This document shows, in pieces, positions 1 through 64,000 of a DNA stretch of 64,000 nt. Where the stretch lies: contig JAPLDH010000048.1 of the NCBI GenBank assembly GCA_026391355.1, forward strand, positions 1 to 64,000, in the 5' to 3' direction. Each line of letters starts with the position of its first letter. Position 1 is the stretch's first letter. Below the pieces are notes generated by a model that saw only the letters and a program-made list of their open reading frames with translations, was not told the DNA's origin and searched no databases. Made by a program: the position numbers and the translations under genes. Source of the stretch: Bacteroidota bacterium (lineage in GTDB: Bacteria; Bacteroidota; Bacteroidia; Bacteroidales; FEN-979).

Positions 1-397
1 ATACAAATGCAATAGCAGAAAATAGAAATGGGAAAATCAATAAGTTCATAGCTTCGAATCAAGGTGTGAGAAATAAAGATTTCTTCTTTTTCAGGTTATC
101 TAATTTCTTTTGCTAGCACCTCAAAAAATGAATTAACCGAAGATAATGAAAAATAATGAAATGTCTAGTAGCAGTTGGCTCCCGTCCCAATGGCTATCGG
201 GAGCTATCGGGACGGCAGTTGTAAACCTTCCAGGTTTCAGATAGCCGGTGGTAATCACTTTCCAATTGAAACCTGGAAGGTCTGGCTAATTTAAATGGTA
301 ATTTGTAAATAGTCAATGAAATGGTCAATTGTAAATGGTAAATGGTAAATTATTTGTGTCATAAAAAGAATAATTTTGTGAAATAATACCATAAACG
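1..397. repeat. Intergenic repeat region upstream of lplA
   Basis: No gene is supported here. Positions 225-239 and 267-281 form a perfect 15-bp inverted repeat (ACCTTCCAGGTTTCA and its complement) around a 27-nt loop. Positions about 181-216 hold a second imperfect inverted repeat (CCGTCCC / GGGACGG) with a repeated GCTATCGGGA unit. Positions about 290-350 are a degenerate heptamer array of the GTAAATG/GTCAATG type. These look like dispersed non-coding repeats, not protein-coding remnants. Confidence 0.7.
371..378 (+). promoter_or_regulatory. Putative -7 box (TAATTTTG) of lplA
   Basis: TAATTTTG fits the Bacteroidota TAnnTTTG -7 consensus and lies 19 nt upstream of the lplA ATG. No TTG box stands at the expected 17-23 nt distance, so support is partial. 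Confidence 0.35.
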
Positions 398-1381
398 ATG
401 TTAATTATCAGACGGCATAATACCGATCCCTATTTTAACCTTGCTACCGAAGAGTACGTGTTAAAGGATATTGAAGACGATTCCTTCATGCTTTGGCGGA
501 ATTCCCCGGCCATCATCGTTGGTAAGCATCAGAACACCCTTGCTGAGATCAACCTGGATTATGTGAAGCAGAATAATATCAAGGTGGTCCGCCGGTTATC
601 GGGAGGCGGTGCTGTTTTTCATGATCTCGGTAATCTTTGTTTCACCTTTACACAAAAAGGGAAAGACGATAACCTCATCGATTTCAGAAAGTACACGGAA
701 CCCATCCTTGAAGTCCTGGTAAAGCTCGGTTTAGATGCCCGGTTCGAGGGCAGAAACGATCTCACCATCGACGGGAAAAAATTCTCCGGAAATGCGATGC
801 ACATCTGGAAGAATAAAGTCCTTTCTCACGGTACGCTGCTATTCTCCTCGCATATGCCCAATCTCACCGGGGCATTGAATGTGGATCCCCTGAAATTTAC
901 AGATAAAGCGGTAAAATCAGTAAGAAGCAGGGTTACCAATATTAGTGAGCACCTGAAACAGGAAATGGATGTACTTCAATTCTCCGAACTCATCGAGAAC
1001 CTCATGATTGAGAAATACCCGGATGCCGTTCTCTATGAACTTTCAGAAGAAGATCACAGGAAGATCAATGAACTGGTTGAAAAGAAGTACAGTACCTGGG
1101 CGTGGAATTTCGGATATTCTCCCAGGTATAATTTTTCAAGGATATTACGAACAACAGGCAGCGGCACTATTGAATGTTGCATGGAAGTCAGGGATGGTAT
1201 TATCCAGGAAATAAGGTTCTATGGGGATTACTTTAACAAGCACGACACGGAAGAACTTGAAAACGCCCTGAAACAGGTTCCCCACAGGGAAGATGCGATC
1301 AGGGAAGCCCTGTCATCATTTATAATTGAAGATTACTTTGCAAACCTAACCCTCGATGAACTGATTGGGGGGCTGTTCTGA
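398..1381 (+). CDS. lplA: Lipoate-protein ligase A
   Basis: The product (327 aa) belongs to the BPL/LplA/LipB fold family and would activate lipoate with ATP and attach it to lysines of 2-oxoacid dehydrogenase E2 subunits or glycine cleavage H protein, in the cytoplasm. The diagnostic RRLSGGGAVFHDLGN loop is at residues 65-79, and the DGKKFSGNA segment carrying the likely catalytic lysine is near 126-134. The C-terminal part from about residue 250 matches the small LplA accessory domain, so the length is typical of bacterial two-domain LplA. The ATG is the first plausible start. It appears to be a single-gene unit, with repeats on both sides. Confidence 0.93.
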   Translation: MLIIRRHNTDPYFNLATEEYVLKDIEDDSFMLWRNSPAIIVGKHQNTLAEINLDYVKQNNIKVVRRLSGGGAVFHDLGNLCFTFTQKGKDDNLIDFRKYTEPILEVLVKLGLDARFEGRNDLTIDGKKFSGNAMHIWKNKVLSHGTLLFSSHMPNLTGALNVDPLKFTDKAVKSVRSRVTNISEHLKQEMDVLQFSELIENLMIEKYPDAVLYELSEEDHRKINELVEKKYSTWAWNFGYSPRYNFSRILRTTGSGTIECCMEVRDGIIQEIRFYGDYFNKHDTEELENALKQVPHREDAIREALSSFIIEDYFANLTLDELIGGLF

Positions 1382-1718
1382 GGGTCATTGGTCATTAGGT
1401 CATTAGGTCATTAGGAAATAAGTCGCTGGAAACAGGTGATAAGTCCCTCCCTGATTTGGGGAGGGATTTAGGGAGGGGTAGGAGGTCATTGGTCATTAAG
1501 TCATTTGGGAAAAAGTCATTAGAAAGTGAATGATAAGTCCCTCCCTGTTTTAGGGAGGGATTTAGGGAGGGGCAGGAGGTCATTAGTCATTAGGTCATTA
1601 AGGAATTTGAGAAGTACATTCAAATTTCAGCATTCGTTGATTCCTGCCTGCCAGCGGGCAGGAATATTCGAAGTTACACTAAAGTAACAATTTATCGATT
1701 GATTTAAACTTTGCCGAC
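1382..1718. repeat. Intergenic repeats: GGTCATT heptamers and CCCTCCC palindromes
   Basis: This gap contains three short GGTCATTA arrays (about 1382-1418, 1481-1512, 1577-1602). Between them are two copies of a roughly 45-bp palindromic element made of TCCCTCCC, AGGGAGGGA and GGGAGGGG blocks (about 1440-1482 and 1537-1579). Positions about 1639-1667 are a GC-rich inverted repeat, ATTCCTGCC...GGCAGGAAT. An open frame across the minus strand here is only translated repeat. Confidence 0.75.
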
Positions 1719-2519
1719 ATGAACCACAACCAGATCTTCTCCCGCCTCTGGCAGGATTATATCGATCAGAATCCGGCAACCAAAAAGGTGTATGATCTTT
1801 TTATCCGGGAAGGAGAAACGGTGTATAATGATCATACTGCTTTCAGGACTTTTAATGATCCGGCCATTAACATCTCAGTTCTTTCCAGGGTTTTCCTGGC
1901 AAACGGGTACGAAGAAAAAGGAGAATACCGGTTTGAGGAGAAAAAGCTGTTTGCAAAACATTTTGAGCATAAAACCGATGTTCATGCTCCACGGGTGTTC
2001 ATCAGTGAATTGCTGACCGGAGAGTTCAGTGATTACCTCAGGAATGTTGTCAGGGATTGGGTTTCAAAGATCCCCACGAATCTTCTCCAATCAGATGAAC
2101 TGATCTATGCCGGAAATGTCTCTGGAGTGCCATCATTCGAAGTATATCGGAAATTACGGGAAGTGTCAGAATATGCAGGATGGCTTTATGCTAATGGGTT
2201 CCGGGCCAACCATTTTACGGTGAGTGTGAACGGGCTTAAGAAATATGATTCAATTCAGAAGGTAAACACATTCCTGAAATCCAATGGATTCCTGCTCAAT
2301 GATGCCGGGGGAGAGATTCAGGGTACACCGGAGGAGTTGTTGGAACAATCGAGCATTCGCGCAGGGATCGTGAAGATGCAGTTTGAGGAGGGAACATTTG
2401 AAGTTCCCGGATGTTATTATGAATTTGCCAGGAGATATCCCGATTCCGATGGGAAGATCTACAGTGGTTTCATTGCAAAATCAGCAAATAAGATATTTCA
2501 GTCAACCGACTTTTATTAA
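1719..2519 (+). CDS. DUF1338 family protein (2-oxoadipate dioxygenase/decarboxylase-like)
   Basis: The 266-aa product resembles the DUF1338 family. Characterised members (HglS/YdcJ type) are Fe(II)-dependent enzymes converting 2-oxoadipate to 2-hydroxyglutarate with loss of CO2. The expected His-His-Glu metal triad can be placed at H39 (NDHTAFRTF), H165 (RANHFTVSV) and E235 (CYYEFARRY). The protein is shorter than HglS, and its physiological substrate cannot be read from the sequence. It lies 8 nt before the lipoprotein gene on the same strand, so co-transcription is possible. Family assignment is firm; the reaction is inferred. Confidence 0.75.
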   Translation: MNHNQIFSRLWQDYIDQNPATKKVYDLFIREGETVYNDHTAFRTFNDPAINISVLSRVFLANGYEEKGEYRFEEKKLFAKHFEHKTDVHAPRVFISELLTGEFSDYLRNVVRDWVSKIPTNLLQSDELIYAGNVSGVPSFEVYRKLREVSEYAGWLYANGFRANHFTVSVNGLKKYDSIQKVNTFLKSNGFLLNDAGGEIQGTPEELLEQSSIRAGIVKMQFEEGTFEVPGCYYEFARRYPDSDGKIYSGFIAKSANKIFQSTDFY

Positions 2520-2527
2520 AAAGAAAA

Positions 2528-3919
2528 ATGAACCATCGTTTCATCCTCCTTCTGTGCCTAAGCATTGGAATCGCCTCCTGCTCATCGGGCAATAAGCGAA
2601 AACCTGCTGCTCCACCCGTCCCGAAAGCATATCCTGCAGGGAAGGTGGTGAAAACTGTAAATTGCTTACACGATGCATCCGTAAGTTATGCTCTTTATCT
2701 TCCATCGGGCTATTCTGCCAATAAGAAATTCCCGTTGATCCTTGCCTTTGACCCTCATGCAAGCGGGCTTCTCCCTGTTGAAAGATACAAAGACCTTGCT
2801 GAGAAATACGGTTATATTCTGATGGGTTCTAACAATTCGAAGAATGGCCAGACCCAGAATGAAACGGCAACCATCGTAGCCGGGTTATTCCAGGAGATCA
2901 CTACCCAGTTCTCTGTGGATACCTCCCGCATCTATGTAATGGGGTTTTCTGGAGGTGCAAGGATTGCCTCTATGATCGGGTTGTATCGCGGTGGTGTTGC
3001 AGGAGTGATCGGCTGTGGCGCAGGATTACCCGGAACAAACCAGCAAGCCACTTACAAATTTGATTACATCGGTTTTGCAGGAAAAGGGGATTTCAACATG
3101 TTCGAATTGCTGAAACTGGATGATCAGTTGGAAAGATCCGGTTTCAGGCATGCATTGATCCTTTTCGACGGGATTCATTTCTGGCCTCCAATTGAGATCA
3201 TGGAAAAAGCCTTCTTATGGACCGGATTCTGCGCCATGCGCAATAAGCAGATACCTATGAATGATGAATTTATCAATGGCTTTATCGATTCGGAGAACCA
3301 GTTAGTACAAAAAGCTGAAAGTAAAGGAGATCTGTTAAAAGCATACAATGAACTAAAAAATACGGTTCGTTTCCTTGATGGATTGACGAATCTGGATCCG
3401 CTAAAGGATAAGTTGAAAGAACTGGAAAACAAACCTGAAACAAAAAAAGTCCTGAAGTCGAGGGAAGACGCCATGAACAGGGAACTGGCAGAACAGGGAA
3501 AATATGTGGATAGTTTTTTCACGAAAGACCTGAAATGGTGGCACTCTCAAATTACGAATTACGAATTACGAATTACGAATTCAAAAAAACCTCAGGATAC
3601 TTTAGCTGCCCGAAGAATGTTAAGTTATTTAAGCCTGGTGGCTTATATGAGCAGTACCAGGGCTTTATCGACCAATGATACCACAGATGCTGCCTATTCA
3701 TTGAAGATCTATGAATGGGTGGATCCTGAAAATACCGAGGTGTATTACCTTGGCGGGATATTGAATATGAGAGAAGGAAAGGGGATTCAGGCAATACAAG
3801 CCCTGAAGATAGCCATTGCCAAGGGATTTAATGATAAGACAAGGATCCAGAACCAACCTGAGTTCGAATCGCTCAAGTCGAACCAGGAGTACACCGATCT
3901 CGTGCAAAAGATGAAATAG
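2528..3919 (+). CDS. Lipoprotein with alpha/beta-hydrolase (esterase/PHB depolymerase-like) domain
   Basis: The N-terminus is a lipoprotein signal with lipobox IASC and Cys18 as the lipidation site, so the protein should be membrane-anchored outside the inner membrane. Residues about 45-230 resemble LpqC/PHB-depolymerase-type alpha/beta hydrolases: a GFSGG nucleophile elbow with Ser141 and a candidate HFWPP histidine. The C-terminal half is helical and may be TPR-like. Codons from a short TTACGAA heptamer array (3549-3582) interrupt it and encode an ITNYELRITN stretch. The stop codon directly abuts the ATG of the next gene. The substrate is unknown. Confidence 0.6.
   Translation: MNHRFILLLCLSIGIASCSSGNKRKPAAPPVPKAYPAGKVVKTVNCLHDASVSYALYLPSGYSANKKFPLILAFDPHASGLLPVERYKDLAEKYGYILMGSNNSKNGQTQNETATIVAGLFQEITTQFSVDTSRIYVMGFSGGARIASMIGLYRGGVAGVIGCGAGLPGTNQQATYKFDYIGFAGKGDFNMFELLKLDDQLERSGFRHALILFDGIHFWPPIEIMEKAFLWTGFCAMRNKQIPMNDEFINGFIDSENQLVQKAESKGDLLKAYNELKNTVRFLDGLTNLDPLKDKLKELENKPETKKVLKSREDAMNRELAEQGKYVDSFFTKDLKWWHSQITNYELRITNSKKPQDTLAARRMLSYLSLVAYMSSTRALSTNDTTDAAYSLKIYEWVDPENTEVYYLGGILNMREGKGIQAIQALKIAIAKGFNDKTRIQNQPEFESLKSNQEYTDLVQKMK
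3549..3582 (+). repeat. ATTACGA heptamer array inside a coding region
   Basis: About 4.5 copies of the 7-mer ATTACGA lie in frame within the lipoprotein hydrolase gene. The same unit type occurs in several intergenic arrays of this window, suggesting insertion or expansion of an intergenic repeat inside a gene without breaking the frame. Confidence 0.8.
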
Positions 3920-6900
3920 ATGGAAATACAGGAAATTAAACCTCAACTCGACATTCTGCAAACGGAGATCGAAGGAGATGTTCTCACGGATCAGGGCTGG
4001 CGGCTCATGTATGCCACCGATGCCTCTGCGTACAGGGAGATTCCTTTGGGAATTGTCCGTCCGAAAAATGCCGGGGATATTCAGAAAACCATCGCTTTTG
4101 CCAGGAAACATAAGGTTCCCCTGATCCCAAGAACAGCGGGGACATCGCTTGCCGGACAAGTCGTCGGGAGCGGACTTGTGGTGGATGTTTCCCGTTACAT
4201 GACCGCCATCCTTGAGATCAATGAAGAAGAGCATTGGGTAAGGGTCGAACCCGGAGTAATCCTGGATGAACTGAATAAGATCCTTGAAAAAAAAGGACTA
4301 TTCTTCGGCCCGGAAACCTCCACATCGAGCCGATGCATGATCGGCGGGATGGTGGGTAATAACTCATGTGGTGCTCATTCCATTCTCTACGGAAGTACCA
4401 GGGATCACGTCATCTCAATGAAAACTATGCTCAGCGATGGCGCTGAGGTTGAATTTCAAGCACTTTCAAATGATGAATTCTCCGAAAAACTGAAAGGAAA
4501 CAAACTCGAATCATCGATCTACCGCAACATTCACGGCATATTATCAAATCCAGATAACCAGGCAGAAATAAGAAGACAATTCCCGGATCCTGTACTTCAC
4601 AGAAGGAATACCGGTTATGCAATTGATCTCTTGCTTGATACTGAACCGTTTGACAGTCACAAGTCACAAGTCACAAGTCACAAGTCACAAGTCACAAGTC
4701 ACAAGTCACAAGTCACAAGTCACGGTTCTCCAGCTTTCAATTTCTGCAAGCTCCTCGCAGGTTCTGAAGGAACCCTCGCATTTACGACAGAGATCAAGCT
4801 CAACCTGGTTCCACTTCCCCCAAAACAGAAAGCGCTCATCTGTGTTCATTGCAACACTGTGGCCGATGCGTTACAAGCCAACCTGATCGCCTTAAAGTAC
4901 CATCCAGGTTCGGTCGAACTGATGGATAAACCGATCATGGACTGTACAAAGGATAATATTACCCAGCGACAGAACAGGTTTTTCATTCAAGGAGATCCCG
5001 GAGCGATACTGATCATCGAATTTGCAAGAGAGACGCAAGACGAAATTCTCTCCATTGCACAAAATGTTGAAACAGAGATCAGGGAAGCGGGGCTGGGTTA
5101 TCATTTCCCTTTGGTTTTTCCACCAGAACTCAAGCGGGTGTGGGACCTGCGGAAAGCAGGCCTGGGTGTTCTCTCAAACTATCCGGGTGACCGCAAACCT
5201 GTTCCTGTAACGGAAGATACTGCAGTGAAACCGGAAGATCTTCCGCAATACATCGGTGAGTTTTCAAAGATGATGGAAAAATACGGGCTGAATTGCGTCT
5301 ATTATGCACATATCGGTTCCGGCGAACTTCACCTGCGGCCGGTGCTGAACCTTAAAGATCCTGTGGATGTGGAACTCTTCCATACCGTTGCACAGGAAAC
5401 TGCAAAACTGGTAAAGAAATACAACGGATCGTTAAGCGGTGAACATGGCGACGGAAGGTTAAGGGGTGAATTTATCCCTTTTATGATCGGTGAGAAAAAT
5501 TTTCAGTTACTGAGAGAGATCAAACATACCTGGGATCCGGAAAATATCTTCAACCCGGGAAAGATCGTGGATACCCCGAAAATGAATACGGGCCTGCGTT
5601 ATCAGTCCGAACAACCTGTCAGAGATATTAAAACGGTTTTCGATTTCTCATCCAGTCACGGAATTCTTCGGGCAGCAGAACAATGCAACGGATCAGGCGA
5701 TTGCCGGAATTCAGTTCTTACCGGCCGCTGGATGTGCCCTTCATACATGGCTGTGCAGGACGAGAACACGACAACACGCGCCAGGGCAAATGTTTTGAGG
5801 GAATTCCTGACCAACTCAACCAAATCCAACCCGTTTAATCACAAGGAGATCTACGAAGTGATGGATCTCTGTATCTCATGCAAGGCCTGCAAGTCGGAAT
5901 GCCCTTCGAATGTTGACATGGCAAAGCTCAAAGCAGAATTCCTTCAGCATTATTACGATGCCAATGGCATTCCCCTGCGCACCCGCCTGATCGCTTACAT
6001 TACGTCGATAAACCGGATGGGAAGCGTTGTTCCGGGTATATTCAATTTTTGTGTCACGAATACTTTTCTTTCCGGATTGCTTAAGAAATTGCTGGGATTT
6101 GCGTCGAAACGAAATATCCCGGTACTTCATAAAATGACATTGCGTAGGTACACCCGGAAATTTCAGAATGAAGTCCCAAAGGGTGTTGGGAAGAAGGTTT
6201 ACCTTTTTGTCGACGAATTTTCCAATTACAATGATGTTGAAATTGGCATTAAAGCAATAAAACTGCTGAATGTTCTTGGGTTTGAGGTCATAATCCCGGA
6301 ACACAACCAAAGCGGAAGAACCTTCCTATCTAAAGGCCTTCTCCGGAAAGCAAAGAAGATCGCCAATAAAAATGTAACACTTTTAAAGGATATTGTGACG
6401 GAACAAACTCCCTTGATCGGGATTGAACCTTCAGCCATCCTGACGTTCCGTGATGAATATCCCGAACTGGTTGTTGAAAACCTTCGGAAAAGCGCAGCAA
6501 AACTGGCTAAGAATACATTTATGCTTGATGAATTTCTGGTGCATCAAATGGAAGCAGGTGTGCTTGATAAAAGTATATTCACGAAAGAATCAAAAACGAT
6601 CCGGTTACATGGCCATTGCCAGCAAAAAGCCCTGGCTTCCACACTGCCAACGAAAAAGATGCTCTCTATTCCCGAAAATTATCAGGTTGAAGAAATACCC
6701 TCGGGTTGCTGTGGCATGGCAGGTTCATTCGGTTACGAAAAGGAACACTACGATGTTTCGATGAAGATCGGAGAACTTGTCCTTTTCCCGGAGATCCGGA
6801 AAACCGGTGATGATGTGATCATCGCAGCACCAGGAACCAGTTGCCGTCATCAGATTTTTGACGGAACCGCCCGGAAAACCTATCATCCTATTGAAATACT

Positions 6901-6922
6901 CTTTGATGCACTAATCCAATAA
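3920..6922 (+). CDS. FAD-linked oxidase / D-lactate dehydrogenase-like protein fused to Fe-S and CCG domains
   Basis: This 1000-aa protein combines a GlcD-type FAD-binding domain (about residues 30-230, with PRTAGTSLAGQ and MVGNNSCGAHS), an FAD-oxidase C-terminal domain (to about 550), a ferredoxin-like part with CISCKACKSECP near 655 and an earlier EQCNGSGDC cluster, and a C-terminal CCG domain (CCGMAG). This is the YdiJ/GlcD-GlcF-fusion architecture, which oxidises 2-hydroxyacids such as D-lactate or D-2-hydroxyglutarate and passes electrons through Fe-S centres. Residues about 246-268 are encoded by a perfect AGTCACA heptamer array (SHKSQVT repeated), absent from what the family would need there. 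The ATG directly follows the previous stop. The substrate is not certain. Confidence 0.88.
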   Translation: MEIQEIKPQLDILQTEIEGDVLTDQGWRLMYATDASAYREIPLGIVRPKNAGDIQKTIAFARKHKVPLIPRTAGTSLAGQVVGSGLVVDVSRYMTAILEINEEEHWVRVEPGVILDELNKILEKKGLFFGPETSTSSRCMIGGMVGNNSCGAHSILYGSTRDHVISMKTMLSDGAEVEFQALSNDEFSEKLKGNKLESSIYRNIHGILSNPDNQAEIRRQFPDPVLHRRNTGYAIDLLLDTEPFDSHKSQVTSHKSQVTSHKSQVTSHGSPAFNFCKLLAGSEGTLAFTTEIKLNLVPLPPKQKALICVHCNTVADALQANLIALKYHPGSVELMDKPIMDCTKDNITQRQNRFFIQGDPGAILIIEFARETQDEILSIAQNVETEIREAGLGYHFPLVFPPELKRVWDLRKAGLGVLSNYPGDRKPVPVTEDTAVKPEDLPQYIGEFSKMMEKYGLNCVYYAHIGSGELHLRPVLNLKDPVDVELFHTVAQETAKLVKKYNGSLSGEHGDGRLRGEFIPFMIGEKNFQLLREIKHTWDPENIFNPGKIVDTPKMNTGLRYQSEQPVRDIKTVFDFSSSHGILRAAEQCNGSGDCRNSVLTGRWMCPSYMAVQDENTTTRARANVLREFLTNSTKSNPFNHKEIYEVMDLCISCKACKSECPSNVDMAKLKAEFLQHYYDANGIPLRTRLIAYITSINRMGSVVPGIFNFCVTNTFLSGLLKKLLGFASKRNIPVLHKMTLRRYTRKFQNEVPKGVGKKVYLFVDEFSNYNDVEIGIKAIKLLNVLGFEVIIPEHNQSGRTFLSKGLLRKAKKIANKNVTLLKDIVTEQTPLIGIEPSAILTFRDEYPELVVENLRKSAAKLAKNTFMLDEFLVHQMEAGVLDKSIFTKESKTIRLHGHCQQKALASTLPTKKMLSIPENYQVEEIPSGCCGMAGSFGYEKEHYDVSMKIGELVLFPEIRKTGDDVIIAAPGTSCRHQIFDGTARKTYHPIEILFDALIQ
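4655..4723 (+). repeat. AGTCACA heptamer array inside the FAD oxidase gene
   Basis: Almost ten perfect copies of AGTCACA (69 nt, 23 codons) are read in frame as repeats of SHKSQVT. Because 7 nt is not a multiple of 3, only length changes of three units (21 nt) keep the frame. The array sits in a loop between the FAD-binding and C-terminal domains. Confidence 0.95.
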
Positions 6923-6967
6923 TGCTTAAAACAATCGCAAACATAAATCTCAAATAACACTGAAACT

Positions 6968-7717
6968 ATGAGAACAAAATCAATATTAATTTCCGTGATT
7001 TTCATCTTCTGCTCCCATGTGTACGGACAGAAAATCGATTTAAAAAGGCTCGGTCTGAATGGCGATGTCAAATCAATTCATGAGTTTACTTATGAACCTA
7101 TGGAGAACAACGGCAAAATTGAGAACGGTACGCTCGGCCAATCCTATTACAACAAATTTAATTCCCGGGGAAATAAGATAATTGATATCAAGTATGCTCC
7201 GGATGGAAAGGTTGATAAAAAATACGAATATGTTTACGACAGTCTGGGCAGAAGGGCAGAACAGGACCAGCTTTCATCCGATGGTAAACTGATCCGGAAG
7301 ATAATCTACAAATATGATGGAATGGGCAACCTCACGGAAGACAACAGCTTTTCGTCAGAGGGAAAACCTGAGAAAAAATTCACCTACAATTACGACGATA
7401 AAGGAAACGTCATCGAAGACGACAGTTTTGGCGCCGACGGCAAACTCCAGAAAAAATTCACGTATACCTACGACAACCTGGGTAACAAAACTGAAAACAG
7501 CAGGTTCTCCGCACAGGGCAACCTCGACAGCAAGGTTTCTTATAAATACGACGACAAAAGAAATGTGACCGAAGAGACCGTTTCCTCCCCTGAAGGTACC
7601 TCGGTCAAAAACACATACACCTATGAGTATGACAAGCAGAACAACTGGACCCGGAAGGTGAAGTTCACGGGAAATAAAGCGATAAGCATTACTGTGAGGG
7701 AAATTGAGTATTACTGA
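6968..7717 (+). CDS. Secreted YD-repeat protein
   Basis: The product (249 aa) starts with a Sec signal peptide (about residues 1-20, ending at VYGQ) and then carries about six degenerate repeats of roughly 25 residues, each with a YxYDxxGN core followed by a GKxxKK turn. The repeats resemble the RHS/YD type but are short and lack the RHS core and toxin domains, so this is more likely a small surface or periplasmic beta-repeat protein than a polymorphic toxin. No catalytic motif was seen. It stands alone behind the FAD oxidase with a 45-nt gap. Confidence 0.65.
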   Translation: MRTKSILISVIFIFCSHVYGQKIDLKRLGLNGDVKSIHEFTYEPMENNGKIENGTLGQSYYNKFNSRGNKIIDIKYAPDGKVDKKYEYVYDSLGRRAEQDQLSSDGKLIRKIIYKYDGMGNLTEDNSFSSEGKPEKKFTYNYDDKGNVIEDDSFGADGKLQKKFTYTYDNLGNKTENSRFSAQGNLDSKVSYKYDDKRNVTEETVSSPEGTSVKNTYTYEYDKQNNWTRKVKFTGNKAISITVREIEYY

Positions 7718-7730
7718 TATCAGATGTTTT

Positions 7731-7758
7731 GTAGTGTCGGGTCGCGACCTGTTACTAC
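7731..7758. repeat. Imperfect 28-bp palindrome
   Basis: Two 14-nt arms (GTAGTGTCGGGTCG and the complement of its variant) match at 11 of 14 positions around a GGTCGCGACC core. It lies just after the YD-repeat gene, so it could act as a terminator-like hairpin, though there is no T tract. It may instead be a dispersed palindromic repeat. Confidence 0.6.
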
Positions 7759-7775
7759 CATGTTAAAACGCCAAT

Positions 7776-8480
7776 ATGATCAACAAAATTATCAAAAACG
7801 TTTTGGTTCCTTTCTCCGATTTCATATACGGATTTGCGGATATGAGCGGATTACTCGGTGATGAATTCAAAGTATTCCCTTACGGAATCTCCATCGGAAA
7901 ACGCCTCGATGATGCCATTGTAATTGCAGTTGAGAGTGGTCCAACCCCGGAATATTACGCGCTTTACCGCTCCATCAATGAAGAGCTGAAAGATCTTACG
8001 GAACAAATATGTGTTGAACTGCGGAAGAAACAGATCCGGTGCCTCAACATTATTCCAACAGTTTCAACTGAGATCCTTGAATCTGCAGATTATATAAAAA
8101 CCCTCCGGTATAAGGTCTCCCATAAGATGGTCGCAACCCGGGCAGGACTGGGTTGGATCGGAAAAACAGACCTGTTTATTTCTGCAGAATTCGGTCCCCG
8201 GATCAGGCTGGCGAGTATATTGATGGATCATCCTGTAGAAAGCAAACGAAAACCCGTCAACAAAAGCAAGTGCGGTACATGTGATATTTGTATCATAAAA
8301 TGCCCGGCACAGGCTGCAAACGGAATGCTTTGGAATATCCATACCGACCGTGACCAATTTTTCGATGCCCATAAGTGCCGTGATCAATGTGATAAATTCG
8401 GAAGAGAGCGATTGAACAGGGATGTCAGGATCTGCGGGATCTGCGTATCAGTTTGTCCTTTTGGAAAACGGAATAAATAG
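7776..8480 (+). CDS. QueG-like double [4Fe-4S] protein
   Basis: This 234-aa protein resembles the central and Fe-S part of epoxyqueuosine reductase (QueG). It has the TRAGLGWIGKTDLFIS segment, an RLASILMD strand, then a cysteine cluster CGTCDICIIKCP and a second CGICVSVCPFG. QueG itself is longer (about 310-380 aa) and has a C-terminal HEAT part, absent here. This may be a short paralogue with another reductase role, as is common in anaerobes, and not the tRNA enzyme. Its TAG stop overlaps the next gene's possible GTG start by one base, suggesting translational coupling. Confidence 0.65.
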   Translation: MINKIIKNVLVPFSDFIYGFADMSGLLGDEFKVFPYGISIGKRLDDAIVIAVESGPTPEYYALYRSINEELKDLTEQICVELRKKQIRCLNIIPTVSTEILESADYIKTLRYKVSHKMVATRAGLGWIGKTDLFISAEFGPRIRLASILMDHPVESKRKPVNKSKCGTCDICIIKCPAQAANGMLWNIHTDRDQFFDAHKCRDQCDKFGRERLNRDVRICGICVSVCPFGKRNK

Positions 8481-9748
8481 TGATGATCATTCCAATTAAA
8501 AAATACATCCCCTATTTTCTGTGTATCCCGGTACTTGGCTTTCTTATTATGGAAGCACTGGGTAATGGCGACTTCAAAGTCTTCCTGGAAGCTGCCAAAC
8601 TGGTGGGTGCAGGAAAAACACCTTACCATCAATGGATCTTTATCAGTGAAGGCAATTATGCCTATTATTACTATAGCCCGCTATGGGCAGTTATATTAAT
8701 ACCCTTCAGCCATCTTCCGAACTTTTTCTCAAACCTTACCTGGTTACTGGCAAATACCTGGTTTTTATACCGGATATGGATATTGCTGACAAAATTTATT
8801 GATCTTCAAAACCTCTCAAAGAAGCAGATAACCTGGCTTCTTTTTCTATGTATATTATTGAATGCAAGGTTTATTCTGTACAATTTCGGGATGATTCAGA
8901 TGACGATCTTCCTGCTTTGGGGTGCTATGGAAAGTCTGAGACTTATCCGTATTAAAAAATTCCTTTTTGGGGGAATGCTTTTAGCCCTGGTTATCAATAT
9001 CAAGGTTTTACCAATCCTTCTCATTCCCTATCTGATCTACCGCAAAGAACTGAAAGGCACTTTAAGTACCCTGTTCTTCAGCCTGCTTTTTCTCTTTCTC
9101 CCTTGCCTGGTTTTAGGCTGGTCAACAAACCTGCATCTGCTTTCTGACTGGTGGAGGGTTATCAATCCTGACAATGCTGAACATCTTCTGGAACCAGAAA
9201 TTGGCCCCCATAGCCTGACCGCACTGATCCCTGCACTCCTGATGAAAACAGTGGGGACTTTACCCTTTTCCAGGAATATTTTCAACCTGGATCTTTTCAC
9301 CACTACCTGCATTCTTAATGCGGTCAGAATCGGTCTGTTTCTTTTTACGTTCTATTTCCTTAGATGGTCTCCATTCAGGCATGCAAAATCCGGATTTCAT
9401 GAAATTTACGAACTGAGTTACATCTTTTTACTTATCCCTTTAATCTTCCCTCATCAGCAGAAATATGCCTTTTTCCTGGCCTCTCCTGCTCTGTTTTATA
9501 TATCCTGGTTTATTATTACTAATTACAGGCCAGCAACCAGGGCAACAACCAAGACCAGGTATTTTATCATCATTCTCCTGCTATTCCTCTCTTTTGTCCT
9601 GATGACCCTGTCCTCCGACGGTATAATTGGAAGATACCTGAACCAGATCACCCAGCATTATAAAACGATAACCTACGGAGCACTGCTGCTGATTGTCGTT
9701 CTGATCTTGTGTTCACCAATGCACATTGAAAAGAGAAAACTGAAGTAA
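8480..9748 (+). CDS. Membrane protein, GT87/DUF2029-like glycosyltransferase
   Basis: The 422-aa protein is strongly hydrophobic with about nine to ten membrane helices. The N-terminal region (ALGNGDFKVFLEAAKLVGAGKTPY followed by YYYSPLWAV) is the pattern of DUF2029 / family 87 C-type glycosyltransferases, which use polyprenyl-phosphate sugars. The short loop after helix 1 has an acidic residue (GDF) in the place usual for the catalytic Asp. The start is either the GTG overlapping the preceding stop or the ATG one codon later (8483). The acceptor is unknown. Confidence 0.65.
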   Translation: MMIIPIKKYIPYFLCIPVLGFLIMEALGNGDFKVFLEAAKLVGAGKTPYHQWIFISEGNYAYYYYSPLWAVILIPFSHLPNFFSNLTWLLANTWFLYRIWILLTKFIDLQNLSKKQITWLLFLCILLNARFILYNFGMIQMTIFLLWGAMESLRLIRIKKFLFGGMLLALVINIKVLPILLIPYLIYRKELKGTLSTLFFSLLFLFLPCLVLGWSTNLHLLSDWWRVINPDNAEHLLEPEIGPHSLTALIPALLMKTVGTLPFSRNIFNLDLFTTTCILNAVRIGLFLFTFYFLRWSPFRHAKSGFHEIYELSYIFLLIPLIFPHQQKYAFFLASPALFYISWFIITNYRPATRATTKTRYFIIILLLFLSFVLMTLSSDGIIGRYLNQITQHYKTITYGALLLIVVLILCSPMHIEKRKLK

Positions 9749-9843
9749 TGTACAATGTACGATTTACGAATGTAGATTTAATTGTGGATTTTAGAGGTAC
9801 GATTGTGAATTTATGAACCAACTTCCTACATTCCTGCATTCCA

Positions 9844-10755
9844 TCATATCTGGAAACTATCTCCGTCCTCAACCACATAGGTTTCGGGAAATACCGATCG
9901 TGCTTCGAGAAGCATCGGTTCCATATCCTCATACCGGGCGGAAAAATGACCGATGATCAGTTTCCTGACCTGTGCCTTCTTTGCGATCGTTGCGGCTTCC
10001 ATTGCGGTTGAGTGCATCTTGTCTTTTGCATCCTGCAACTTGTCCTGCATAAAGGTAGCTTCGTGATAAAGAAGGTCGCATCCGTGGATGTAAGGAATGA
10101 TCTTCTCGTCGTATAATGTATCTGTGCAATAGGCATATGACCGTGGAGTTGGTGGATCAGTGGTCAGCTCAGCATTTCTATAAACTTTCCCTGATGGATC
10201 TGTATAATCCTCTCCCCTCTTGAGTTTTGGCATTATGCTAAATGGGATTTTCACATTTTCCAGTACCTCCTTGCGGATCTTCCTCTGCTGCCTCTTCTCC
10301 CTGAACAGAAAACCAAAAGTCGGAACACTATGTATAACAGGAAAAGCATGAACCGTCACCTTCTCATTCTCAAAAAGCAGTTCATAATTTTCTGATGTGA
10401 GGGAATGAAAATGGAGCGGATAAATAAGGGTGGTTCCTGATGCCTGTAACTGGGTATCGATGATCTCCTGCAGCAATGGCGGTCCATACAGGTGAAGTTC
10501 ATCCTTTCTTCCCAATAAATGGAACGAGGTCAGTAAACCCATAAGTCCATAATAATGATCACCATGTAAATGACTGATCAGAATATGGGTGATCCGCTGA
10601 AAATGGATCCTGTACTTCCGGATCTGTATCTGTGTTCCTTCAGCGCAGTCAATTAACAACAAGCGCTCATTCACATTGAGTAAATGAGCGCTTGGGTTTC
10701 TTTTCAGTGTAGGGATAGCAGAACCGCTGCCCAGAATGGTTACCGAAAAAGTCAT
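9844..10755 (-). CDS. rnz: Ribonuclease Z
   Basis: This 303-aa metallo-beta-lactamase-fold endonuclease should cleave the 3' trailer of tRNA precursors. Visible signatures are the N-terminal LGSGSAIPT strand-turn, the zinc motif SHLHGDHYYG with the following LLTSF, a HATF-like LLYHEATF segment and the later HSTA and GHFSARY histidines. Length is typical of the bacterial short form. It starts 6 nt after the rpsA stop on the same strand and probably depends on the rpsA promoter. Confidence 0.92.
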   Translation of the reverse strand: MTFSVTILGSGSAIPTLKRNPSAHLLNVNERLLLIDCAEGTQIQIRKYRIHFQRITHILISHLHGDHYYGLMGLLTSFHLLGRKDELHLYGPPLLQEIIDTQLQASGTTLIYPLHFHSLTSENYELLFENEKVTVHAFPVIHSVPTFGFLFREKRQQRKIRKEVLENVKIPFSIMPKLKRGEDYTDPSGKVYRNAELTTDPPTPRSYAYCTDTLYDEKIIPYIHGCDLLYHEATFMQDKLQDAKDKMHSTAMEAATIAKKAQVRKLIIGHFSARYEDMEPMLLEARSVFPETYVVEDGDSFQI

Positions 10756-10761
10756 GGAAGT

Positions 10762-12843
10762 CTATTCCTCCTTATTCTCTTCCTCGTGCTGTTCTTCAGG
10801 TTCTTCGTTAACTTCAGGTTCCTGAATTTCTTCCTTTTTGCCTTCAAGCCTTCTTGCAACCCTCTCCTTCTCTTCAGCTTTATTCATCTCTGATCTCAGG
10901 TTTGCAAGGGATTCAATATCACCAAGGGTTGTTTTTTCAAGGTTATCCTTGATCTTTTTAACAGCTTTCTTGGTTGCTTTTTCCTTGCTTTTCTCGGCAA
11001 TAGATTCCTTGTTCTTTTCAGCATAGGCAATGTCCTGGTGAACTTTGCTGTGGGAAAGAATGATCTTTTTATTCTCCTTGGAAAATTCTATCACCTTGAA
11101 ATCGAGGTTCTCTTCTTCCCTTGCCTGGGTTCCGTCTTCCTTTGAAAGGTGACGTAATGGGGCAAATCCTTCAACACCATATGGAAGAGCAACAATAGCG
11201 CCTTTATCATTCATACTTACGATGGTTCCTTTGTAGATGGATCCGATGGAGAATACACTTTCAAAAACATCCCAGGGGTTTTCTTCCAGTTGCTTGTGTC
11301 CGAGGCTTAACCTCCGGTTGTCAACGTCGATATCGAGTACCATTACCTCGATTTTTTCACCGATCTTGGTAAATTCTGCAGGATGCTTAATCTTCTTCGA
11401 CCAGGAGAGGTCAGAAATATGGATCAACCCATCGACACCTTCTTCCAGTTCAACAAAAATACCGAAATTGGTAAAGTTGCGAACGGTAGCAGAATGTTTG
11501 GACTTGATCGGGTATTTTTCCTTGATATTTGCCCACGGATCCGGGATGAGCTGTTTGATACCCATCGACATCTTGCGCTCTTCGCGGTCGAGGGTGAGAA
11601 TAACAGCTTCTACTTCCTGTCCTACTTTCAGGAAATCCTGTGCAGTACGGAGGTGTTGCGACCATGACATTTCGGAAACGTGGATGAGTCCTTCAACTCC
11701 GGTTGCAATTTCGACGAAAGCGCCGTAATCAGCAATAACCACAACTTTTCCTTTAACCTTATCACCAATTTTAAGATTCTGGTCAAGTGAATCCCACGGG
11801 TGAGGAGTAAGTTGCTTCAGACCGAGAGCAATTCTCTTCTTGTTTTCATCGAAATCGAGGATAACAACCTTGATTTTCTGATCAAGCTTGACGATTTCTT
11901 CAGGATGGTTAATACGTCCCCAGCTAAGGTCGGTAATGTGGATCAAACCATCAACACCGCCAAGGTCAATAAATACACCGTAGGAGGTGATATTTTTAAC
12001 AGTACCTTCAAGTATCTGGCCTTTTTCAAGTTTCTTGATGATCTCGGCTTTCTGGGCTTCGAGTTCGTCTTTGATCAGTGCTTTGTGGGAAACGACAACA
12101 TTTTTATATTCGTGGTTGATCTTTACAACCTTGAATTCCATAACCTTATCAACATAGATGTCATAATCGCGGATGGGTTTCACATCGATCTGTGAACCCG
12201 GCAGGAATGCTTCGATACCGAAGATATCCACGATAAGACCACCTTTTGTGCGTGACTTAACATAACCTTTAATGATTTCCTGGTTTTCATAGGCATTGTT
12301 GATGCGTTCCCACGATTTCAGGATCCTTGCTTTTTTGTGGGAAAGGATCAACTGTCCGTTCGGATCTTCCTGGTTTTCAACGTAAACCTCAACTGTGTCA
12401 CCAACTTTCAGATCCGGGTTGTACCGGAATTCGTTCATCTGGATCACACCATCGGATTTGAAACCGATATTGATCACCACTTCACGGTTGCTCATGGCAA
12501 CAACACTGCCGTCGATCACTTCATGTTCTGAAATGGAACTTAATGTCTTGTCATACTGTTGTTCAAGTTTTGTTCTCTCTTCCGGGAGATAAAATTCATG
12601 TTTCTTGCCAATGGAATCCCAGTCAAAATCCTTTAACGCATTTGCTTTGGAAACAAATACTTCAACAGGCTGAGGAGCAGCCACTTCTTCAACAATTTCT
12701 TCAACAGGTTCTTGCTTTAACTCTTCCTTAGCTTCTTCTGCAACCTCCTCAATAACAGGAACTACCTCCTGCTCATTCATTTCAACATTCTTCTCATTTT
12801 CAATCTCACCTTCATTCTGTACATTTAATTCTTCTGATGCCAT
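10762..12843 (-). CDS. rpsA: 30S ribosomal protein S1
   Basis: The 693-aa product contains six S1/OB repeats (about residues 110-590). Repeats three to five are the best conserved, each with a GVxxGLIHxxDLSW or similar strand. It binds mRNA at the small subunit and assists initiation. The protein is longer than the E. coli S1 (557 aa) because of an acidic N-terminal extension (about 80 residues, rich in Glu) and a charged C-terminal tail. A strong Bacteroidota-type promoter lies upstream, giving a leader of about 100 nt. rnz follows at once. Confidence 0.95.
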   Translation of the reverse strand: MASEELNVQNEGEIENEKNVEMNEQEVVPVIEEVAEEAKEELKQEPVEEIVEEVAAPQPVEVFVSKANALKDFDWDSIGKKHEFYLPEERTKLEQQYDKTLSSISEHEVIDGSVVAMSNREVVINIGFKSDGVIQMNEFRYNPDLKVGDTVEVYVENQEDPNGQLILSHKKARILKSWERINNAYENQEIIKGYVKSRTKGGLIVDIFGIEAFLPGSQIDVKPIRDYDIYVDKVMEFKVVKINHEYKNVVVSHKALIKDELEAQKAEIIKKLEKGQILEGTVKNITSYGVFIDLGGVDGLIHITDLSWGRINHPEEIVKLDQKIKVVILDFDENKKRIALGLKQLTPHPWDSLDQNLKIGDKVKGKVVVIADYGAFVEIATGVEGLIHVSEMSWSQHLRTAQDFLKVGQEVEAVILTLDREERKMSMGIKQLIPDPWANIKEKYPIKSKHSATVRNFTNFGIFVELEEGVDGLIHISDLSWSKKIKHPAEFTKIGEKIEVMVLDIDVDNRRLSLGHKQLEENPWDVFESVFSIGSIYKGTIVSMNDKGAIVALPYGVEGFAPLRHLSKEDGTQAREEENLDFKVIEFSKENKKIILSHSKVHQDIAYAEKNKESIAEKSKEKATKKAVKKIKDNLEKTTLGDIESLANLRSEMNKAEEKERVARRLEGKKEEIQEPEVNEEPEEQHEEENKEE

Positions 12844-12954
12844 CTAAATACTCTTTATGGCGGCGCAATTGCGTCAACCGGGTTAATAATAAGTTGATTT
12901 TCATGGGGATTTATCATAAAGAACGGCTCCATTTTACCCCTGAAAAATGGGGTG

Positions 12955-12986
12955 CAAAGATAGAAATTATTATTTGATAAACCAAA
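12955..12986 (-). promoter_or_regulatory. rpsA promoter (TTTG-N20-TATCTTTG)
   Basis: On the minus strand a TTTG box (12,983-12,986) is followed after exactly 20 nt by TATCTTTG (12,955-12,962). This matches both elements and the spacing of the Bacteroidota housekeeping promoter. The likely transcript start is near 12,948, within an inverted repeat CCATTTT/AAAATGG (12,929-12,950). Confidence 0.7.
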
Positions 12987-13147
12987 GGATGGTACAATTT
13001 ACCATTTACCAATGACCATTGACAATTGCATTTACCATTTACAATTGACCCATTACTTTTGAAGTTTAAAATCTTTTTAATAGTAAATGGTCAATGGTCA
13101 ATTCATTTGTCAATGGTCATTGGTCAATGGTCAATTATAAATTTCTC

Positions 13148-13155
13148 TACCTTTG
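13148..13155 (+). promoter_or_regulatory. Putative -7 box (TACCTTTG) of ychF
   Basis: TACCTTTG matches TAnnTTTG and lies 20 nt before the ychF ATG. The nearest TTG box, in the heptamer array, is 25 nt away, slightly too far. Confidence 0.4.
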
Positions 13156-13175
13156 CATATAAAACCAGATAGTTT

Positions 13176-14273
13176 ATGTCTCTACGATGCGGAATAATTG
13201 GCTTGACCAATACAGGTAAAACAACCTTATTTAACTGCGTTTCCAATACCCGTGCAGAAACCGGGGCAGCGGCTTTCAGTTCAACAAAATCCAACATCGG
13301 AATGATGAACGTCCCGGATCAGCGGTTGTTTGAGATCGATAAGTTCATTCATTCCGCTAAGATCGTTCCTACAACCATGGAGATGCTGGATATTCCGGGA
13401 TTGGCGAAAGGCGCCAGCCACGGAGAAGGAATAGGAAATAAATTCCTTGCCGATATCAGGCAGGTGGATGCGATCATTCATGTGCTGCGTTGTTTCGACG
13501 ATCCCAACCTGGCCCATATCGAAGGTTCCATCGACCCTATAAGGGATAAAGAGATCGTGGACCTGGAACTGCAGGTGCGTGACCTGGATTCAGTGGAAAA
13601 AAAACTGCAGAAACTTGAACGGTTATTACGTGTCGGAGATAAGGATGCCAAGCATGGCATCGACGTGCTCAAAGTTTACAAGGATCATCTCGAATCATTA
13701 CAGTCGGCACGTTCAGCGCCTGTTCATAAGGATGATAAGCGGTTCATCGATGACCTTTTCCTGTTATCGGATAAACCGGTTCTTTATGTCTGTAATGTTG
13801 ATGACAAATCTGCCGTGAATGGAAATGCATATACCGAAAGATTCATTGATTCCGTGAAAGAAGAGAATGCAGATGTGCTTGTCGTTGCTGCAAAAATGGA
13901 ATCAGAAATTGCAGAGTTGGACAATATGGATGACAGGATGGCCTTTCTTTCAGATGCAGGCATCCAGGAACCCGGGGTGAATCGGCTTGTTCGTGCTGCC
14001 TTTCATTTGCTTGACCTGCAAACATTCTTTACTGCCGGTCCTAAAGAAGTGCGTGCATGGACGATCCATAAGGGCATGAACGCTCCCCAGGCATCAGGTG
14101 TAATACACAGTGATCTTGAACGCGGGTTCATCCGTGCCGAGGTGATGAAATATGCTGATTTTGTGAAACTGGGTTCAGAACACGCTTGTAAAGAACATGG
14201 AAAACTAATGATCGAAGGAAAGAACTATATCGTTGAGGATGGGGATATTATGCATATTAGGTTCAATGTTTGA
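13176..14273 (+). CDS. ychF: Redox-regulated ATPase YchF (Obg family)
   Basis: This 365-aa P-loop protein has the G1 motif GLTNTGKTTLFN at the N-terminus, the switch region with DIPGLAKGASHGEGIGNKFL, a non-canonical YVCNVDD in place of NKxD (typical of YchF, which prefers ATP) and the C-terminal TGS domain (FFTAGPKEVRAWTI and later). It is a conserved ribosome-associated ATPase linked to stress responses. Length is as in the family. hydE begins 21 nt later, but the gap is all repeat, so an operon is not certain. Confidence 0.95.
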   Translation: MSLRCGIIGLTNTGKTTLFNCVSNTRAETGAAAFSSTKSNIGMMNVPDQRLFEIDKFIHSAKIVPTTMEMLDIPGLAKGASHGEGIGNKFLADIRQVDAIIHVLRCFDDPNLAHIEGSIDPIRDKEIVDLELQVRDLDSVEKKLQKLERLLRVGDKDAKHGIDVLKVYKDHLESLQSARSAPVHKDDKRFIDDLFLLSDKPVLYVCNVDDKSAVNGNAYTERFIDSVKEENADVLVVAAKMESEIAELDNMDDRMAFLSDAGIQEPGVNRLVRAAFHLLDLQTFFTAGPKEVRAWTIHKGMNAPQASGVIHSDLERGFIRAEVMKYADFVKLGSEHACKEHGKLMIEGKNYIVEDGDIMHIRFNV

Positions 14274-14274
14274 A

Positions 14275-14303
14275 AAGAGTGACAAAGTGACAAAGTGACA
14301 GAG
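14275..14303 (+). repeat. GTGACAAA octamer array at the hydE start
   Basis: About three copies of the 8-mer GTGACAAA fill the gap between ychF and hydE. The last copy supplies the GTG start codon and second codon of hydE. Confidence 0.8.
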
Positions 14304-15392
14304 AATATTAAAGAAATATTAAATAAAGATTTTTTTTCGAAAGAGGATCTAATAACTCTTCTCTCATGTGAAGATGGGGAGAGCAGGAAGATATTTGAGC
14401 TGGCAGCCGCAACAAAAAAGAAGTATGTCGGGAAGAAGGTCTATTTCCGCGGACTGATCGAATACTCGAATTATTGCTCCAAGAATTGTCTTTATTGTGG
14501 TATCCGCGCAGGTAATAGTCGTTATGTCAGGTACCAGATGACCGATGAGGAGGTGCTGGAAGCTGCGATATATGCTTATCAGAACCGGTTCGCCTCCATC
14601 GTGATCCAATCCGGTGAACGAAATGACAAAAAGTTTATCAGCGAGATTGAACGTTTATTAATTGAGATCCATCAGTTAAGTGATGGTAAGTTGCACATCA
14701 CCCTTTCACTGGGAGAACAGTCTGAAGATACTTACAGACGATGGATAGCAGCCGGGGCTCAGCGGTATTTGCTAAGAATTGAAGTCTCGGATCCTGAACT
14801 ATACACAAAATTGCATCCGAACGACAGGCATCACAACTACTATGACCGTTTGGAAGCTTTGAAAACTCTGCGGAAAATTGGTTACCAGGTAGGTACAGGT
14901 GTTATGATCGGACTCCCTTTCCAGACCATCGACAACCTGGCAGATGACCTGATTTTCTTTCGTGATTTTGATGTCGATATGGTTGGAATGGGACCCTACA
15001 TTGAACATGAAGATACTCCCCTTTTCCAATACAAGGACACACTCCTTCCATTAAACGAAAGGTTCAGGCTTTCCCTGAAGATGGTGGCCATATTGCGTAT
15101 CATGATGAAAGACATCAACATTGCCGCCACAACAGCCATGCAAACCATCGACCCCCAGGGTCGCGAAAAAGCCATGATGGTGGGCGCCAATGTGATCATG
15201 CCCAACCTTACTCCAGTTAAATACCGGCAGAATTATCTTTTATATGAGAATAAGCCTTGCCTGGATGAAGAGGCAGAAGAATGTAAGAGTTGCCTGGAAG
15301 TGAGGATCGCCATGGCCGGCGATGAGATCGGGTACGGAGAATGGGGCGACTCAAGGCATTTCGAGAACCGTAACGAAGGCAAGGGGGAATAA
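14295..15392 (+). CDS. hydE: [FeFe] hydrogenase maturase HydE (radical SAM)
   Basis: The product (365 aa) is a radical SAM enzyme needed, with HydF and HydG, to build the 2Fe subcluster of [FeFe] hydrogenase. The radical SAM cluster motif is CSKNCLYCG near residues 57-65, followed by IVIQSGE and the TIM-barrel strands seen in HydE. A C-terminal EECKSCL pair plus the GYGEWGDSRH end also fit HydE. The best start is a GTG within a GTGACAAA repeat; no alternative Met occurs before residue 78, and the length agrees with known HydE. It is about 16 kb from the hydrogenase genes, and hydF and hydG are not in the window. Confidence 0.93.
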   Translation: MTENIKEILNKDFFSKEDLITLLSCEDGESRKIFELAAATKKKYVGKKVYFRGLIEYSNYCSKNCLYCGIRAGNSRYVRYQMTDEEVLEAAIYAYQNRFASIVIQSGERNDKKFISEIERLLIEIHQLSDGKLHITLSLGEQSEDTYRRWIAAGAQRYLLRIEVSDPELYTKLHPNDRHHNYYDRLEALKTLRKIGYQVGTGVMIGLPFQTIDNLADDLIFFRDFDVDMVGMGPYIEHEDTPLFQYKDTLLPLNERFRLSLKMVAILRIMMKDINIAATTAMQTIDPQGREKAMMVGANVIMPNLTPVKYRQNYLLYENKPCLDEEAEECKSCLEVRIAMAGDEIGYGEWGDSRHFENRNEGKGE

Positions 15393-15395
15393 TTT

Positions 15396-15600
15396 AATAT
15401 TTACGATGTACGATTTACGATTATAGATTACCAATGACCAATGACCATTGACCAATGACCATTGACCAATGACCAATGACCAATGACTAATGACCAATGA
15501 CTAATGACCAATGACTATTGACTATTGACCAATGACCAATGACCAATGACCAATGACCAACGACCAATGACCTAATGACCTGATGACCTAATGACTACTT
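15396..15600. repeat. Long heptamer array (TGACCAA/TGACTAA)
   Basis: About 25 copies of a 7-mer (ATGACCA with variants ATGACTA and TTGACCA) occupy almost the whole gap between hydE and rlmD. A short TTTACGA-type stretch precedes them. This is the longest single array in the window. It contains stop codons in all frames and no gene. Confidence 0.95.
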
Positions 15601-15613
15601 CCCTGATAACTGA

Positions 15614-17038
15614 ATGCTAAAAGAAAAGACCATATACGAGAGTGTAGAGATCCTCGATGCCGGTTCTGAAGGGAAAGCGGTTGCTCGTGCCGGCGACCTT
15701 GTGATCTTTGTCCCGTTTGTGGTTCCGGGCGATATTGTCGACATCCAGGTAACATGGAAAAAAAGATCTTACATCGAAGGCAACGCCATTAAATTTCACA
15801 AATATTCAGATAAACGTGAAACACCTTTTTGCGAACATTTCGGCACCTGTGGCGGTTGCCGTTGGCAAAACATGAAATATCAAGACCAGTTATTCTATAA
15901 ACAGAAGCAGGTGGAGGATAATTTCCAGCGGATTGCCAAAATCACAGATCCACCTGTTCTTCCTATCATCCCTTCAGTAAAAACCCGGTACTACAGGAAC
16001 AAACTCGAATACACCTTCTCCAACCGCCGATGGTTACTTGGAGAAGAGATGGGATCGGAGACATCCGACAAGGATATGAATGCTCTCGGATTTCATATCC
16101 CAATGATGTTTGATCGTGTCCTGGACATCCGGAACTGTTATCTTCAGCAGGATCCATCAAATGCTATCCGGCTCGAAACAAAACAGTATGCTCAGGAAAA
16201 TGACCTTTCATTTTATGATGCAAGAACATGGGATGGCTTTCTAAGGAATCTGCTGATCCGGATCTCAGATTCAGGAGATGTGATGGTCATCCTGGTTTTC
16301 AGAACGGATGACAAAGAAGAAATCACGGGCATGCTCAGCCACCTGATGAGGAAATTCCCTGAAATAACCTCAATGTATTGGGTAATCAACCCCAAAAAGA
16401 ATGACGTTATCAATGATCTTCCGTTTCATCTGTTCTCGGGAAAACCATACATAGTCGAGTCAATGCAGGCATATGGAACGGAACGGGAGATCTCGTTCAG
16501 AATAGGTCCGGCTTCTTTTTTCCAGACAAACTCCACCCAGGCGAGGATCCTTTACAAAACAGTGGGAGAATTTGCCGGGTTCAACGGGAACGAAACTGTA
16601 TATGACCTTTATACTGGAACCGGTACCATTGCAAATTACATTGCAGGTACTGCAGGAAAAGTAATTGGCATTGAATCGATTCCTTCCGCCATTGAGAATG
16701 CACGGGAAAATTCGCGTATAAATAGCATAACGAACGCTTTTTTTTATACCGGGGAAGCTGAAAAAGTACTGACCCCGGAATTCATCTCCGCCAATGGTGT
16801 TCCGGATATTGTGATTACTGATCCTCCCCGGTCGGGAATGCATGAAAAAGTCGTAAAAACCTTGCTGTCAGTGAACCCCGGGAAGATTATCTATGTCAGT
16901 TGTAATCCTGCCACACAGGCCCGTGATATCGCACTCCTGAAAGAGAAGTATGATCTCGTCAAATGCCAGCCGGTGGATATGTTCCCTCATACGCAGCATG
17001 TGGAGAATGTTGCTTTATTGCAAAAGAGAGATCAGTGA
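15614..17038 (+). CDS. rlmD: 23S rRNA m5U methyltransferase (RlmD/RumA family)
   Basis: The 474-aa protein has an N-terminal TRAM domain (about residues 5-60), a [4Fe-4S] cysteine set starting CEHFGTCGGCRWQ near residue 73, a SAM-binding region with DLYTGTGTIANY, the TDPPRSG motif and the catalytic SCNPATQARD segment near the end. It would methylate C5 of a uridine in 23S rRNA with S-adenosylmethionine. Other members of the TrmA/RlmCD family cannot be excluded without alignment. It converges with aroK, leaving only 7 nt between the stops. Confidence 0.88.
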   Translation: MLKEKTIYESVEILDAGSEGKAVARAGDLVIFVPFVVPGDIVDIQVTWKKRSYIEGNAIKFHKYSDKRETPFCEHFGTCGGCRWQNMKYQDQLFYKQKQVEDNFQRIAKITDPPVLPIIPSVKTRYYRNKLEYTFSNRRWLLGEEMGSETSDKDMNALGFHIPMMFDRVLDIRNCYLQQDPSNAIRLETKQYAQENDLSFYDARTWDGFLRNLLIRISDSGDVMVILVFRTDDKEEITGMLSHLMRKFPEITSMYWVINPKKNDVINDLPFHLFSGKPYIVESMQAYGTEREISFRIGPASFFQTNSTQARILYKTVGEFAGFNGNETVYDLYTGTGTIANYIAGTAGKVIGIESIPSAIENARENSRINSITNAFFYTGEAEKVLTPEFISANGVPDIVITDPPRSGMHEKVVKTLLSVNPGKIIYVSCNPATQARDIALLKEKYDLVKCQPVDMFPHTQHVENVALLQKRDQ

Positions 17039-17045
17039 TACATGA

Positions 17046-17585
17046 TCACCGGCCCGGTTTATTTTTCAACATTTTTGTTTTATTTTGATCATTCAGGACA
17101 TTCAGGATACGCTCAGCAGTAATGTCATCACCGTCGATGATATAATCTGCCTGTAAATAAAACGCTTCACGTTCATTGATCTGGTTGGTCACAAATTGTT
17201 CCAGGTCATCGGATGGGATCTCTGTAATCAATGGTCTTTTTTTCTTAACGTGCCGCAATCGTTCGATTAACGTCACATTATCGGGCTTCAGGTAAAAACT
17301 GATCCCGTTTCTTTTAATGAATTCCATATTATCAAAAAAACATGGAGTGCCCCCACCTGCTGAAATAACCGTATTCTCTGCAGAAATGGTTTGCTTCAAC
17401 AACTGCTGTTCAAGTTTCCTGAAAGTGGTCTCATCGAACCGGCTAAAAAAATCAAGCACACTGATGCGGTATCTTTCTTCAAACAGATCGTCTATATCCG
17501 TAAAAAGGTAATTCATCATTGTGGCCAATTCATTCCCTATCTTCGATTTGCCACAACCCATATATCCGATCAAATATAAACGCAT
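17046..17585 (-). CDS. aroK: Shikimate kinase
   Basis: The 179-aa NMP-kinase-fold enzyme phosphorylates shikimate in the chorismate pathway. The Walker A loop GYMGCGKSKIG is at residues 7-17, the shikimate-binding DIDD follows near 31-34, and the AGGGTPCF loop near residue 76 and an RPL lid segment are present. Length is typical of AroK/AroL. It is transcribed alone. Chorismate also feeds MqnA, encoded nearby. Confidence 0.95.
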   Translation of the reverse strand: MRLYLIGYMGCGKSKIGNELATMMNYLFTDIDDLFEERYRISVLDFFSRFDETTFRKLEQQLLKQTISAENTVISAGGGTPCFFDNMEFIKRNGISFYLKPDNVTLIERLRHVKKKRPLITEIPSDDLEQFVTNQINEREAFYLQADYIIDGDDITAERILNVLNDQNKTKMLKNKPGR

Positions 17586-17645
17586 AACACGGCTAAATTT
17601 TCACGCAATTTGAAATCAGACGATCCTGTTTTCATCTTTTATCCT

Positions 17646-17653
17646 CAAAAGTA
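17646..17653 (-). promoter_or_regulatory. Putative -7 box of aroK
   Basis: On the minus strand TACTTTTG matches TAnnTTTG and lies about 60 nt upstream of the aroK ATG. No clear TTG box is seen at the right spacing. Confidence 0.35.
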
Positions 17654-17711
17654 AAGATTTATTCAATCAATTGGTATGAACCCCGGTGCAAGCCCTCGGA
17701 AATTTACCATG

Positions 17712-17766
17712 CACCTCATCACCTGCACCCCTTCTCCTTGAGGAGAACGGGACGGGGGTTGAGGTG
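17712..17766. repeat. Nested inverted-repeat element
   Basis: CACCTCA (17,712-17,718) pairs with TGAGGTG (17,760-17,766), and inside it TTCTCCT (17,732-17,738) pairs with AGGAGAA (17,741-17,747). The arrangement looks like a dispersed, structured intergenic element rather than a terminator, since no T tract follows. Confidence 0.55.
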
Positions 17767-17816
17767 ATAAAATTAAGCTCTTTGACATTTGATTCTTTTT
17801 TTACGATGGAATTTAG

Positions 17817-17824
17817 TAATTTTG
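17817..17824 (+). promoter_or_regulatory. Putative -7 box (TAATTTTG) of the DUF1573 gene
   Basis: TAATTTTG matches the -7 consensus and lies 24 nt before the preferred ATG. TTTG at 17,788-17,791 is 25 nt upstream, longer than usual. Confidence 0.4.
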
Positions 17825-17848
17825 CAAATTCTTTTAAGCTGCGGTTTT

Positions 17849-18325
17849 ATGTATCAACGAATACTGGATTTTTTATTCATTTCTGCAATTGTAGTTTCCT
17901 TTTCCGCATGCGGACATAACGGAAAACATGGTGAATCGATCTCTTCAGATGTTGTTACCAACCCGAATACGGCAAATGGGAAGTCAGATCCCAGTAAATT
18001 GCCGACTATCAAATTTGTAGAGGAGATCCATGATTTTGGAAAGATCCTTGAGGGTGAAACCGTTTCCTATTATTTTAAATTTACCAATACAGGAAAGTCT
18101 GATCTGCTGATCGCCGATGTGAATACCTCTTGCGGTTGTACCGTGTCAGATTATCCGAAACAACCCATTCGCCCCGGAAAGAGTAATTTTATCAAAGTAT
18201 CATTCAACAGCGCTGGAAAGCGCGGGTTCCAGACAAAAAATATTATCGTTGTAGCCAATACACAACCAAATTCCACCATGATCAGGATTAAGGCACAGGT
18301 GGTAAGCCCTGCGGGTGAGAAATAA
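17849..18325 (+). CDS. DUF1573 lipoprotein
   Basis: From the ATG at 17,849 the product is 158 aa with a hydrophobic leader and a lipobox ending FSAC, so it is probably a lipoprotein. An upstream TTG start would add a segment that spoils the signal peptide. The remainder is a DUF1573 domain, an Ig-like beta-sandwich common in Bacteroidota, with HDFGKILEGETVSYYFKFTN and CGCTVSDYPKQPIRPG. The family has no settled function, but resembles ASH/MSP-type adhesion or assembly domains. It is the first gene of a plus-strand run leading to yajC, though a repeat-filled 165-nt gap separates them. Confidence 0.75.
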   Translation: MYQRILDFLFISAIVVSFSACGHNGKHGESISSDVVTNPNTANGKSDPSKLPTIKFVEEIHDFGKILEGETVSYYFKFTNTGKSDLLIADVNTSCGCTVSDYPKQPIRPGKSNFIKVSFNSAGKRGFQTKNIIVVANTQPNSTMIRIKAQVVSPAGEK

Positions 18326-18329
18326 GACA

Positions 18330-18425
18330 TTAGTCGTAAGTTATAAGTCGTAAGTCGTAAGTTGTAAGTCGTTAGTCGTTAGTCGTTAGTTGTTAGTTTT
18401 TAGTTGCTAGTTGCTAACTTATTCG
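18330..18425. repeat. TAAGTCG/TTAGTCG heptamer array
   Basis: About twelve 7-mers (GTAAGTC changing to GTTAGTC, then GTTGCTA-like) fill the gap before yajC. Nothing else is seen in this gap apart from AT-rich sequence. Confidence 0.9.
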
Positions 18426-18490
18426 TCACCAATCACTGAAATAATAATTCGTAATCTTTAATCTTTAATTTTTATTTAACAAAATTACAT

Positions 18491-18820
18491 ATGACGTTAA
18501 CAAACATTTTATTAATGGCTCCCCAGGGAGGCCAGTCAGGATCACAAAGCGGTTGGTTATCATTCGTTCCGCTGTTGCTGATCGTAGTCGTGTTTTACCT
18601 CTTTTTTATCCGCCCTCAGATGAAACGGTCAAAAGACCAGAAAAAATTCAGGGAATCCCTTCAGAAAGGACAAAAAATCATCACCATTGGTGGAATTCAT
18701 GGGAGGATTGTCGAAATTCAGGAGACAACCGTTACCATTGAGGTTGAAAACGAAGTAAGGTTCAGGGTTGAAAAATCAGCCGTTGCAATTGACAGTACGC
18801 AGACGCTTGAAGCGAAGTAA
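18491..18820 (+). CDS. yajC: Preprotein translocase subunit YajC
   Basis: This 109-aa protein has one membrane helix (about residues 22-41, VPLLLIVVVFYLFFIRPQ) and a cytoplasmic domain with KKFRESLQKGQKIITIGGIHGRI, the YajC hallmark. It associates with SecDF-YidC to help protein export. The short Gly/Gln-rich N-terminus is common in Bacteroidota YajC. It is followed by the YbbR-like and coaE genes on the same strand. Confidence 0.93.
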   Translation: MTLTNILLMAPQGGQSGSQSGWLSFVPLLLIVVVFYLFFIRPQMKRSKDQKKFRESLQKGQKIITIGGIHGRIVEIQETTVTIEVENEVRFRVEKSAVAIDSTQTLEAK

Positions 18821-18856
18821 GAGAGGCACAAAGGCACAAAGTAAAAACGGAACAAA

Positions 18857-19453
18857 GTGACAAAGTTACAAAGTCACAAAGGTGAAAAGGTTCGGAATCA
18901 GTTTTTTATATTCGTGCTTTGTCTTGTTATTTCTCTCTTCCTATGGATGCTGGTTAGGTTATCAAAAGATTATTCTTATACGATCGATTACGGGATAACC
19001 TACACCCAAATCCCTGAAAATCTTCGCATGGTTAGTTTCACTGATACTGTAATGACCTTGCAGATGAAGGTTCAGGGATTTGATTTTTTTACAGAAAGGA
19101 TCCTTAAATCACCCTACCGGAAAACGGAAATAAGCCTGAAAAATATCAGGTTAAAACCATCCGGAAAGTATCTCACAGGATACATGACAACAATGGAAAT
19201 CGGGAAGGAAATTGCTTTACAAACAAACATTACGCATGAAGTATATGCAGCATTACCTGATACCCTTTTTTTCAGATTCGAAAGGATTCCATTACAAAAG
19301 GTAACGACGGTTTTACCGCAAACCACTGATAACGGGATCGGACAACCCCGTTTCGACACCATTATTTTCATCCACGACAGTGCAATGAAAGCCAGGATCA
19401 AATCGGTAATTGAAAAAGAGGCCCGGGACAATCCTGACAATAAAAAACAATGA
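18857..19453 (+). CDS. YbbR-like membrane-anchored protein
   Basis: The product (198 aa) has one N-terminal membrane helix (about residues 15-35) and an extracytoplasmic part with YbbR-type strands (DYGITYTQIPENLRMV, VMTLQMKVQGFDFF). YbbR/CdaR proteins in Firmicutes regulate the diadenylate cyclase CdaA, but no cdaA is visible here, so the role is open. The usable start is a GTG inside an AAAGTGACAAAGT repeat, and the first eight residues are repeat-encoded. The true start could be slightly downstream. Its last codons overlap coaE by 4 nt (ATGA), indicating translational coupling. Confidence 0.6.
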   Translation: MTKLQSHKGEKVRNQFFIFVLCLVISLFLWMLVRLSKDYSYTIDYGITYTQIPENLRMVSFTDTVMTLQMKVQGFDFFTERILKSPYRKTEISLKNIRLKPSGKYLTGYMTTMEIGKEIALQTNITHEVYAALPDTLFFRFERIPLQKVTTVLPQTTDNGIGQPRFDTIIFIHDSAMKARIKSVIEKEARDNPDNKKQ

Positions 19454-20052
19454 TCAGGATTGGCCTTACCGGAAATATGGGCAGTGGAAAAAGTCTTGTT
19501 TCAAAGATCTTTTCCCAACTTGGTGTTCCTGTATTCAATGCGGATTATGAATCGAAAAAGTTTCTTGCTGACAAAGGGGTGAAACTGAAACTCCTTTCAC
19601 TTTTTAGTACAGGTATTCTGGATAAACAGGGCGAAATAAATAAAAAAACAATTGCCTCCCTTATTTTTTCTGATACCACTTCCCTGATGCGTGTTAATGC
19701 CATTCTCCATCCTTTGGTGATGAACGAATTCATGACCTGGTGCAATATTCATCACGATGCTCCATATGTGATTCTTGAAGCTGCCATTATTTTTGAAAGT
19801 CATATGGAGAAAGAATTTGATGGAATTATTTATATAACCTGTCCGAAGGAACAGGCCATTCTCAGGATCATAGAACGCGATCATGCCGGCCGTGAAGATA
19901 TCCTGTCACGGATGAAATATCAATGGGATGATGAGAAGAAAATCACGTTTTCCCAATACGTCATTCAAAATGATGATCAAAAGTTGATACTTCCCAGGGT
20001 TATTGAAATTCATAGAACAATTCTTGATACCCTATTCAATGATTCCCAATAA
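19450..20052 (+). CDS. coaE: Dephospho-CoA kinase
   Basis: The 200-aa P-loop kinase performs the last step of coenzyme A synthesis, phosphorylating the 3'-hydroxyl of dephospho-CoA. The Walker A motif is GNMGSGKSLV (residues 8-17), followed by the VFNADYESKK substrate loop, HPLVMNEF and a VVxxP-like ITCPKEQ segment. Length is as expected. The ATG overlaps the stop of the YbbR-like gene, and the next gene starts 3 nt after its stop, so at least three genes form one operon. Confidence 0.94.
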   Translation: MIRIGLTGNMGSGKSLVSKIFSQLGVPVFNADYESKKFLADKGVKLKLLSLFSTGILDKQGEINKKTIASLIFSDTTSLMRVNAILHPLVMNEFMTWCNIHHDAPYVILEAAIIFESHMEKEFDGIIYITCPKEQAILRIIERDHAGREDILSRMKYQWDDEKKITFSQYVIQNDDQKLILPRVIEIHRTILDTLFNDSQ

Positions 20053-20055
20053 CCG

Positions 20056-20580
20056 ATGCAGCCAAGAAAACTGAAGTTCATCCTGCTTATTTTTTTTACA
20101 CTTTTCTGGCTGATCCCTGATTTATTTGCGGACAAGGAAAGGACGGTTTCAGATTCCGTTAATATATCGGGACTGGCTTTTGGTATGGGGATCTCAGAGG
20201 TTCAGTTTACTTTTTATACAATTCCTCAGTTTGAGATCATCTACTTTTCCAAACTAAAGTTTTGGGTATTATCACCCATGGCCGGGATGATGGTCAATAC
20301 TGTTTCCGGTTATTATATGTTCATTGGGGTTTCCCTCCCGATAAATATTGCACGTGGGATCTTACTGCGCCCTACTTTTTCACCCGGTTATTACTTTTTC
20401 GGTGAGGGTACAAATCTTGGGAATCCGGTGGAATTCAGATCAGGAATTGAACTTTCATTCGATATCCGGAAAAAGATCCGGTTAGGGTTCGACTTTAACC
20501 ATGTTTCAAATGCAGGTCTGGGAAAGCTAAACCCGGGGATGGAAACCATGGCATTGTTTCTTGTTGTTCCAATTCCCTGA
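20056..20580 (+). CDS. PagL-like lipid A 3-O-deacylase family outer-membrane protein
   Basis: The 174-aa product has a signal peptide (about residues 1-25, cut near LFADK) followed by amphipathic beta-strand patterns fitting a small beta-barrel. Near the C-terminus it shows FNHVSNAGLGKLNPGMET, in which H149, S151 and E163 have the same spacing as the His-Ser-Glu triad of Pseudomonas PagL (H126, S128, E140). This supports an outer-membrane lipid A 3-O-deacylase or related acyl hydrolase. It is a sequence-motif assignment; overall identity to PagL could not be measured. It follows coaE by 3 nt. Confidence 0.6.
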   Translation: MQPRKLKFILLIFFTLFWLIPDLFADKERTVSDSVNISGLAFGMGISEVQFTFYTIPQFEIIYFSKLKFWVLSPMAGMMVNTVSGYYMFIGVSLPINIARGILLRPTFSPGYYFFGEGTNLGNPVEFRSGIELSFDIRKKIRLGFDFNHVSNAGLGKLNPGMETMALFLVVPIP

Positions 20581-20623
20581 TGTGACAGGAAAATTCCTTA
20601 TTTTTACCAGGTAATCTGACATT

Positions 20624-21367
20624 ATGAACACCCTCCGGATCTCAGCCGTTTCTTATCTGAACACAATCCCGTTTGTTTACGGTATCCTGGAATCCGGGTT
20701 TCTCAGGGATTTCAGGCTGGAGCTGGATGTTCCTTCTGTTTGCAGCAGGAAACTGCTGGCCGGTGAGGTCGATATTGCACTTGTCCCGGTTGGCGCCATC
20801 CCCGACTTCGATCATTATCATCTCATTGATGGTTATTGCATCGGTGCGGTGAGTAGGGTCAGGACGGTTTTACTTCTCAGTCATGTGCCCCTGGAAAAGA
20901 TCAGTAAAATACACCTTGACTGGGATTCAAGAACGTCAGTTAAACTCGTACAGGTACTGGCTAAAAAATTCTGGCACATCCATCCCGAATGGATCCCGCT
21001 TCAATCGGGTGATGCGGAACAACCAGGGGTAACTGAGTCCCTGGTTGCGATCGGGGATAAGACATTTGAACTGGCTTCCCGCTTCGAATATATTTATGAC
21101 CTTGCCGAAGAATGGATCCGGTTCACCTCTCTGCCATTTGTATTTGCCGTCTGGATGTCGAAAGAACCACTTCCTGAGGATATCCTCCATTCATTCAATA
21201 AAGCGTTGGAATTTGGTGTGAATCATAAAAAGGAGACCATTCAGTTTTTCAGCAGCAAGATCCAGCCGGGAATCGATCCTTATGGTTATCTCAGCAATAA
21301 TATCTCATTCATCTTCGACGATGCCAAGAAAAAAGGGCTGAAATTGTTCCTGTCCCTTATTAAATAA
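20624..21367 (+). CDS. mqnA: Chorismate dehydratase, menaquinone (futalosine) pathway
   Basis: The 247-aa product matches MqnA: the N-terminal ISAVSYLNTIPFVYGI, the LVPVGAIP segment and the SRVRTVLLLS strand of the periplasmic-binding-like fold. MqnA dehydrates chorismate to 3-enolpyruvylbenzoate, the first step of the futalosine route to menaquinone. This implies a respiratory quinone made without the classical men genes. The gene is 43 nt after the PagL-like gene and may share its transcript. Converges with yidC. Confidence 0.92.
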   Translation: MNTLRISAVSYLNTIPFVYGILESGFLRDFRLELDVPSVCSRKLLAGEVDIALVPVGAIPDFDHYHLIDGYCIGAVSRVRTVLLLSHVPLEKISKIHLDWDSRTSVKLVQVLAKKFWHIHPEWIPLQSGDAEQPGVTESLVAIGDKTFELASRFEYIYDLAEEWIRFTSLPFVFAVWMSKEPLPEDILHSFNKALEFGVNHKKETIQFFSSKIQPGIDPYGYLSNNISFIFDDAKKKGLKLFLSLIK

Positions 21368-21426
21368 AAGGATAAGAAAACTTAGTTTTCGCTGATTTTT
21401 AGTCAACCCCACTATAAAGAATCCTG

Positions 21427-23367
21427 CTATTTTTTTCCGGCGTATCCTCTCTGTTTGGCCATATTTTCAAGCCGTTTCTGAAATCCGGACTTCTTTACAG
21501 CTTTCTTTTTATTTTCCTGAATCTGGGCATGAAGCTTATCTTCATCAATGGTGGCCCTGATGATATAAATCTGTGCAAAAGTGAGGAGGTTAGCAAGTAA
21601 ATAATAATAACTCAGGCCGGAAGAGTAATCATTGAACCAAAAGAGGAACATAGCCGGCATAAGGTACATCATGGTTTTCATCCCAGGCATCTGGGTTTGT
21701 GTGGAACCCATCATCTGGTCATTGATGCGTGTATAAAAAATGCTCGAGATCGTCATCAGTAATGCAAACAAACTTACATGATCACCATAAGCAGGAATAC
21801 GGAAACCATTTGGGAATGTCCAGATGGCATCATAGGAAGAAAGATCCTTTGCCCAGAGGAATGCCTGCTGCCTGAGCTCAATGGATGACGGGAAAAACCG
21901 GAACATGGCAAAAAGGATCGGCATCTGCAATAACAAGGGGATACATCCGGCCATTGGGTTAACACCGGCTTTTTTGTATAACTCCATTGTAGCCGATTGT
22001 TTCTTCATAGCATCCTCTTTTTTCGGATACCTTTTGGTTATCTCTTCGATATCCGGTTTCAAAGCGCGCATTTTTGCCGAAGACTTGTAAGTTTTAAAAG
22101 CGATCGGGAAAAGGACGGTTTTCAGTAGAATGGTAAGGATCAGGATGATGATCCCATAATTCCAGCCGAAATTTCCAAAAAAGTTGAAGACAGGGATCAC
22201 CGCGTAAATATTGATCCAGGCCATCAGAAAAAAGCCCCATCCAAGAGGTATCTGACGTTCAAGATCAAGATGATACGATTTCAGGGTCCTGAATTTATTC
22301 GGGCCGAAATAGAGCGCCATCCCTACACTCTGAATTTCCGGGGTAAAGGGTATGCCAATCTCGGCCGACATGGACTTCAGGTGGTTACCATTCCCTGCTA
22401 ACGTGGTAACTTTGACCCGGGGTTCACTAAAAAAATTATCGGCAATGATGGTTGAAGAAAAGAATTGTTGATTGAAAGAGATCCACTTTATTCTTTCATT
22501 TTTAAGCATCTTCTCATCATCCTTCGATTCTTTTAAATTGTCAACCTTATCTTCGAAATACTTGTAATAAACAGTGGTATTTCTTCTTTCCATATCCAGG
22601 CTTTTTTCCTGCCGGTTCAGGTTTTCGTCCCAGTTCAGAACGAGGTATTTCGTATTCGGATCGATGATTCCGGTCATTGATACAAAGTTGACCCGATAGC
22701 CCAGCATATAATCATTTCCCCGCAGGGTATATGTATATTCAATGTATTTATCGGGGCTGTGGAGTGAATCATCTGCATCAGGGTATAGTCGCATGGTGAA
22801 CTGAACTGAATCTTTACCGGAAACTTTCAACTGCGTTGTGCCCTCAACAGGTTTATTCTTTACAAATGGTTTGAAGTAAAGGTGGTTGGTATTAATCAGT
22901 CTGTTATTTGAAAAGAAGGTGTACCCAAAATTCACGGAGTCATTAAAAAGAACAAGCGGGTGTTTATCCCAGCTTTTATAGTTCTTAAGCTCAACATAAT
23001 CAATCTTGCCTCCTTCGGCAGAGACCCTGATCTTCATCAGGTCATTTTCGATTGTATAATGTTTATTAACACCTGTGGCTGATCCTGCAAAAGCACCCAA
23101 TTGCTCTTTCAGTTTTGATAATGAGGCCAGTGTGCTGTCGACCGGTTTCTCCTGCGTAGTCTGGGATTCTTTATGACTGTTATCCATGACCTTTGAAACT
23201 GCCTGTACCCGGATGACCGAATCCTGTTTTACCCTGTTGACGTATGCGATAGAGTCAGCATGTCTTTTCTGCGCTTCCAGCTCTTTTTTTGATGGAGTCA
23301 TCCATAAGCTGTAACCGATGAAAATTGCAAAGATTAATACCAGCCCGATTACTGTATTTCTGTTCAT
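21427..23367 (-). CDS. yidC: Membrane protein insertase YidC
   Basis: The 646-aa protein has the Gram-negative YidC layout: an N-terminal membrane anchor (residues 5-23), a large periplasmic beta-sandwich domain (about 60-360) and five C-terminal helices beginning near residue 375 (GWGFFLMAWINIYAVIPVF). The conserved hydrophilic-groove arginine region (TYKSSAKMRALKPDIEEI) and NPMAGCIPLLLQMPILFAMF are present. It inserts and folds inner-membrane proteins, alone or with SecYEG-YajC. It starts 25 nt after the pyrG stop on the same strand, so pyrG-yidC is a likely operon. Confidence 0.95.
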   Translation of the reverse strand: MNRNTVIGLVLIFAIFIGYSLWMTPSKKELEAQKRHADSIAYVNRVKQDSVIRVQAVSKVMDNSHKESQTTQEKPVDSTLASLSKLKEQLGAFAGSATGVNKHYTIENDLMKIRVSAEGGKIDYVELKNYKSWDKHPLVLFNDSVNFGYTFFSNNRLINTNHLYFKPFVKNKPVEGTTQLKVSGKDSVQFTMRLYPDADDSLHSPDKYIEYTYTLRGNDYMLGYRVNFVSMTGIIDPNTKYLVLNWDENLNRQEKSLDMERRNTTVYYKYFEDKVDNLKESKDDEKMLKNERIKWISFNQQFFSSTIIADNFFSEPRVKVTTLAGNGNHLKSMSAEIGIPFTPEIQSVGMALYFGPNKFRTLKSYHLDLERQIPLGWGFFLMAWINIYAVIPVFNFFGNFGWNYGIIILILTILLKTVLFPIAFKTYKSSAKMRALKPDIEEITKRYPKKEDAMKKQSATMELYKKAGVNPMAGCIPLLLQMPILFAMFRFFPSSIELRQQAFLWAKDLSSYDAIWTFPNGFRIPAYGDHVSLFALLMTISSIFYTRINDQMMGSTQTQMPGMKTMMYLMPAMFLFWFNDYSSGLSYYYLLANLLTFAQIYIIRATIDEDKLHAQIQENKKKAVKKSGFQKRLENMAKQRGYAGKK

Positions 23368-23392
23368 TGATTATTAAAATAAATTGCTATGA

Positions 23393-25066
<1,674 letters not shown>

Positions 25067-25097
25067 TTAACATACTACCGGAAATTTAGCGATTATT

Positions 25098-25925
25098 CTA
25101 ATGACACTTCTTCTGGAGGAACTCTTCATAATTCAACCTTCGCTTGATGGCAAGAATTTCTGTGGCAATTTCCTCGATGGGTTTATTTGTTACACTAACC
25201 ACAGGCCATTGGTACTGATTGAAAATGCTGTTTGAATAATTAAGCTCCCTCCTGACATATTCAATGGAGGAATATTCCCCGGTATTCCCTCCCAGGTGTT
25301 CCTGCCTGACAGACCGTAGTGTGGAAAGATCATGAGGGTGTGTGATCAGTCCGAAAACGTGGCCCAAGGGCAATTGGCTGATTACTTCCGGTGGAGTAAC
25401 ACCGAGAACGATAGGGTAATTGGCAACAAACCATCCCTTAAACGCAAGGTATATGCTTAGCGGGGTTTTAAATGTCCGTGAAACCCCGACCAGGAGGATC
25501 TCTGACTTTTCATATTCATAGTAGCGCTGACCGTCATCATGCATAAATGCAAACTGCATCGAATCGATCCGTTTGAAATATTCCTTGTTCAGGCGATAGA
25601 AAAGTCCGGGTTCTTCTGAGGGAGAATTTGCAAGGTGGTGGGAAAGCCGCGATAATAAAGGTCCCATCAGATCGATTGCATCGATATTATGAATACGGCT
25701 TGTCCTCACAAGGTTCTCACGAAGCACTTCCGAAACAAGTGTGTGGACAATAATCCCCTTCGCTTCATCCACTTCCTTGACAATTTCCTCGATCTGTTGC
25801 TCTTTTCGTATCTCCTGTTTCATGACAATTTCAACACGGGCATTCGGAAACTGTGTCAACGCAGCCATCAGTATCTGCTCTGCTGTTCTTCCGGTTCCGT
25901 CGGAAACCACAAATATCTTTTCCAT
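25098..25925 (-). CDS. Pyruvate, phosphate dikinase regulatory protein (PPSR/DUF299)
   Basis: The 275-aa product is a bifunctional serine/threonine kinase-phosphorylase family member. It starts FVVSDGTGRTAE and has the ADP/P-loop-like segment GVSRTFKTPLSIYLAF near residue 150. Members use ADP to inactivate, and phosphate to reactivate, pyruvate phosphate dikinase or PEP synthase by acting on an active-site Thr. The target gene is not in this window, so PPDK is assumed from the PPDK-using habit of anaerobic Bacteroidota. It is a single gene, 74 nt before pyrG. Confidence 0.9.
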   Translation of the reverse strand: MEKIFVVSDGTGRTAEQILMAALTQFPNARVEIVMKQEIRKEQQIEEIVKEVDEAKGIIVHTLVSEVLRENLVRTSRIHNIDAIDLMGPLLSRLSHHLANSPSEEPGLFYRLNKEYFKRIDSMQFAFMHDDGQRYYEYEKSEILLVGVSRTFKTPLSIYLAFKGWFVANYPIVLGVTPPEVISQLPLGHVFGLITHPHDLSTLRSVRQEHLGGNTGEYSSIEYVRRELNYSNSIFNQYQWPVVSVTNKPIEEIATEILAIKRRLNYEEFLQKKCH

Positions 25926-26007
25926 AATATAAAAAATTAATTCGTCTCCCCGGTATTGGTTCTGAAAAAGGGAATAGGCAACTTCTGACGGCCTAATGCC
26001 AGACCCA

Positions 26008-26418
26008 TTATAAATTGATAAAATCCTGAGCAGTTAAAACTGCTATTTGTGCTTTTCTATAATCTTTCAAATTTCTAGTTAATAGTACTTCAATATCGTT
26101 TTGCAAGGCTGAATAATATTGTATTGCATCTTCGAAGTCCGGGAACTCAGAATTAAGTGCCAGGTCAATTATCTTATCATTTAAGGGTGTTATATAAATG
26201 AGAACTTTTAACTTTCTTAGAATCTCTTTCGCTTCTTCATCAGATCTTTGTTTTGAAATCAAATCATGAATATTTGCTAAGGATAATGCTGAAATAAAAA
26301 TTTGAACTTTACCCTCATCTGCCAATGTAAACAATTGGGCTGCTGCCAAATAAAATGGGTCCCTCTTTCCAATAAGATCATAAATTATATCTGTATCTAC
26401 AAAAACCTTCTTCTTCAT
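26008..26418 (-). CDS. PIN-domain toxin
   Basis: The 136-aa protein has the PIN fold acidic pattern: VFVDTDIIYDLI at the N-terminus (Asp8 and Asp10), a middle acidic residue and a C-terminal DFEDAIQYYSA segment. This makes it a likely Mg-dependent ribonuclease toxin of the VapC type. Its ATG overlaps the antitoxin stop by 4 nt, the usual coupled layout. The pair sits beside a decayed gene, consistent with an acquired module. The RNA target is unknown. Confidence 0.8.
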   Translation of the reverse strand: MKKKVFVDTDIIYDLIGKRDPFYLAAAQLFTLADEGKVQIFISALSLANIHDLISKQRSDEEAKEILRKLKVLIYITPLNDKIIDLALNSEFPDFEDAIQYYSALQNDIEVLLTRNLKDYRKAQIAVLTAQDFINL

Positions 26419-26660
26419 AAATACTTTTCAGTTATATGTTCTTGATATTTCTCTTTGGGATTTTCATTTTCTGACAAATGAATTAAACCACTTAATGCCT
26501 GAACCAAAGGAGAGATTTTCTTAATAGATTTTGATTCTTGCGTTATAGCTGATAAATAATTCTCAATCAATTTTGATAAACTGGTTTTATGGTCATTTGC
26601 ATATTTTTTTGCCTCCTCAATAACCTTCTTTTTAAGTCTTAATGTTAATTTGGTTTCCAT
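26415..26660 (-). CDS. Antitoxin (DUF6364-like) of the PIN toxin
   Basis: The 81-aa protein begins METKLTLRLKKKVIEEAKKYA followed by HKTSLSKLIENYL. This is a short strand plus two helices, the ribbon-helix-helix-like pattern seen in DUF6364 antitoxins that pair with PIN toxins in Bacteroidota. The Lys-rich C-terminal half probably wraps the toxin. It is the first gene of the two-gene unit and likely represses its own promoter. Confidence 0.75.
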   Translation of the reverse strand: METKLTLRLKKKVIEEAKKYANDHKTSLSKLIENYLSAITQESKSIKKISPLVQALSGLIHLSENENPKEKYQEHITEKYL

Positions 26661-26680
26661 TATATTATAAATTAGGCGTA

Positions 26681-26711
26681 CAAAGGTACAATATTAATAC
26701 GGCAATGTCAA
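26681..26711 (-). promoter_or_regulatory. Promoter of the toxin-antitoxin pair (TTG-N20-TACCTTTG)
   Basis: On the minus strand TTG (26,709-26,711) and TACCTTTG (26,681-26,688) are separated by exactly 20 nt. The GTAC-containing half-sites around it (CGTACAAAGGTAC and CGTACAACC) could be antitoxin operators, which is only a guess. Confidence 0.55.
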
Positions 26712-26759
26712 GGACAATGTTTGTTTGTCGTACAACCTTTTCTAAAATGTACTGTGTCG

Positions 26760-26939
26760 CTAATTCAACAGTGTTTTCATTTTACATCTGTATATATTAA
26801 TTTTCATCATGCTTGTCAGTCGTTTGGTTATCTGATATTTTTTTGACCCTCTATCATATTCATAATACTCAGTTATATAATTCCAATTACAATGCGTATT
26901 AGCCTTAATATCTATCGCATCAGAGAACATTTTATCCAC
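26760..26939 (-). pseudogene. Short ORF or gene remnant, 59 codons
   Basis: A minus-strand frame stays open from about 26,983 to a TAG at 26,760-26,762. From a GTG at 26,939 it would give 59 aa, including CNWNYITEYYEYDRGSKKYQ, which reads like real protein and loosely recalls the C-terminal part of YD-repeat proteins such as the one at 6,968. There is no good start codon, and its 5' side abuts the end of the phosphatase gene. I take it as the 3' remnant of a lost gene; a functional small protein is less likely. Confidence 0.45.
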
Positions 26940-26976
26940 TGATTTTGTTATAATTTTATCTTTTGAGTTTAGAATT

Positions 26977-28161
26977 TTAGTAAAACCTCATCTTCACCTC
27001 CTTAAGGAACTTCTCCTCCAGCACCCTGGCAATCCTGTGTATCACGGTTCTTCGTAACTCAAGTTCGACAGGAAGCGACGGATCCTGGTGGGCAACGTTG
27101 ATCTTTGTCCCTACCTGGAAATGTATCTCATCGCTCTCCAGCAAGCGTCTGACTATCTCATCTGCGGGACCTTTCCCAAGCTTTGTTGCCTGGGAATATG
27201 CCTTAAGTATTTCATTCACTTTGCTCAGGGTGAGGATTCCTTCCGTAATGATTTCAACACCTTCCATGTGGGCAACGGGAGGAAGGTCGATATCTGAAAT
27301 TTCATTTGAATCGGTGATCTCCCGATTGAGTTCCCTTGCCAGGAGATCAGCCGTAGTAGCACCGCAGATGATCTTCTTCCCTGTGAATTCATCAAAAAGC
27401 CTCGCAAATTCCAGATCATCGGTTTCTTCCAGCGGCGGACCCGTGCAGATCAATAGTTTTCTCGGATCCCTGAAATAGATCACCCCGCAGCTCATGTCAT
27501 CCTTCGGAAAGAAATTATCATTCAGATTCGCACGGCTGATGACCTTTGTCGATAATTTTACGGCAGAGATATCATTCTCCTCCTTTACCACTTCCCTGAT
27601 CAGCATCGAGAAATTTTCTTCACCCCAACCCATCGGATATTTCTCAGAACCCAGTCCTGACTGGGTTACGCCATCTGTACAGAAAATGATCCTGTCCTCT
27701 TTTTCAGCGGTAAATGTGCAGCCCAGGATCTCTTTTTCCCGGTGTTTCTCCGATTCCAGCACAATGCCGTTCCATTCCGGTTCAAAGGGTCTTGAACCTG
27801 TAAGGATCAGTGTTTTGGGATTCTCATATTCAAGGATTCTGACAATCCCCTCTGCATCGATCTCAATGATGGTAAACGTTGCGTAATTGGTTTCTTTCAC
27901 GCTGTCGACCGGCAGAGTTCTCATGATGATCCCTGCAATTTTTTCAGCGCTCTTGTGTTCCTGTGTGAAATTCACAGCCAGGGTAGCCGTGAGTGTAGCC
28001 AGGATGTTGGCTTTAATCCCATGGCCGATCCCATCAGAAAGTACTATGATCAGCCTGCCTTCCTCCTTGATCCTTCTGGAAAGGAAGACATCACCGCAAA
28101 CCCTTTCGTCAGCATGGTTCTTTTGCAGGCAATTGACCTCTATGTAAAAATCCCGTTCCAT
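26977..28161 (-). CDS. SpoIIE/PP2C-type phosphatase linked to the sensory hydrogenase
   Basis: The 394-aa product has the SpoIIE PP2C core: GDVF with Asp24 and VLSDGIGHG with Asp43 as Mn/Mg ligands, then FCTDGVTQSG further on. It should dephosphorylate Ser/Thr residues, perhaps on an anti-anti-sigma-like partner. It starts 3 nt after the stop of the PAS-type sensory hydrogenase, so the two are co-transcribed. In the literature, group C [FeFe] sensors of the C3 type are found next to such phosphatases. I infer that H2 sensing controls its activity. Its partner protein is not in the window. Confidence 0.82.
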   Translation of the reverse strand: MERDFYIEVNCLQKNHADERVCGDVFLSRRIKEEGRLIIVLSDGIGHGIKANILATLTATLAVNFTQEHKSAEKIAGIIMRTLPVDSVKETNYATFTIIEIDAEGIVRILEYENPKTLILTGSRPFEPEWNGIVLESEKHREKEILGCTFTAEKEDRIIFCTDGVTQSGLGSEKYPMGWGEENFSMLIREVVKEENDISAVKLSTKVISRANLNDNFFPKDDMSCGVIYFRDPRKLLICTGPPLEETDDLEFARLFDEFTGKKIICGATTADLLARELNREITDSNEISDIDLPPVAHMEGVEIITEGILTLSKVNEILKAYSQATKLGKGPADEIVRRLLESDEIHFQVGTKINVAHQDPSLPVELELRRTVIHRIARVLEEKFLKEVKMRFY

Positions 28162-28164
28162 GGC

Positions 28165-30036
28165 TTAAGGATTCTTCTTTTGTGGGGACTGATGGGATTC
28201 TATCACTGTTTTCAGCATCTTCTCCGTCTTTGCCGCTCCTTCTCCCAGCAGGAATGCGATCTTCTGTACCATGTCAAAATTCTCGTCGATCACTTCCGAT
28301 AGACGTCTTATGATCTGCTCCTTACGAACTTCAGGCGTGTACATATCACGAAGTATGCCTCCGACATATTTATTCTTACTGATCGTAAATATGGATACGC
28401 TGAGCACATTGTCGCCGTATTGCACATCCTTGTTCTCAATATCTTCATCTGAGGTCAGCACATAAGAGAACATCTTATAAAACTGGACCGGCAGAATATT
28501 TTTCAGGTCCGCACCTATCAAACCGGGGATCACCTCATCAATTGTCGCAGCATCCTCTCCAAGGATCCTGATAAAAGCCTTATTTGAGTGAACAATGTTC
28601 AGTTTCTCATCCACAATAACCACACCTGATACCAGTTTCTGGAGCATCGCCGAGAGGGTGTCGGAACCTTCTTTCTCAGATTCCTTCTCTTTCCTGGCTT
28701 TCTCTTCTGATTCCTTTAAAGCTGTCTGCGTTTTTGCCAGTTTCTCATTCAGTCCGCGCAATGACTTTATGTATTCCTGCCGGTTCCTGGAGCTGTAGAT
28801 ATGACACATGTCAGAGGTTGCCAACCCCTGGGCAATGGCTATGGCAAATTCGCGGCATGAGCTGTATCCGCAGGATTCACAACCAACATCGTTATCCATT
28901 TCATTCTGCCTGCCTATCATGGTCATCACTTCAAGAATATTTTCTTCGGGAGGAACAGGCAGTCGCTGGTCATCTTTCAGAAAAGTCCTCGAAAGATCCA
29001 ATGTTGCAGCAAATCCTATCTCCTTCTCCCAATCGGGTTTATTAAAGGTTTTTAACCTCTTATTATCATAATCGGTAACCAGCGTTCTGCGCAAGAATTT
29101 TTCTCCTCCGGGAGATGTACCAGGCCCCATCAGGCATCCCTCATTGTAAAAGATATTGAAATGCCGTTTGATCATGTCGATCCGCGAGTCGAATTCCTTA
29201 ACTGCATCCAGCATATTATTCCGGCCTTCAGTTGTAATGATGCTTCCTTCCAGCAGATCCTCACTCAAACCTGCCGACTGGATGATCCCGTTGCTGAGCG
29301 GATACAGCGATCCTTTAAAGCCCAGGGGAGGATCAAACTCGGAGAATTCAAGCATGCTTTCCCTGATGTTAAATTCCGAAAAGAGTTGACGTAACTCGAT
29401 AAATGTCAGTACAATATCGACTTTCCCATCATCCTGATATCGCAGGGCCTCGTCCTTGGTTGCAATACAAGGACCAAAAAATGCAATTTTTATATCACTG
29501 CCATATTTTTTCCTGACCGCTTTTGCCGAGGCAATCATTGGAGATACCAGCGGGGCCAAGTTATTGATCAGGTCGGGATAATACTTCTCAACAAAGGAGA
29601 CAACTGCCGGACAATTGGCTGTTATGTAATATTTCCCGTAAAATTTCTCAAACAGTTCCCTGTACTTTTCTGCAATCAGATCAACCCCGAAGGAAGCTTC
29701 TGTAACATAAGCAAAGCCGAGCGCCTTGATCATCTCCACAAATTTCCGGTAGTCGGTGATGTCGGAAAATTCACCTGAAATTGACGGGTCACAGATAGCA
29801 GCAACCTTTGCACCCGAAGAAAGGAGTTGTTTGATCTCACCGATTGAACTGCGGTAAACGATAGCAGCCGGTGAACATGCCCGGTAACAGCTACCACAAC
29901 CAATACACCGTTCGGGTAGTATGGAGGGAAATTCGGTGTTTACATCTACACGGATCGCTTTTACAGGACAGATCCGAACACAGGCGTAACACTTAATGCA
30001 TTTTTCGTGAAGGATGTTAAAGAGGGGATCGGTCAT
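28165..30036 (-). CDS. hydS: Putative sensory [FeFe] hydrogenase with PAS domain (HydS, group C3-like)
   Basis: This 623-aa protein has two N-terminal [4Fe-4S] ferredoxin motifs (C13-C23, C44-C54), a degenerate H-cluster domain (about 70-330), a CxxCGYxxC Fe-S motif (C386, C389, C394, C411), a coiled coil and a PAS domain (about 460-570). H-cluster loops read NCPAV (C142), GPCIATK (C190) and NEGC (C301). The proton-transfer Cys of catalytic enzymes is Asn, and the first L3 cysteine is Tyr297. This suits a sensor more than a catalyst. The ATG sits in a GGTCATT array. It is divergent from hydC and precedes the phosphatase. Confidence 0.85.
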   Translation of the reverse strand: MTDPLFNILHEKCIKCYACVRICPVKAIRVDVNTEFPSILPERCIGCGSCYRACSPAAIVYRSSIGEIKQLLSSGAKVAAICDPSISGEFSDITDYRKFVEMIKALGFAYVTEASFGVDLIAEKYRELFEKFYGKYYITANCPAVVSFVEKYYPDLINNLAPLVSPMIASAKAVRKKYGSDIKIAFFGPCIATKDEALRYQDDGKVDIVLTFIELRQLFSEFNIRESMLEFSEFDPPLGFKGSLYPLSNGIIQSAGLSEDLLEGSIITTEGRNNMLDAVKEFDSRIDMIKRHFNIFYNEGCLMGPGTSPGGEKFLRRTLVTDYDNKRLKTFNKPDWEKEIGFAATLDLSRTFLKDDQRLPVPPEENILEVMTMIGRQNEMDNDVGCESCGYSSCREFAIAIAQGLATSDMCHIYSSRNRQEYIKSLRGLNEKLAKTQTALKESEEKARKEKESEKEGSDTLSAMLQKLVSGVVIVDEKLNIVHSNKAFIRILGEDAATIDEVIPGLIGADLKNILPVQFYKMFSYVLTSDEDIENKDVQYGDNVLSVSIFTISKNKYVGGILRDMYTPEVRKEQIIRRLSEVIDENFDMVQKIAFLLGEGAAKTEKMLKTVIESHQSPQKKNP

Positions 30037-30320
30037 TGGTCATTAGTCATTGGTCATTAGTTATTGGTCATTAGTCATTGGTCATTGGTCATTGGTCATT
30101 AGTCATTTGTCATTGGTCATTGGTCATTAGTCATTTGTCATTGGTCATTAGTCATTTGTCATCAGGATATAAGGCAATAGGCAGTAGGCAGTAGTAATGT
30201 TAAATTCCTACATTCCAGCATTCCTGCATTCCAGCATTCCTACATTCCAGCATTCCTATATTCCAGCATTCCAGCATTCCTATATTCCAGCATTCCTATA
30301 TTTAACAAAATTACTAATTA
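30037..30320. repeat. Heptamer and octamer arrays upstream of the sensory hydrogenase
   Basis: Positions 30,037-30,160 are about 17 copies of GGTCATT/AGTCATT. Positions 30,167-30,195 are GGCAGTA units. Positions 30,207-30,300 are an octamer array of the CATTCCTG/CATTCCAG/TATTCCAG type. The hydS start codon (complement at 30,034-30,036) lies at the first repeat unit. The rest of the 432-nt gap is AT-rich and holds the regulatory signals listed separately. Confidence 0.92.
30306..30313 (-). promoter_or_regulatory. Putative -7 box (TAATTTTG) for hydS
   Basis: On the minus strand TAATTTTG matches the -7 consensus. If used, the hydS leader would be about 265 nt and consist almost wholly of tandem repeats. 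No good TTG box is seen. Confidence 0.3.
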
Positions 30321-30367
30321 CACGGTTTCCTGAAATATTTTTTTAGCATGCAAATACAATTCTTTAT

Positions 30368-30385
30368 CTGTTCATTTATTAACAA
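30368..30385. promoter_or_regulatory. Candidate Rex operator
   Basis: CTGTTCATTTATTAACAA resembles the TTGTTAA-N4-TTAACAA Rex consensus: the right half matches 7 of 7 and the left half 5 of 7. It lies between the divergent hydS and hydC promoters, and a rex gene is encoded at the end of the same locus. Assignment rests on the match alone. Confidence 0.45.
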
Positions 30386-30406
30386 TGCTAAATTTTTCAC
30401 AAATAA

Positions 30407-30440
30407 TTGTTTAACGTATAGGATATTTTATTTACTTTTG
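30407..30440 (+). promoter_or_regulatory. Promoter of the hydCBA operon (TTG-N23-TACTTTTG)
   Basis: TTG (30,407-30,409) and TACTTTTG (30,433-30,440) are separated by 23 nt, at the upper end of the accepted range. The start site would be near 30,447, about 22 nt before the hydC ATG. Confidence 0.5.
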
Positions 30441-30468
30441 TAATGAGAAACCGTATTATTCTATTAAG

Positions 30469-30942
30469 ATGGATGAGGTTGCCGGGAAAATCCTCCGGAA
30501 ATATCCTGCAGGAAAAAAACACAATCTGATACCCATTTTGCAGGAGTTTAAGAAACAGTCAGGAGGTCTGTCTGACGAAATTTTTCGTGAGATCAGTAAC
30601 TACTTGAATATTCCCGTAAATAAAATTCATGGTGTCTCTTCTTTTTATGATCAGTTTCGCCCTGCCGGGAAAGGGAAGCCTCAATTCCGGGTATGCTGCG
30701 GAACAAATTGTCATCTTGAAGGTTCCGGTCAAATACTGAAACAACTGGAAGAACTTCAAAAAAGCAGGACAGGTTACACCGGTCGCGACAGCCGGTTCAG
30801 CATTGAAACAGTAACCTGTTTCGGGGCATGTTCTAATTCACCTGTCATCAGTATAAATGACGGACTTCATACCAAAATCACCAAGGAAACCCTGATAAAA
30901 CTTATCGATTCACTGAAAGAAGATGGAGGAAAAGGCAGATAA
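30469..30942 (+). CDS. hydC: NADH-linked [FeFe] hydrogenase gamma subunit (NuoE-like)
   Basis: This 157-aa protein is a NuoE/HydC type thioredoxin-like [2Fe-2S] subunit. The ligands are visible as C76 or C77 with C81 (VCCGTNCHLEG) and C117 with C121 (CFGAC). It links the flavin subunit HydB to electron flow in trimeric hydrogenase. The ATG lies just after a Bacteroidota-type promoter. Its last 20 nt overlap the start of hydB in another frame, as in co-translated complexes. Confidence 0.93.
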   Translation: MDEVAGKILRKYPAGKKHNLIPILQEFKKQSGGLSDEIFREISNYLNIPVNKIHGVSSFYDQFRPAGKGKPQFRVCCGTNCHLEGSGQILKQLEELQKSRTGYTGRDSRFSIETVTCFGACSNSPVISINDGLHTKITKETLIKLIDSLKEDGGKGR

Positions 30943-32884
30943 TCAGACCTTACAGGAAATTCAGGAATTTCTTTCAGAAAAAGTGCTCAGAAATAACGGG
31001 GACAAACTAAAGAAGGAAGACCTTGAAAAATTGGCCCGGATCCGGCGTGAAAGGGTAACAACACCTGTCTTCTTTGTAGGAATGGGATCATGTGGAATTG
31101 CAGCAGGTGCAAGGTCTGTCCTGGAAGCAATAAACCATTACCTGTCAGAACACAACATACTGGCAGAGGTCATCGAAGTGGGTTGTATCGGACTTTGCAG
31201 CGAGGAACCGTTACTCGATATTCAATTACCGGGGAAAACCAGGGTTTCATTCCATAAGATAACTGCCGGCAAAGTTGAATCACTGCTGGATTCGGTGTTT
31301 GCCCGGTCGATTGATCCGGCGACTGTACTGGGACAATACAAGAGTTTTATGCAGGAAGCCTGGGCAAATATTCCATACCTTGAACAACTCCCCTATTTTA
31401 GTTTCCAGCAAAAAATTATCACAAAGGATTCAGGGATCACTTCGCCCCTTTCCATTGCCGATTATATTGCAAGGAACGGCTATAAACCGCTTTACAAGGC
31501 CGTTTTGAATTACACACCGGAAATGGTCTGCAACTTCATCGAGCAAAGTGAATTGAAAGGACGTGGAGGTGGTGGTTTTCTGACCGGGAAAAAGTGGAAG
31601 GTATCATTAACGACTGCAGGTGATGAAAAGTATCTGATTTGTAATGCCAATGAAAGCGATCCGGGAGCATTTATGGATCGTGCGATCATGGAAGGTTCAC
31701 CCCACAGGCTGATTGAAGGAATTGCCATTGCATCGTATGCAATTGGTGCAAATAATGCATTTATCTATATCCGGTCGGACTTCCCCGCTGCTTACCACAT
31801 CCTGGAAGAAGCCATCCGGCAGGCGATGGAATTTGGGATCCTCGGCCAGAACATCTTCGGAAGTGGATTCAACCTGAACATCGAAATCAGGCAGGGCGCC
31901 GGCGCTTTTGTATGTGGTGAAGAAACCGCACTCATCAGCAGCCTTGAAGGCAGAAGGGGCCAGCCCTCTTCAAAGCCCCCCTACCCTGCTGAGACAGGAT
32001 TGTTTGGAAAGCCAACGATCGTCAATAATGTCGAGACCCTTGCCAATGTTCCGGGCATCATTGAAAATGGTCCCGCCTGGTTCCGGAACATCGGAACAAA
32101 AGCAAGCAGGGGGACAAAACTTTTCTCCCTGAATGGTAAAATCAAACATTCGGGTTTTATTGAAGTTCCCATGGGAACAAAGCTCACCGATATCATTTAT
32201 AAAATAGGCGGTGGTATCAAGGAAGACCGGAAACTGAAAGCAGTTCAGATCGGCGGACCTTACGGTGTATGCATACCGGATTCACATATTCATTATGAAG
32301 TAGGGTTCGATTCGCTGAAAGAAGTAGGTGCGATGATCGGCCTGGGAGGCCTGACCATCCTGGATGAAACCGTATGTATGGTTGATCTCGCCCGGTATTT
32401 TATGGATTTCCTCCAGCAGGAAAGCTGCGGAAAATGCATTCCATGCAGGGAGGGAACACGCCGGATGCTGGACATCCTTGAAGGGATAACCAAAAGGCCG
32501 AAGGAGGAATCCTCACATGAAACCCTCGAAAGATTTAAAGGTGTTGTCCAGATGGAAACCCTTGCAGAAGTCATGAAGGAGACCTCACTTTGCGGATTGG
32601 GACAAAATGCACCCAACCCGGTTCTCAGTTCATTGCGCTGGTTCAGAGATGAGTTCGAAGAACATATTTTTGACCGTCGATGTGCAGCCGGCATTTGCCG
32701 TGACCTCAGGACTTTCTTTATCAATGTCGATGCGTGTAACGGATGTAATATCTGTCAGAAGAAATGTCCGGAAAATGCCATTATCGGCGTTATAAAAATG
32801 CCGCATTTCATCGTGGAAGAAAAATGTAACGGTTGCGGGATCTGCTTTGAAAGCTGTAAGTTTAATGCTATCTATTTTAAATAA
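30923..32884 (+). CDS. hydB: NADH-linked [FeFe] hydrogenase beta subunit (NuoF-like)
   Basis: This 653-aa subunit carries FMN and the NAD(H) site (KGRGGGGFLTGKKW near residue 213 and the GAGAFVCGEETALI segment), a [4Fe-4S] site ESCGKCIPCREG and two C-terminal ferredoxin motifs (CNGCNICQKKCP and CNGCGICFESC). With HydA and HydC it forms a complex of the Thermotoga HydABC class, likely bifurcating electrons between NADH and ferredoxin. The N-terminal thioredoxin-like domain has only three cysteines (C57, C88, C92), where the Thermotoga protein has four or more, so that [2Fe-2S] site is doubtful. It is followed by hydA 8 nt later. Confidence 0.93.
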   Translation: MEEKADNQTLQEIQEFLSEKVLRNNGDKLKKEDLEKLARIRRERVTTPVFFVGMGSCGIAAGARSVLEAINHYLSEHNILAEVIEVGCIGLCSEEPLLDIQLPGKTRVSFHKITAGKVESLLDSVFARSIDPATVLGQYKSFMQEAWANIPYLEQLPYFSFQQKIITKDSGITSPLSIADYIARNGYKPLYKAVLNYTPEMVCNFIEQSELKGRGGGGFLTGKKWKVSLTTAGDEKYLICNANESDPGAFMDRAIMEGSPHRLIEGIAIASYAIGANNAFIYIRSDFPAAYHILEEAIRQAMEFGILGQNIFGSGFNLNIEIRQGAGAFVCGEETALISSLEGRRGQPSSKPPYPAETGLFGKPTIVNNVETLANVPGIIENGPAWFRNIGTKASRGTKLFSLNGKIKHSGFIEVPMGTKLTDIIYKIGGGIKEDRKLKAVQIGGPYGVCIPDSHIHYEVGFDSLKEVGAMIGLGGLTILDETVCMVDLARYFMDFLQQESCGKCIPCREGTRRMLDILEGITKRPKEESSHETLERFKGVVQMETLAEVMKETSLCGLGQNAPNPVLSSLRWFRDEFEEHIFDRRCAAGICRDLRTFFINVDACNGCNICQKKCPENAIIGVIKMPHFIVEEKCNGCGICFESCKFNAIYFK

Positions 32885-32892
32885 CCGGGAAC

Positions 32893-34602
32893 ATGCTGTT
32901 CACCATAGAAATTAACGATCAGAAAGTATCCGCCAGGAGAGGTGAAACCATTCTGACCGTGCTGAACCGTTCAGGAATCCGGGTGCCTACATTGTGTCAT
33001 CTGAATGGATATACGCCTACCGGGTCTTGCCGACTATGCGTGGTGGAGGTCGAAGGAATACGCAGTCTGATTCCCTCCTGTTCAGCCCCGGTTGAAGAAT
33101 GGATGAAGATACGAACGCATACTCCCCGTGTTCTAAAAGCAAGGAGAACCATCGTTGAATTATTGCTGGCCAATCATCCCGATGATTGCTTTTATTGCGA
33201 TCGCAGCGGAGGTTGTGAACTCCAGGCATTGGCCGACGAACTCAATGTTCATGAGCGAAAGTATATGAACCGCCGGAAACCTGTCCAGGTCGACAGGAAT
33301 TGCCCGGCGATTGAAAGAAATCCCGCCAAATGTATCCTTTGTGAAAGATGTATCAGGGTTTGTGATGAAATGATCGGGGTATCGGCCATCGAAATCATCG
33401 GAAGAGGAAATAAGAGCCAGATCGGTACCGGGATCAACAAAGGATTGAATTACACAGCCTGCGTTAAATGCGGTCAATGCATCATGGTATGCCCTACCAA
33501 TGCCCTGAAGGAAAAGACCACATTTCCTAACGTGGTGGAGGCCCTGAATAACCGCGAACTTTACCCGGTTATCCAGTTTTCACCTACTGTTCCTGTTTCC
33601 ATCGCCGATGAGATCGGGATCAAACCGGGAAAGGACATCATGACCTTGTTACGTACTGCCATGCAGCGAATTGGTTTTAAGCAGGTATTCGACAGTTCAT
33701 TTGGAGCCGATATCAATATCATGGAAGTCGCGGCTGAACTTGCGCAACGGATCAAAACAGGAGAAAATCTGCCTCTGTTCACAAGCTGTTGTCCGGCATG
33801 GGTAAAATACATTCAGGACACGAAACCGGAATATAAAGGGTGGTTATCCACAACAAAATCCCCACAGTTGATAACGGGTGAGATTTTTAAAAGATACTTT
33901 GCTCCGCTTGCAGGAATTCCAGGGGAAAAAGTTTTCATGGTGTCGGTAATGCCATGTACCGCTAAAAAATATGAATCAGTAAATGAGCAATCCAAATCTG
34001 AGGTCGATGCCGTTATCACAACACGCGAACTCCTGAAAATGATTCGTATGCTTGGGATTGATTTTACTACCCTGGAACCTGAACAAACGGCTTCCTCCAA
34101 CAATATCCGCAGTTCTGCGGGTGTTTTATTCGGTGCTGCAGGTGGCGCCCTGGAAGGGATTCTCCGTACTCTCCATTTTCAATTGACAGGAGAAGAGTTG
34201 GCTAATTATAAGATCCCTGAACTTCGTGGTTTTAAGGGAAGGAAGGAAGGGAAGATCATGATCGGGAAAACAGCCATTGGCTATGCAGCAATCAGCGGAC
34301 TGGCCAATGCCAAGAGTTTGATGAATGAAATCAAAGCAGGTCGTAATGATCTTCATATCATTGAAATTATGGCTTGCCCAAACGGGTGCATCAATGGTGG
34401 AGGACAGCCGTTTGATACTTCCGAAAAATCCATCCGTTCAAGGATGAAAGCCCTGCATGACACAGATGATACCGAATTGATCAGGGTTGCGCATAAGAAC
34501 CCGCTTGTAAGCGAAATCTATTCCCGCTTGCTGGGTCAACCCAACAGTGAATTAAGCAAAGAGCTTCTTCACATTACATATGCAGATCAACCGCCGGTAT
34601 GA
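32893..34602 (+). CDS. hydA: [FeFe] hydrogenase catalytic subunit
   Basis: The 569-aa enzyme has an N-terminal [2Fe-2S] domain (C35, C46, C49, C63), a His-ligated cluster (H95, C99, C102, C108), two ferredoxin clusters (C147-C157, C190-C200) and a complete H-cluster domain. Its three signatures are TSCCPAW (C299, C300), MPCTAKKYES (C355) and MACPNGCINGGGQP (C495, C499). The proton-transfer cysteine (C299) is intact, so catalysis is expected. The C-terminal small-subunit-like part ends with LLHITYAD. Its stop overlaps the next ATG by 4 nt. Confidence 0.96.
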   Translation: MLFTIEINDQKVSARRGETILTVLNRSGIRVPTLCHLNGYTPTGSCRLCVVEVEGIRSLIPSCSAPVEEWMKIRTHTPRVLKARRTIVELLLANHPDDCFYCDRSGGCELQALADELNVHERKYMNRRKPVQVDRNCPAIERNPAKCILCERCIRVCDEMIGVSAIEIIGRGNKSQIGTGINKGLNYTACVKCGQCIMVCPTNALKEKTTFPNVVEALNNRELYPVIQFSPTVPVSIADEIGIKPGKDIMTLLRTAMQRIGFKQVFDSSFGADINIMEVAAELAQRIKTGENLPLFTSCCPAWVKYIQDTKPEYKGWLSTTKSPQLITGEIFKRYFAPLAGIPGEKVFMVSVMPCTAKKYESVNEQSKSEVDAVITTRELLKMIRMLGIDFTTLEPEQTASSNNIRSSAGVLFGAAGGALEGILRTLHFQLTGEELANYKIPELRGFKGRKEGKIMIGKTAIGYAAISGLANAKSLMNEIKAGRNDLHIIEIMACPNGCINGGGQPFDTSEKSIRSRMKALHDTDDTELIRVAHKNPLVSEIYSRLLGQPNSELSKELLHITYADQPPV

Positions 34603-36593
34603 GCCAATCATTCAGACGCCAACTTGTTTATACCATCAAGGACCGTTGCAGGGTTTGCTACACCTGCCTGCGCGAATGTCCGGTTAAGGCAATTAAGATC
34701 ATCAATGGACAAGCAGAGGTAATCAATGACCGGTGTATCGGCTGCGGAAACTGTGTAAAAGTCTGCAGCCAGGGTGCCAAGATCTCTCTGAGGTCGGTCG
34801 ATGAGGTTTTCCAACTCCTGCACTCGGGAGAGCAGATCGCAGCTTGCATTGCTCCCAGTTTCCCTGCAGAATTTACCGATATTACTGATTATAAGATCCT
34901 AGTGGGAATGATCCGGAAACTTGGCTTTACTTATGTCAACGAAGTTGCTTTTGGAGCGGATGTAGTCGCAGAAGAATATGAGAAGCGGATAAAATCTTCC
35001 GGTTATATCGGGGATATTTCTTCCGACTGCCCTGCAGTTACCTATTTTATCCGCCATTATCATCCTGAACTGGTATCCCTGCTGGCCCCCATTGCTTCCC
35101 CGATGGTTGCCATGACCCGGATCCTCCATAAAAAACACGGAAATCACCTCAAGGTGGTCTTCATTGGTCCTTGTTTTGCGAAAAAAGCGGAATCCGGTGA
35201 AGTGGATGAGGTGATCACCTACCGTGAATTGCGTGAGATGTTCTATATACGGAATATTCAACCCCAGGAAGTGGAGCCATCCGGATTTGATCCGCCATAC
35301 AGCGGCCGGGGAGCAATATTTCCTGTTACCCGCGGATTGTACCAGACTGCCAATTACAGGGAGGATATCCCGGAAGAAAAGGTTGTAATTGCCGACGGAC
35401 GGATAAATTTCAAGGAAGCGGTGAAGGAGTTTGAAGAGGGTTTTATCCGGAACAAACACCTGGAACTATTGTGCTGCGAAGGTTGCATCATGGGGCCGGG
35501 AACAAGTCCGGGAGGAAGGAAATATGCGCGGACTGCTGCCATCGGTGAGTATGTCAGGGAAAAGCTGAATAATCTCGATCAGGATGGATGGCAGGCAGAT
35601 ATGGCAGAGTATAGGAATATTGATCTTTCGCAGAATTTTTCACCGGAAGACCGGCGGTTCACCATTCCTGATGAGGATACCATTCTTGAGGTACTTGAAA
35701 CCATGGGGAAATTCTCTGCAAAAGATCACCTGAATTGCGGGGCATGTGGTTACGACAGTTGTGTAGAGCATGCCATCGCCATTGTAAAAGGCCTGGCCGA
35801 AACGGAGATGTGCCTTCCTTATACCATTGAAAAGCTGCACGACTCGATTGAAAACCTGAATATTTCCAACGACAAGCTGGCTTCAGCCAAGCAAGCCCTC
35901 AAGCAATCGGAAAAACTGGCCCACATGGGACAATTATCTGCCGGCATTGCCCATGAGTTGAACAATCCCCTGGGAGTGATCACCATGTACAGTAACATCC
36001 TGATGGATGAAGCCAAAGAGGAGGATCCTGTACGCGAAGATTTACAGATCATTGTAGAACAGGCAGCACGTTGTAAAAAAATTGTGAGCGGGTTACTCAA
36101 TTTTGCCCGCAAGAACCAGGTAAATTATACAGAGACAGATGTCGTAAAGTTTACTGAACACAGCATCAACTCAATCATCAAACCCGATAATATCAGTATC
36201 AATTTTACACACAATATCGATGAACCGGTTACAAAGCTCGATATTGAACAAATGATGCAGGTGCTGACCAACCTTGAAAAAAACGCTGTGGAAGCCATGC
36301 CAAATGGTGGTGAACTGAAGATCAGGGTGGAAGGCGATCAGGATGAGATCGTATTTAAGATTACCGATACCGGTACCGGGATACCGAAAGAAAACATGGA
36401 CAAGCTCTTCACCCCCTTTTTTACGACCAAGGAGATCGGAAAAGGAACGGGTTTGGGCCTGCCACTTATATATGGAATCGTTAAAATGCATAAGGGAAAG
36501 ATCCAGGTTACATCCAACGCTGATCTTCGCAAAGGTGCGACAGGGACGACGTTTAAAATAACAATCCCCAGGGTGAGGAATACTGAACAATAG
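34599..36593 (+). CDS. Sensory [FeFe] hydrogenase-histidine kinase fusion (group C1-like)
   Basis: This 664-aa protein joins two ferredoxin motifs (C17-C27, C46-C56), an H-cluster domain (about 65-335), a CxxCGYxxC Fe-S motif (C380, C383, C388, C405), a short linker, a HisKA domain with H452 (SAGIAHELNNP) and a HATPase domain (N box NLEKNAVEAM, DTGTGIP, GTGLGLPL). L1 is SDCPAV (C144, with Asp143 in place of the proton-transfer Cys), L2 is GPCFAKKAES (C192, Lys195), L3 is CCEGC (C292, C296). All four predicted cluster ligands are therefore kept. It probably senses H2 or redox state and phosphorylates the next gene product. It overlaps hydA by 4 nt. Confidence 0.88.
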   Translation: MSQSFRRQLVYTIKDRCRVCYTCLRECPVKAIKIINGQAEVINDRCIGCGNCVKVCSQGAKISLRSVDEVFQLLHSGEQIAACIAPSFPAEFTDITDYKILVGMIRKLGFTYVNEVAFGADVVAEEYEKRIKSSGYIGDISSDCPAVTYFIRHYHPELVSLLAPIASPMVAMTRILHKKHGNHLKVVFIGPCFAKKAESGEVDEVITYRELREMFYIRNIQPQEVEPSGFDPPYSGRGAIFPVTRGLYQTANYREDIPEEKVVIADGRINFKEAVKEFEEGFIRNKHLELLCCEGCIMGPGTSPGGRKYARTAAIGEYVREKLNNLDQDGWQADMAEYRNIDLSQNFSPEDRRFTIPDEDTILEVLETMGKFSAKDHLNCGACGYDSCVEHAIAIVKGLAETEMCLPYTIEKLHDSIENLNISNDKLASAKQALKQSEKLAHMGQLSAGIAHELNNPLGVITMYSNILMDEAKEEDPVREDLQIIVEQAARCKKIVSGLLNFARKNQVNYTETDVVKFTEHSINSIIKPDNISINFTHNIDEPVTKLDIEQMMQVLTNLEKNAVEAMPNGGELKIRVEGDQDEIVFKITDTGTGIPKENMDKLFTPFFTTKEIGKGTGLGLPLIYGIVKMHKGKIQVTSNADLRKGATGTTFKITIPRVRNTEQ

Positions 36594-36596
36594 TCA

Positions 36597-36720
36597 TTGG
36601 TCATTAAGTCATTAGGGGGAAAAATCAAAAATCAAAATGCAAAATGCAAATTGTAAAAAATAGTAAATGGTAAATGGTCAATACAATAGTCAATGGTAAA
36701 TAGTCAATGGTAAATTATTA
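36597..36720. repeat. Heptamer-like arrays between the sensor kinase and the response regulator
   Basis: GTCATTA units are followed by AAAATGCAAAATGC and then GTAAATG/GTCAATG units. The gap holds no gene. The REC gene ATG (36,725) begins just after it. Confidence 0.8.
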
Positions 36721-36724
36721 AAAA

Positions 36725-37120
36725 ATGGCAACTAGTAAAACGATTTTAATTGTCGATGACGATCAGGACTACCTGTTTCAGACAAAACTGAAGATCGAGA
36801 AGTTCGGGTATCAGGTGATAACTGCAGAAAGCCAGCGGGAAGCCGAGCTTATAATCGACAAAACCATGCCTGACCTTGCCATCATTGACCTAATGATGGA
36901 AAATGAAGACAGCGGTTTTATCTTAAGCTACAAGATCAAGAAAAAGTATCCCGCAGTACCGGTTATTATTGCTACTGCTGTAGCAACGGAAACGGGCATC
37001 AGCTTTGATATCAATGATGAAAATAACCGTAAATGGATAAAAGCCGATCTCTTCCTTGAGAAAGGAATACGGTCTGATTTATTAAAGGATGAAATTGACC
37101 GGTTATTAATAAAAAAATGA
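36725..37120 (+). CDS. Single-domain response regulator
   Basis: The 131-aa protein is a lone REC domain: acidic pocket D11-D13, phospho-acceptor D55 (IIDLMM) and the conserved Lys in LFLEKGI. There is no output domain, so it works like Spo0F/CheY as a relay or protein partner. Its position after the hydrogenase-kinase fusion suggests it is the cognate receiver, passing phosphate or binding another target, but this is an inference from order. Confidence 0.88.
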   Translation: MATSKTILIVDDDQDYLFQTKLKIEKFGYQVITAESQREAELIIDKTMPDLAIIDLMMENEDSGFILSYKIKKKYPAVPVIIATAVATETGISFDINDENNRKWIKADLFLEKGIRSDLLKDEIDRLLIKK

Positions 37121-37153
37121 TTTGTTTCATTAATTGAATTTAGACTAATTTTG
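37121..37153 (+). promoter_or_regulatory. Promoter of the REC-kinase/rex unit (TTTG-N21-TAATTTTG)
   Basis: TTTG (37,121-37,124) and TAATTTTG (37,146-37,153) are 21 nt apart, a full match to the Bacteroidota promoter. The ATG is at 37,170. The kinase-rex pair may therefore be transcribed independently of hydCBA. Confidence 0.68.
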
Positions 37154-37169
37154 ACTATCCAAAACTATT

Positions 37170-38303
37170 ATGTCGATACTAAAGATCCTGGTCGTAGATG
37201 ATGAACCCGGAATCCGCAGCGGAGTAAGCCGGATCCTGCGTAATTTCAGGGTAGATTATCCGTTTATGGAGGAACCTTATGAGTTTGAGGTTTATGAAGC
37301 TTCAACAGGGGAATCCGGAATCGAGATCATTGAAACGAACCAACCCGACATCCTTCTACTCGACAATAAACTTCCGGGAATCCAGGGTATAGAGGTATTA
37401 GATTATGTAAAGAAAAGAAAGTTGAACATTGTGGTGGTAATGATCACTTCATATGCTTCTCTTGAACTGGCTGTTAAAGCTACAAGCGACGGCGCTTACG
37501 ATTTTATTCCAAAACCGTTTACCCCGCAGGAGCTCAAATCATCTATTGAGAATATCACCAAAAGGGCTTTCCTGAAAAAGATGACACGCGATTTGCAGGA
37601 TAGCGGTAAGCAGGTCAGGTTTCAGTTTCTTTCGGTTTTATCGCATGAATTGAAAGCCCCTTTAAATGCCATTGAAGGTTACCTGCAAATGACCAAAGAA
37701 CGGCAACTGGGTGACAAAATAGAGGATTATAACCAGATCATTGACCGGTCACTGGAAAGAATAAAAGGAATGCGCAACCTTATCCTCGATCTGCTCGACC
37801 TTACAAAAGTTGAATCCGGCAAGATGAAACAGGATATTTCTGACGTAGACCTTCTAAAAATTGCCCATACGGCCATCGAAACCATGCGACCCTATTCTAT
37901 CCAACGTGATATTGTTATCAACCTGGATGTACCTCATAACCTCTTCGTAAAAGCAGATGCTGAGGAGATTGAAATTATTTTCAACAACCTGATATCAAAC
38001 GCAATAAAGTACAACAAAAAAGGTGGTACTGTTGATTTTGTCATCTCGGAGAATGGTGATTCAATTGAGATCAACGTTAAGGATTCCGGCATTGGAATGA
38101 CACAACCGGAAATGGACAAACTTTTCCAGGATTTTGTCAGGATAAAAAATGAGAAAACCAAAAATATTACGGGCAGCGGCCTGGGCTTATCAATCGTGAA
38201 AAAACTCGTTGAAAACTATGGGGGCAAAATAGATGTCTGCAGTGTTCCCGACCAGGGTAGTCAATTTATTGTCACACTTCCAAAAGAAAAACCATGTTTG
38301 TAA
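37170..38303 (+). CDS. Receiver-histidine kinase hybrid
   Basis: This 377-aa cytoplasmic protein starts with a REC domain (D10-D11, phospho-acceptor D65 in LLLDNKLPG, K115 in FIPKPF), followed by a short linker, HisKA with H159 (LSHELKAPLNAIEGY) and HATPase (N box NNLISNAIKYN, DSGIGM, GSGLGLSIV). No sensor or membrane segment is present, so its input is probably phosphate on its own REC domain. Its 3' end overlaps rex by 10 nt. I infer a relay in the hydrogenase locus; the final output protein is not identified. Confidence 0.88.
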   Translation: MSILKILVVDDEPGIRSGVSRILRNFRVDYPFMEEPYEFEVYEASTGESGIEIIETNQPDILLLDNKLPGIQGIEVLDYVKKRKLNIVVVMITSYASLELAVKATSDGAYDFIPKPFTPQELKSSIENITKRAFLKKMTRDLQDSGKQVRFQFLSVLSHELKAPLNAIEGYLQMTKERQLGDKIEDYNQIIDRSLERIKGMRNLILDLLDLTKVESGKMKQDISDVDLLKIAHTAIETMRPYSIQRDIVINLDVPHNLFVKADAEEIEIIFNNLISNAIKYNKKGGTVDFVISENGDSIEINVKDSGIGMTQPEMDKLFQDFVRIKNEKTKNITGSGLGLSIVKKLVENYGGKIDVCSVPDQGSQFIVTLPKEKPCL

Positions 38304-38935
38304 AACATCTTCCCCATAAAACAGTAGAACGGCTGAGTCAATACAGACGTACACTACTGTTGATCCTTTCAAAGGAAAAGACCCATGTGTTTTCACATGA
38401 AATTGCACAGATGCTGCATATAACACCTGTCCAGGTGCGAAGGGACCTCATGCTGATCGGTTACTCCGGCAACCTCCGGAAAGGTTATGACATTAAGGAA
38501 CTGATCGAAATGATCGGAAAGATCATCGATACCGAAAAGGGGCAGAAAGTTGCCGTGGTAGGTTTGGGTAACCTTGGAAAAGCATTCATCAGTTATTTCA
38601 AGGGAAAAAGAAGCAAACTGACCATTGTTGCGGCGTTTGACAATAACCCGTATAAAATTGACAAGGTTTATGATGGTGTTCCATGTTTTCATGTCGACCG
38701 GATCTCTGAGATCATCAAAAGAGATAACATCTCTATCGCGATCATTACCGTCCCTTCCGAACAGGCTCCCGTGATAGCGGAAACCCTCGTCCTGGCAGGC
38801 ATCAAGGGAATACTGAATTACACACCCAAACCGTTGAACGTCTCACCCTATGTGTATCTTGAAGAGTACGACATGATTACGTCGCTTGAAAAAGTTGCCT
38901 TTTTCGCGAAAAAGAACGATGAACGATTTAAATGA
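38294..38935 (+). CDS. rex: Redox-sensing transcriptional repressor Rex
   Basis: The 213-aa protein has an N-terminal winged helix (VERLSQYRRTLLLIL, HITPVQVRRDLMLIGYSG) and a Rossmann domain with VVGLGNLGKAF. The C-terminal domain-swapping helix ends in ITSLEKVAFFAK. Rex releases DNA when NADH/NAD+ rises, and in anaerobes it controls fermentation and hydrogenase genes. It overlaps the preceding kinase gene by 10 nt. A Rex-like site occurs upstream of hydCBA. In Bacteroidota this pairing would let excess NADH induce H2 production. Confidence 0.92.
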   Translation: MFVKHLPHKTVERLSQYRRTLLLILSKEKTHVFSHEIAQMLHITPVQVRRDLMLIGYSGNLRKGYDIKELIEMIGKIIDTEKGQKVAVVGLGNLGKAFISYFKGKRSKLTIVAAFDNNPYKIDKVYDGVPCFHVDRISEIIKRDNISIAIITVPSEQAPVIAETLVLAGIKGILNYTPKPLNVSPYVYLEEYDMITSLEKVAFFAKKNDERFK

Positions 38936-39013
38936 CGATCGTGTCAGGGATGGGAAACGTTCCCACCATTTCAGGTACTGTTGCCTGACCGGTTTATTAA
39001 AGAAAGGAATTTT

Positions 39014-39943
39014 GTGAAAATATTTTCGGGTTTTGAAAATGTTGGATCGATTAAAAATGCTGTAGTTACAACGGGATCATTCGATGGTGTCCATGTTGGC
39101 CACAAAGAGATCCTTCAACGACTGAAAAAACTTGCATTTGAAACCAGGGGTGAAACGGTTCTCATCACCTTCCATCCGCATCCCAGGAAAGTGCTGTATC
39201 CCGATACCATCGGTAAGGATCTTTTCCTGATCAACTCCCAGCGTGAAAAGATAGAGTTGCTGAGGAAAGCCGGACTCGATAACCTGATCATTGTCGAATT
39301 TACGCTCGGATTCTCACAAATCACTGCCGTAGATTTTGTGAAAAATATCCTGTTGAATAAAATCCATGCAAAAAAAATCGTAATTGGCTTTAATCATCAT
39401 TTCGGCCATAATCGTGAAGGGGATTACAGTGAACTTCGTGATCTTGGGTTACAGTTGGAATTTGAGGTCGAAGAGATCCCGGAACAGGATATTCACAATG
39501 AAACGGTCAGCTCAACGAAAATACGGAAAGCCCTGCTGGAAGGAAACATCCAAAAGGCAAATGCCTATCTAGACCATCATTATATCATCATGGGCCTGGT
39601 AAAGAAATCAAATCCTGTACTGGCGGAAATTGGTTTTCCAAGCTTCTCTGTGAGGATCGAAGAGGAGAGCAAGCTGATACCCCCGAATGGTGTGTATGCT
39701 GTAACCGTCACCGACCATGATCATGTTTATAAAGGAATGTGTTTTATTAAAAAAAAGGGGGATTCATCGACTGATGCAGTGGTGGAGTTCTTTCTGCTCG
39801 ATGAACCCAGGGAGCTTTCCGGTGATGTTGCTACTGTTTTTTTTCATAAACGGTTGAGGGATGAGAAGAACCTCACCGATCCCCGGGAACTGAAACAACA
39901 ATTGATGATCGACCGTTTGCAGATCGATGAATTGATATTTTAA
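39014..39943 (+). CDS. ribF: Bifunctional riboflavin kinase / FAD synthetase
   Basis: The enzyme makes FMN and FAD from riboflavin with ATP. Its N-terminal adenylyltransferase domain shows TTGSFDGVHVGHKEIL, and the C-terminal kinase domain has the FPSFSVRIEEE and PPNGVYAV strands. I take the GTG at 39,014 (MKIFSGF) as the start, giving 309 aa, in place of a TTG at 38,981 that would add an unusual leader. FMN and FAD are needed by the hydrogenase and oxidase of this window, but no direct link is shown. It begins 78 nt after rex. Confidence 0.92.
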   Translation: MKIFSGFENVGSIKNAVVTTGSFDGVHVGHKEILQRLKKLAFETRGETVLITFHPHPRKVLYPDTIGKDLFLINSQREKIELLRKAGLDNLIIVEFTLGFSQITAVDFVKNILLNKIHAKKIVIGFNHHFGHNREGDYSELRDLGLQLEFEVEEIPEQDIHNETVSSTKIRKALLEGNIQKANAYLDHHYIIMGLVKKSNPVLAEIGFPSFSVRIEEESKLIPPNGVYAVTVTDHDHVYKGMCFIKKKGDSSTDAVVEFFLLDEPRELSGDVATVFFHKRLRDEKNLTDPRELKQQLMIDRLQIDELIF

Positions 39944-39970
39944 TGGAATAATATCGTTTTACCATTATCG

Positions 39971-40759
39971 ATGATGATCATAAAAAATCGGGATACTATA
40001 AGGGTCACCTTCCTCGGAACAGGCACTTCTATCGGAGTCCCGGTAATTACATGCGATTGCCCTGTATGCCTGTCGGAAGATCCGAAAGATAACCGGTTCC
40101 GGACATCCGTGATGGTGCAGGTCAATAATCGTACGTTCGTGATTGATTGCGGTCCTGACTTCAGGATACAGATGCTCCGTGAACATGTATCATCGCTCGA
40201 TGCGGTGATCTTTACCCATGAACACCGCGATCATATTGCCGGTATTGACGATATCCGTGCGTTTAATTACGTCCTCAATAAAAAGATCGATATTTATGCA
40301 ACCGAACCCGTGATCAGTGCAATCCGGACTGAATTCCCTTATATCTTTTCTGATTCGAGATATTTCGGGGCTCCCCAGCTCACCATCCACTGTATTGATG
40401 ATCAGCCTTTTTCTATCAATAATATTGAGTTCATTCCCATCAGGGTACTTCACGAGAACCTTCCGGTAACCGGTTTCCGGATCGGTGATTTTACCTATAT
40501 CACGGATGCCAGCAGTATAACGGAAGAAGAGAAGGAAAAAATAAAAGGGTCAAAAGTAATTGTTTTAAATGCACTCCGGAATTCCCATCATGTTTCTCAT
40601 TTTTCTGTAGGAGAAGCTGTTAATCTCTTGGAAGAGATGAAACCGGAAGCTGGCTACCTGACCCATCTCAGTCATTTTGTTGGACTCCATGAAGAAGTTA
40701 ACAGAAGTCTTCCGGATTTTATTAAACTTGCATACGACGGTCTGATAATAGATGTTTAA
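39971..40759 (+). CDS. MBL-fold metallohydrolase (PhnP-like)
   Basis: The 262-aa protein has the metallo-beta-lactamase motif THEHRDH near residues 78-84 and an N-terminal CDCPVC cysteine pair typical of PhnP-type phosphodiesterases. A further HENLP histidine and HLSHF strand occur downstream. It probably hydrolyses cyclic phosphodiesters or a similar substrate; no carbon-phosphorus lyase genes are present, so PhnP function itself is not implied. It lies 27 nt after ribF and 3 nt before trmD, suggesting one operon. Confidence 0.75.
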   Translation: MMIIKNRDTIRVTFLGTGTSIGVPVITCDCPVCLSEDPKDNRFRTSVMVQVNNRTFVIDCGPDFRIQMLREHVSSLDAVIFTHEHRDHIAGIDDIRAFNYVLNKKIDIYATEPVISAIRTEFPYIFSDSRYFGAPQLTIHCIDDQPFSINNIEFIPIRVLHENLPVTGFRIGDFTYITDASSITEEEKEKIKGSKVIVLNALRNSHHVSHFSVGEAVNLLEEMKPEAGYLTHLSHFVGLHEEVNRSLPDFIKLAYDGLIIDV

Positions 40760-40762
40760 CCC

Positions 40763-41440
40763 ATGCAGATTGATATTCTGACAATTTTCCCGGATATGTT
40801 TGATGGTCCTTTCAGCCATTCCATTATTAAACGGGCCAAGGAGAAAGGGATCATTACGATCAACCTTCACAATATACGCGATTATACAACCGATAAACAC
40901 CATAGCGTGGATGATTATCCCTATGGCGGAGGAGCAGGTATGGTAATGATGATCGAGCCGGTTTGCAGGCTCATTGAGAACCTGAAGGCCAAGACCTCCT
41001 ATGACGAGATAATATACATGAGCCCCGATGGTGAGTTGCTTGGTCAGAAATTGGCAAACCGTTTATCTTTATTGAAAAATATGATCATTCTTTGCGGGCA
41101 TTACAAGGGGATTGACGAGCGCATCCGCGAACACCTGGTTACCATGGAAATCTCCATAGGGGATTACGTTCTTTCCGGTGGTGAACTGGCGGCTGCCGTG
41201 CTGACGGATACAATCGTAAGGATCATTCCCGGTGCCATGGGAGACGAAGCTTCCGCATTATCCGATTCTTACCAGGACGACCTTATTTCACCACCGGTTT
41301 ATACCCGTCCCTATGATTTTAATGGATGGAAAGCACCGGATGTACTTCTTTCAGGAAATGAAAAGGAGATCAACAAGTGGCGTAATGAAAAATCCATTGA
41401 ACGCACAAAACAGCGCCGACCAAGGCTTTTAGACGATTAG
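40763..41440 (+). CDS. trmD: tRNA (guanine-N1)-methyltransferase
   Basis: The 225-aa SPOUT methyltransferase makes m1G37 in tRNAs, preventing frameshifting. The start [21 protein letters not shown], the [13 protein letters not shown] knot residues and the [12 protein letters not shown] loop identify TrmD. It is next to rplS, as in many bacteria, with 106 nt between, where a separate rplS promoter seems to lie. Confidence 0.95.
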
Positions 41441-41497
41441 TGCTACTCATTTCCATAAAAAATTCAACGAATGATACATTTGTGTTAAATAAATTGA

Positions 41498-41505
41498 TAT
41501 ATTTG
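41498..41505 (+). promoter_or_regulatory. Putative -7 box (TATATTTG) of rplS
   Basis: TATATTTG matches TAnnTTTG and is 41 nt upstream of the rplS ATG. A second box, TACATTTG (41,475-41,482), lies just before it. Neither has a clear TTG partner. Confidence 0.4.
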
Positions 41506-41546
41506 CACTCCTTTTTAGTAAAAACCCCATTAATTAACTTGCAGTC

Positions 41547-41903
41547 ATGAATCGCGCTGAGACCATTAAGTATGTTGAAGATACATATATTGAAAAGAGA
41601 GTTTTCCCGGTGTTTAAAGCAGGTGATACCATCACGGTTCATTATAAAATCAAGGAAGGAACCAAGGAAAGGATCCAGAATTTCCAGGGTGTAGTACTTC
41701 AGCGGTCAGGAAAAGGGATCAATCAGACATTCACGGTTAGGAAAATATCCGGAAACATTGGTGTGGAAAGAATTTTCCCGGCCTCATCTCCTTTTATCGA
41801 CAAGATTGATGTTAACAAAAAAGGTGTCGTTAGAAGAGCAAGGATTTTCTACCTGCGCAAGCTGAGAGGCAAGAAAGCCCGTATCCGCGAAGAAAGGGTA
41901 TAG
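41547..41903 (+). CDS. rplS: 50S ribosomal protein L19
   Basis: The 118-aa protein matches bL19: [43 protein letters not shown] and the C-terminal [18 protein letters not shown]. It sits at the subunit interface. It is probably transcribed both from its own promoter and through trmD. A hairpin (41,951-41,970) is found 47 nt after the stop. Confidence 0.95.
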
Positions 41904-42102
41904 TCCAAAATCCGTCAACCCTTCTGTTTTCATATCCATCCCGATTTCGTACCATTTGGTAGCAAATGGTAATATGCAACAGGTCTCAACTATTGGGTTC
42001 CACCTGTTAGCTGGATAACAGGATATGTCTGGAAGTTCCCCCTGGGTTTACGATCCGGATCGGTGAATCCCGTCTTCTTCAAATTACCTGCAGGCATTTA
42101 AC
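41904..42102. other. Non-coding gap after rplS with a perfect hairpin
   Basis: No reading frame is supported. ACCATTTG (41,951-41,958) and CAAATGGT (41,963-41,970) form a perfect hairpin with a 4-nt loop, extendable by a flanking T-A pair. No T tract follows, so it may be an rplS 3' end or a protein-binding structure instead of a classical terminator. The rest shows no strong structure. Confidence 0.5.
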
Positions 42103-42132
42103 AAAAAGCCCCGCATCCTGCGGGGCTTTTTG
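42103..42132. terminator. Bidirectional rho-independent terminator
   Basis: AAAAAGCCCCGC (42,103-42,114) and GCGGGGCTTTTT (42,120-42,131/132) form a GC-rich stem with a 5-nt loop and T-rich ends on both strands. It lies directly after the stop codon of the small minus-strand ORF and downstream of rplS, so it can end transcription from both sides. Confidence 0.85.
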
Positions 42133-42303
42133 TTAGTTCATCAACAAATTCACATTACCAGTATTTTCTGTTTTCAGCACTTCCAGTGCTTTTGCATAGT
42201 TGAGAATGTTTCTGATCACGAATTCACTCGGTGAAATCTGTTTCTTCTCTTTATAATCTGATATATGTGAACGGATTGAACAAAAAGTAAGCGTTCTCTT
42301 CAT
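42133..42303 (-). CDS. Small conserved-looking ORF (56 aa)
   Basis: A complete frame runs from ATG (complement at 42,301-42,303) to TAA (42,133-42,135), giving 56 aa. The protein is basic at the start and has a predicted helix in SPSEFVIRNILNYAKALEVLK. The stop is adjacent to a strong terminator that suits this gene's direction. I recall unannotated small Bacteroidota proteins with an NILNYAKAL-like segment, but could not compare sequences. No good promoter was found. Function unknown. Confidence 0.5.
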   Translation of the reverse strand: MKRTLTFCSIRSHISDYKEKKQISPSEFVIRNILNYAKALEVLKTENTGNVNLLMN

Positions 42304-42456
42304 AGGCAAAGTGTCGGGTTTGACTTGTTTAACATTAAATAAACGCCATCACCCCGCACTTATTTCACCTTCCTTAAAAAAAGTTATTAACAATGAACCG
42401 ACCATTTATCAGTGCCATTGATCCCTGGTCTGAAACAGAACCGGAATATTTTTGTT
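42304..42456. other. Intergenic, no gene seen
   Basis: This 153-nt stretch lies between the small ORF and the sigma factor gene, both on the minus strand. It would be the upstream region of the small ORF. I see no clear TAnnTTTG box for it, and no repeat array. Confidence 0.5.
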
Positions 42457-43041
42457 CTAAACGGTAAGAATTATTTCCTTCTCATCAACGAGTTTCCGTA
42501 GGTTGATCAAAGCATATCTCATCCTTCCCAATGCAGTATTGATGCTTACATTGGTCTGTTCGGCGATATCCTTGAAGCTCATATCCCCATAATGTCGCAT
42601 GATCAATACCTCTTTCTGTTCCCTGGGGAGGTATTCGATCAGTTTCTTCACATCTTCGTGAATCTGATCGGTGATCAGCTTCTGTTCAACAGATTCAACC
42701 GGTATCCTCACCCTGTCGAAAATATCGTAATCATCGCCATTCTCAACAAATGGGATCCTTTTTGATTTGCGAAAATAATCAATGATCAGGTTATGCGCGA
42801 TCCGCATCACCCATTGGATGAACTTTCCTTCTTCTTTATAGGATCCGGAGCGGATGGTATTGATAACTTTGATAAAGGTATCCTGGAAAAGATCTTCAGC
42901 CAGTTCTTTATCCTTGACAATCATAAGGATATACGCAAATACACGATTCTTGTGGCGTCGGATTAATTTTTCAAGACTGGATTGATGACCGGCTAAATAC
43001 CTGCTGATCAATTCCTGATCAGTGATGGGCTGAACATTCAT
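42457..43041 (-). CDS. RNA polymerase ECF-type sigma factor
   Basis: The 194-aa sigma-70 family protein has region 2 (AEDLFQDTFIKVINTIRSGSY, then WVMRIAHNLIIDYFRKSKR) and region 4 (LPREQKEVLIMRHYGDMSFKDIAEQTNVSINTALGRMRYAL). There is no visible anti-sigma factor gene beside it. Unusually for the phylum, the ATG is preceded by a full Shine-Dalgarno sequence AAGGAGGT (43,045-43,052). It is divergent from uvrA. The regulon is unknown. Confidence 0.9.
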   Translation of the reverse strand: MNVQPITDQELISRYLAGHQSSLEKLIRRHKNRVFAYILMIVKDKELAEDLFQDTFIKVINTIRSGSYKEEGKFIQWVMRIAHNLIIDYFRKSKRIPFVENGDDYDIFDRVRIPVESVEQKLITDQIHEDVKKLIEYLPREQKEVLIMRHYGDMSFKDIAEQTNVSINTALGRMRYALINLRKLVDEKEIILTV

Positions 43042-43208
43042 TGGACCTCCTTTTTAAGTCAAAAAAGGTACAAGTCTAATCGATAGCCGGTCTCCTATTG
43101 GTTGGACAGAATCAAATGTTGATCCTGCGGGTGAAACATAAATTGGAATTTCTTCCTGTTAACTTTCGCAAAAATAAACAAAAAAATCTTAAAAGCAAAT
43201 TTTCTTTA

Positions 43209-43233
43209 TAATTTTGACAACTTTTTCAGGAGG
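43209..43233 (+). promoter_or_regulatory. uvrA -7 box (TAATTTTG) and strong RBS
   Basis: TAATTTTG (43,209-43,216) fits the -7 consensus. AGGAGG (43,228-43,233) is a full Shine-Dalgarno core 9 nt before the uvrA ATG, which is rare in Bacteroidota. No TTG box is seen at the expected distance. Confidence 0.5.
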
Positions 43234-43242
43234 AATTTCTAA

Positions 43243-46074
43243 ATGGTGAAAAATGTTGATTTACTTGACCCGAAGGACTTCATCATCATTAAAGGCGCAC
43301 GTGTTAATAATCTGAAGAATATAAACCTTGCTATTCCACGCAACAAAATGGTTGTAATTACCGGATTATCAGGCTCCGGTAAGTCATCACTTGCTTTTGA
43401 TACGCTGTATGCGGATGGACAACGTCGCTATGTTGAGAGCCTTAGCGCTTATGCCCGGCAATTTCTGGGCAGAATGAGCAAACCCGATGTTGATTACATC
43501 AAAGGAATCTCTCCGGCCATTGCGATCGAACAGAAGGTAAATACGCTGAATCCCCGGTCAACTGTAGGGACATCAACAGAGATCTATGAATTCCTGAAAT
43601 TACTTTATGCCCGGATCGGAATTACTTATTCACCGGTTTCGGGAAATATCGTCAAGCGTGATACCATTACGGATGTCGTGGATTTTATTCTTTCCCTGCC
43701 GGAAAATTCACACGTGAACATTTTCTCCCCAATTCCGGTTGCCGATGTTAACGGTGATTTTAAAGCCAGATGCCAGACCTTATTACAACAGGGTTTTACG
43801 CGTATCATGCTGAATGACAATATATTTCGGATCGACGAACTAATCCCCGGGACCAAATGCCATGATAAAGAGATCTATTTGCTGATCGATCGTTTAAGCC
43901 TGCAAAAGGAGGATAATGATCTGGCCGCCAGGCTGGCCGATTCCGTTCAAACCGCATTTTATGAAAGTCATGGAGATTGCATGATCGAATACATGAATGG
44001 AAAGAACTCACGAAAATCATTCTCAAACCGGTTTGAAGTTGACGGGATCATTTTTGAGGAACCTTCAGTGAACCTGTTTACCTTCAACAACCCTTATGGC
44101 GCCTGTAAAACATGTGAAGGATTCGGTACAGTGATTGGTATCGATGAAGACCTGGTGATGCCGAATAAAAATCTTTCCATCTTTGAAGATGCCGTTGCAT
44201 GCTGGCGCGGCGACAAGATGAGTGAATGGAAAAATGAACTTATCATCAATGCTTATAAATTTGATTTCCCTGTTCATAAACCCTTATTCCATCTGTCGCC
44301 TGAACAAAAAGAGCTTCTATGGACCGGAAATAAATATTTTCATGGGATCAATGATTTCTTTGAATACATCGAAAGTCAGAACTATAAAGTTCAATACCGG
44401 GTCATGATGTCGAGGTACCGGGGAAAAACTATCTGTCCTGAATGCAAAGGTACCCGGTTGCGAAAAGATGCCGGGTATGTAAAGATCAACGGGCAATCGA
44501 TCAATCAGCTAATTCTGATGCCGATAAGGGACCTGAACGGGTTCTTTTCAAATCTTCAGCTTTCAGATTATGAAAAAGCAGTATCTAAGCGCCTGTTGGT
44601 GGAAATCTGTAACCGGCTGGAGGTAATGAATGATGTAGGATTGGGTTATCTCACGCTGAACAGGTTGTCATCCTCGCTTTCAGGTGGCGAATCCCAACGC
44701 ATCAACCTTGCTACCTCATTGGGCAGCAACCTCGTGGGTTCCATGTATATTCTGGATGAACCGAGCATCGGTTTGCATCCTCGTGATACCCATCGCCTGA
44801 TTAAGGTGCTGACCCGTCTCAGGGATCTGGGAAACACAGTTATTGTCGTGGAACATGATGAGGACATCATCAAGGCAGCGGATGAGATCATTGATATCGG
44901 CCCTCTTGCAGGACGTCATGGCGGTGAAGTCGTTTTCCAGGGCAGTTTTGAAGAGATCTTCCGTGATGAGTATAGCATTACCGGGAAATACCTGAGTCAT
45001 GAACTTTCCATTGAATTGCCTCTAAAACGCAGGATATGGAAGGAATTCATCGAGATCAGGGGAGCAAGGGAGAATAATCTGAAAAACATCGACGTCAAAA
45101 TTCCATTGAATGTATTTACCGTGATTTCAGGTGTGAGCGGCTCCGGAAAGACTTCGCTCGTAAAAAAGATCCTTTACCCTTCCCTGAAAAAAATGCAGGA
45201 CGGATATGCAGAAAGGACAGGGAAATTCGACCGTCTGAACGGGGATTATAACAGGATCGGCGCTGTTGAACTGGTGGACCAGAACCCGATAGGCCGTTCT
45301 TCGCGGTCAAATCCTGCAACGTACATCAAAGCATTCGATGATGTGCGTAATTTGTTTGCCGACCAGCAGCTTGCCCGTGTCCGTGGTTATAAACCCGGCT
45401 ATTTCTCATTTAATATTGCCGGAGGACGTTGTGAAGAATGTGAAGGAGATGGAGTGGTCAAGATCGAAATGCAGTTTATGGCGGATATCTACCTGACTTG
45501 TGAGATCTGTAATGGAAAGCGGTTCAAGGATGAAGTACTGGATGTTAAATACCGTGAAAAAACCATTGTGGATATCCTCGAAATGAATGTGGATGAAGCA
45601 ATTGATTTCTTCGGTCATGAGAATAAACCAATTTCCCTCGAAAAGAGAATAACCTCAAAGCTGAAATCCTTACAGGATGTCGGATTGGGGTATCTGAAAC
45701 TGGGACAATCGTCAAGCACACTCAGCGGTGGTGAGGCACAGCGGATCAAGCTTGCTTTTTTCCTTTCAAAGGGAGCCAGTGAAAAACCAACCCTGTTCAT
45801 TTTTGATGAACCTACCACTGGCCTTCACTTTCATGACATCCACAAATTGCTGGTCGCATTCGAATCACTGATCAGAAATGGTCATTCGATCCTTGTCATT
45901 GAACACAACATGGAGGTGATTAAAAGCGCTGATTGGATTATCGACCTGGGCAAAGAAGGTGGTGAAGAAGGAGGAAATATTGTTTTTTCCGGTACTCCTG
46001 AAGAACTTGCAGGATTTGCTGACTCATATACAGGTCAGTTCCTTAAAAATAAACTGAAGGATGAAAGATCCTGA
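43243..46074 (+). CDS. uvrA: Excinuclease ABC subunit A
   Basis: The 943-aa protein has two ABC-type ATPase modules. The first Walker A is [12 protein letters not shown] near residue 44 with [14 protein letters not shown]. The second is [12 protein letters not shown] near residue 631. Zinc-binding CxxC pairs ([30 protein letters not shown]) and LSGGE signature motifs are present. It finds UV and bulky DNA lesions with UvrB. Its 3' end overlaps carA by 14 nt, so the two may be co-transcribed. Confidence 0.96.
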
Positions 46075-47143
46075 AAAGGCATTGCTGATACTTGAGGACG
46101 GTACAACCTTTATGGGCCATTCTTTCGGGGCACAGCTCAGTAATGCCGGGGAGGTAGTGTTCAATACCGCGATGACGGGATATCCTGAAAGCCTTACCGA
46201 CCCTTCCTATTGCGGTCAGATATTGGTTCTCACTTACCCTATTGTCGGTAACTATGGTGTTCCGCCATTTTCAACTGAAGAAGAACGGTTTCGTTTTTTT
46301 GAATCCGATAAACTGCATATCCGTGGACTGGTCATCTCGGATTATTCCAATGATTACAGCCACTGGAACGCAAATGAAAGCCTTGGGAGCTGGCTTACCG
46401 GAAACCAGGTGCCGGGAATATCCGGGATCGATACACGCGAACTTACCAAGATACTCCGGGAAAAAGGAACCATGCTCGGAAAGATCATCGTGAACAATGA
46501 TGATACTTCCTTTTATGATCCGAACCAGGAAAACCTTGTAAAAGAGGTAAGTACAAAAGAGATAAAAGAATATGGTCATGGGAAATACCGCATCCTGCTT
46601 GTTGATTGCGGGGTAAAGTACAATATTCTGAGAAATCTGATGAACCGGGATGCAACGATCATCAGGGTTCCATGGGATCATCCGTTGGATACCCTTGCAT
46701 ATGAAGGGCTTTTCATCACCAATGGCCCGGGGGATCCGAAAATGTGCAGCGAGACGATCCAAAACCTTAAGAAAATACTTGATAAAGATGTCCCGGTGAT
46801 GGGCATCTGCCTTGGAAATCAGCTCCTGGCACTTGCATCCGGAGCCGACACCTATAAACTGAAATATGGTCACAGGGGGCATAACCAACCTGTCATGAGG
46901 GTTGGAACAAAACATGCCTATATCACTTCCCAGAACCATGGATATGCCATTAATGACAAGTCCCTCACTCCTGATTGGGAACCAATTTTTCTGAATCTTA
47001 ACGATGGAACAAATGAGGGGATACGGCACAAAACCAAAGCTGTATTTTCGGTGCAGTTCCATCCTGAAGCTTCAGGCGGACCGACCGATACGGAATTTCT
47101 GTTCGATGAGTTTTTGAAAATGATCGAGATAAAAAACCGGTAA
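46061..47143 (+). CDS. carA: Carbamoyl-phosphate synthase small subunit
   Basis: The 360-aa class I glutamine amidotransferase subunit supplies ammonia to CarB. The N-terminal domain (ALLILEDGTTFMGHSFGA) and the GAT domain with nucleophile Cys in GICLGNQ, followed by HRGHNQPV and the FHPEASGGP histidine-glutamate, are all present. It starts within the last codons of uvrA and ends one base before the carB ATG, so carA-carB is tightly coupled. It feeds pyrimidine and arginine synthesis, complementing pyrG. Confidence 0.95.
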   Translation: MKDPEKALLILEDGTTFMGHSFGAQLSNAGEVVFNTAMTGYPESLTDPSYCGQILVLTYPIVGNYGVPPFSTEEERFRFFESDKLHIRGLVISDYSNDYSHWNANESLGSWLTGNQVPGISGIDTRELTKILREKGTMLGKIIVNNDDTSFYDPNQENLVKEVSTKEIKEYGHGKYRILLVDCGVKYNILRNLMNRDATIIRVPWDHPLDTLAYEGLFITNGPGDPKMCSETIQNLKKILDKDVPVMGICLGNQLLALASGADTYKLKYGHRGHNQPVMRVGTKHAYITSQNHGYAINDKSLTPDWEPIFLNLNDGTNEGIRHKTKAVFSVQFHPEASGGPTDTEFLFDEFLKMIEIKNR

Positions 47144-47144
47144 T

Positions 47145-50100
47145 ATGTCCGACTCCAGTCTCCCGAAAAAAATACTTGTGCTTGGTTCCGGTGCCCTGAA
47201 AATAGGGGAAGCCGGGGAATTCGATTACAGCGGATCCCAGACCCTGAAAGTATTAAAGGAAGAAGGGATCGAAAGCATCCTGATCAACCCGAACATTGCA
47301 ACTGTGCAAACCTCGGAAGGAATTGCAGACAAGGTCTATTTTCTGCCGGTGACCCCGTTTTTCGTTGAGAAGGTGATCGAAAAGGAACGGCCTGACGGTG
47401 TATTGCTCTCTTTTGGCGGACAAACCGCCCTGAATTGCGGCATTGAACTGGACGAAACAGGGGTTTTCAGGAAATATGGGGTCACAGTTCTGGGTACTCC
47501 TGTTGAAGCCATCCGGATGACCGAAGACCGGCAGCTTTTTGCCGAAATGCTCCGTTCTTTAGATATTAGCACCCCAGCCAGTGTTGCAGCCCGTAATGCA
47601 GAAGAAGTGCTGGAGGCAGCCGGAAAGCTTGGTTTCCCTCTGATCCTGCGGGCCGCTTTCACACTGGGGGGCCAGGGTTCCGGATTCTGTTATGATCAGG
47701 AAGACCTGGAGAAGCAAAGTAACCAGGCATTTGCCTATTCACAGCAGATCCTGGTCGAAGAATCTCTGAAAGGATGGAAAGAGGTTGAGTATGAAGTAGT
47801 TCGCGACAGGTACGACAATTGCATCACCGTCTGCAATATGGAAAATTTTGATCCCCTGGGTATTCATACCGGGGAAAGTATTGTCGTTGCTCCTTCCCAG
47901 ACCCTTTCAAATGATGAATACCACAACCTGCGCCGGTTAGCGATAAGTATCGTTAAAAAAGTCGGGATCATCGGCGAATGCAATGTTCAGTTTGCACTTG
48001 ATCCAAAATCAAGCGAATACCGGGTTATTGAGGTCAACGCCCGGCTTTCCCGGTCATCTGCCCTGGCTTCCAAAGCGACCGGGTATCCCCTTGCATATAT
48101 TGCAACAAAACTGGCTTTGGGTTATGGATTATTTGAACTGAAGAACAGCGTGACAAAAACCACAACAGCATTCTTCGAACCGGCGCTTGATTATATTGTG
48201 GTCAAGATCCCCAGGTGGGACCTGAACAAATTCATCGGCGTTTCAAAAGAGATTGGGTCGAGTATGAAGTCGGTCGGCGAAGTGATGGCCATCGGTAGAA
48301 CATTTGAGGAGGCCATCCAGAAAGGACTCAGGATGGTCGGTCAAGGAATGCATGGTTTTGTAGGAAATTCAGGGATCTCCTTTGATAATATCGAAGAAGC
48401 GCTCTCCCACCCTACCGATATGCGGATTTACAGTATAGCAAGCGCCATGGAAGCCGGCATTGATACGGAAACAATTCATCGTCTGACAAGGATTGATTAT
48501 TGGTTTCTTATACGTTTGAAATCGATACATGATACCATGACCCGGTTGCTGGAACTGAATTCGCTTGAACAACTTACAGAAAAACTATTCAGAGAGGCCA
48601 AACAAAAGGGATTTTCCGATTTCCAGGTTGCACGCTTTATTCTCAAAGAAGATAAAGGGATGCATGATAAGGTTCTTGAGGTCAGAAAACTTCGTAAACA
48701 ATTGAACATCCTGCCCGTGATCAAGCAAATTGATACCCTGGCTGCTGAATTCCCTGCACAGACAAACTATCTGTATCTCACCTATAACGGATTATTTAAT
48801 GACATAACCCCTTCCTCAGATAAGGTGCCGGTGATTGTCCTTGGATCCGGCGCTTATCGTATCGGCAGCTCAGTTGAGTTTGACTGGTGCTCGGTGAATG
48901 CCCTCAATACCGTGAGGAACGAAGGCATGTCGGGGATCATGATCAACTATAACCCGGAAACAGTTTCTACTGATTATGACATTTGTGACCGGCTCTATTT
49001 CGACGAACTAACCTTCGAACGGGTGATGGATATCATCGACTTCGAACATCCCGGAGGAGTGATTGTTTCCACGGGAGGACAAATCGCAAATAATCTTGCC
49101 ATGCGGTTATACGGAGAGGGAGTCAACATTTTGGGAACATCACCTGTCAATGTTGATCAGTCGGAAAACAGGCATAAGTTCTCCTCCCTTCTCGACCGGT
49201 TGGGTATTGATCAGCCACGCTGGCAGGAACTGACCTCCCTGGAAGAGATTCACGGATTTGTAAATGAGATCGGCTTTCCTGTCCTGATCCGCCCTTCCTA
49301 TGTCCTGTCGGGTGCGGCCATGAATGTGGTATCAAATGTCGAAGAACTCGATCACTTTTTACTTTTGGCATCCAAGGTTTCCAAAGATTTTCCTGTGGTT
49401 GTTTCTGAATTCATCCAGAATGCCAAAGAGATAGAAATTGATGCTGTAGCTGATAAAGGAGAGATCATTGCATATGCGATCTCAGAACATATCGAGTTTG
49501 CCGGTGTACATTCGGGGGATGCTACAATTGTTTTCCCTGCCCAAAAGATCTATTTTGAAACCTTCCGGAGGATAAAACGGATATCACGGGATATTGCGCA
49601 GGCACTCTCCATCTCCGGGCCTTTTAATATGCAGTTCCTTGCCAAGGATAATGACATCAAGGTGATCGAATGTAACCTCCGGGCATCCCGCAGTTTTCCT
49701 TTTGTGTCAAAGGTTGTCAGGATCAATTTCATTGAACTGGCTACGAAGATCATGCTGGGTGTGCCGGTTGAGAAACCGCACAAATCATTCTTCGATCTTG
49801 ATTATATCGGGATCAAGGCTTCCCAGTTCTCTTTTTCACGTCTCCTGAAAGCTGATCCTGTTCTCGGTGTGGATATGGCCTCCACCGGAGAAGTTGGCTG
49901 TATCGGTGAGAACTACTACGAAACATTACTGAAAGCTATGCTATCCGTGGGTTACCACATTCCCTCGAAGAATATCCTTTTATCGACCGGGGATTCACGT
50001 TCCAAAATAGAATTGCTTGAACCCGCCCGGTTATTGGTGAGCAAGGGGTTTACGCTATATGCTACTCCCGGTTCTGCAAACTACCTTAAAGATAACGGGA

Positions 50101-50366
50101 TTGATGCGACAGTTCTGCATTGGCCGGATGAGGAGATCAAACCCAACACCAAGGATTACATCCGTGAAAGGAAACTCGATCTTGTGATCAATATTCCCAA
50201 GAACCTGACCCGGATGGAACTGGCAAATGATTATACCATCCGCAGAAATGCCGTGGATTACAACATTCCCCTCATCACGAATGCCCGCCTGGCAAGTGCG
50301 TTCATCTATGCGTTTTGTTCTATCGGGATGGATGATCTCAGTATTAAAAGTTGGCAGGAATATTAA
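47145..50366 (+). CDS. carB: Carbamoyl-phosphate synthase large subunit
   Basis: The 1073-aa protein has the duplicated ATP-grasp layout of CarB. The first half starts KILVLGSGALKIGEAGEFDYSG, the second VPVIVLGSGAYRIGSSVEFDW near residue 564. An MGS-like regulatory domain forms the last 140 residues. It makes carbamoyl phosphate from bicarbonate, two ATP and ammonia from CarA. Length and motif spacing are normal. A GTCACTTT-type repeat lies between it and the aldehyde dehydrogenase gene. Confidence 0.96.
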   Translation: MSDSSLPKKILVLGSGALKIGEAGEFDYSGSQTLKVLKEEGIESILINPNIATVQTSEGIADKVYFLPVTPFFVEKVIEKERPDGVLLSFGGQTALNCGIELDETGVFRKYGVTVLGTPVEAIRMTEDRQLFAEMLRSLDISTPASVAARNAEEVLEAAGKLGFPLILRAAFTLGGQGSGFCYDQEDLEKQSNQAFAYSQQILVEESLKGWKEVEYEVVRDRYDNCITVCNMENFDPLGIHTGESIVVAPSQTLSNDEYHNLRRLAISIVKKVGIIGECNVQFALDPKSSEYRVIEVNARLSRSSALASKATGYPLAYIATKLALGYGLFELKNSVTKTTTAFFEPALDYIVVKIPRWDLNKFIGVSKEIGSSMKSVGEVMAIGRTFEEAIQKGLRMVGQGMHGFVGNSGISFDNIEEALSHPTDMRIYSIASAMEAGIDTETIHRLTRIDYWFLIRLKSIHDTMTRLLELNSLEQLTEKLFREAKQKGFSDFQVARFILKEDKGMHDKVLEVRKLRKQLNILPVIKQIDTLAAEFPAQTNYLYLTYNGLFNDITPSSDKVPVIVLGSGAYRIGSSVEFDWCSVNALNTVRNEGMSGIMINYNPETVSTDYDICDRLYFDELTFERVMDIIDFEHPGGVIVSTGGQIANNLAMRLYGEGVNILGTSPVNVDQSENRHKFSSLLDRLGIDQPRWQELTSLEEIHGFVNEIGFPVLIRPSYVLSGAAMNVVSNVEELDHFLLLASKVSKDFPVVVSEFIQNAKEIEIDAVADKGEIIAYAISEHIEFAGVHSGDATIVFPAQKIYFETFRRIKRISRDIAQALSISGPFNMQFLAKDNDIKVIECNLRASRSFPFVSKVVRINFIELATKIMLGVPVEKPHKSFFDLDYIGIKASQFSFSRLLKADPVLGVDMASTGEVGCIGENYYETLLKAMLSVGYHIPSKNILLSTGDSRSKIELLEPARLLVSKGFTLYATPGSANYLKDNGIDATVLHWPDEEIKPNTKDYIRERKLDLVINIPKNLTRMELANDYTIRRNAVDYNIPLITNARLASAFIYAFCSIGMDDLSIKSWQEY

Positions 50367-50371
50367 TTTGA

Positions 50372-50414
50372 AGATTATCTTTGTCACTCTGTCACTTTGT
50401 CACCTTGTCACTAT
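50372..50414 (+). repeat. TGTCACT-type heptamer/octamer array
   Basis: About four units of TGTCACTT/TGTCACCT/TGTCACTA sit between carB and the aldehyde dehydrogenase start. They encode a spurious N-terminal extension if the first upstream start is used. Confidence 0.75.
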
Positions 50415-50420
50415 AATGAA

Positions 50421-51779
50421 ATGAAAAGTATAAATCCATCCAATAACCAATTGATCCGGGAATACCCGGAACATTCCCACGCAGAAGTGGAGAAGATAAT
50501 TGATGATGTCCATTCTGCATGGCTCAAATGGAGGTCAACCACTTTTGATTTCCGGGCACAACTCTTCAGAAAGGCGGCACAGTTGCTTCGTGAAAGAAAA
50601 GAGACCTATGCCCGGATGATGTCCCAGGAAATGGGAAAGATCATCAGGGAATCCTATGCAGAGATTGAGAAATGCGCTAATGGATGCGATTATTATGCTG
50701 ATAATGCAGCGAAGTTGTTGCAGGACCAGGTCATTGAATCGGATGCATCCCGGAGTCTGGTGGTTTTTCAACCGTTAGGGGTCATTCTTGCGGTGATGCC
50801 CTGGAATTTTCCGTTCTGGCAGGTTTTCCGGTTCGCAACAACAGCTCTTATGGCAGGGAATGCGGCAGTTTTGAAACATGCTTCAAATGTTCCGGGCTGT
50901 GCCCTGGCCATTGAGGAGGTTTTCAGGGACGCCGGTTTCCCGGTTAATGTTTTCCGGACACTGATGATCCCCTCCGACATGGTTGCACCGGTGGTTGTCA
51001 ATCCCAAAATTGCTGCTGCTACGCTCACCGGCAGTGAGTTTGCAGGCAGCCAGGTGGCATCTTTGGCAGGAAAACTGATCAAAAAGACCGTACTGGAACT
51101 CGGCGGTTCTGATGCTTTTATTATCCTGGATAATGCTGATATGGAAAAAACGGTCAAAGCTGCTGTTGCCGGCCGCATGGTCAACCAGGGACAGAGCTGT
51201 ATTGCTTCCAAGCGGTTCATCGTTACCGAAAGCCGTGTGGCAGAATTTGAGGAACAAGTCCTCAAAGCAATGGAAAAGCTGAGGATCGGAGATCCTTTGG
51301 ATAGCCAGACCGATGTCGGTCCGCTCGCCCGCCAGGACCTGGTGAACGATATTCACCAACAGGTAGAGAAATCGGTCAGCATGGGTGCAACGCTTCTCCT
51401 TGGTGGCAAACCAGCTGACAGGCCCGGATTCTATTATCTTCCCACCATCCTTTCCAATGTAAAAAAAGGTATGCCGGTTTATGAGCAGGAGACCTTTGGT
51501 CCCGTATTGTCCATCATCAAAGTTAAAAATGTGGATGAAGCCATCGCCGTTGCCAATGATTCGGAATTCGGTCTTGGTGGGTGTGTCTGGACAACTGACC
51601 TGCAACAGGGTGAAATGGTGGCACGGAGCGTAAACACCGGCGCCATGTTCGTGAACGGGCTTACAAAGTCCGATCCCAGACTACCGTTTGGCGGAGTTAA
51701 AAAATCCGGCTATGGCCGCGAGCTGGCAGATTACGGTATAAAGGAGTTTGTAAATATTAAGACTATCTGGATTGCCTGA
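50421..51779 (+). CDS. NAD(P)-dependent aldehyde dehydrogenase (succinate-semialdehyde dehydrogenase-like)
   Basis: From the ATG at 50,421 the enzyme is 452 aa. The repeat-derived upstream residues were left out. It has the ALDH nucleophile in NQGQSCIASKR, the general base in LELGGSDAF, the NAD-site MPWNFPFWQV and the C-terminal LPFGGVKKSGYGREL. The shorter length and these motifs agree best with the Sad/YneI class of succinate-semialdehyde dehydrogenases, though the substrate is unproven. It may be transcribed with carAB or separately. Confidence 0.82.
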   Translation: MKSINPSNNQLIREYPEHSHAEVEKIIDDVHSAWLKWRSTTFDFRAQLFRKAAQLLRERKETYARMMSQEMGKIIRESYAEIEKCANGCDYYADNAAKLLQDQVIESDASRSLVVFQPLGVILAVMPWNFPFWQVFRFATTALMAGNAAVLKHASNVPGCALAIEEVFRDAGFPVNVFRTLMIPSDMVAPVVVNPKIAAATLTGSEFAGSQVASLAGKLIKKTVLELGGSDAFIILDNADMEKTVKAAVAGRMVNQGQSCIASKRFIVTESRVAEFEEQVLKAMEKLRIGDPLDSQTDVGPLARQDLVNDIHQQVEKSVSMGATLLLGGKPADRPGFYYLPTILSNVKKGMPVYEQETFGPVLSIIKVKNVDEAIAVANDSEFGLGGCVWTTDLQQGEMVARSVNTGAMFVNGLTKSDPRLPFGGVKKSGYGRELADYGIKEFVNIKTIWIA

Positions 51780-52080
51780 CGGGAAAGAGTTTTCAGTTCC
51801 CAGTTCCCAGTTCCCAGTTCACAGTTTCCAGTTCCCTTTTGCCGACTCTCCCTAAATCCATACCTGACCGGCAGGCAGGCCTCCCCAAAACAAGGAGGGA
51901 CTAAATGTATATTGCCTACTGCCTAATGCCTGCCTTCCCCTCCCTAAATCCCTCCCCAAACCAGGGAGGGACTTAATGTATATTGCCTATTGCCTATTGC
52001 CTATTGCCTCCTTTCAAGATGTTATTCTGTTAAAATTTCTTGAACTTTTGCAGATTATCTATATCTTTGCCCCCTTAAAA
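51780..52080. repeat. Dispersed repeats upstream of tRNA-Met
   Basis: The segment holds CAGTTCC heptamers (about 51,793-51,837), two copies of the TCCCTCCC/GGGAGGGA palindromic element (about 51,846-51,903 with a CAGGCAGG insert, and 51,945-51,977), and ATTGCCT heptamers (about 51,905-51,930 and 51,977-52,012). No gene is seen. Confidence 0.8.
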
Positions 52081-52082
52081 AC

Positions 52083-52156
52083 GGCGTGGTAGCTCAGATG
52101 GTTAGAGCGTCGGATTCATAACCCGGAGGTCTCGAGTTCAATTCTCGATCACGCTA
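52083..52156 (+). tRNA. tRNA-Met (CAT anticodon)
   Basis: A 74-nt cloverleaf can be drawn: acceptor GGCGTGG/TCACGCT with two G-U pairs, D-stem GCTC/GAGC, anticodon CAT at 52,117-52,119, T-stem TCGAG/CTCGA and discriminator A. The 31-39 pair is A-C, a mismatch. CCA is not encoded. The lack of the initiator C1-A72 mismatch favours elongator tRNA-Met over initiator; tRNA-Ile2 (lysidine-modified CAT) cannot be fully excluded by eye. Confidence 0.88.
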
Positions 52157-52392
52157 CTCAGAAGTTTCCAGCTCCCAGTCGGCAGTTTGCAGTTTGCACT
52201 TTGCAGTTCCCGGTTTGTTTATTGGTAATTGGTCATTAGGTAATTAGGTCATTAAGGGAAAACTTTTCACTGTACTTTAATTATGCTCTGCAAAGGTTAC
52301 GTGGTTCTGTGGTTCAGTAGTCCCTCTGTCCCACTGTGCCTCTGTGCCTCTGTGCCTATTTTTCTTACATTTGTCCTCTGCCGAACCGTGAA
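52157..52392. repeat. Repeats between tRNA-Met and the ABC transporter
   Basis: Short CAGTTTG, GGTCATTA and TCTGTGCC octamer arrays fill most of the gap (about 52,165-52,255 and 52,317-52,358). An upstream start for the ABC gene would read through the octamers and is not credible. Confidence 0.75.
52366..52373 (+). promoter_or_regulatory. Putative -7 box (TACATTTG) of the ABC transporter operon
   Basis: TACATTTG fits the -7 consensus and is 19 nt before the preferred ATG. No TTG box at 19-23 nt was found because the octamer array occupies that place. Confidence 0.4.
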
Positions 52393-53274
52393 ATGAACAT
52401 CATCGAGATCCATAAACTGTCCAAGTATTACCACCGTTCAAGAGGAATTGAGGATATCACCCTGAACGTTCCGCAAGGTAGTATCTTTGGGTTCATTGGT
52501 CCCAACGGCGCCGGGAAATCAACCACCATACGTATCTTGCTAAACCTGATTTTTCCAACCTCCGGAAGCGCTAAGATCTTTGGAATGGATGTGGTGAAGG
52601 ACTCAAAGAAGATCCGCAGCCGGATCGGCTATATTCCTTCCGATGCCAATATGTATGACCGGATGACGGTTGATGAATTCCTGAAATTCGGAGCTGCTTT
52701 CTATGGTGTGGGAAACAACAACCCAAGGATGCAATATTTGCTGGAACTTTTTGACCTCGATCCCATGCGAAAAATTCATGAACTATCCATGGGCAACAAA
52801 AAGAAGGTCTCCATCATCCAGGCATTGGTTCACCGTCCCGAATTGCTGATCCTCGATGAGCCCACATCAGGTCTTGATCCCCTGATACAGTCGCGGTTCT
52901 TTGCTCTGCTGCTTGAGGAGAATCTGAACGGCACCACCATCTTTTTTTCTTCCCATGTTCTGAGCGAAGTGCAGACATTATGCAAAACGGTGGCAATCAT
53001 CAAGGATGGAAAGATCATCAATGTTGAAAATATTGCTTCCATGCGGGACAAGCAACTTAAAAAAGTCAGGATTGTATCCGATAAAGAAATCACTATTCAG
53101 GATCTTGGGATCGATGGCATCGGTCCGGTAGAATCCGGTATGGGAAAAACCCTCCTGTTTTTCTTTTCAGGTGATATCAATGCACTGATCGGATCGCTCA
53201 CCAGCCAACAGATCGAAAACCTCTCTATCGAAGAACCCCCGCTGGAAGAGATATTTCTTCATTACTACAAATAA
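52393..53274 (+). CDS. ABC transporter ATP-binding protein
   Basis: From the ATG at 52,393 the protein is 293 aa. It has Walker A GPNGAGKST, the signature LSMGNKKKV, Walker B LLILDEPTSGLDP and a switch His in SSHVLSE. This is the DrrA/NatA-like subgroup used by ABC-2 exporters. It energises the permease encoded 10 nt downstream. The transported substrate cannot be told from sequence. Confidence 0.93.
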   Translation: MNIIEIHKLSKYYHRSRGIEDITLNVPQGSIFGFIGPNGAGKSTTIRILLNLIFPTSGSAKIFGMDVVKDSKKIRSRIGYIPSDANMYDRMTVDEFLKFGAAFYGVGNNNPRMQYLLELFDLDPMRKIHELSMGNKKKVSIIQALVHRPELLILDEPTSGLDPLIQSRFFALLLEENLNGTTIFFSSHVLSEVQTLCKTVAIIKDGKIINVENIASMRDKQLKKVRIVSDKEITIQDLGIDGIGPVESGMGKTLLFFFSGDINALIGSLTSQQIENLSIEEPPLEEIFLHYYK

Positions 53275-53284
53275 AGCCGCTGGA

Positions 53285-54094
53285 ATGAACAGGATACTTT
53301 TCTTTATGGAAATGCGCAGGAATGCCCGAAGCCTCCTCCTCTGGTCACTGGTCATCAGCGCCCTGGTCTTCTTTACCATGTCGTTTTTCCATACTGTAAT
53401 GCAATATCAGCAGCAGATTGCCGGGATGGTGCAATTGATTCCTGCGGTTGCGATGAAAATGAGGGGATTTTCAAACATCAATGATATATTTTCCGTTATG
53501 GGTTTTTATGCCGCCAATAACATCATTTACATGATGCTCGTCGGCAGTATTTTCGCAATCGTTCTTTCATCGAATATCCTGTTGAAAGAGGAATTCGGGA
53601 AAACTGCCGAATACCTGATGTCAAGACCTATTTCCCGCAATGAGATCTTCTTAACCAAACTGACTCTCGCGTTTCTGAACATATTTATTTTAAATCTTAT
53701 AGTTACCCTGGTTGGTTTTGTTGCCATCCGGGTTTACAAGGAGGGTTCGTTTAATATCGATCCGTTCCTGGTGATTTCACTTTATACCCTGCTGCTTAAT
53801 CTCCTGTTTGGCGCATTGGGGTTCTTCATTTCTGTGGTGATGAAAAGAGCCCGGCCCGTGACTTTTTTTTGTGTAGGATTGGCGCTGGTACTCTATTTCC
53901 TTTACTCCATCTCTAAAATGACAGGTGTTGACGGAACCTTCGGATACCTGAGCCCCTTTAAATGGGTGAATGTCGAAGTACTTTCCCCTTCCTATACTTT
54001 TGAAATGTGGAGGATTGGTCTATTCGCAGGAATAGCAGGTTTGCTGATATCCGTTTCGAATTTCATTTACAGAAAAAAAGATATTCTTACGTGA
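53285..54094 (+). CDS. ABC-2 type transporter permease
   Basis: The 269-aa protein has six predicted membrane helices (about residues 18-38, 62-82, 110-140, 150-175, 185-205, 238-258). The FGKTAEYLMSRPISRNEIFLTK loop is the hallmark of ABC-2/NosY-type permeases. It follows the ATPase by 10 nt and forms a two-gene exporter. The next gene converges from the right. Confidence 0.88.
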   Translation: MNRILFFMEMRRNARSLLLWSLVISALVFFTMSFFHTVMQYQQQIAGMVQLIPAVAMKMRGFSNINDIFSVMGFYAANNIIYMMLVGSIFAIVLSSNILLKEEFGKTAEYLMSRPISRNEIFLTKLTLAFLNIFILNLIVTLVGFVAIRVYKEGSFNIDPFLVISLYTLLLNLLFGALGFFISVVMKRARPVTFFCVGLALVLYFLYSISKMTGVDGTFGYLSPFKWVNVEVLSPSYTFEMWRIGLFAGIAGLLISVSNFIYRKKDILT

Positions 54095-54155
54095 ATGACA
54101 AGAATGACGAATATACAAATTCTGAATGAAATTCATGAATGACGAATGGCGATTT
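54095..54155. repeat. Short gap with GAATGAC units
   Basis: The 61-nt gap between two convergent genes contains several GAATGAC/GAATGAA units, another heptamer-like array. No clear terminator hairpin was found. Confidence 0.5.
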
Positions 54156-56060
54156 TTATAAGGTCCTGGTTAGCATTACCTTCATATTGTCAGCCTTTGA
54201 TACGGAGAGGATAAATTCATAAAGCTCTTTATACGCTGAAGGGTTATAGCGTCCCTGTTTCATCAAGAGTTTCCGGGTGTAAGTTATTTCATTCCCATTG
54301 ACAGAAACGGAATAAGAATAACTTCCAAATTTCGATTCAATGGTTTTTCCTGCAGGAACAGACTCAAATTTATAATTTTGAGGAATTTGGTACATCAGGG
54401 TATCATAATCGACAGATGATCTGTTGATCACTATATCAGAATTCCTCGATTTCAACATTTTCTGAATTGGTTTTTGGGCGTTTGTCAGATTAAGCGGGAG
54501 TAACATATACCTGCCGGAAAATGAGGCATAATTTCTTGAAATTACCGATTCGCTTATTTTTGCGACCGGAATCATCGATCTGTTGTTATTAATTGAAAAA
54601 TCAGTTATTTGTGAAGATGGCAATGCTGATTTTTTATACAGCCATTTTTTTTGTTCATCATGGTTCAGCCACAGTAATTCAAAAACATCATCGTACTGCA
54701 ATCCTTGATAAATCGTTTTTAACGAACCGGTTGCTGTCGCCATTGAATCAATCATAAAATGTGAGGTGCATTTCCTGAGATTCTCATTTGACCCGTATTT
54801 TTTTGTATGTGCAAATCTGCCCCCCGATTCAGTTATCAAAAGTACATCCCTGTCGTCAGTAAAATCTCCGAGAAATCCAAAGGGTTGTTTCTGATCCGTA
54901 CATTCAAGCCAGATAGTATCCTTCTGATATGGAATACATAAAATAACATGGTCGAATTGTTGAAAATTAGGAAAATCTGGAAAAACAGATACAATATACC
55001 TTCCACTTGAAACCAGTGAAGAATATGATTTTACGCCAATTACTTTCAGAAGTGCACGCATATAATTACTCAGGGCTTTACAATCGCCATAACCGGTTTT
55101 GGAAACTGTCATGGCATCGAATGGCTGATATCCCCCGATTCCCATCTCCACAGCAACATACCTGGTATTTTCCTGCATGTATTTATATATGGTTTTTATT
55201 CGCTCAAGTGTATCTGGCAAGTCTTTTACAAGTGTTGTGACCTTTTGCTTGTCGGCGTCAGACAATTCGTCCCGGCCTTCGTACAGTTTATTTGCCCATA
55301 CACCATACTCTTCCCAGGTATTGGCAGTACCTGTGTAATTATTATAATTCAGAACAGCCGGCATTAAGTATATGCCCGGAGTGCGTTCTGAAATGCTGAC
55401 ATCAAATGGTTCATCCTCAATAGCTTTAAAATTGCTCAGGTACCAGGATTCAATCACCATTTCATTTCGGGTCCAGCGTGATTTCCGGGAGAGAGATACC
55501 TCTTTTCTATTTATTTTAACAGATGTGGGATATGTAACTGTAAGCCTTGAGTTTTCTATTGACATATTGTAATCATCAACAGGGTTCCAGTATCCATAGC
55601 TGACCATGTTGGATGAGCTAATCTCATAATCATATTCAACAGTAAAAGGATATTCAGCAAATTCAGGGTTAATAAATTTCACCCTGCAATCAGAGTACAA
55701 TTCAAAACTACTGAAAACCGGTGAATCTACTATTTCGGAATCTTTTACTTTTCTTATTTTTTTCCCCCGGGCATCATATAGTATTACCTGATCAATACTT
55801 ACATGTGAGTTTTTGTCGTAAGGAATAAATAACCGTGCTTTCCGGTCACCCTCTTTATCAAGAATCGTCAAAACCCTTTTAATTTTTTCGACCCCCTTAT
55901 TTATTGATTTTAGTTCAATATCTACCGTATAATCCCGGATAATGCAATGTGCATTCTCTTTTAAACTATCTGGTATTGACTCCGCAGAATAATTCTGTGC
56001 GTCTGTTTTTGAAAAAGACAGAACCAGAAGAATTGCAAGAACCAGTGTACTTTTACCCAT
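54156..56060 (-). CDS. Secreted DUF3857 / transglutaminase-like protein
   Basis: The 634-aa protein has a signal peptide (residues 1-21) and a DUF3857 beta domain (about 40-240). A transglutaminase-like core carries the Cys in GYGDCKALSNYMRALL, the His in FDHVI and an Asp in LECTDQ, so the Cys-His-Asp triad seems complete. A C-terminal beta domain follows. Such proteins are common in Bacteroidota, probably acting on or as part of cell-surface proteins; no substrate is known. It lies 73 nt downstream of a paralogue. Confidence 0.82.
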   Translation of the reverse strand: MGKSTLVLAILLVLSFSKTDAQNYSAESIPDSLKENAHCIIRDYTVDIELKSINKGVEKIKRVLTILDKEGDRKARLFIPYDKNSHVSIDQVILYDARGKKIRKVKDSEIVDSPVFSSFELYSDCRVKFINPEFAEYPFTVEYDYEISSSNMVSYGYWNPVDDYNMSIENSRLTVTYPTSVKINRKEVSLSRKSRWTRNEMVIESWYLSNFKAIEDEPFDVSISERTPGIYLMPAVLNYNNYTGTANTWEEYGVWANKLYEGRDELSDADKQKVTTLVKDLPDTLERIKTIYKYMQENTRYVAVEMGIGGYQPFDAMTVSKTGYGDCKALSNYMRALLKVIGVKSYSSLVSSGRYIVSVFPDFPNFQQFDHVILCIPYQKDTIWLECTDQKQPFGFLGDFTDDRDVLLITESGGRFAHTKKYGSNENLRKCTSHFMIDSMATATGSLKTIYQGLQYDDVFELLWLNHDEQKKWLYKKSALPSSQITDFSINNNRSMIPVAKISESVISRNYASFSGRYMLLPLNLTNAQKPIQKMLKSRNSDIVINRSSVDYDTLMYQIPQNYKFESVPAGKTIESKFGSYSYSVSVNGNEITYTRKLLMKQGRYNPSAYKELYEFILSVSKADNMKVMLTRTL

Positions 56061-56133
56061 AGCGGTTACCGTGAAGTTGATGGTAAATGATGATCCTGTA
56101 TTGGGATAAACATGTACCGGTAAATTATATGTA

Positions 56134-58158
56134 TTAAATAATCTTTTTTAAAATGACCTGCTCTGAATGTTTTTTTACAATTTGGTTGTACAACTCTTTG
56201 AGGTCAGCATATTCACCAGGAAGGAACAACATCTTACTAATATTCCTCCTGTATATCACCTTAATTTTATTATCGGCGCTTTGTACCATATATGAGATCG
56301 AAATTGAATTATCCGGCAATTTGAATGAAACTGGTTGTGGTAACGATTCCACCTGGTAGCCGGCAGGCAAGGTATATTCGAAAAGACAGGTCGATGAAAT
56401 CGGGAAATTATAATCTACTGGATATTTCCTTTCTTCAAGCGTATAGATGTTTTTTTCTATTCTTTCAAACAACAGTGGATTGAACAGGATTTTATCGCCG
56501 ATTATTTCGGCCTGGTCAGAAATTTCAACGTTCAGTGTATCGGTAATAAGTTTGTAATTGTCATCCTTGTCTGAAATTGAATATTTATTGATCGTCAGCC
56601 CTTTTACGTTTTCCTGCATTTTCCTGATGAAATCATCACTGCTCTTTTCATGGTTTAACTTGTCGCGATAGGAAATACCGGCGTAACCGCCATAGCACCC
56701 GATGATTGTACCGGTCATTTTCCCTTCAGGATTAATTTCCAGTGAATAGCTCTTAACTTCCTTGTATTTTTCATTTGCATTTAAATCCGCCCAGTCTCCG
56801 TGTGTATTGTCCACTACTCTTCCTCTGCCATTTATATCATTAGCCGGAAGGACTCCGAATGGACAATATTTGCTCGTAGCATCCAGTAAAGAGACCTTCC
56901 CTTCGATGTTAACTACAACGAGTACTGAATTGAATTTTGAGATGGTTGGGTAATAGGTAATTGCGATACCGTTGTCACGTGTACTGAACAATACAGGATT
57001 TGCATCAAGCCCTGCCGTTTGCATCATAAGAGTTAACAGGAGATTTATTTCCGCGGAATTTCCTACCCGCGTGATAAAAGGTTTTTTCAATCCTTTTGAT
57101 GCCCATATGCTATGATCACCATTCCATTTCATTTTTCGCTGAACATAGTTGTAAATGGTAATGGCTTTTTCAATTCCTCCCGGTTTACCATTGCAAAGAC
57201 TTTCAACGGTATCTTTAATAAACCCCTTGGAATTTAATAATTTCCCAAAATCTTCATCATCATTCATCCTTTTATTTACTGATTCCCATGATTGTACATA
57301 ATCCCTGATCAGTTCATTTGGGTATTGTACACTGCTTAATTCAAATTCGATGGACTGTATATAATTATCTTCACAATCTATATTTGGTTCGGAGATAAAT
57401 GCGGGAACATCTTTTACAGCGATGATATTTTCCGTCGTAAATGCCTTAATATCATAATCTTCTGAAGATGTTCGTCCGCCCTGGAGTCCGGGGGTGATCT
57501 GAGATTCATAATGCAGCTTATACATTGCATTTCCCCGTTCACTCTTATATACAGAAAACGGCAGATATCCCTTCGATGAACTTCTATAAACAAAATATTC
57601 AGGGATAATATACTGGTATTGACTCCACAGGGCCGGGTAGTTATATTGGAACGTCCATCCCCTGAAATTATAAAGAAAGTCAGAGGTGATCCTATAGGAC
57701 AATTCAATGATGGACCCCTCCTTTACTTCCGGGAAAGCAAATTTCTGGATGACCAGGTTTTTGCCTTCCTGCTTGTAGATCTTATCGCCGCTTAATTTGG
57801 TTTTTACTACTTTCCCATCCGCCAGGTTGTAAGTTACTGCTGAAAGATCATCCAGTTTTTCCCTGCTTATTCCATTCTGGTACAGAGGAATACTCACATC
57901 TGCATAGTGGAATGCTGACTTCCTGAATATTTTAATTCTGTAATGCCGGTCGTAAGTAAATTGAAATTTCCTTTCCACATTGATATCAAATCTCGAGTAT
58001 CCGTTATCGAACAACATCAGGGCATCGGCTGTAGTGTCTTTGTTATACCTGGTCATTTGCAAATCCGATAATTCAATTTTTCCGAATTTCGGTTCTTTAA
58101 ATTGCCCATTTGCCAATGAAAAAAAAGATAAACAGAAGATACATAATAGAGTTCTCAT
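56134..58158 (-). CDS. Secreted DUF3857 protein with degenerate transglutaminase core
   Basis: The 674-aa protein has a signal peptide (residues 1-18, ending ANGQ), a DUF3857-like domain (about 45-260) and a transglutaminase-like fold. In it the catalytic Cys position reads GNSAEINLLL (Ser) and the His position FNSVL (Ser), while LDATS retains an Asp. It is thus likely non-enzymatic. It precedes the related gene at 54,156 on the same strand with a 73-nt gap, so the pair may act together, one enzyme and one inactive partner. This is an inference. Confidence 0.78.
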   Translation of the reverse strand: MRTLLCIFCLSFFSLANGQFKEPKFGKIELSDLQMTRYNKDTTADALMLFDNGYSRFDINVERKFQFTYDRHYRIKIFRKSAFHYADVSIPLYQNGISREKLDDLSAVTYNLADGKVVKTKLSGDKIYKQEGKNLVIQKFAFPEVKEGSIIELSYRITSDFLYNFRGWTFQYNYPALWSQYQYIIPEYFVYRSSSKGYLPFSVYKSERGNAMYKLHYESQITPGLQGGRTSSEDYDIKAFTTENIIAVKDVPAFISEPNIDCEDNYIQSIEFELSSVQYPNELIRDYVQSWESVNKRMNDDEDFGKLLNSKGFIKDTVESLCNGKPGGIEKAITIYNYVQRKMKWNGDHSIWASKGLKKPFITRVGNSAEINLLLTLMMQTAGLDANPVLFSTRDNGIAITYYPTISKFNSVLVVVNIEGKVSLLDATSKYCPFGVLPANDINGRGRVVDNTHGDWADLNANEKYKEVKSYSLEINPEGKMTGTIIGCYGGYAGISYRDKLNHEKSSDDFIRKMQENVKGLTINKYSISDKDDNYKLITDTLNVEISDQAEIIGDKILFNPLLFERIEKNIYTLEERKYPVDYNFPISSTCLFEYTLPAGYQVESLPQPVSFKLPDNSISISYMVQSADNKIKVIYRRNISKMLFLPGEYADLKELYNQIVKKHSEQVILKKII

Positions 58159-58228
58159 AATAACCTGGTTTTTATTTTAAAATTACGCCGGCCTGATCTC
58201 CCATTGGTCATTCAGGGAAGGGATGTTT

Positions 58229-58894
58229 TTACGTTGTCATGGCAACTGCCCTCACCGGTGAGCCATCTGCATTTTCAATCTTTAGTGGTAAACAAATAAA
58301 GGTAAAACCAGCGTCAGGAAGTTTATCCAGGTTGGTAAGGTTCTCTATAAAAAGGATCTCCTTTTCCAGAAAAATATAATGGTTAGGTAAGTTTTCAAAA
58401 GTGACTTTCAGTGCCGGGACAATTTTGTCAAGTGAGAAAGCATCAACACCAACTCCTTTGAGATTGAATTGGGCTAACCATAAAGCGGCTTCCACCGTTG
58501 GAGTCGGACAGTCATCAAAATAATTTTCGGTATTCCATTTCTCCTGCCATCCTGTAAAGAAGAGTACAAAATCGACTTGTCTTATCTGTTCTTCAAAGAA
58601 TTTTATGTAATTGAGGCCAATCTCCCTCCTACCCTGGCAGGGAATGACCATAGCTTTTCCCACAAACTTGTCGATAGGGAAATCGCCAAGTGTTTTTCCG
58701 TTTTTAAAGATATGGCTTGGGGCATCAATATGGGTTCCGGTATGCGAAACCATTTTGATTCTGTGTTCAGAAAATCCATCTTTTTCAACAGTATTGATCA
58801 CCTTAAATTCAGGATTTTCTGTATCTGGATAAACGGTGATCTTCTCGTTCAGCAGGTTTGTGAGGTCTATTATTTTTTGTTGCCTGGTTACCAT
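58229..58894 (-). CDS. Cyclase family protein (kynurenine formamidase-like)
   Basis: The 221-aa protein has the cyclase-family metal motif HTGTHIDAPSH (HxGTHxDxPxH) near residues 50-60 and a VDAFSLD segment. The family includes kynurenine formamidase KynB and isatin hydrolases, which open or hydrolyse amides with Zn or Mn. No tryptophan-degradation genes are present, so the substrate is unassigned. A single gene with a possible -7 box at 58,962-58,969. Confidence 0.8.
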   Translation of the reverse strand: MVTRQQKIIDLTNLLNEKITVYPDTENPEFKVINTVEKDGFSEHRIKMVSHTGTHIDAPSHIFKNGKTLGDFPIDKFVGKAMVIPCQGRREIGLNYIKFFEEQIRQVDFVLFFTGWQEKWNTENYFDDCPTPTVEAALWLAQFNLKGVGVDAFSLDKIVPALKVTFENLPNHYIFLEKEILFIENLTNLDKLPDAGFTFICLPLKIENADGSPVRAVAMTT

Positions 58895-58961
58895 AAAAAT
58901 ATCATTAGTGAACTAAAAGAAAGGAACAATTTCCGGTCTGGATTATTCCAATTCAGACCTG

Positions 58962-58969
58962 CAAAAGTA
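58962..58969 (-). promoter_or_regulatory. Putative -7 box (TACTTTTG) of the cyclase gene
   Basis: The minus-strand TACTTTTG lies 67 nt before the ATG at 58,894. No TTG partner was found. Confidence 0.33.
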
Positions 58970-59051
58970 ATGGATTAGCTTGCTCTTTAGGAATGAATAA
59001 CCGGTTTTCACAGGAAAATAAAATATATTCATGGGCTTATTATTGTTTTTA

Positions 59052-59082
59052 TTGACAAATTCAGAATTTACACCTATTTTTG
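59052..59082 (+). promoter_or_regulatory. Promoter of the WG-repeat gene (TTG-N20-TATTTTTG)
   Basis: TTG (59,052-59,054) and TATTTTTG (59,075-59,082) are separated by exactly 20 nt, giving a leader of about 55 nt before the ATG at 59,144. Confidence 0.6.
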
Positions 59083-59143
59083 TTAGGATTAAATCTGTAT
59101 GATTTGAGATTTATAATTAGGAGCTTATAAAAACGATACGATT

Positions 59144-60340
59144 ATGAGGAATTTACTTATTATTTTAGGACTTTTATTCGCAATTACTGCGAATTGTCAG
59201 GTTGATACCAAACCTGAGCAGAACAAGAAAAACAGCAAAAAGAAACAGTCTTCGAGTGTAACAACGGTTACTCCAGTTACTCCTGTAGTAGTGCCTGAAC
59301 CCAGGGTTCATCCGAATTGGCTTGCCATGGTGAGGGTGGCAAAAAACTGGGGGTATATTGATTCAACAGGAACGTACATCATTAATCCACAGTTTGATGA
59401 TGCAGAAGAATTCACGGAAGGATTTGCAGCCGTAAAAAAGATGCACGATTGGGGATATATTGATCCAAAAGGACATTTTACCATCAATCCACAATTTGAG
59501 CGTGCGGGATTCTTTACTGAAAAGATGGCACGGGTGGTAAAATTCAAAAAATGGGGTTATATTGATAAAACCGGAACCTTTATCATTAATCCGCAATTCG
59601 AGGATGCCGAAGATTTTTCTGATGGATTGGCACGGGTAAAAAAAGGAGGTTTGTGGGGTGTAATTGATGATAAAGGCAAATACATCATTAACCCGCAGTT
59701 TGGTGAATTAGGTGAGTTTTCAGATGACCTGGCACGGGCCCGGCTTGGTAAACAATGGGGGTTTGTGGATAAAACGGGAAAATGGGTCATTAACCCTCAA
59801 TTCTCATATGCAGAAACCTTTGATGGTGGTTTTGCCCGGGTTAAAAAAGGTCTTTTCTGGGGTTATGTGGATAAAACAGGTACCTATGTTATCAATCCGC
59901 AATTTGAAGCTGCCGGTGATTTTAACAGCGGTCTTGCACGTGCAAAGAAAATGAAAAAATGGGGGTATATTGACAAAAAAGGCGCTTGGCTGGTTAACCC
60001 GCAGTTTGACGAAGCAAGTGATTTTTCAGAAGGGTTGGCAAAAGTGAAGAAATTAAAAAGCTGGGGTTATATTGAAACATCCGGTACTTACGTAATAAAT
60101 CCACAATTTGATGATGCTATGGATTTCGCTCATGGCAGAGCCATTGTAAAAATGAAAACCCAATGGGGAATCATCGATAAAAAGGGAACTTACCTGATCA
60201 ACCCCCAGTTTGATGCACTCCATAAATTTGAAAATGGATATGCAATGGCTCGTAAAGGGCCGAAATGGGGATTTATCAATCTCTCTGGAAAAGTTGTCAC
60301 TAATTATATGTACGAGCACGCTGGGAATTTTACATATTAA
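59144..60340 (+). CDS. Secreted WG-repeat protein
   Basis: The 398-aa protein has a signal peptide (about residues 1-19, ending ITANCQ), a Lys/Ser-rich linker and ten WG repeats of about 33-34 residues. Each has a WGYIDxxG turn followed by INPQFxxAxxF and a GxAxVKK strand. WG (KWG Leptospira) repeats form beta-propeller-like surfaces that bind other molecules. It is transcribed alone. The repeats are diverged enough not to be recent copies. Function unknown. Confidence 0.85.
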   Translation: MRNLLIILGLLFAITANCQVDTKPEQNKKNSKKKQSSSVTTVTPVTPVVVPEPRVHPNWLAMVRVAKNWGYIDSTGTYIINPQFDDAEEFTEGFAAVKKMHDWGYIDPKGHFTINPQFERAGFFTEKMARVVKFKKWGYIDKTGTFIINPQFEDAEDFSDGLARVKKGGLWGVIDDKGKYIINPQFGELGEFSDDLARARLGKQWGFVDKTGKWVINPQFSYAETFDGGFARVKKGLFWGYVDKTGTYVINPQFEAAGDFNSGLARAKKMKKWGYIDKKGAWLVNPQFDEASDFSEGLAKVKKLKSWGYIETSGTYVINPQFDDAMDFAHGRAIVKMKTQWGIIDKKGTYLINPQFDALHKFENGYAMARKGPKWGFINLSGKVVTNYMYEHAGNFTY

Positions 60341-60341
60341 G

Positions 60342-60820
60342 CTAATTATCTGAAAATGCATGTACAGTAAGGTGATTTGTCACAGGATTTGGAAAGATAT
60401 TGGTTTTAACCGTATGTTTCCCGTCGATACCTGTAATCAGCAGCGCTGAATCCACGGCAATGATCGTACGGTATTATCTGTAATTGTATTTGCATTGAGG
60501 GTGTCGTAAAGGATATTTGATGCCGGCATATCGGTATAGGTGATCGTGCATTTGACGGTTCTCTTAAGAGAATCAAAAGCAGGAATGGTTACGGGAAATG
60601 CACTTGTGTTCATGATGCTCACATCCATTGCGGAAAGCTGAATACCATTCTGGCCCCACTCAAAAACCCCATTCTGGTCGAGCATGTAAACAAACATCTC
60701 ATTGTTACTCGTCCTGATATCCTGGAAAGCAATCACGACTCCGTTATCGCTCAGTAATTTCATATCATAATCGGTGATTCAGGTCATAGAGGTATGATTG
60801 CTCACCTGGAAAAATAGTTA
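60342..60820 (-). pseudogene. Decayed type IX secretion cargo gene
   Basis: A minus-strand protein can be read in pieces. An upstream piece (about 60,817-60,782) ends in an in-frame TGA (60,779-60,781). The next 108-codon piece carries FEWGQNGIQLS and ends early at 60,437. After a single frame change near 60,470 it continues as TIIAVDSALLITGIDG, followed by the T9SS sorting-domain signature NIFPNPVTNHLTV, to TAG at 60,342. One stop, one frameshift and no 5' end show a broken gene for an exported, C-terminally sorted protein. Confidence 0.7.
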
Positions 60821-60835
60821 AATACATATACATTA

Positions 60836-61021
60836 ATGGGAAATGTTCCAAACTCTGGGTCGAGTCCTGCGGTTAATGTATCTTTTGCCCATTTGCAGAA
60901 TTTTTTCGATAATAAGGCCTGTGAAGCATCGGTAGAAGCAATCTCCAATAACGCATTGGTCCAAATAGCAAAGAAATATGCGCAAAAATACGTATCTCAG
61001 GAATATAAAAATACGTTGTAA
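60836..61021 (+). CDS. Possible small protein (61 aa)
   Basis: The frame starts at an ATG and encodes an Ala/Lys-rich, partly helical 61-aa protein (SVEAISNNALVQIAKKYAQKY). It has no recognisable family, no promoter that I can support and overlaps an opposite-strand open frame. It could be real, or a remnant near the decayed gene. Low confidence. Confidence 0.3.
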   Translation: MGNVPNSGSSPAVNVSFAHLQNFFDNKACEASVEAISNNALVQIAKKYAQKYVSQEYKNTL

Positions 61022-61061
61022 AATCACGTCGATAACGCCTGTAAAATAAGGCATTTCAGCT

Positions 61062-61093
61062 CTTGATTCCGCTCTCCGTGCTGCCGTACCTTT
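61062..61093 (+). promoter_or_regulatory. Near-consensus promoter (TTG-N21-TACCTTTA)
   Basis: TTG (61,062-61,064) and TACCTTTA (61,086-61,093) are 21 nt apart. The -7 box has A instead of the final G. It is 43 nt before the ATG of the following gene. Confidence 0.4.
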
Positions 61094-61135
61094 ACATCAT
61101 GAAAAACAAGTAAAAACAATCAAAAAACAAAAGCC

Positions 61136-61552
61136 ATGAAAACAACAAAAACAATCGCAGCCCTTTGCATCGCAATGATTTTCTTCGGATTAACCGCATT
61201 AGCCGGCAAACCAACCATTAAACCTGAAGTTCAAAGGGGAACAATCAAATACCTGGTGAACATTCATGTTCCTGTTGGGATTAATATTCCTGACGTCCAG
61301 CTTTTTGTTAAGATAACAGATGAACACAACCGTTTGGTAGATCTTCCCCAGCAATTTCGTTTCGGAACAGTGTCTTACGTCTTTGGTGAACAAGGTCCTG
61401 TAACCGGAACCCGGATTGCATGGATTGTCCAGTCAAACAATGATGGGCCAAAAATTCCACTCTGGGGTAACAATGATATCAAGACCGGAACATTTTTGCC
61501 GGGTCACCTCTATCAGTTCGACATTTATCCTGGAACAGGAAAACCTGACTGA
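61136..61552 (+). CDS. Secreted protein of unknown function
   Basis: The 138-aa product has a clear signal peptide (residues 1-23, cut after ALAG) and a mature part of about 115 residues that seems all-beta (VNIHVPVGINIPDVQLFVK, RFGTVSYVFGE). No family is recognised. The gene has a promoter-like sequence and a strong terminator after it, which supports it being expressed as a single gene. Confidence 0.65.
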   Translation: MKTTKTIAALCIAMIFFGLTALAGKPTIKPEVQRGTIKYLVNIHVPVGINIPDVQLFVKITDEHNRLVDLPQQFRFGTVSYVFGEQGPVTGTRIAWIVQSNNDGPKIPLWGNNDIKTGTFLPGHLYQFDIYPGTGKPD

Positions 61553-61570
61553 GAAACGATAACGGATAAA

Positions 61571-61607
61571 AAAGAAGAGGCCGTCCCAATGGGGCGGTTT
61601 CTTCTTT
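61571..61607 (+). terminator. Rho-independent terminator
   Basis: A 17-bp stem (AAAGAAGAGGCCGTCCC paired with GGGGCGGTTTCTTCTTT, with three G-U pairs) and a short AAT loop end in TTTTT. It follows the secreted-protein gene. An ATG in it (61,589) is not a true start of the next gene. Confidence 0.8.
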
Positions 61608-61642
61608 TTATCGGTATCTTTACAATTCAATTCCCTGATCTT

Positions 61643-62428
61643 ATGAATCCACCCCCCATTGCAATCATTACCGGCGCGTATGGAGCAATCGGTAAAGCCA
61701 TCTCCCTGCAAATGGTACAAAAAGGATATACAACGGTACTGAGTGGGAAGGATGAATCAAAACTGAAATCAACCGTTGATGAAATCCGTAAAATAACCGG
61801 TAATCCGAATGTTCGTTTTGAAGCTGTCGATCTTTCCTTGAAATCAGGTATTAAAGCGATGGCTGACAGATGGGATGGCCCGCTGCATCTATTGATCAAC
61901 AATGCCTGCACAGCTCCCCGGCAAAGAACCGAAACTTCAGAAGGAATTGAAATGGAGTTTGCAACGAACGTCCTTGGTTATTTCTGGATGATCGTATATT
62001 TCAGGAAATTTTTACAATACCAGGAAGATGCAAGGATTATAAACGTGGCCAGTTATTGGGCGGGGGAACTCGACCTGAATGACCTGGAATTTAAAATAAG
62101 AAGGTATGATAACGATACAGCATACCGGCAATCAAAACAAGCCGACCGGATGCTTACCGCAGCTTTTGCAGAAAAGCTGAAGAAATACGGAATAGCGATC
62201 AACTCTTGTCATCCAGGAGATGTAAACTCTAAACTCAGCAATAGCCTTGGTTTTGGTGGTCATGAAACACCCGCCGAAGGAGCGGTCACTCCTGTCTGGC
62301 TTGCGACAGATCCCGCACTGAAGGGTATTACCGGGAAGTATTTTGCAAATAAAAGCGAATCTTTCTGCCAATTCTCACAGGACACAAAAGCCATTGAAGA
62401 ACTCTATGCCACTTGTGAAGGATATTGA
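61643..62428 (+). CDS. Short-chain dehydrogenase/reductase
   Basis: From the ATG at 61,643 the protein is 261 aa. It has the Rossmann TGAYGAIG motif, DLSLKSG, NNACTAP (NNA motif), the active-site YRQSK with preceding Ser in NVASYWAG, and a HPGDV loop. It resembles the retinol-dehydrogenase-like SDRs, using NAD(P)H. An upstream ATG within the terminator hairpin was rejected. Substrate unknown; single gene. Confidence 0.85.
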   Translation: MNPPPIAIITGAYGAIGKAISLQMVQKGYTTVLSGKDESKLKSTVDEIRKITGNPNVRFEAVDLSLKSGIKAMADRWDGPLHLLINNACTAPRQRTETSEGIEMEFATNVLGYFWMIVYFRKFLQYQEDARIINVASYWAGELDLNDLEFKIRRYDNDTAYRQSKQADRMLTAAFAEKLKKYGIAINSCHPGDVNSKLSNSLGFGGHETPAEGAVTPVWLATDPALKGITGKYFANKSESFCQFSQDTKAIEELYATCEGY

Positions 62429-62457
62429 GATAAACGCCTGTACTTCCTGCTGATTAC

Positions 62458-62781
62458 TTAGTCCACTATTACTGCTGTTCCGTAACAGATAACCTCCGTA
62501 ACCCCGCTCATGATCTCAGTTGTGTCGTATCTGACACCGATAACTGCATTGCCTCCCAATTGCTCGGCATGAGCGATCATGATATCAAATGACTCTTTTC
62601 TCGTTCTCTCGCACAGCTCTGTGTAAAGGGTTATATTCCCCCCGGCCAGTGTTTGAAACGCGGCTCCGATATTGCCAAAGATCGAACGCGATCTGACGGT
62701 AACACCCCTTACCACCCCCAGGTTTTGGATAATCTTGTACCCATAAATCTCAAAAGAGGTAGATGTTTTTTTTAATTCCAT
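62458..62781 (-). CDS. YbjQ family (UPF0145) protein
   Basis: The 107-aa protein matches the YbjQ family: NLGVVRGVTVRSRS, the RKESFDIMIAHAEQLGGNAVIGVRYD helix-strand and GTAVIV at the end. It forms a pentameric-like beta/alpha fold with an uncharacterised role, sometimes called heavy-metal binding on weak grounds. A -7 box CAAAGTTA (TAACTTTG on the minus strand, 62,810-62,817) lies 28 nt upstream. Confidence 0.88.
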   Translation of the reverse strand: MELKKTSTSFEIYGYKIIQNLGVVRGVTVRSRSIFGNIGAAFQTLAGGNITLYTELCERTRKESFDIMIAHAEQLGGNAVIGVRYDTTEIMSGVTEVICYGTAVIVD

Positions 62782-62809
62782 GATTGATATGTTAATTTGT
62801 TTAGGGTAA

Positions 62810-62817
62810 CAAAGTTA
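62810..62817 (-). promoter_or_regulatory. Putative -7 box (TAACTTTG) of the ybjQ-like gene
   Basis: TAACTTTG on the minus strand agrees with TAnnTTTG. A TTG box at the proper distance was not found. Confidence 0.37.
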
Positions 62818-62884
62818 TAAAAGGAAACCGAGAAATTTTACATTTTCAACACAAAAGGTTGGAATTGGACATTATATTTTATAT

Positions 62885-63050
62885 TAAATTGCACAAGAAA
62901 TAATTTACGAATAACGATTTACGACTTTAGATTGAATTTTGGACTTACGATTTTAGAGGTACGAATAATTATTCTATTGCCCATTGCCTATTGCATATTG
63001 CCATTTTTCTAATGACTAATGACTAATGACTAATGACTAATGACAAATGA
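62885..63050. repeat. Heptamer arrays upstream of the APC permease
   Basis: TTTACGA-type units (about 62,897-62,965) are followed by ATTGCCT-type (62,974-63,004) and TAATGAC-type (63,010-63,050) units. The last block provides the start codon of the permease. A GATTTTAGAGGTACGA stretch is shared with the region near 9,790. Confidence 0.85.
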
Positions 63051-64000
63051 CACCTCCTTCAAAAAAAGCCTGAACCTGTTCGATTCTACTGCTCTTGTTG
63101 CAGGGTCGATGATCGGTTCGGGGATTTTCATTGTTAGTGCAGATATTGCAAGAACCGTCGGGTCACCTGGCTGGCTCATGCTGGTCTGGATCATCACAGG
63201 GTTTCTGACATTATTTGCCGCACTTAGTTACGGTGAACTGGCAGGAATGTTCCCAAAGGCAGGTGGACAGTATGTCTACCTGAAGGAGGCCTACAATCCA
63301 TTGATCGGCTTCCTTTATGGGTGGACATTGTTTCTGGTTATCCAGACAGGCACAATTGCCGCTGTTGCCATGGCTTTCGCCAAATTTTTCGGGGTACTCA
63401 TCCCCTCTGTTTCAGAATCCGTTGTGTGGTTCAGTTTGAAGTTTATCCAGATCGGACCTGTTGACCTCGGAATATATACGATCAAACAATTTGATCTCGG
63501 TTTTGTTAACTTCGGACCGGTACAGATCGTTGCCATCTTATCTGTGGTTTTCCTAACCTGGTTGAATTCGCGTGGAATCAAGGAAGGCAAGCGTGTTCAG
63601 AACATTTTTACCACCGGGAAAGTGGCCTTGTTACTTTTATTTATCATCATCGGACTTGGATTCGCAATGAATGCTAATGCCATCCATCTGAATACATCGA
63701 TTTTTTGGGATGCCAGGCAGCATATGAAGGGGGCACCCATCATTCCGTTGACAGGATTCGCGATCATTGCCGCAATTGGTATGGCTTCAGTTGGCTCGTT
63801 ATTCTCGTCTGATGCCTGGAACAATATTACTTTCACTGCAGGAGAGGTGATCAATCCGCGAAAGAATATCCCGATGAGTTTGTTTCTCGGGACATTTATC
63901 GTTACAATCCTTTACCTGCTCGCAAATGTTGTTTTTATTACGGTACTTCCGCTGCGTGGGTCTCAGGATGGTGCAACCATTATGGAAAGGGGTATGCAGT
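63040..64000 (+). CDS. APC superfamily amino acid permease (partial, cut by window end)
   Basis: The frame begins at an ATG inside a TAATGAC repeat (MTNDTSFKKSLNLFD) and stays open to the end of the window (320 codons). It has the APC N-terminal signature LVAGSMIGSGIFIV, then GELAGMFPKAGGQYVYLKEAY, and several membrane helices. This is the LAT-like subgroup of amino acid transporters, likely importing or exchanging amino acids. The C-terminal part is missing because of the window edge. The start could also be slightly further downstream. Confidence 0.88.
   Translation, partial: MTNDTSFKKSLNLFDSTALVAGSMIGSGIFIVSADIARTVGSPGWLMLVWIITGFLTLFAALSYGELAGMFPKAGGQYVYLKEAYNPLIGFLYGWTLFLVIQTGTIAAVAMAFAKFFGVLIPSVSESVVWFSLKFIQIGPVDLGIYTIKQFDLGFVNFGPVQIVAILSVVFLTWLNSRGIKEGKRVQNIFTTGKVALLLLFIIIGLGFAMNANAIHLNTSIFWDARQHMKGAPIIPLTGFAIIAAIGMASVGSLFSSDAWNNITFTAGEVINPRKNIPMSLFLGTFIVTILYLLANVVFITVLPLRGSQDGATIMERGMQ

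Follow-up and report, generated by a model that had tools for sequence, protein, structure and literature searches.

A probable H2/redox-sensing histidine kinase of the [FeFe]-hydrogenase type with a shortened L3 loop, encoded beside hydCBA in a Bacteroidales genome

The 64,000-nucleotide stretch of Bacteroidales DNA analysed here, called the window, encodes on its plus strand (34599..36593) a 664-amino-acid protein, HydS_HK, in which an [FeFe]-hydrogenase-like H-domain is fused to a histidine kinase (HK). With moderate confidence HydS_HK is regarded as a soluble histidine kinase that responds to H2 or redox state, of the kind known as group C (sensory) [FeFe]-hydrogenases; it is encoded together with the bifurcating hydrogenase HydABC, which it probably helps regulate. 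The assignment to a sensing kinase is based on its domain order, the intact kinase boxes, the ligand cysteines and an equivalent of CpI K358 present in 38 of 38 intact HK fusions, the HydEFG maturases and the conserved gene order. The architecture, the ligand set, the operon, the kinase and receiver residues and the maturases are all read from the sequence.

The ORF described in the first-pass annotation is genuine, and the H-domain/HisKA/HATPase_c fusion is backed by Pfam E-values; a chance ORF or a domain misassembly was ruled out, the layout recurring in related loci. HydS_HK starts with two ferredoxin-type [4Fe-4S] motifs (34647..34766, C17/C20/C23/C27 and C46/C49/C52/C56; Pfam Fer4), followed by the H-domain (residues 79-300, 34833..35498; PF02906, E=5e-43) and a C-terminal CX2CX4CX16C [4Fe-4S] motif (C380/C383/C388/C405, 35736..35813; PF04060, E=4.7e-9, matching residues 378-407). 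HisKA comes directly after this motif (residues 443-506, 35925..36116; PF00512, E=5.7e-14), no PAS domain being matched by Pfam in HydS_HK, and HATPase_c, with its N, G1, F, and G2 boxes, closes the protein (residues 548-658, 36240..36572; PF02518, E=1e-24). The proposal of H452 as the phospho-acceptor holds, this residue being situated in AHELNN and the ATP-binding boxes being intact. The AlphaFold2 model has an overall pLDDT of 82.0, with most of the H-domain above 90, and a signalling helix beginning at residue 406, right after the C-terminal cluster motif. In the PDB the closest folds are those of [FeFe]-hydrogenases, CpI included; 6glz and 8pvm, structures of the CpI variant C299D, are among the matches. 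In one genome (locus L072, 848-2814) an HK-fused sensor is broken into two overlapping ORFs by a frameshift or an assembly error.

The intact HK fusions comprise 13 close orthologues (55-100% identity) and 25 distant ones (ca. 40-46%). All 38 keep the eight ferredoxin cysteines, C144, C192, C293, C296, the four C-terminal cysteines and H452, a conservation which, judged from the sequences, is not due to chance. The first-pass annotation had listed C144, C192, C292, and C296 as the H-cluster ligands, corresponding to C300, C355, C495, and C499 of HydA from the same locus. MAFFT and hhalign, the latter with a profile of 46 sensors against one of 21 HydA, confirmed three of these pairs, the exception being C292: the partner of HydA C495 is C293, while C292 faces Ala494, and a one-residue gap in HydS_HK relative to HydA follows immediately after C293. 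The L1 ligand C144 lies next to Asp143 (35025..35030), and the L2 ligand C192 is encoded at 35172..35174. According to the predicted structures, L291 of HydS_HK and M493 of HydA are the last residues of the L3 strand, each two positions ahead of C293 or C495, and the short helix that follows starts at C296 and C499, respectively, which makes the intervening loop of HydS_HK shorter by one residue. Position 292 is Cys in 13/13 close orthologues, thus being fixed only in the close clade, and Phe in 25/25 distant fusions, all of them with Cys at 293; C292 was therefore dropped as a conserved ligand. The alignments, the profile comparison, the strand register and the 25 relatives with Phe-292 concur in making C293 the partner of C495.

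With C293 and C296 as the L3 ligands, the L3 motif C292-C293-E-G-C296 (35472..35486) is of the CX2C type, one residue shorter than CX3C of HydA, and C292 is an extra cysteine. CX3C is found in HydA (7/7), in phosphatase-linked sensors (12/12), in sensors fused to MCP or hybrid kinase modules (4/4), in two short relatives, and in the sensors of Ruminococcus albus, A. noterae, and M. pectinilyticus. It is also the general [FeFe]-hydrogenase spacing (ExMxCxxGC), from which the conserved residues of HydS_HK depart and to which the protein conforms only through the clade-specific C292. When the L3 columns are excluded from the tree, the CX2C lineage, comprising the HK fusions and HydS2, a second sensor described below, groups together with a support of 84 (a quick search with SH-aLRT support only, HydS2 rows lacking the cysteine being counted in the lineage); the groups nearest to the HK fusions are HydS2 and the PP2C-linked sensors. 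A single change on this tree suffices to account for the L3 deletion, which would thus map to one origin. Because of this deletion an ordinary H-cluster with canonical geometry should not be taken for granted. Fusions with a CX3C loop include an H-domain with a PAS-hybrid kinase and Hpt (L078, 4-3968, 1321 aa) and one with an MCP signalling domain (L079, 1501-3813).

The placement of Asp143 at the position of the proton-transfer cysteine, C299 of CpI, made in the first-pass annotation, was borne out by both MAFFT and hhalign. In CpI numbering, the HydS_HK pocket carries the replacements C299 to Asp, M353 to Gly, M497 to Leu, Q325 to Met, and S319 to Ala; the loss of C299 together with the replacement of M353 and M497 (D143, G190, and L291) is a trait of sensory group C. 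P231 and K358 (Lys195, close to C192) are kept, the K358 equivalent in 38/38 HK fusions, in which P231 and mostly S232 are retained as well. K358 helps hold the [2Fe] subsite. Asp143 is fixed in 13/13 close orthologues, while the distant HK fusions carry Pro, Ala, or Ser. Among sensory sequences 17% have Cys at position 299 and about 43% have Ala, and Asp is the sole replacement of C299 that prototypical enzymes tolerate (PMC10055695). By analogy, Asp143 may still relay protons. The earlier suggestion of a catalytically tuned cluster controlling a kinase agrees with these substitutions and with an HK fusion bearing a full set of ligand cysteines, but not in its choice of C292 and the L3 spacing that this implied.

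HydS_HK lies directly downstream of hydC, hydB, and hydA (30469..34602, +), coding for a hydrogenase of the electron-bifurcating type; the best model for HydA is NF040763 (group A6), with 663 bits, under its cut-off of 765. Next on the plus strand come a stand-alone receiver (36725..37120) with conserved D12, D55, and K113, a likely phosphate acceptor, a REC-HisKA-HATPase_c hybrid kinase (37170..38303; D60, H159), likely the next relay step, rex coding for the Rex redox-sensing repressor (38294..38935; NCBIfam NF003995, 197.7 bits against a cut-off of 126), and a ribF-like gene. The gene cluster encodes no DNA-binding response regulator. On the minus strand, upstream of hydC, lie the genes for HydS2 (28165..30036), an H-domain sensor with a weak PAS, and for the SpoIIE-type PP2C phosphatase paired with it (26977..28161; PF07228, E=5.4e-13). 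The order recurs in Bacteroidales MAGs, some of which lack HydS2, rex, or both, while that of hydCBA, HydS_HK, the receiver and the hybrid kinase is maintained in related loci. HydE is encoded on the same contig ca. 20 kb upstream (14307-15332), inside the window, and HydF and HydG on other contigs of the genome, with scores over the curated cut-offs.

The divergent hydS2/hydC promoter region contains two Rex-type boxes 17 bp apart (30368..30402), matched in 1/1000 shuffles. Such a pair is present in 10/10 loci of this cluster type in which rex lies downstream or the contig ends before it (the window, L007-L011, L014, L018, L019, and L024), and is absent upstream of hydC in L012, L015, L016, and L090-L093, where the stretches examined are devoid of rex. 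The same intergenic region contains minisatellites (30031-30162, with 7/28-bp units, and 30205-30296, with 8/16/24-bp units), which are absent from the intergenic regions of the relatives inspected. In L024 (8410-10227) the same operon encodes a protein with a kinase part 61% identical and a Cache_3-Cache_2 sensor in place of the H-domain; the kinase module is therefore exchangeable and the relay does not depend strictly on H2 sensing. No H-domain was found in the genomes of L026, L027, L028, and L031.

In HydS2 of the window, the equivalent of C499 is Asn298 (codon 29143-29145) and that of K358 is Thr. At the former position Asn or Asp occurs in close HydS2 relatives (L007, L008, L009, L014, and L017) and Cys in the remaining HydS2 proteins; the lysine is absent in 14/14 (Ala, Thr, or Ser). 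On these residues, HydS2 probably lacks a normal H-cluster.

The mechanism proposed for HydS_HK starts with HydEFG, which would add the [2Fe] subsite to a cubane whose ligands are C144, C192, C293, and C296. Binding of H2, or the redox poise, would then alter the H-domain, and the change would pass through the C-terminal [4Fe-4S] domain and the helix starting at residue 406 to the HisKA bundle and modify phosphorylation of H452. From H452 the phosphate would go to the stand-alone receiver and the hybrid kinase, and Rex would add NADH control at the locus. Assembly of the cluster, H2 as the signal, the direction of control and the identity of the final output are what we infer. In TamHydS the C-terminal cluster is not reduced by H2 (PMC13104023), which makes a conformational path through the C-terminal domain of HydS_HK likelier than electron transfer. 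On a more speculative note, CX2C, Asp143, and Cys292 together might constitute a re-engineered site turning over H2 poorly and serving as a kinase switch, while a degenerate HydS2 would report a signal other than H2 to its phosphatase, giving the kinase and the phosphatase separate inputs; we consider this combined scheme possible, though rather unlikely.

A reading to which we assign a minor but real share of probability is that the H-domain holds only the [4Fe-4S] cubane, devoid of the [2Fe] subsite, and that cellular redox state or oxygen, rather than H2, is the signal for the kinase. It is favoured by the one-residue deletion in the very loop that bears a cubane ligand and the bridging cysteine, by the sister lineage, HydS2, deprived of the K358 equivalent and in part of a ligand cysteine, and by the group C1 proteins of Hydrogenedentota, mostly lacking the motifs (PMC11406978). 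Against it stand the ligands, invariant in 38/38 HK fusions, the presence of HydEFG in the genome, and the retention by these fusions of the K358 equivalent, P231, and mostly S232, the lysine being the residue that HydS2 has lost. It is less probable still that in the clade of the window C292, not C293, holds the cubane: the cysteine in all 13 close orthologues would restore CX3C spacing, but each of the 25 distant fusions has Phe there together with C293, and the HydA profile alignment and the predicted strand register set C293 at C495. That HydS_HK is chiefly an electron relay or catalytic subunit for HydABC, its kinase part being secondary, was rejected as very improbable, since despite the adjacent hydA, the ferredoxin-type clusters and the slow H2 turnover by TmHydS and TamHydS (PMC10055695, PMC8163306), HisKA/HATPase_c is intact, receiver genes adjoin in related loci, and the proton-transfer residues C299 and S319 are substituted.

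The sensing kinase that we favour belongs to a kind of sensor, and lies in a gene arrangement, already described. Sub-type V, BfuTABC, comprises an A3 hydrogenase and an HK-fused group C3 sensor, BfuT, and in the Bacteroidota Tenuifilum, Williamwhitmania, and Perlabentimonas a second bfuT lies upstream of bfuC, as reported in a 2024 study (PMC11406978). The defining feature of this sub-type, a hydCBA cluster in which hydA is followed by the gene for an HK-fused sensor, is present in the window, as are its gene order and the second sensor upstream of hydC, the comparison being one of arrangement. The window differs in the CX2C loop, in Asp at C299, and in a second sensor devoid of a ligand cysteine and of the K358 lysine. 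In the main text of that study the motif analysis covers BfuA and includes no analysis of the sensor loops. In HydDB C1 denotes histidine kinase-linked and C3 phosphatase-linked proteins (PMC5037454); the label C1 of the first-pass annotation is doubtful for HydS_HK, since PMC11406978 places HK-fused sensors of such layout in C3. Of the group C (M2f) features, HydS_HK has the L1, L2, and L3 ligand cysteines and the Cx2Cx4Cx16C domain, common to groups C and D (PMC8163306), and lacks PAS.

Compared by published description, TmHydS of Thermotoga maritima (group C/M2f; PMC10055695) shares with HydS_HK the two ferredoxin clusters, the H-domain, the C-terminal cluster motif, Gly for M353, and the replacement of C299 and M497, but it contains PAS, is not fused to a kinase, and carries Ala in place of C299 and Ser in place of M497; with these two residues it remains active and able to bind the H-cluster. 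TamHydS (group D/M2e), compared in the same way, resembles HydS_HK in having the H-domain with Cx2Cx4Cx16C and in lacking PAS and C299 (PMC8163306, PMC13104023), and differs in the absence of a fused kinase, in Ala at C299, and in Ser at M353; a separate Glu proton path has been proposed for it (PMC10407848). R. albus HydS (L094, RUMAL_RS17375), like HydS_HK, belongs to group C and is encoded near rex, with 36% identity over 97% of residues 1-412, but has a CX3C L3, Cys at C299, and a SpoIIE phosphatase link in place of a kinase. For HfsB and R. albus HydS there is regulatory evidence or proposals (PMC5707799). The engineered CpI C299D has Asp beside the H-cluster as HydS_HK does, but is catalytic and of the CX3C type. 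A hydrogenase also serves as the H2 receptor for a histidine kinase in the pair of the [NiFe] group 2b regulatory hydrogenase and HoxJ. HydS_HK would work alike, although the metal centre and the family are unrelated and the [NiFe] pair consists of separate subunits, not of one chain; group 2b is listed in PMC5037454.

In the literature searched we found no description of the CX2C loop, of an invariant Asp, or of the residues lost from HydS2, an earlier report being possible, and no demonstration of H2 signalling to an effector by any sensory [FeFe]-hydrogenase. With the H-domain and the kinase in one chain, signalling can be assayed directly by comparing autophosphorylation in the presence and absence of H2. 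HydS2, having lost a ligand cysteine and the lysine, provides a built-in contrast to HydS_HK at the same locus, and the clade-wide CX2C loop and the natural Asp at the proton-relay site probe how far the H-cluster pocket can vary.
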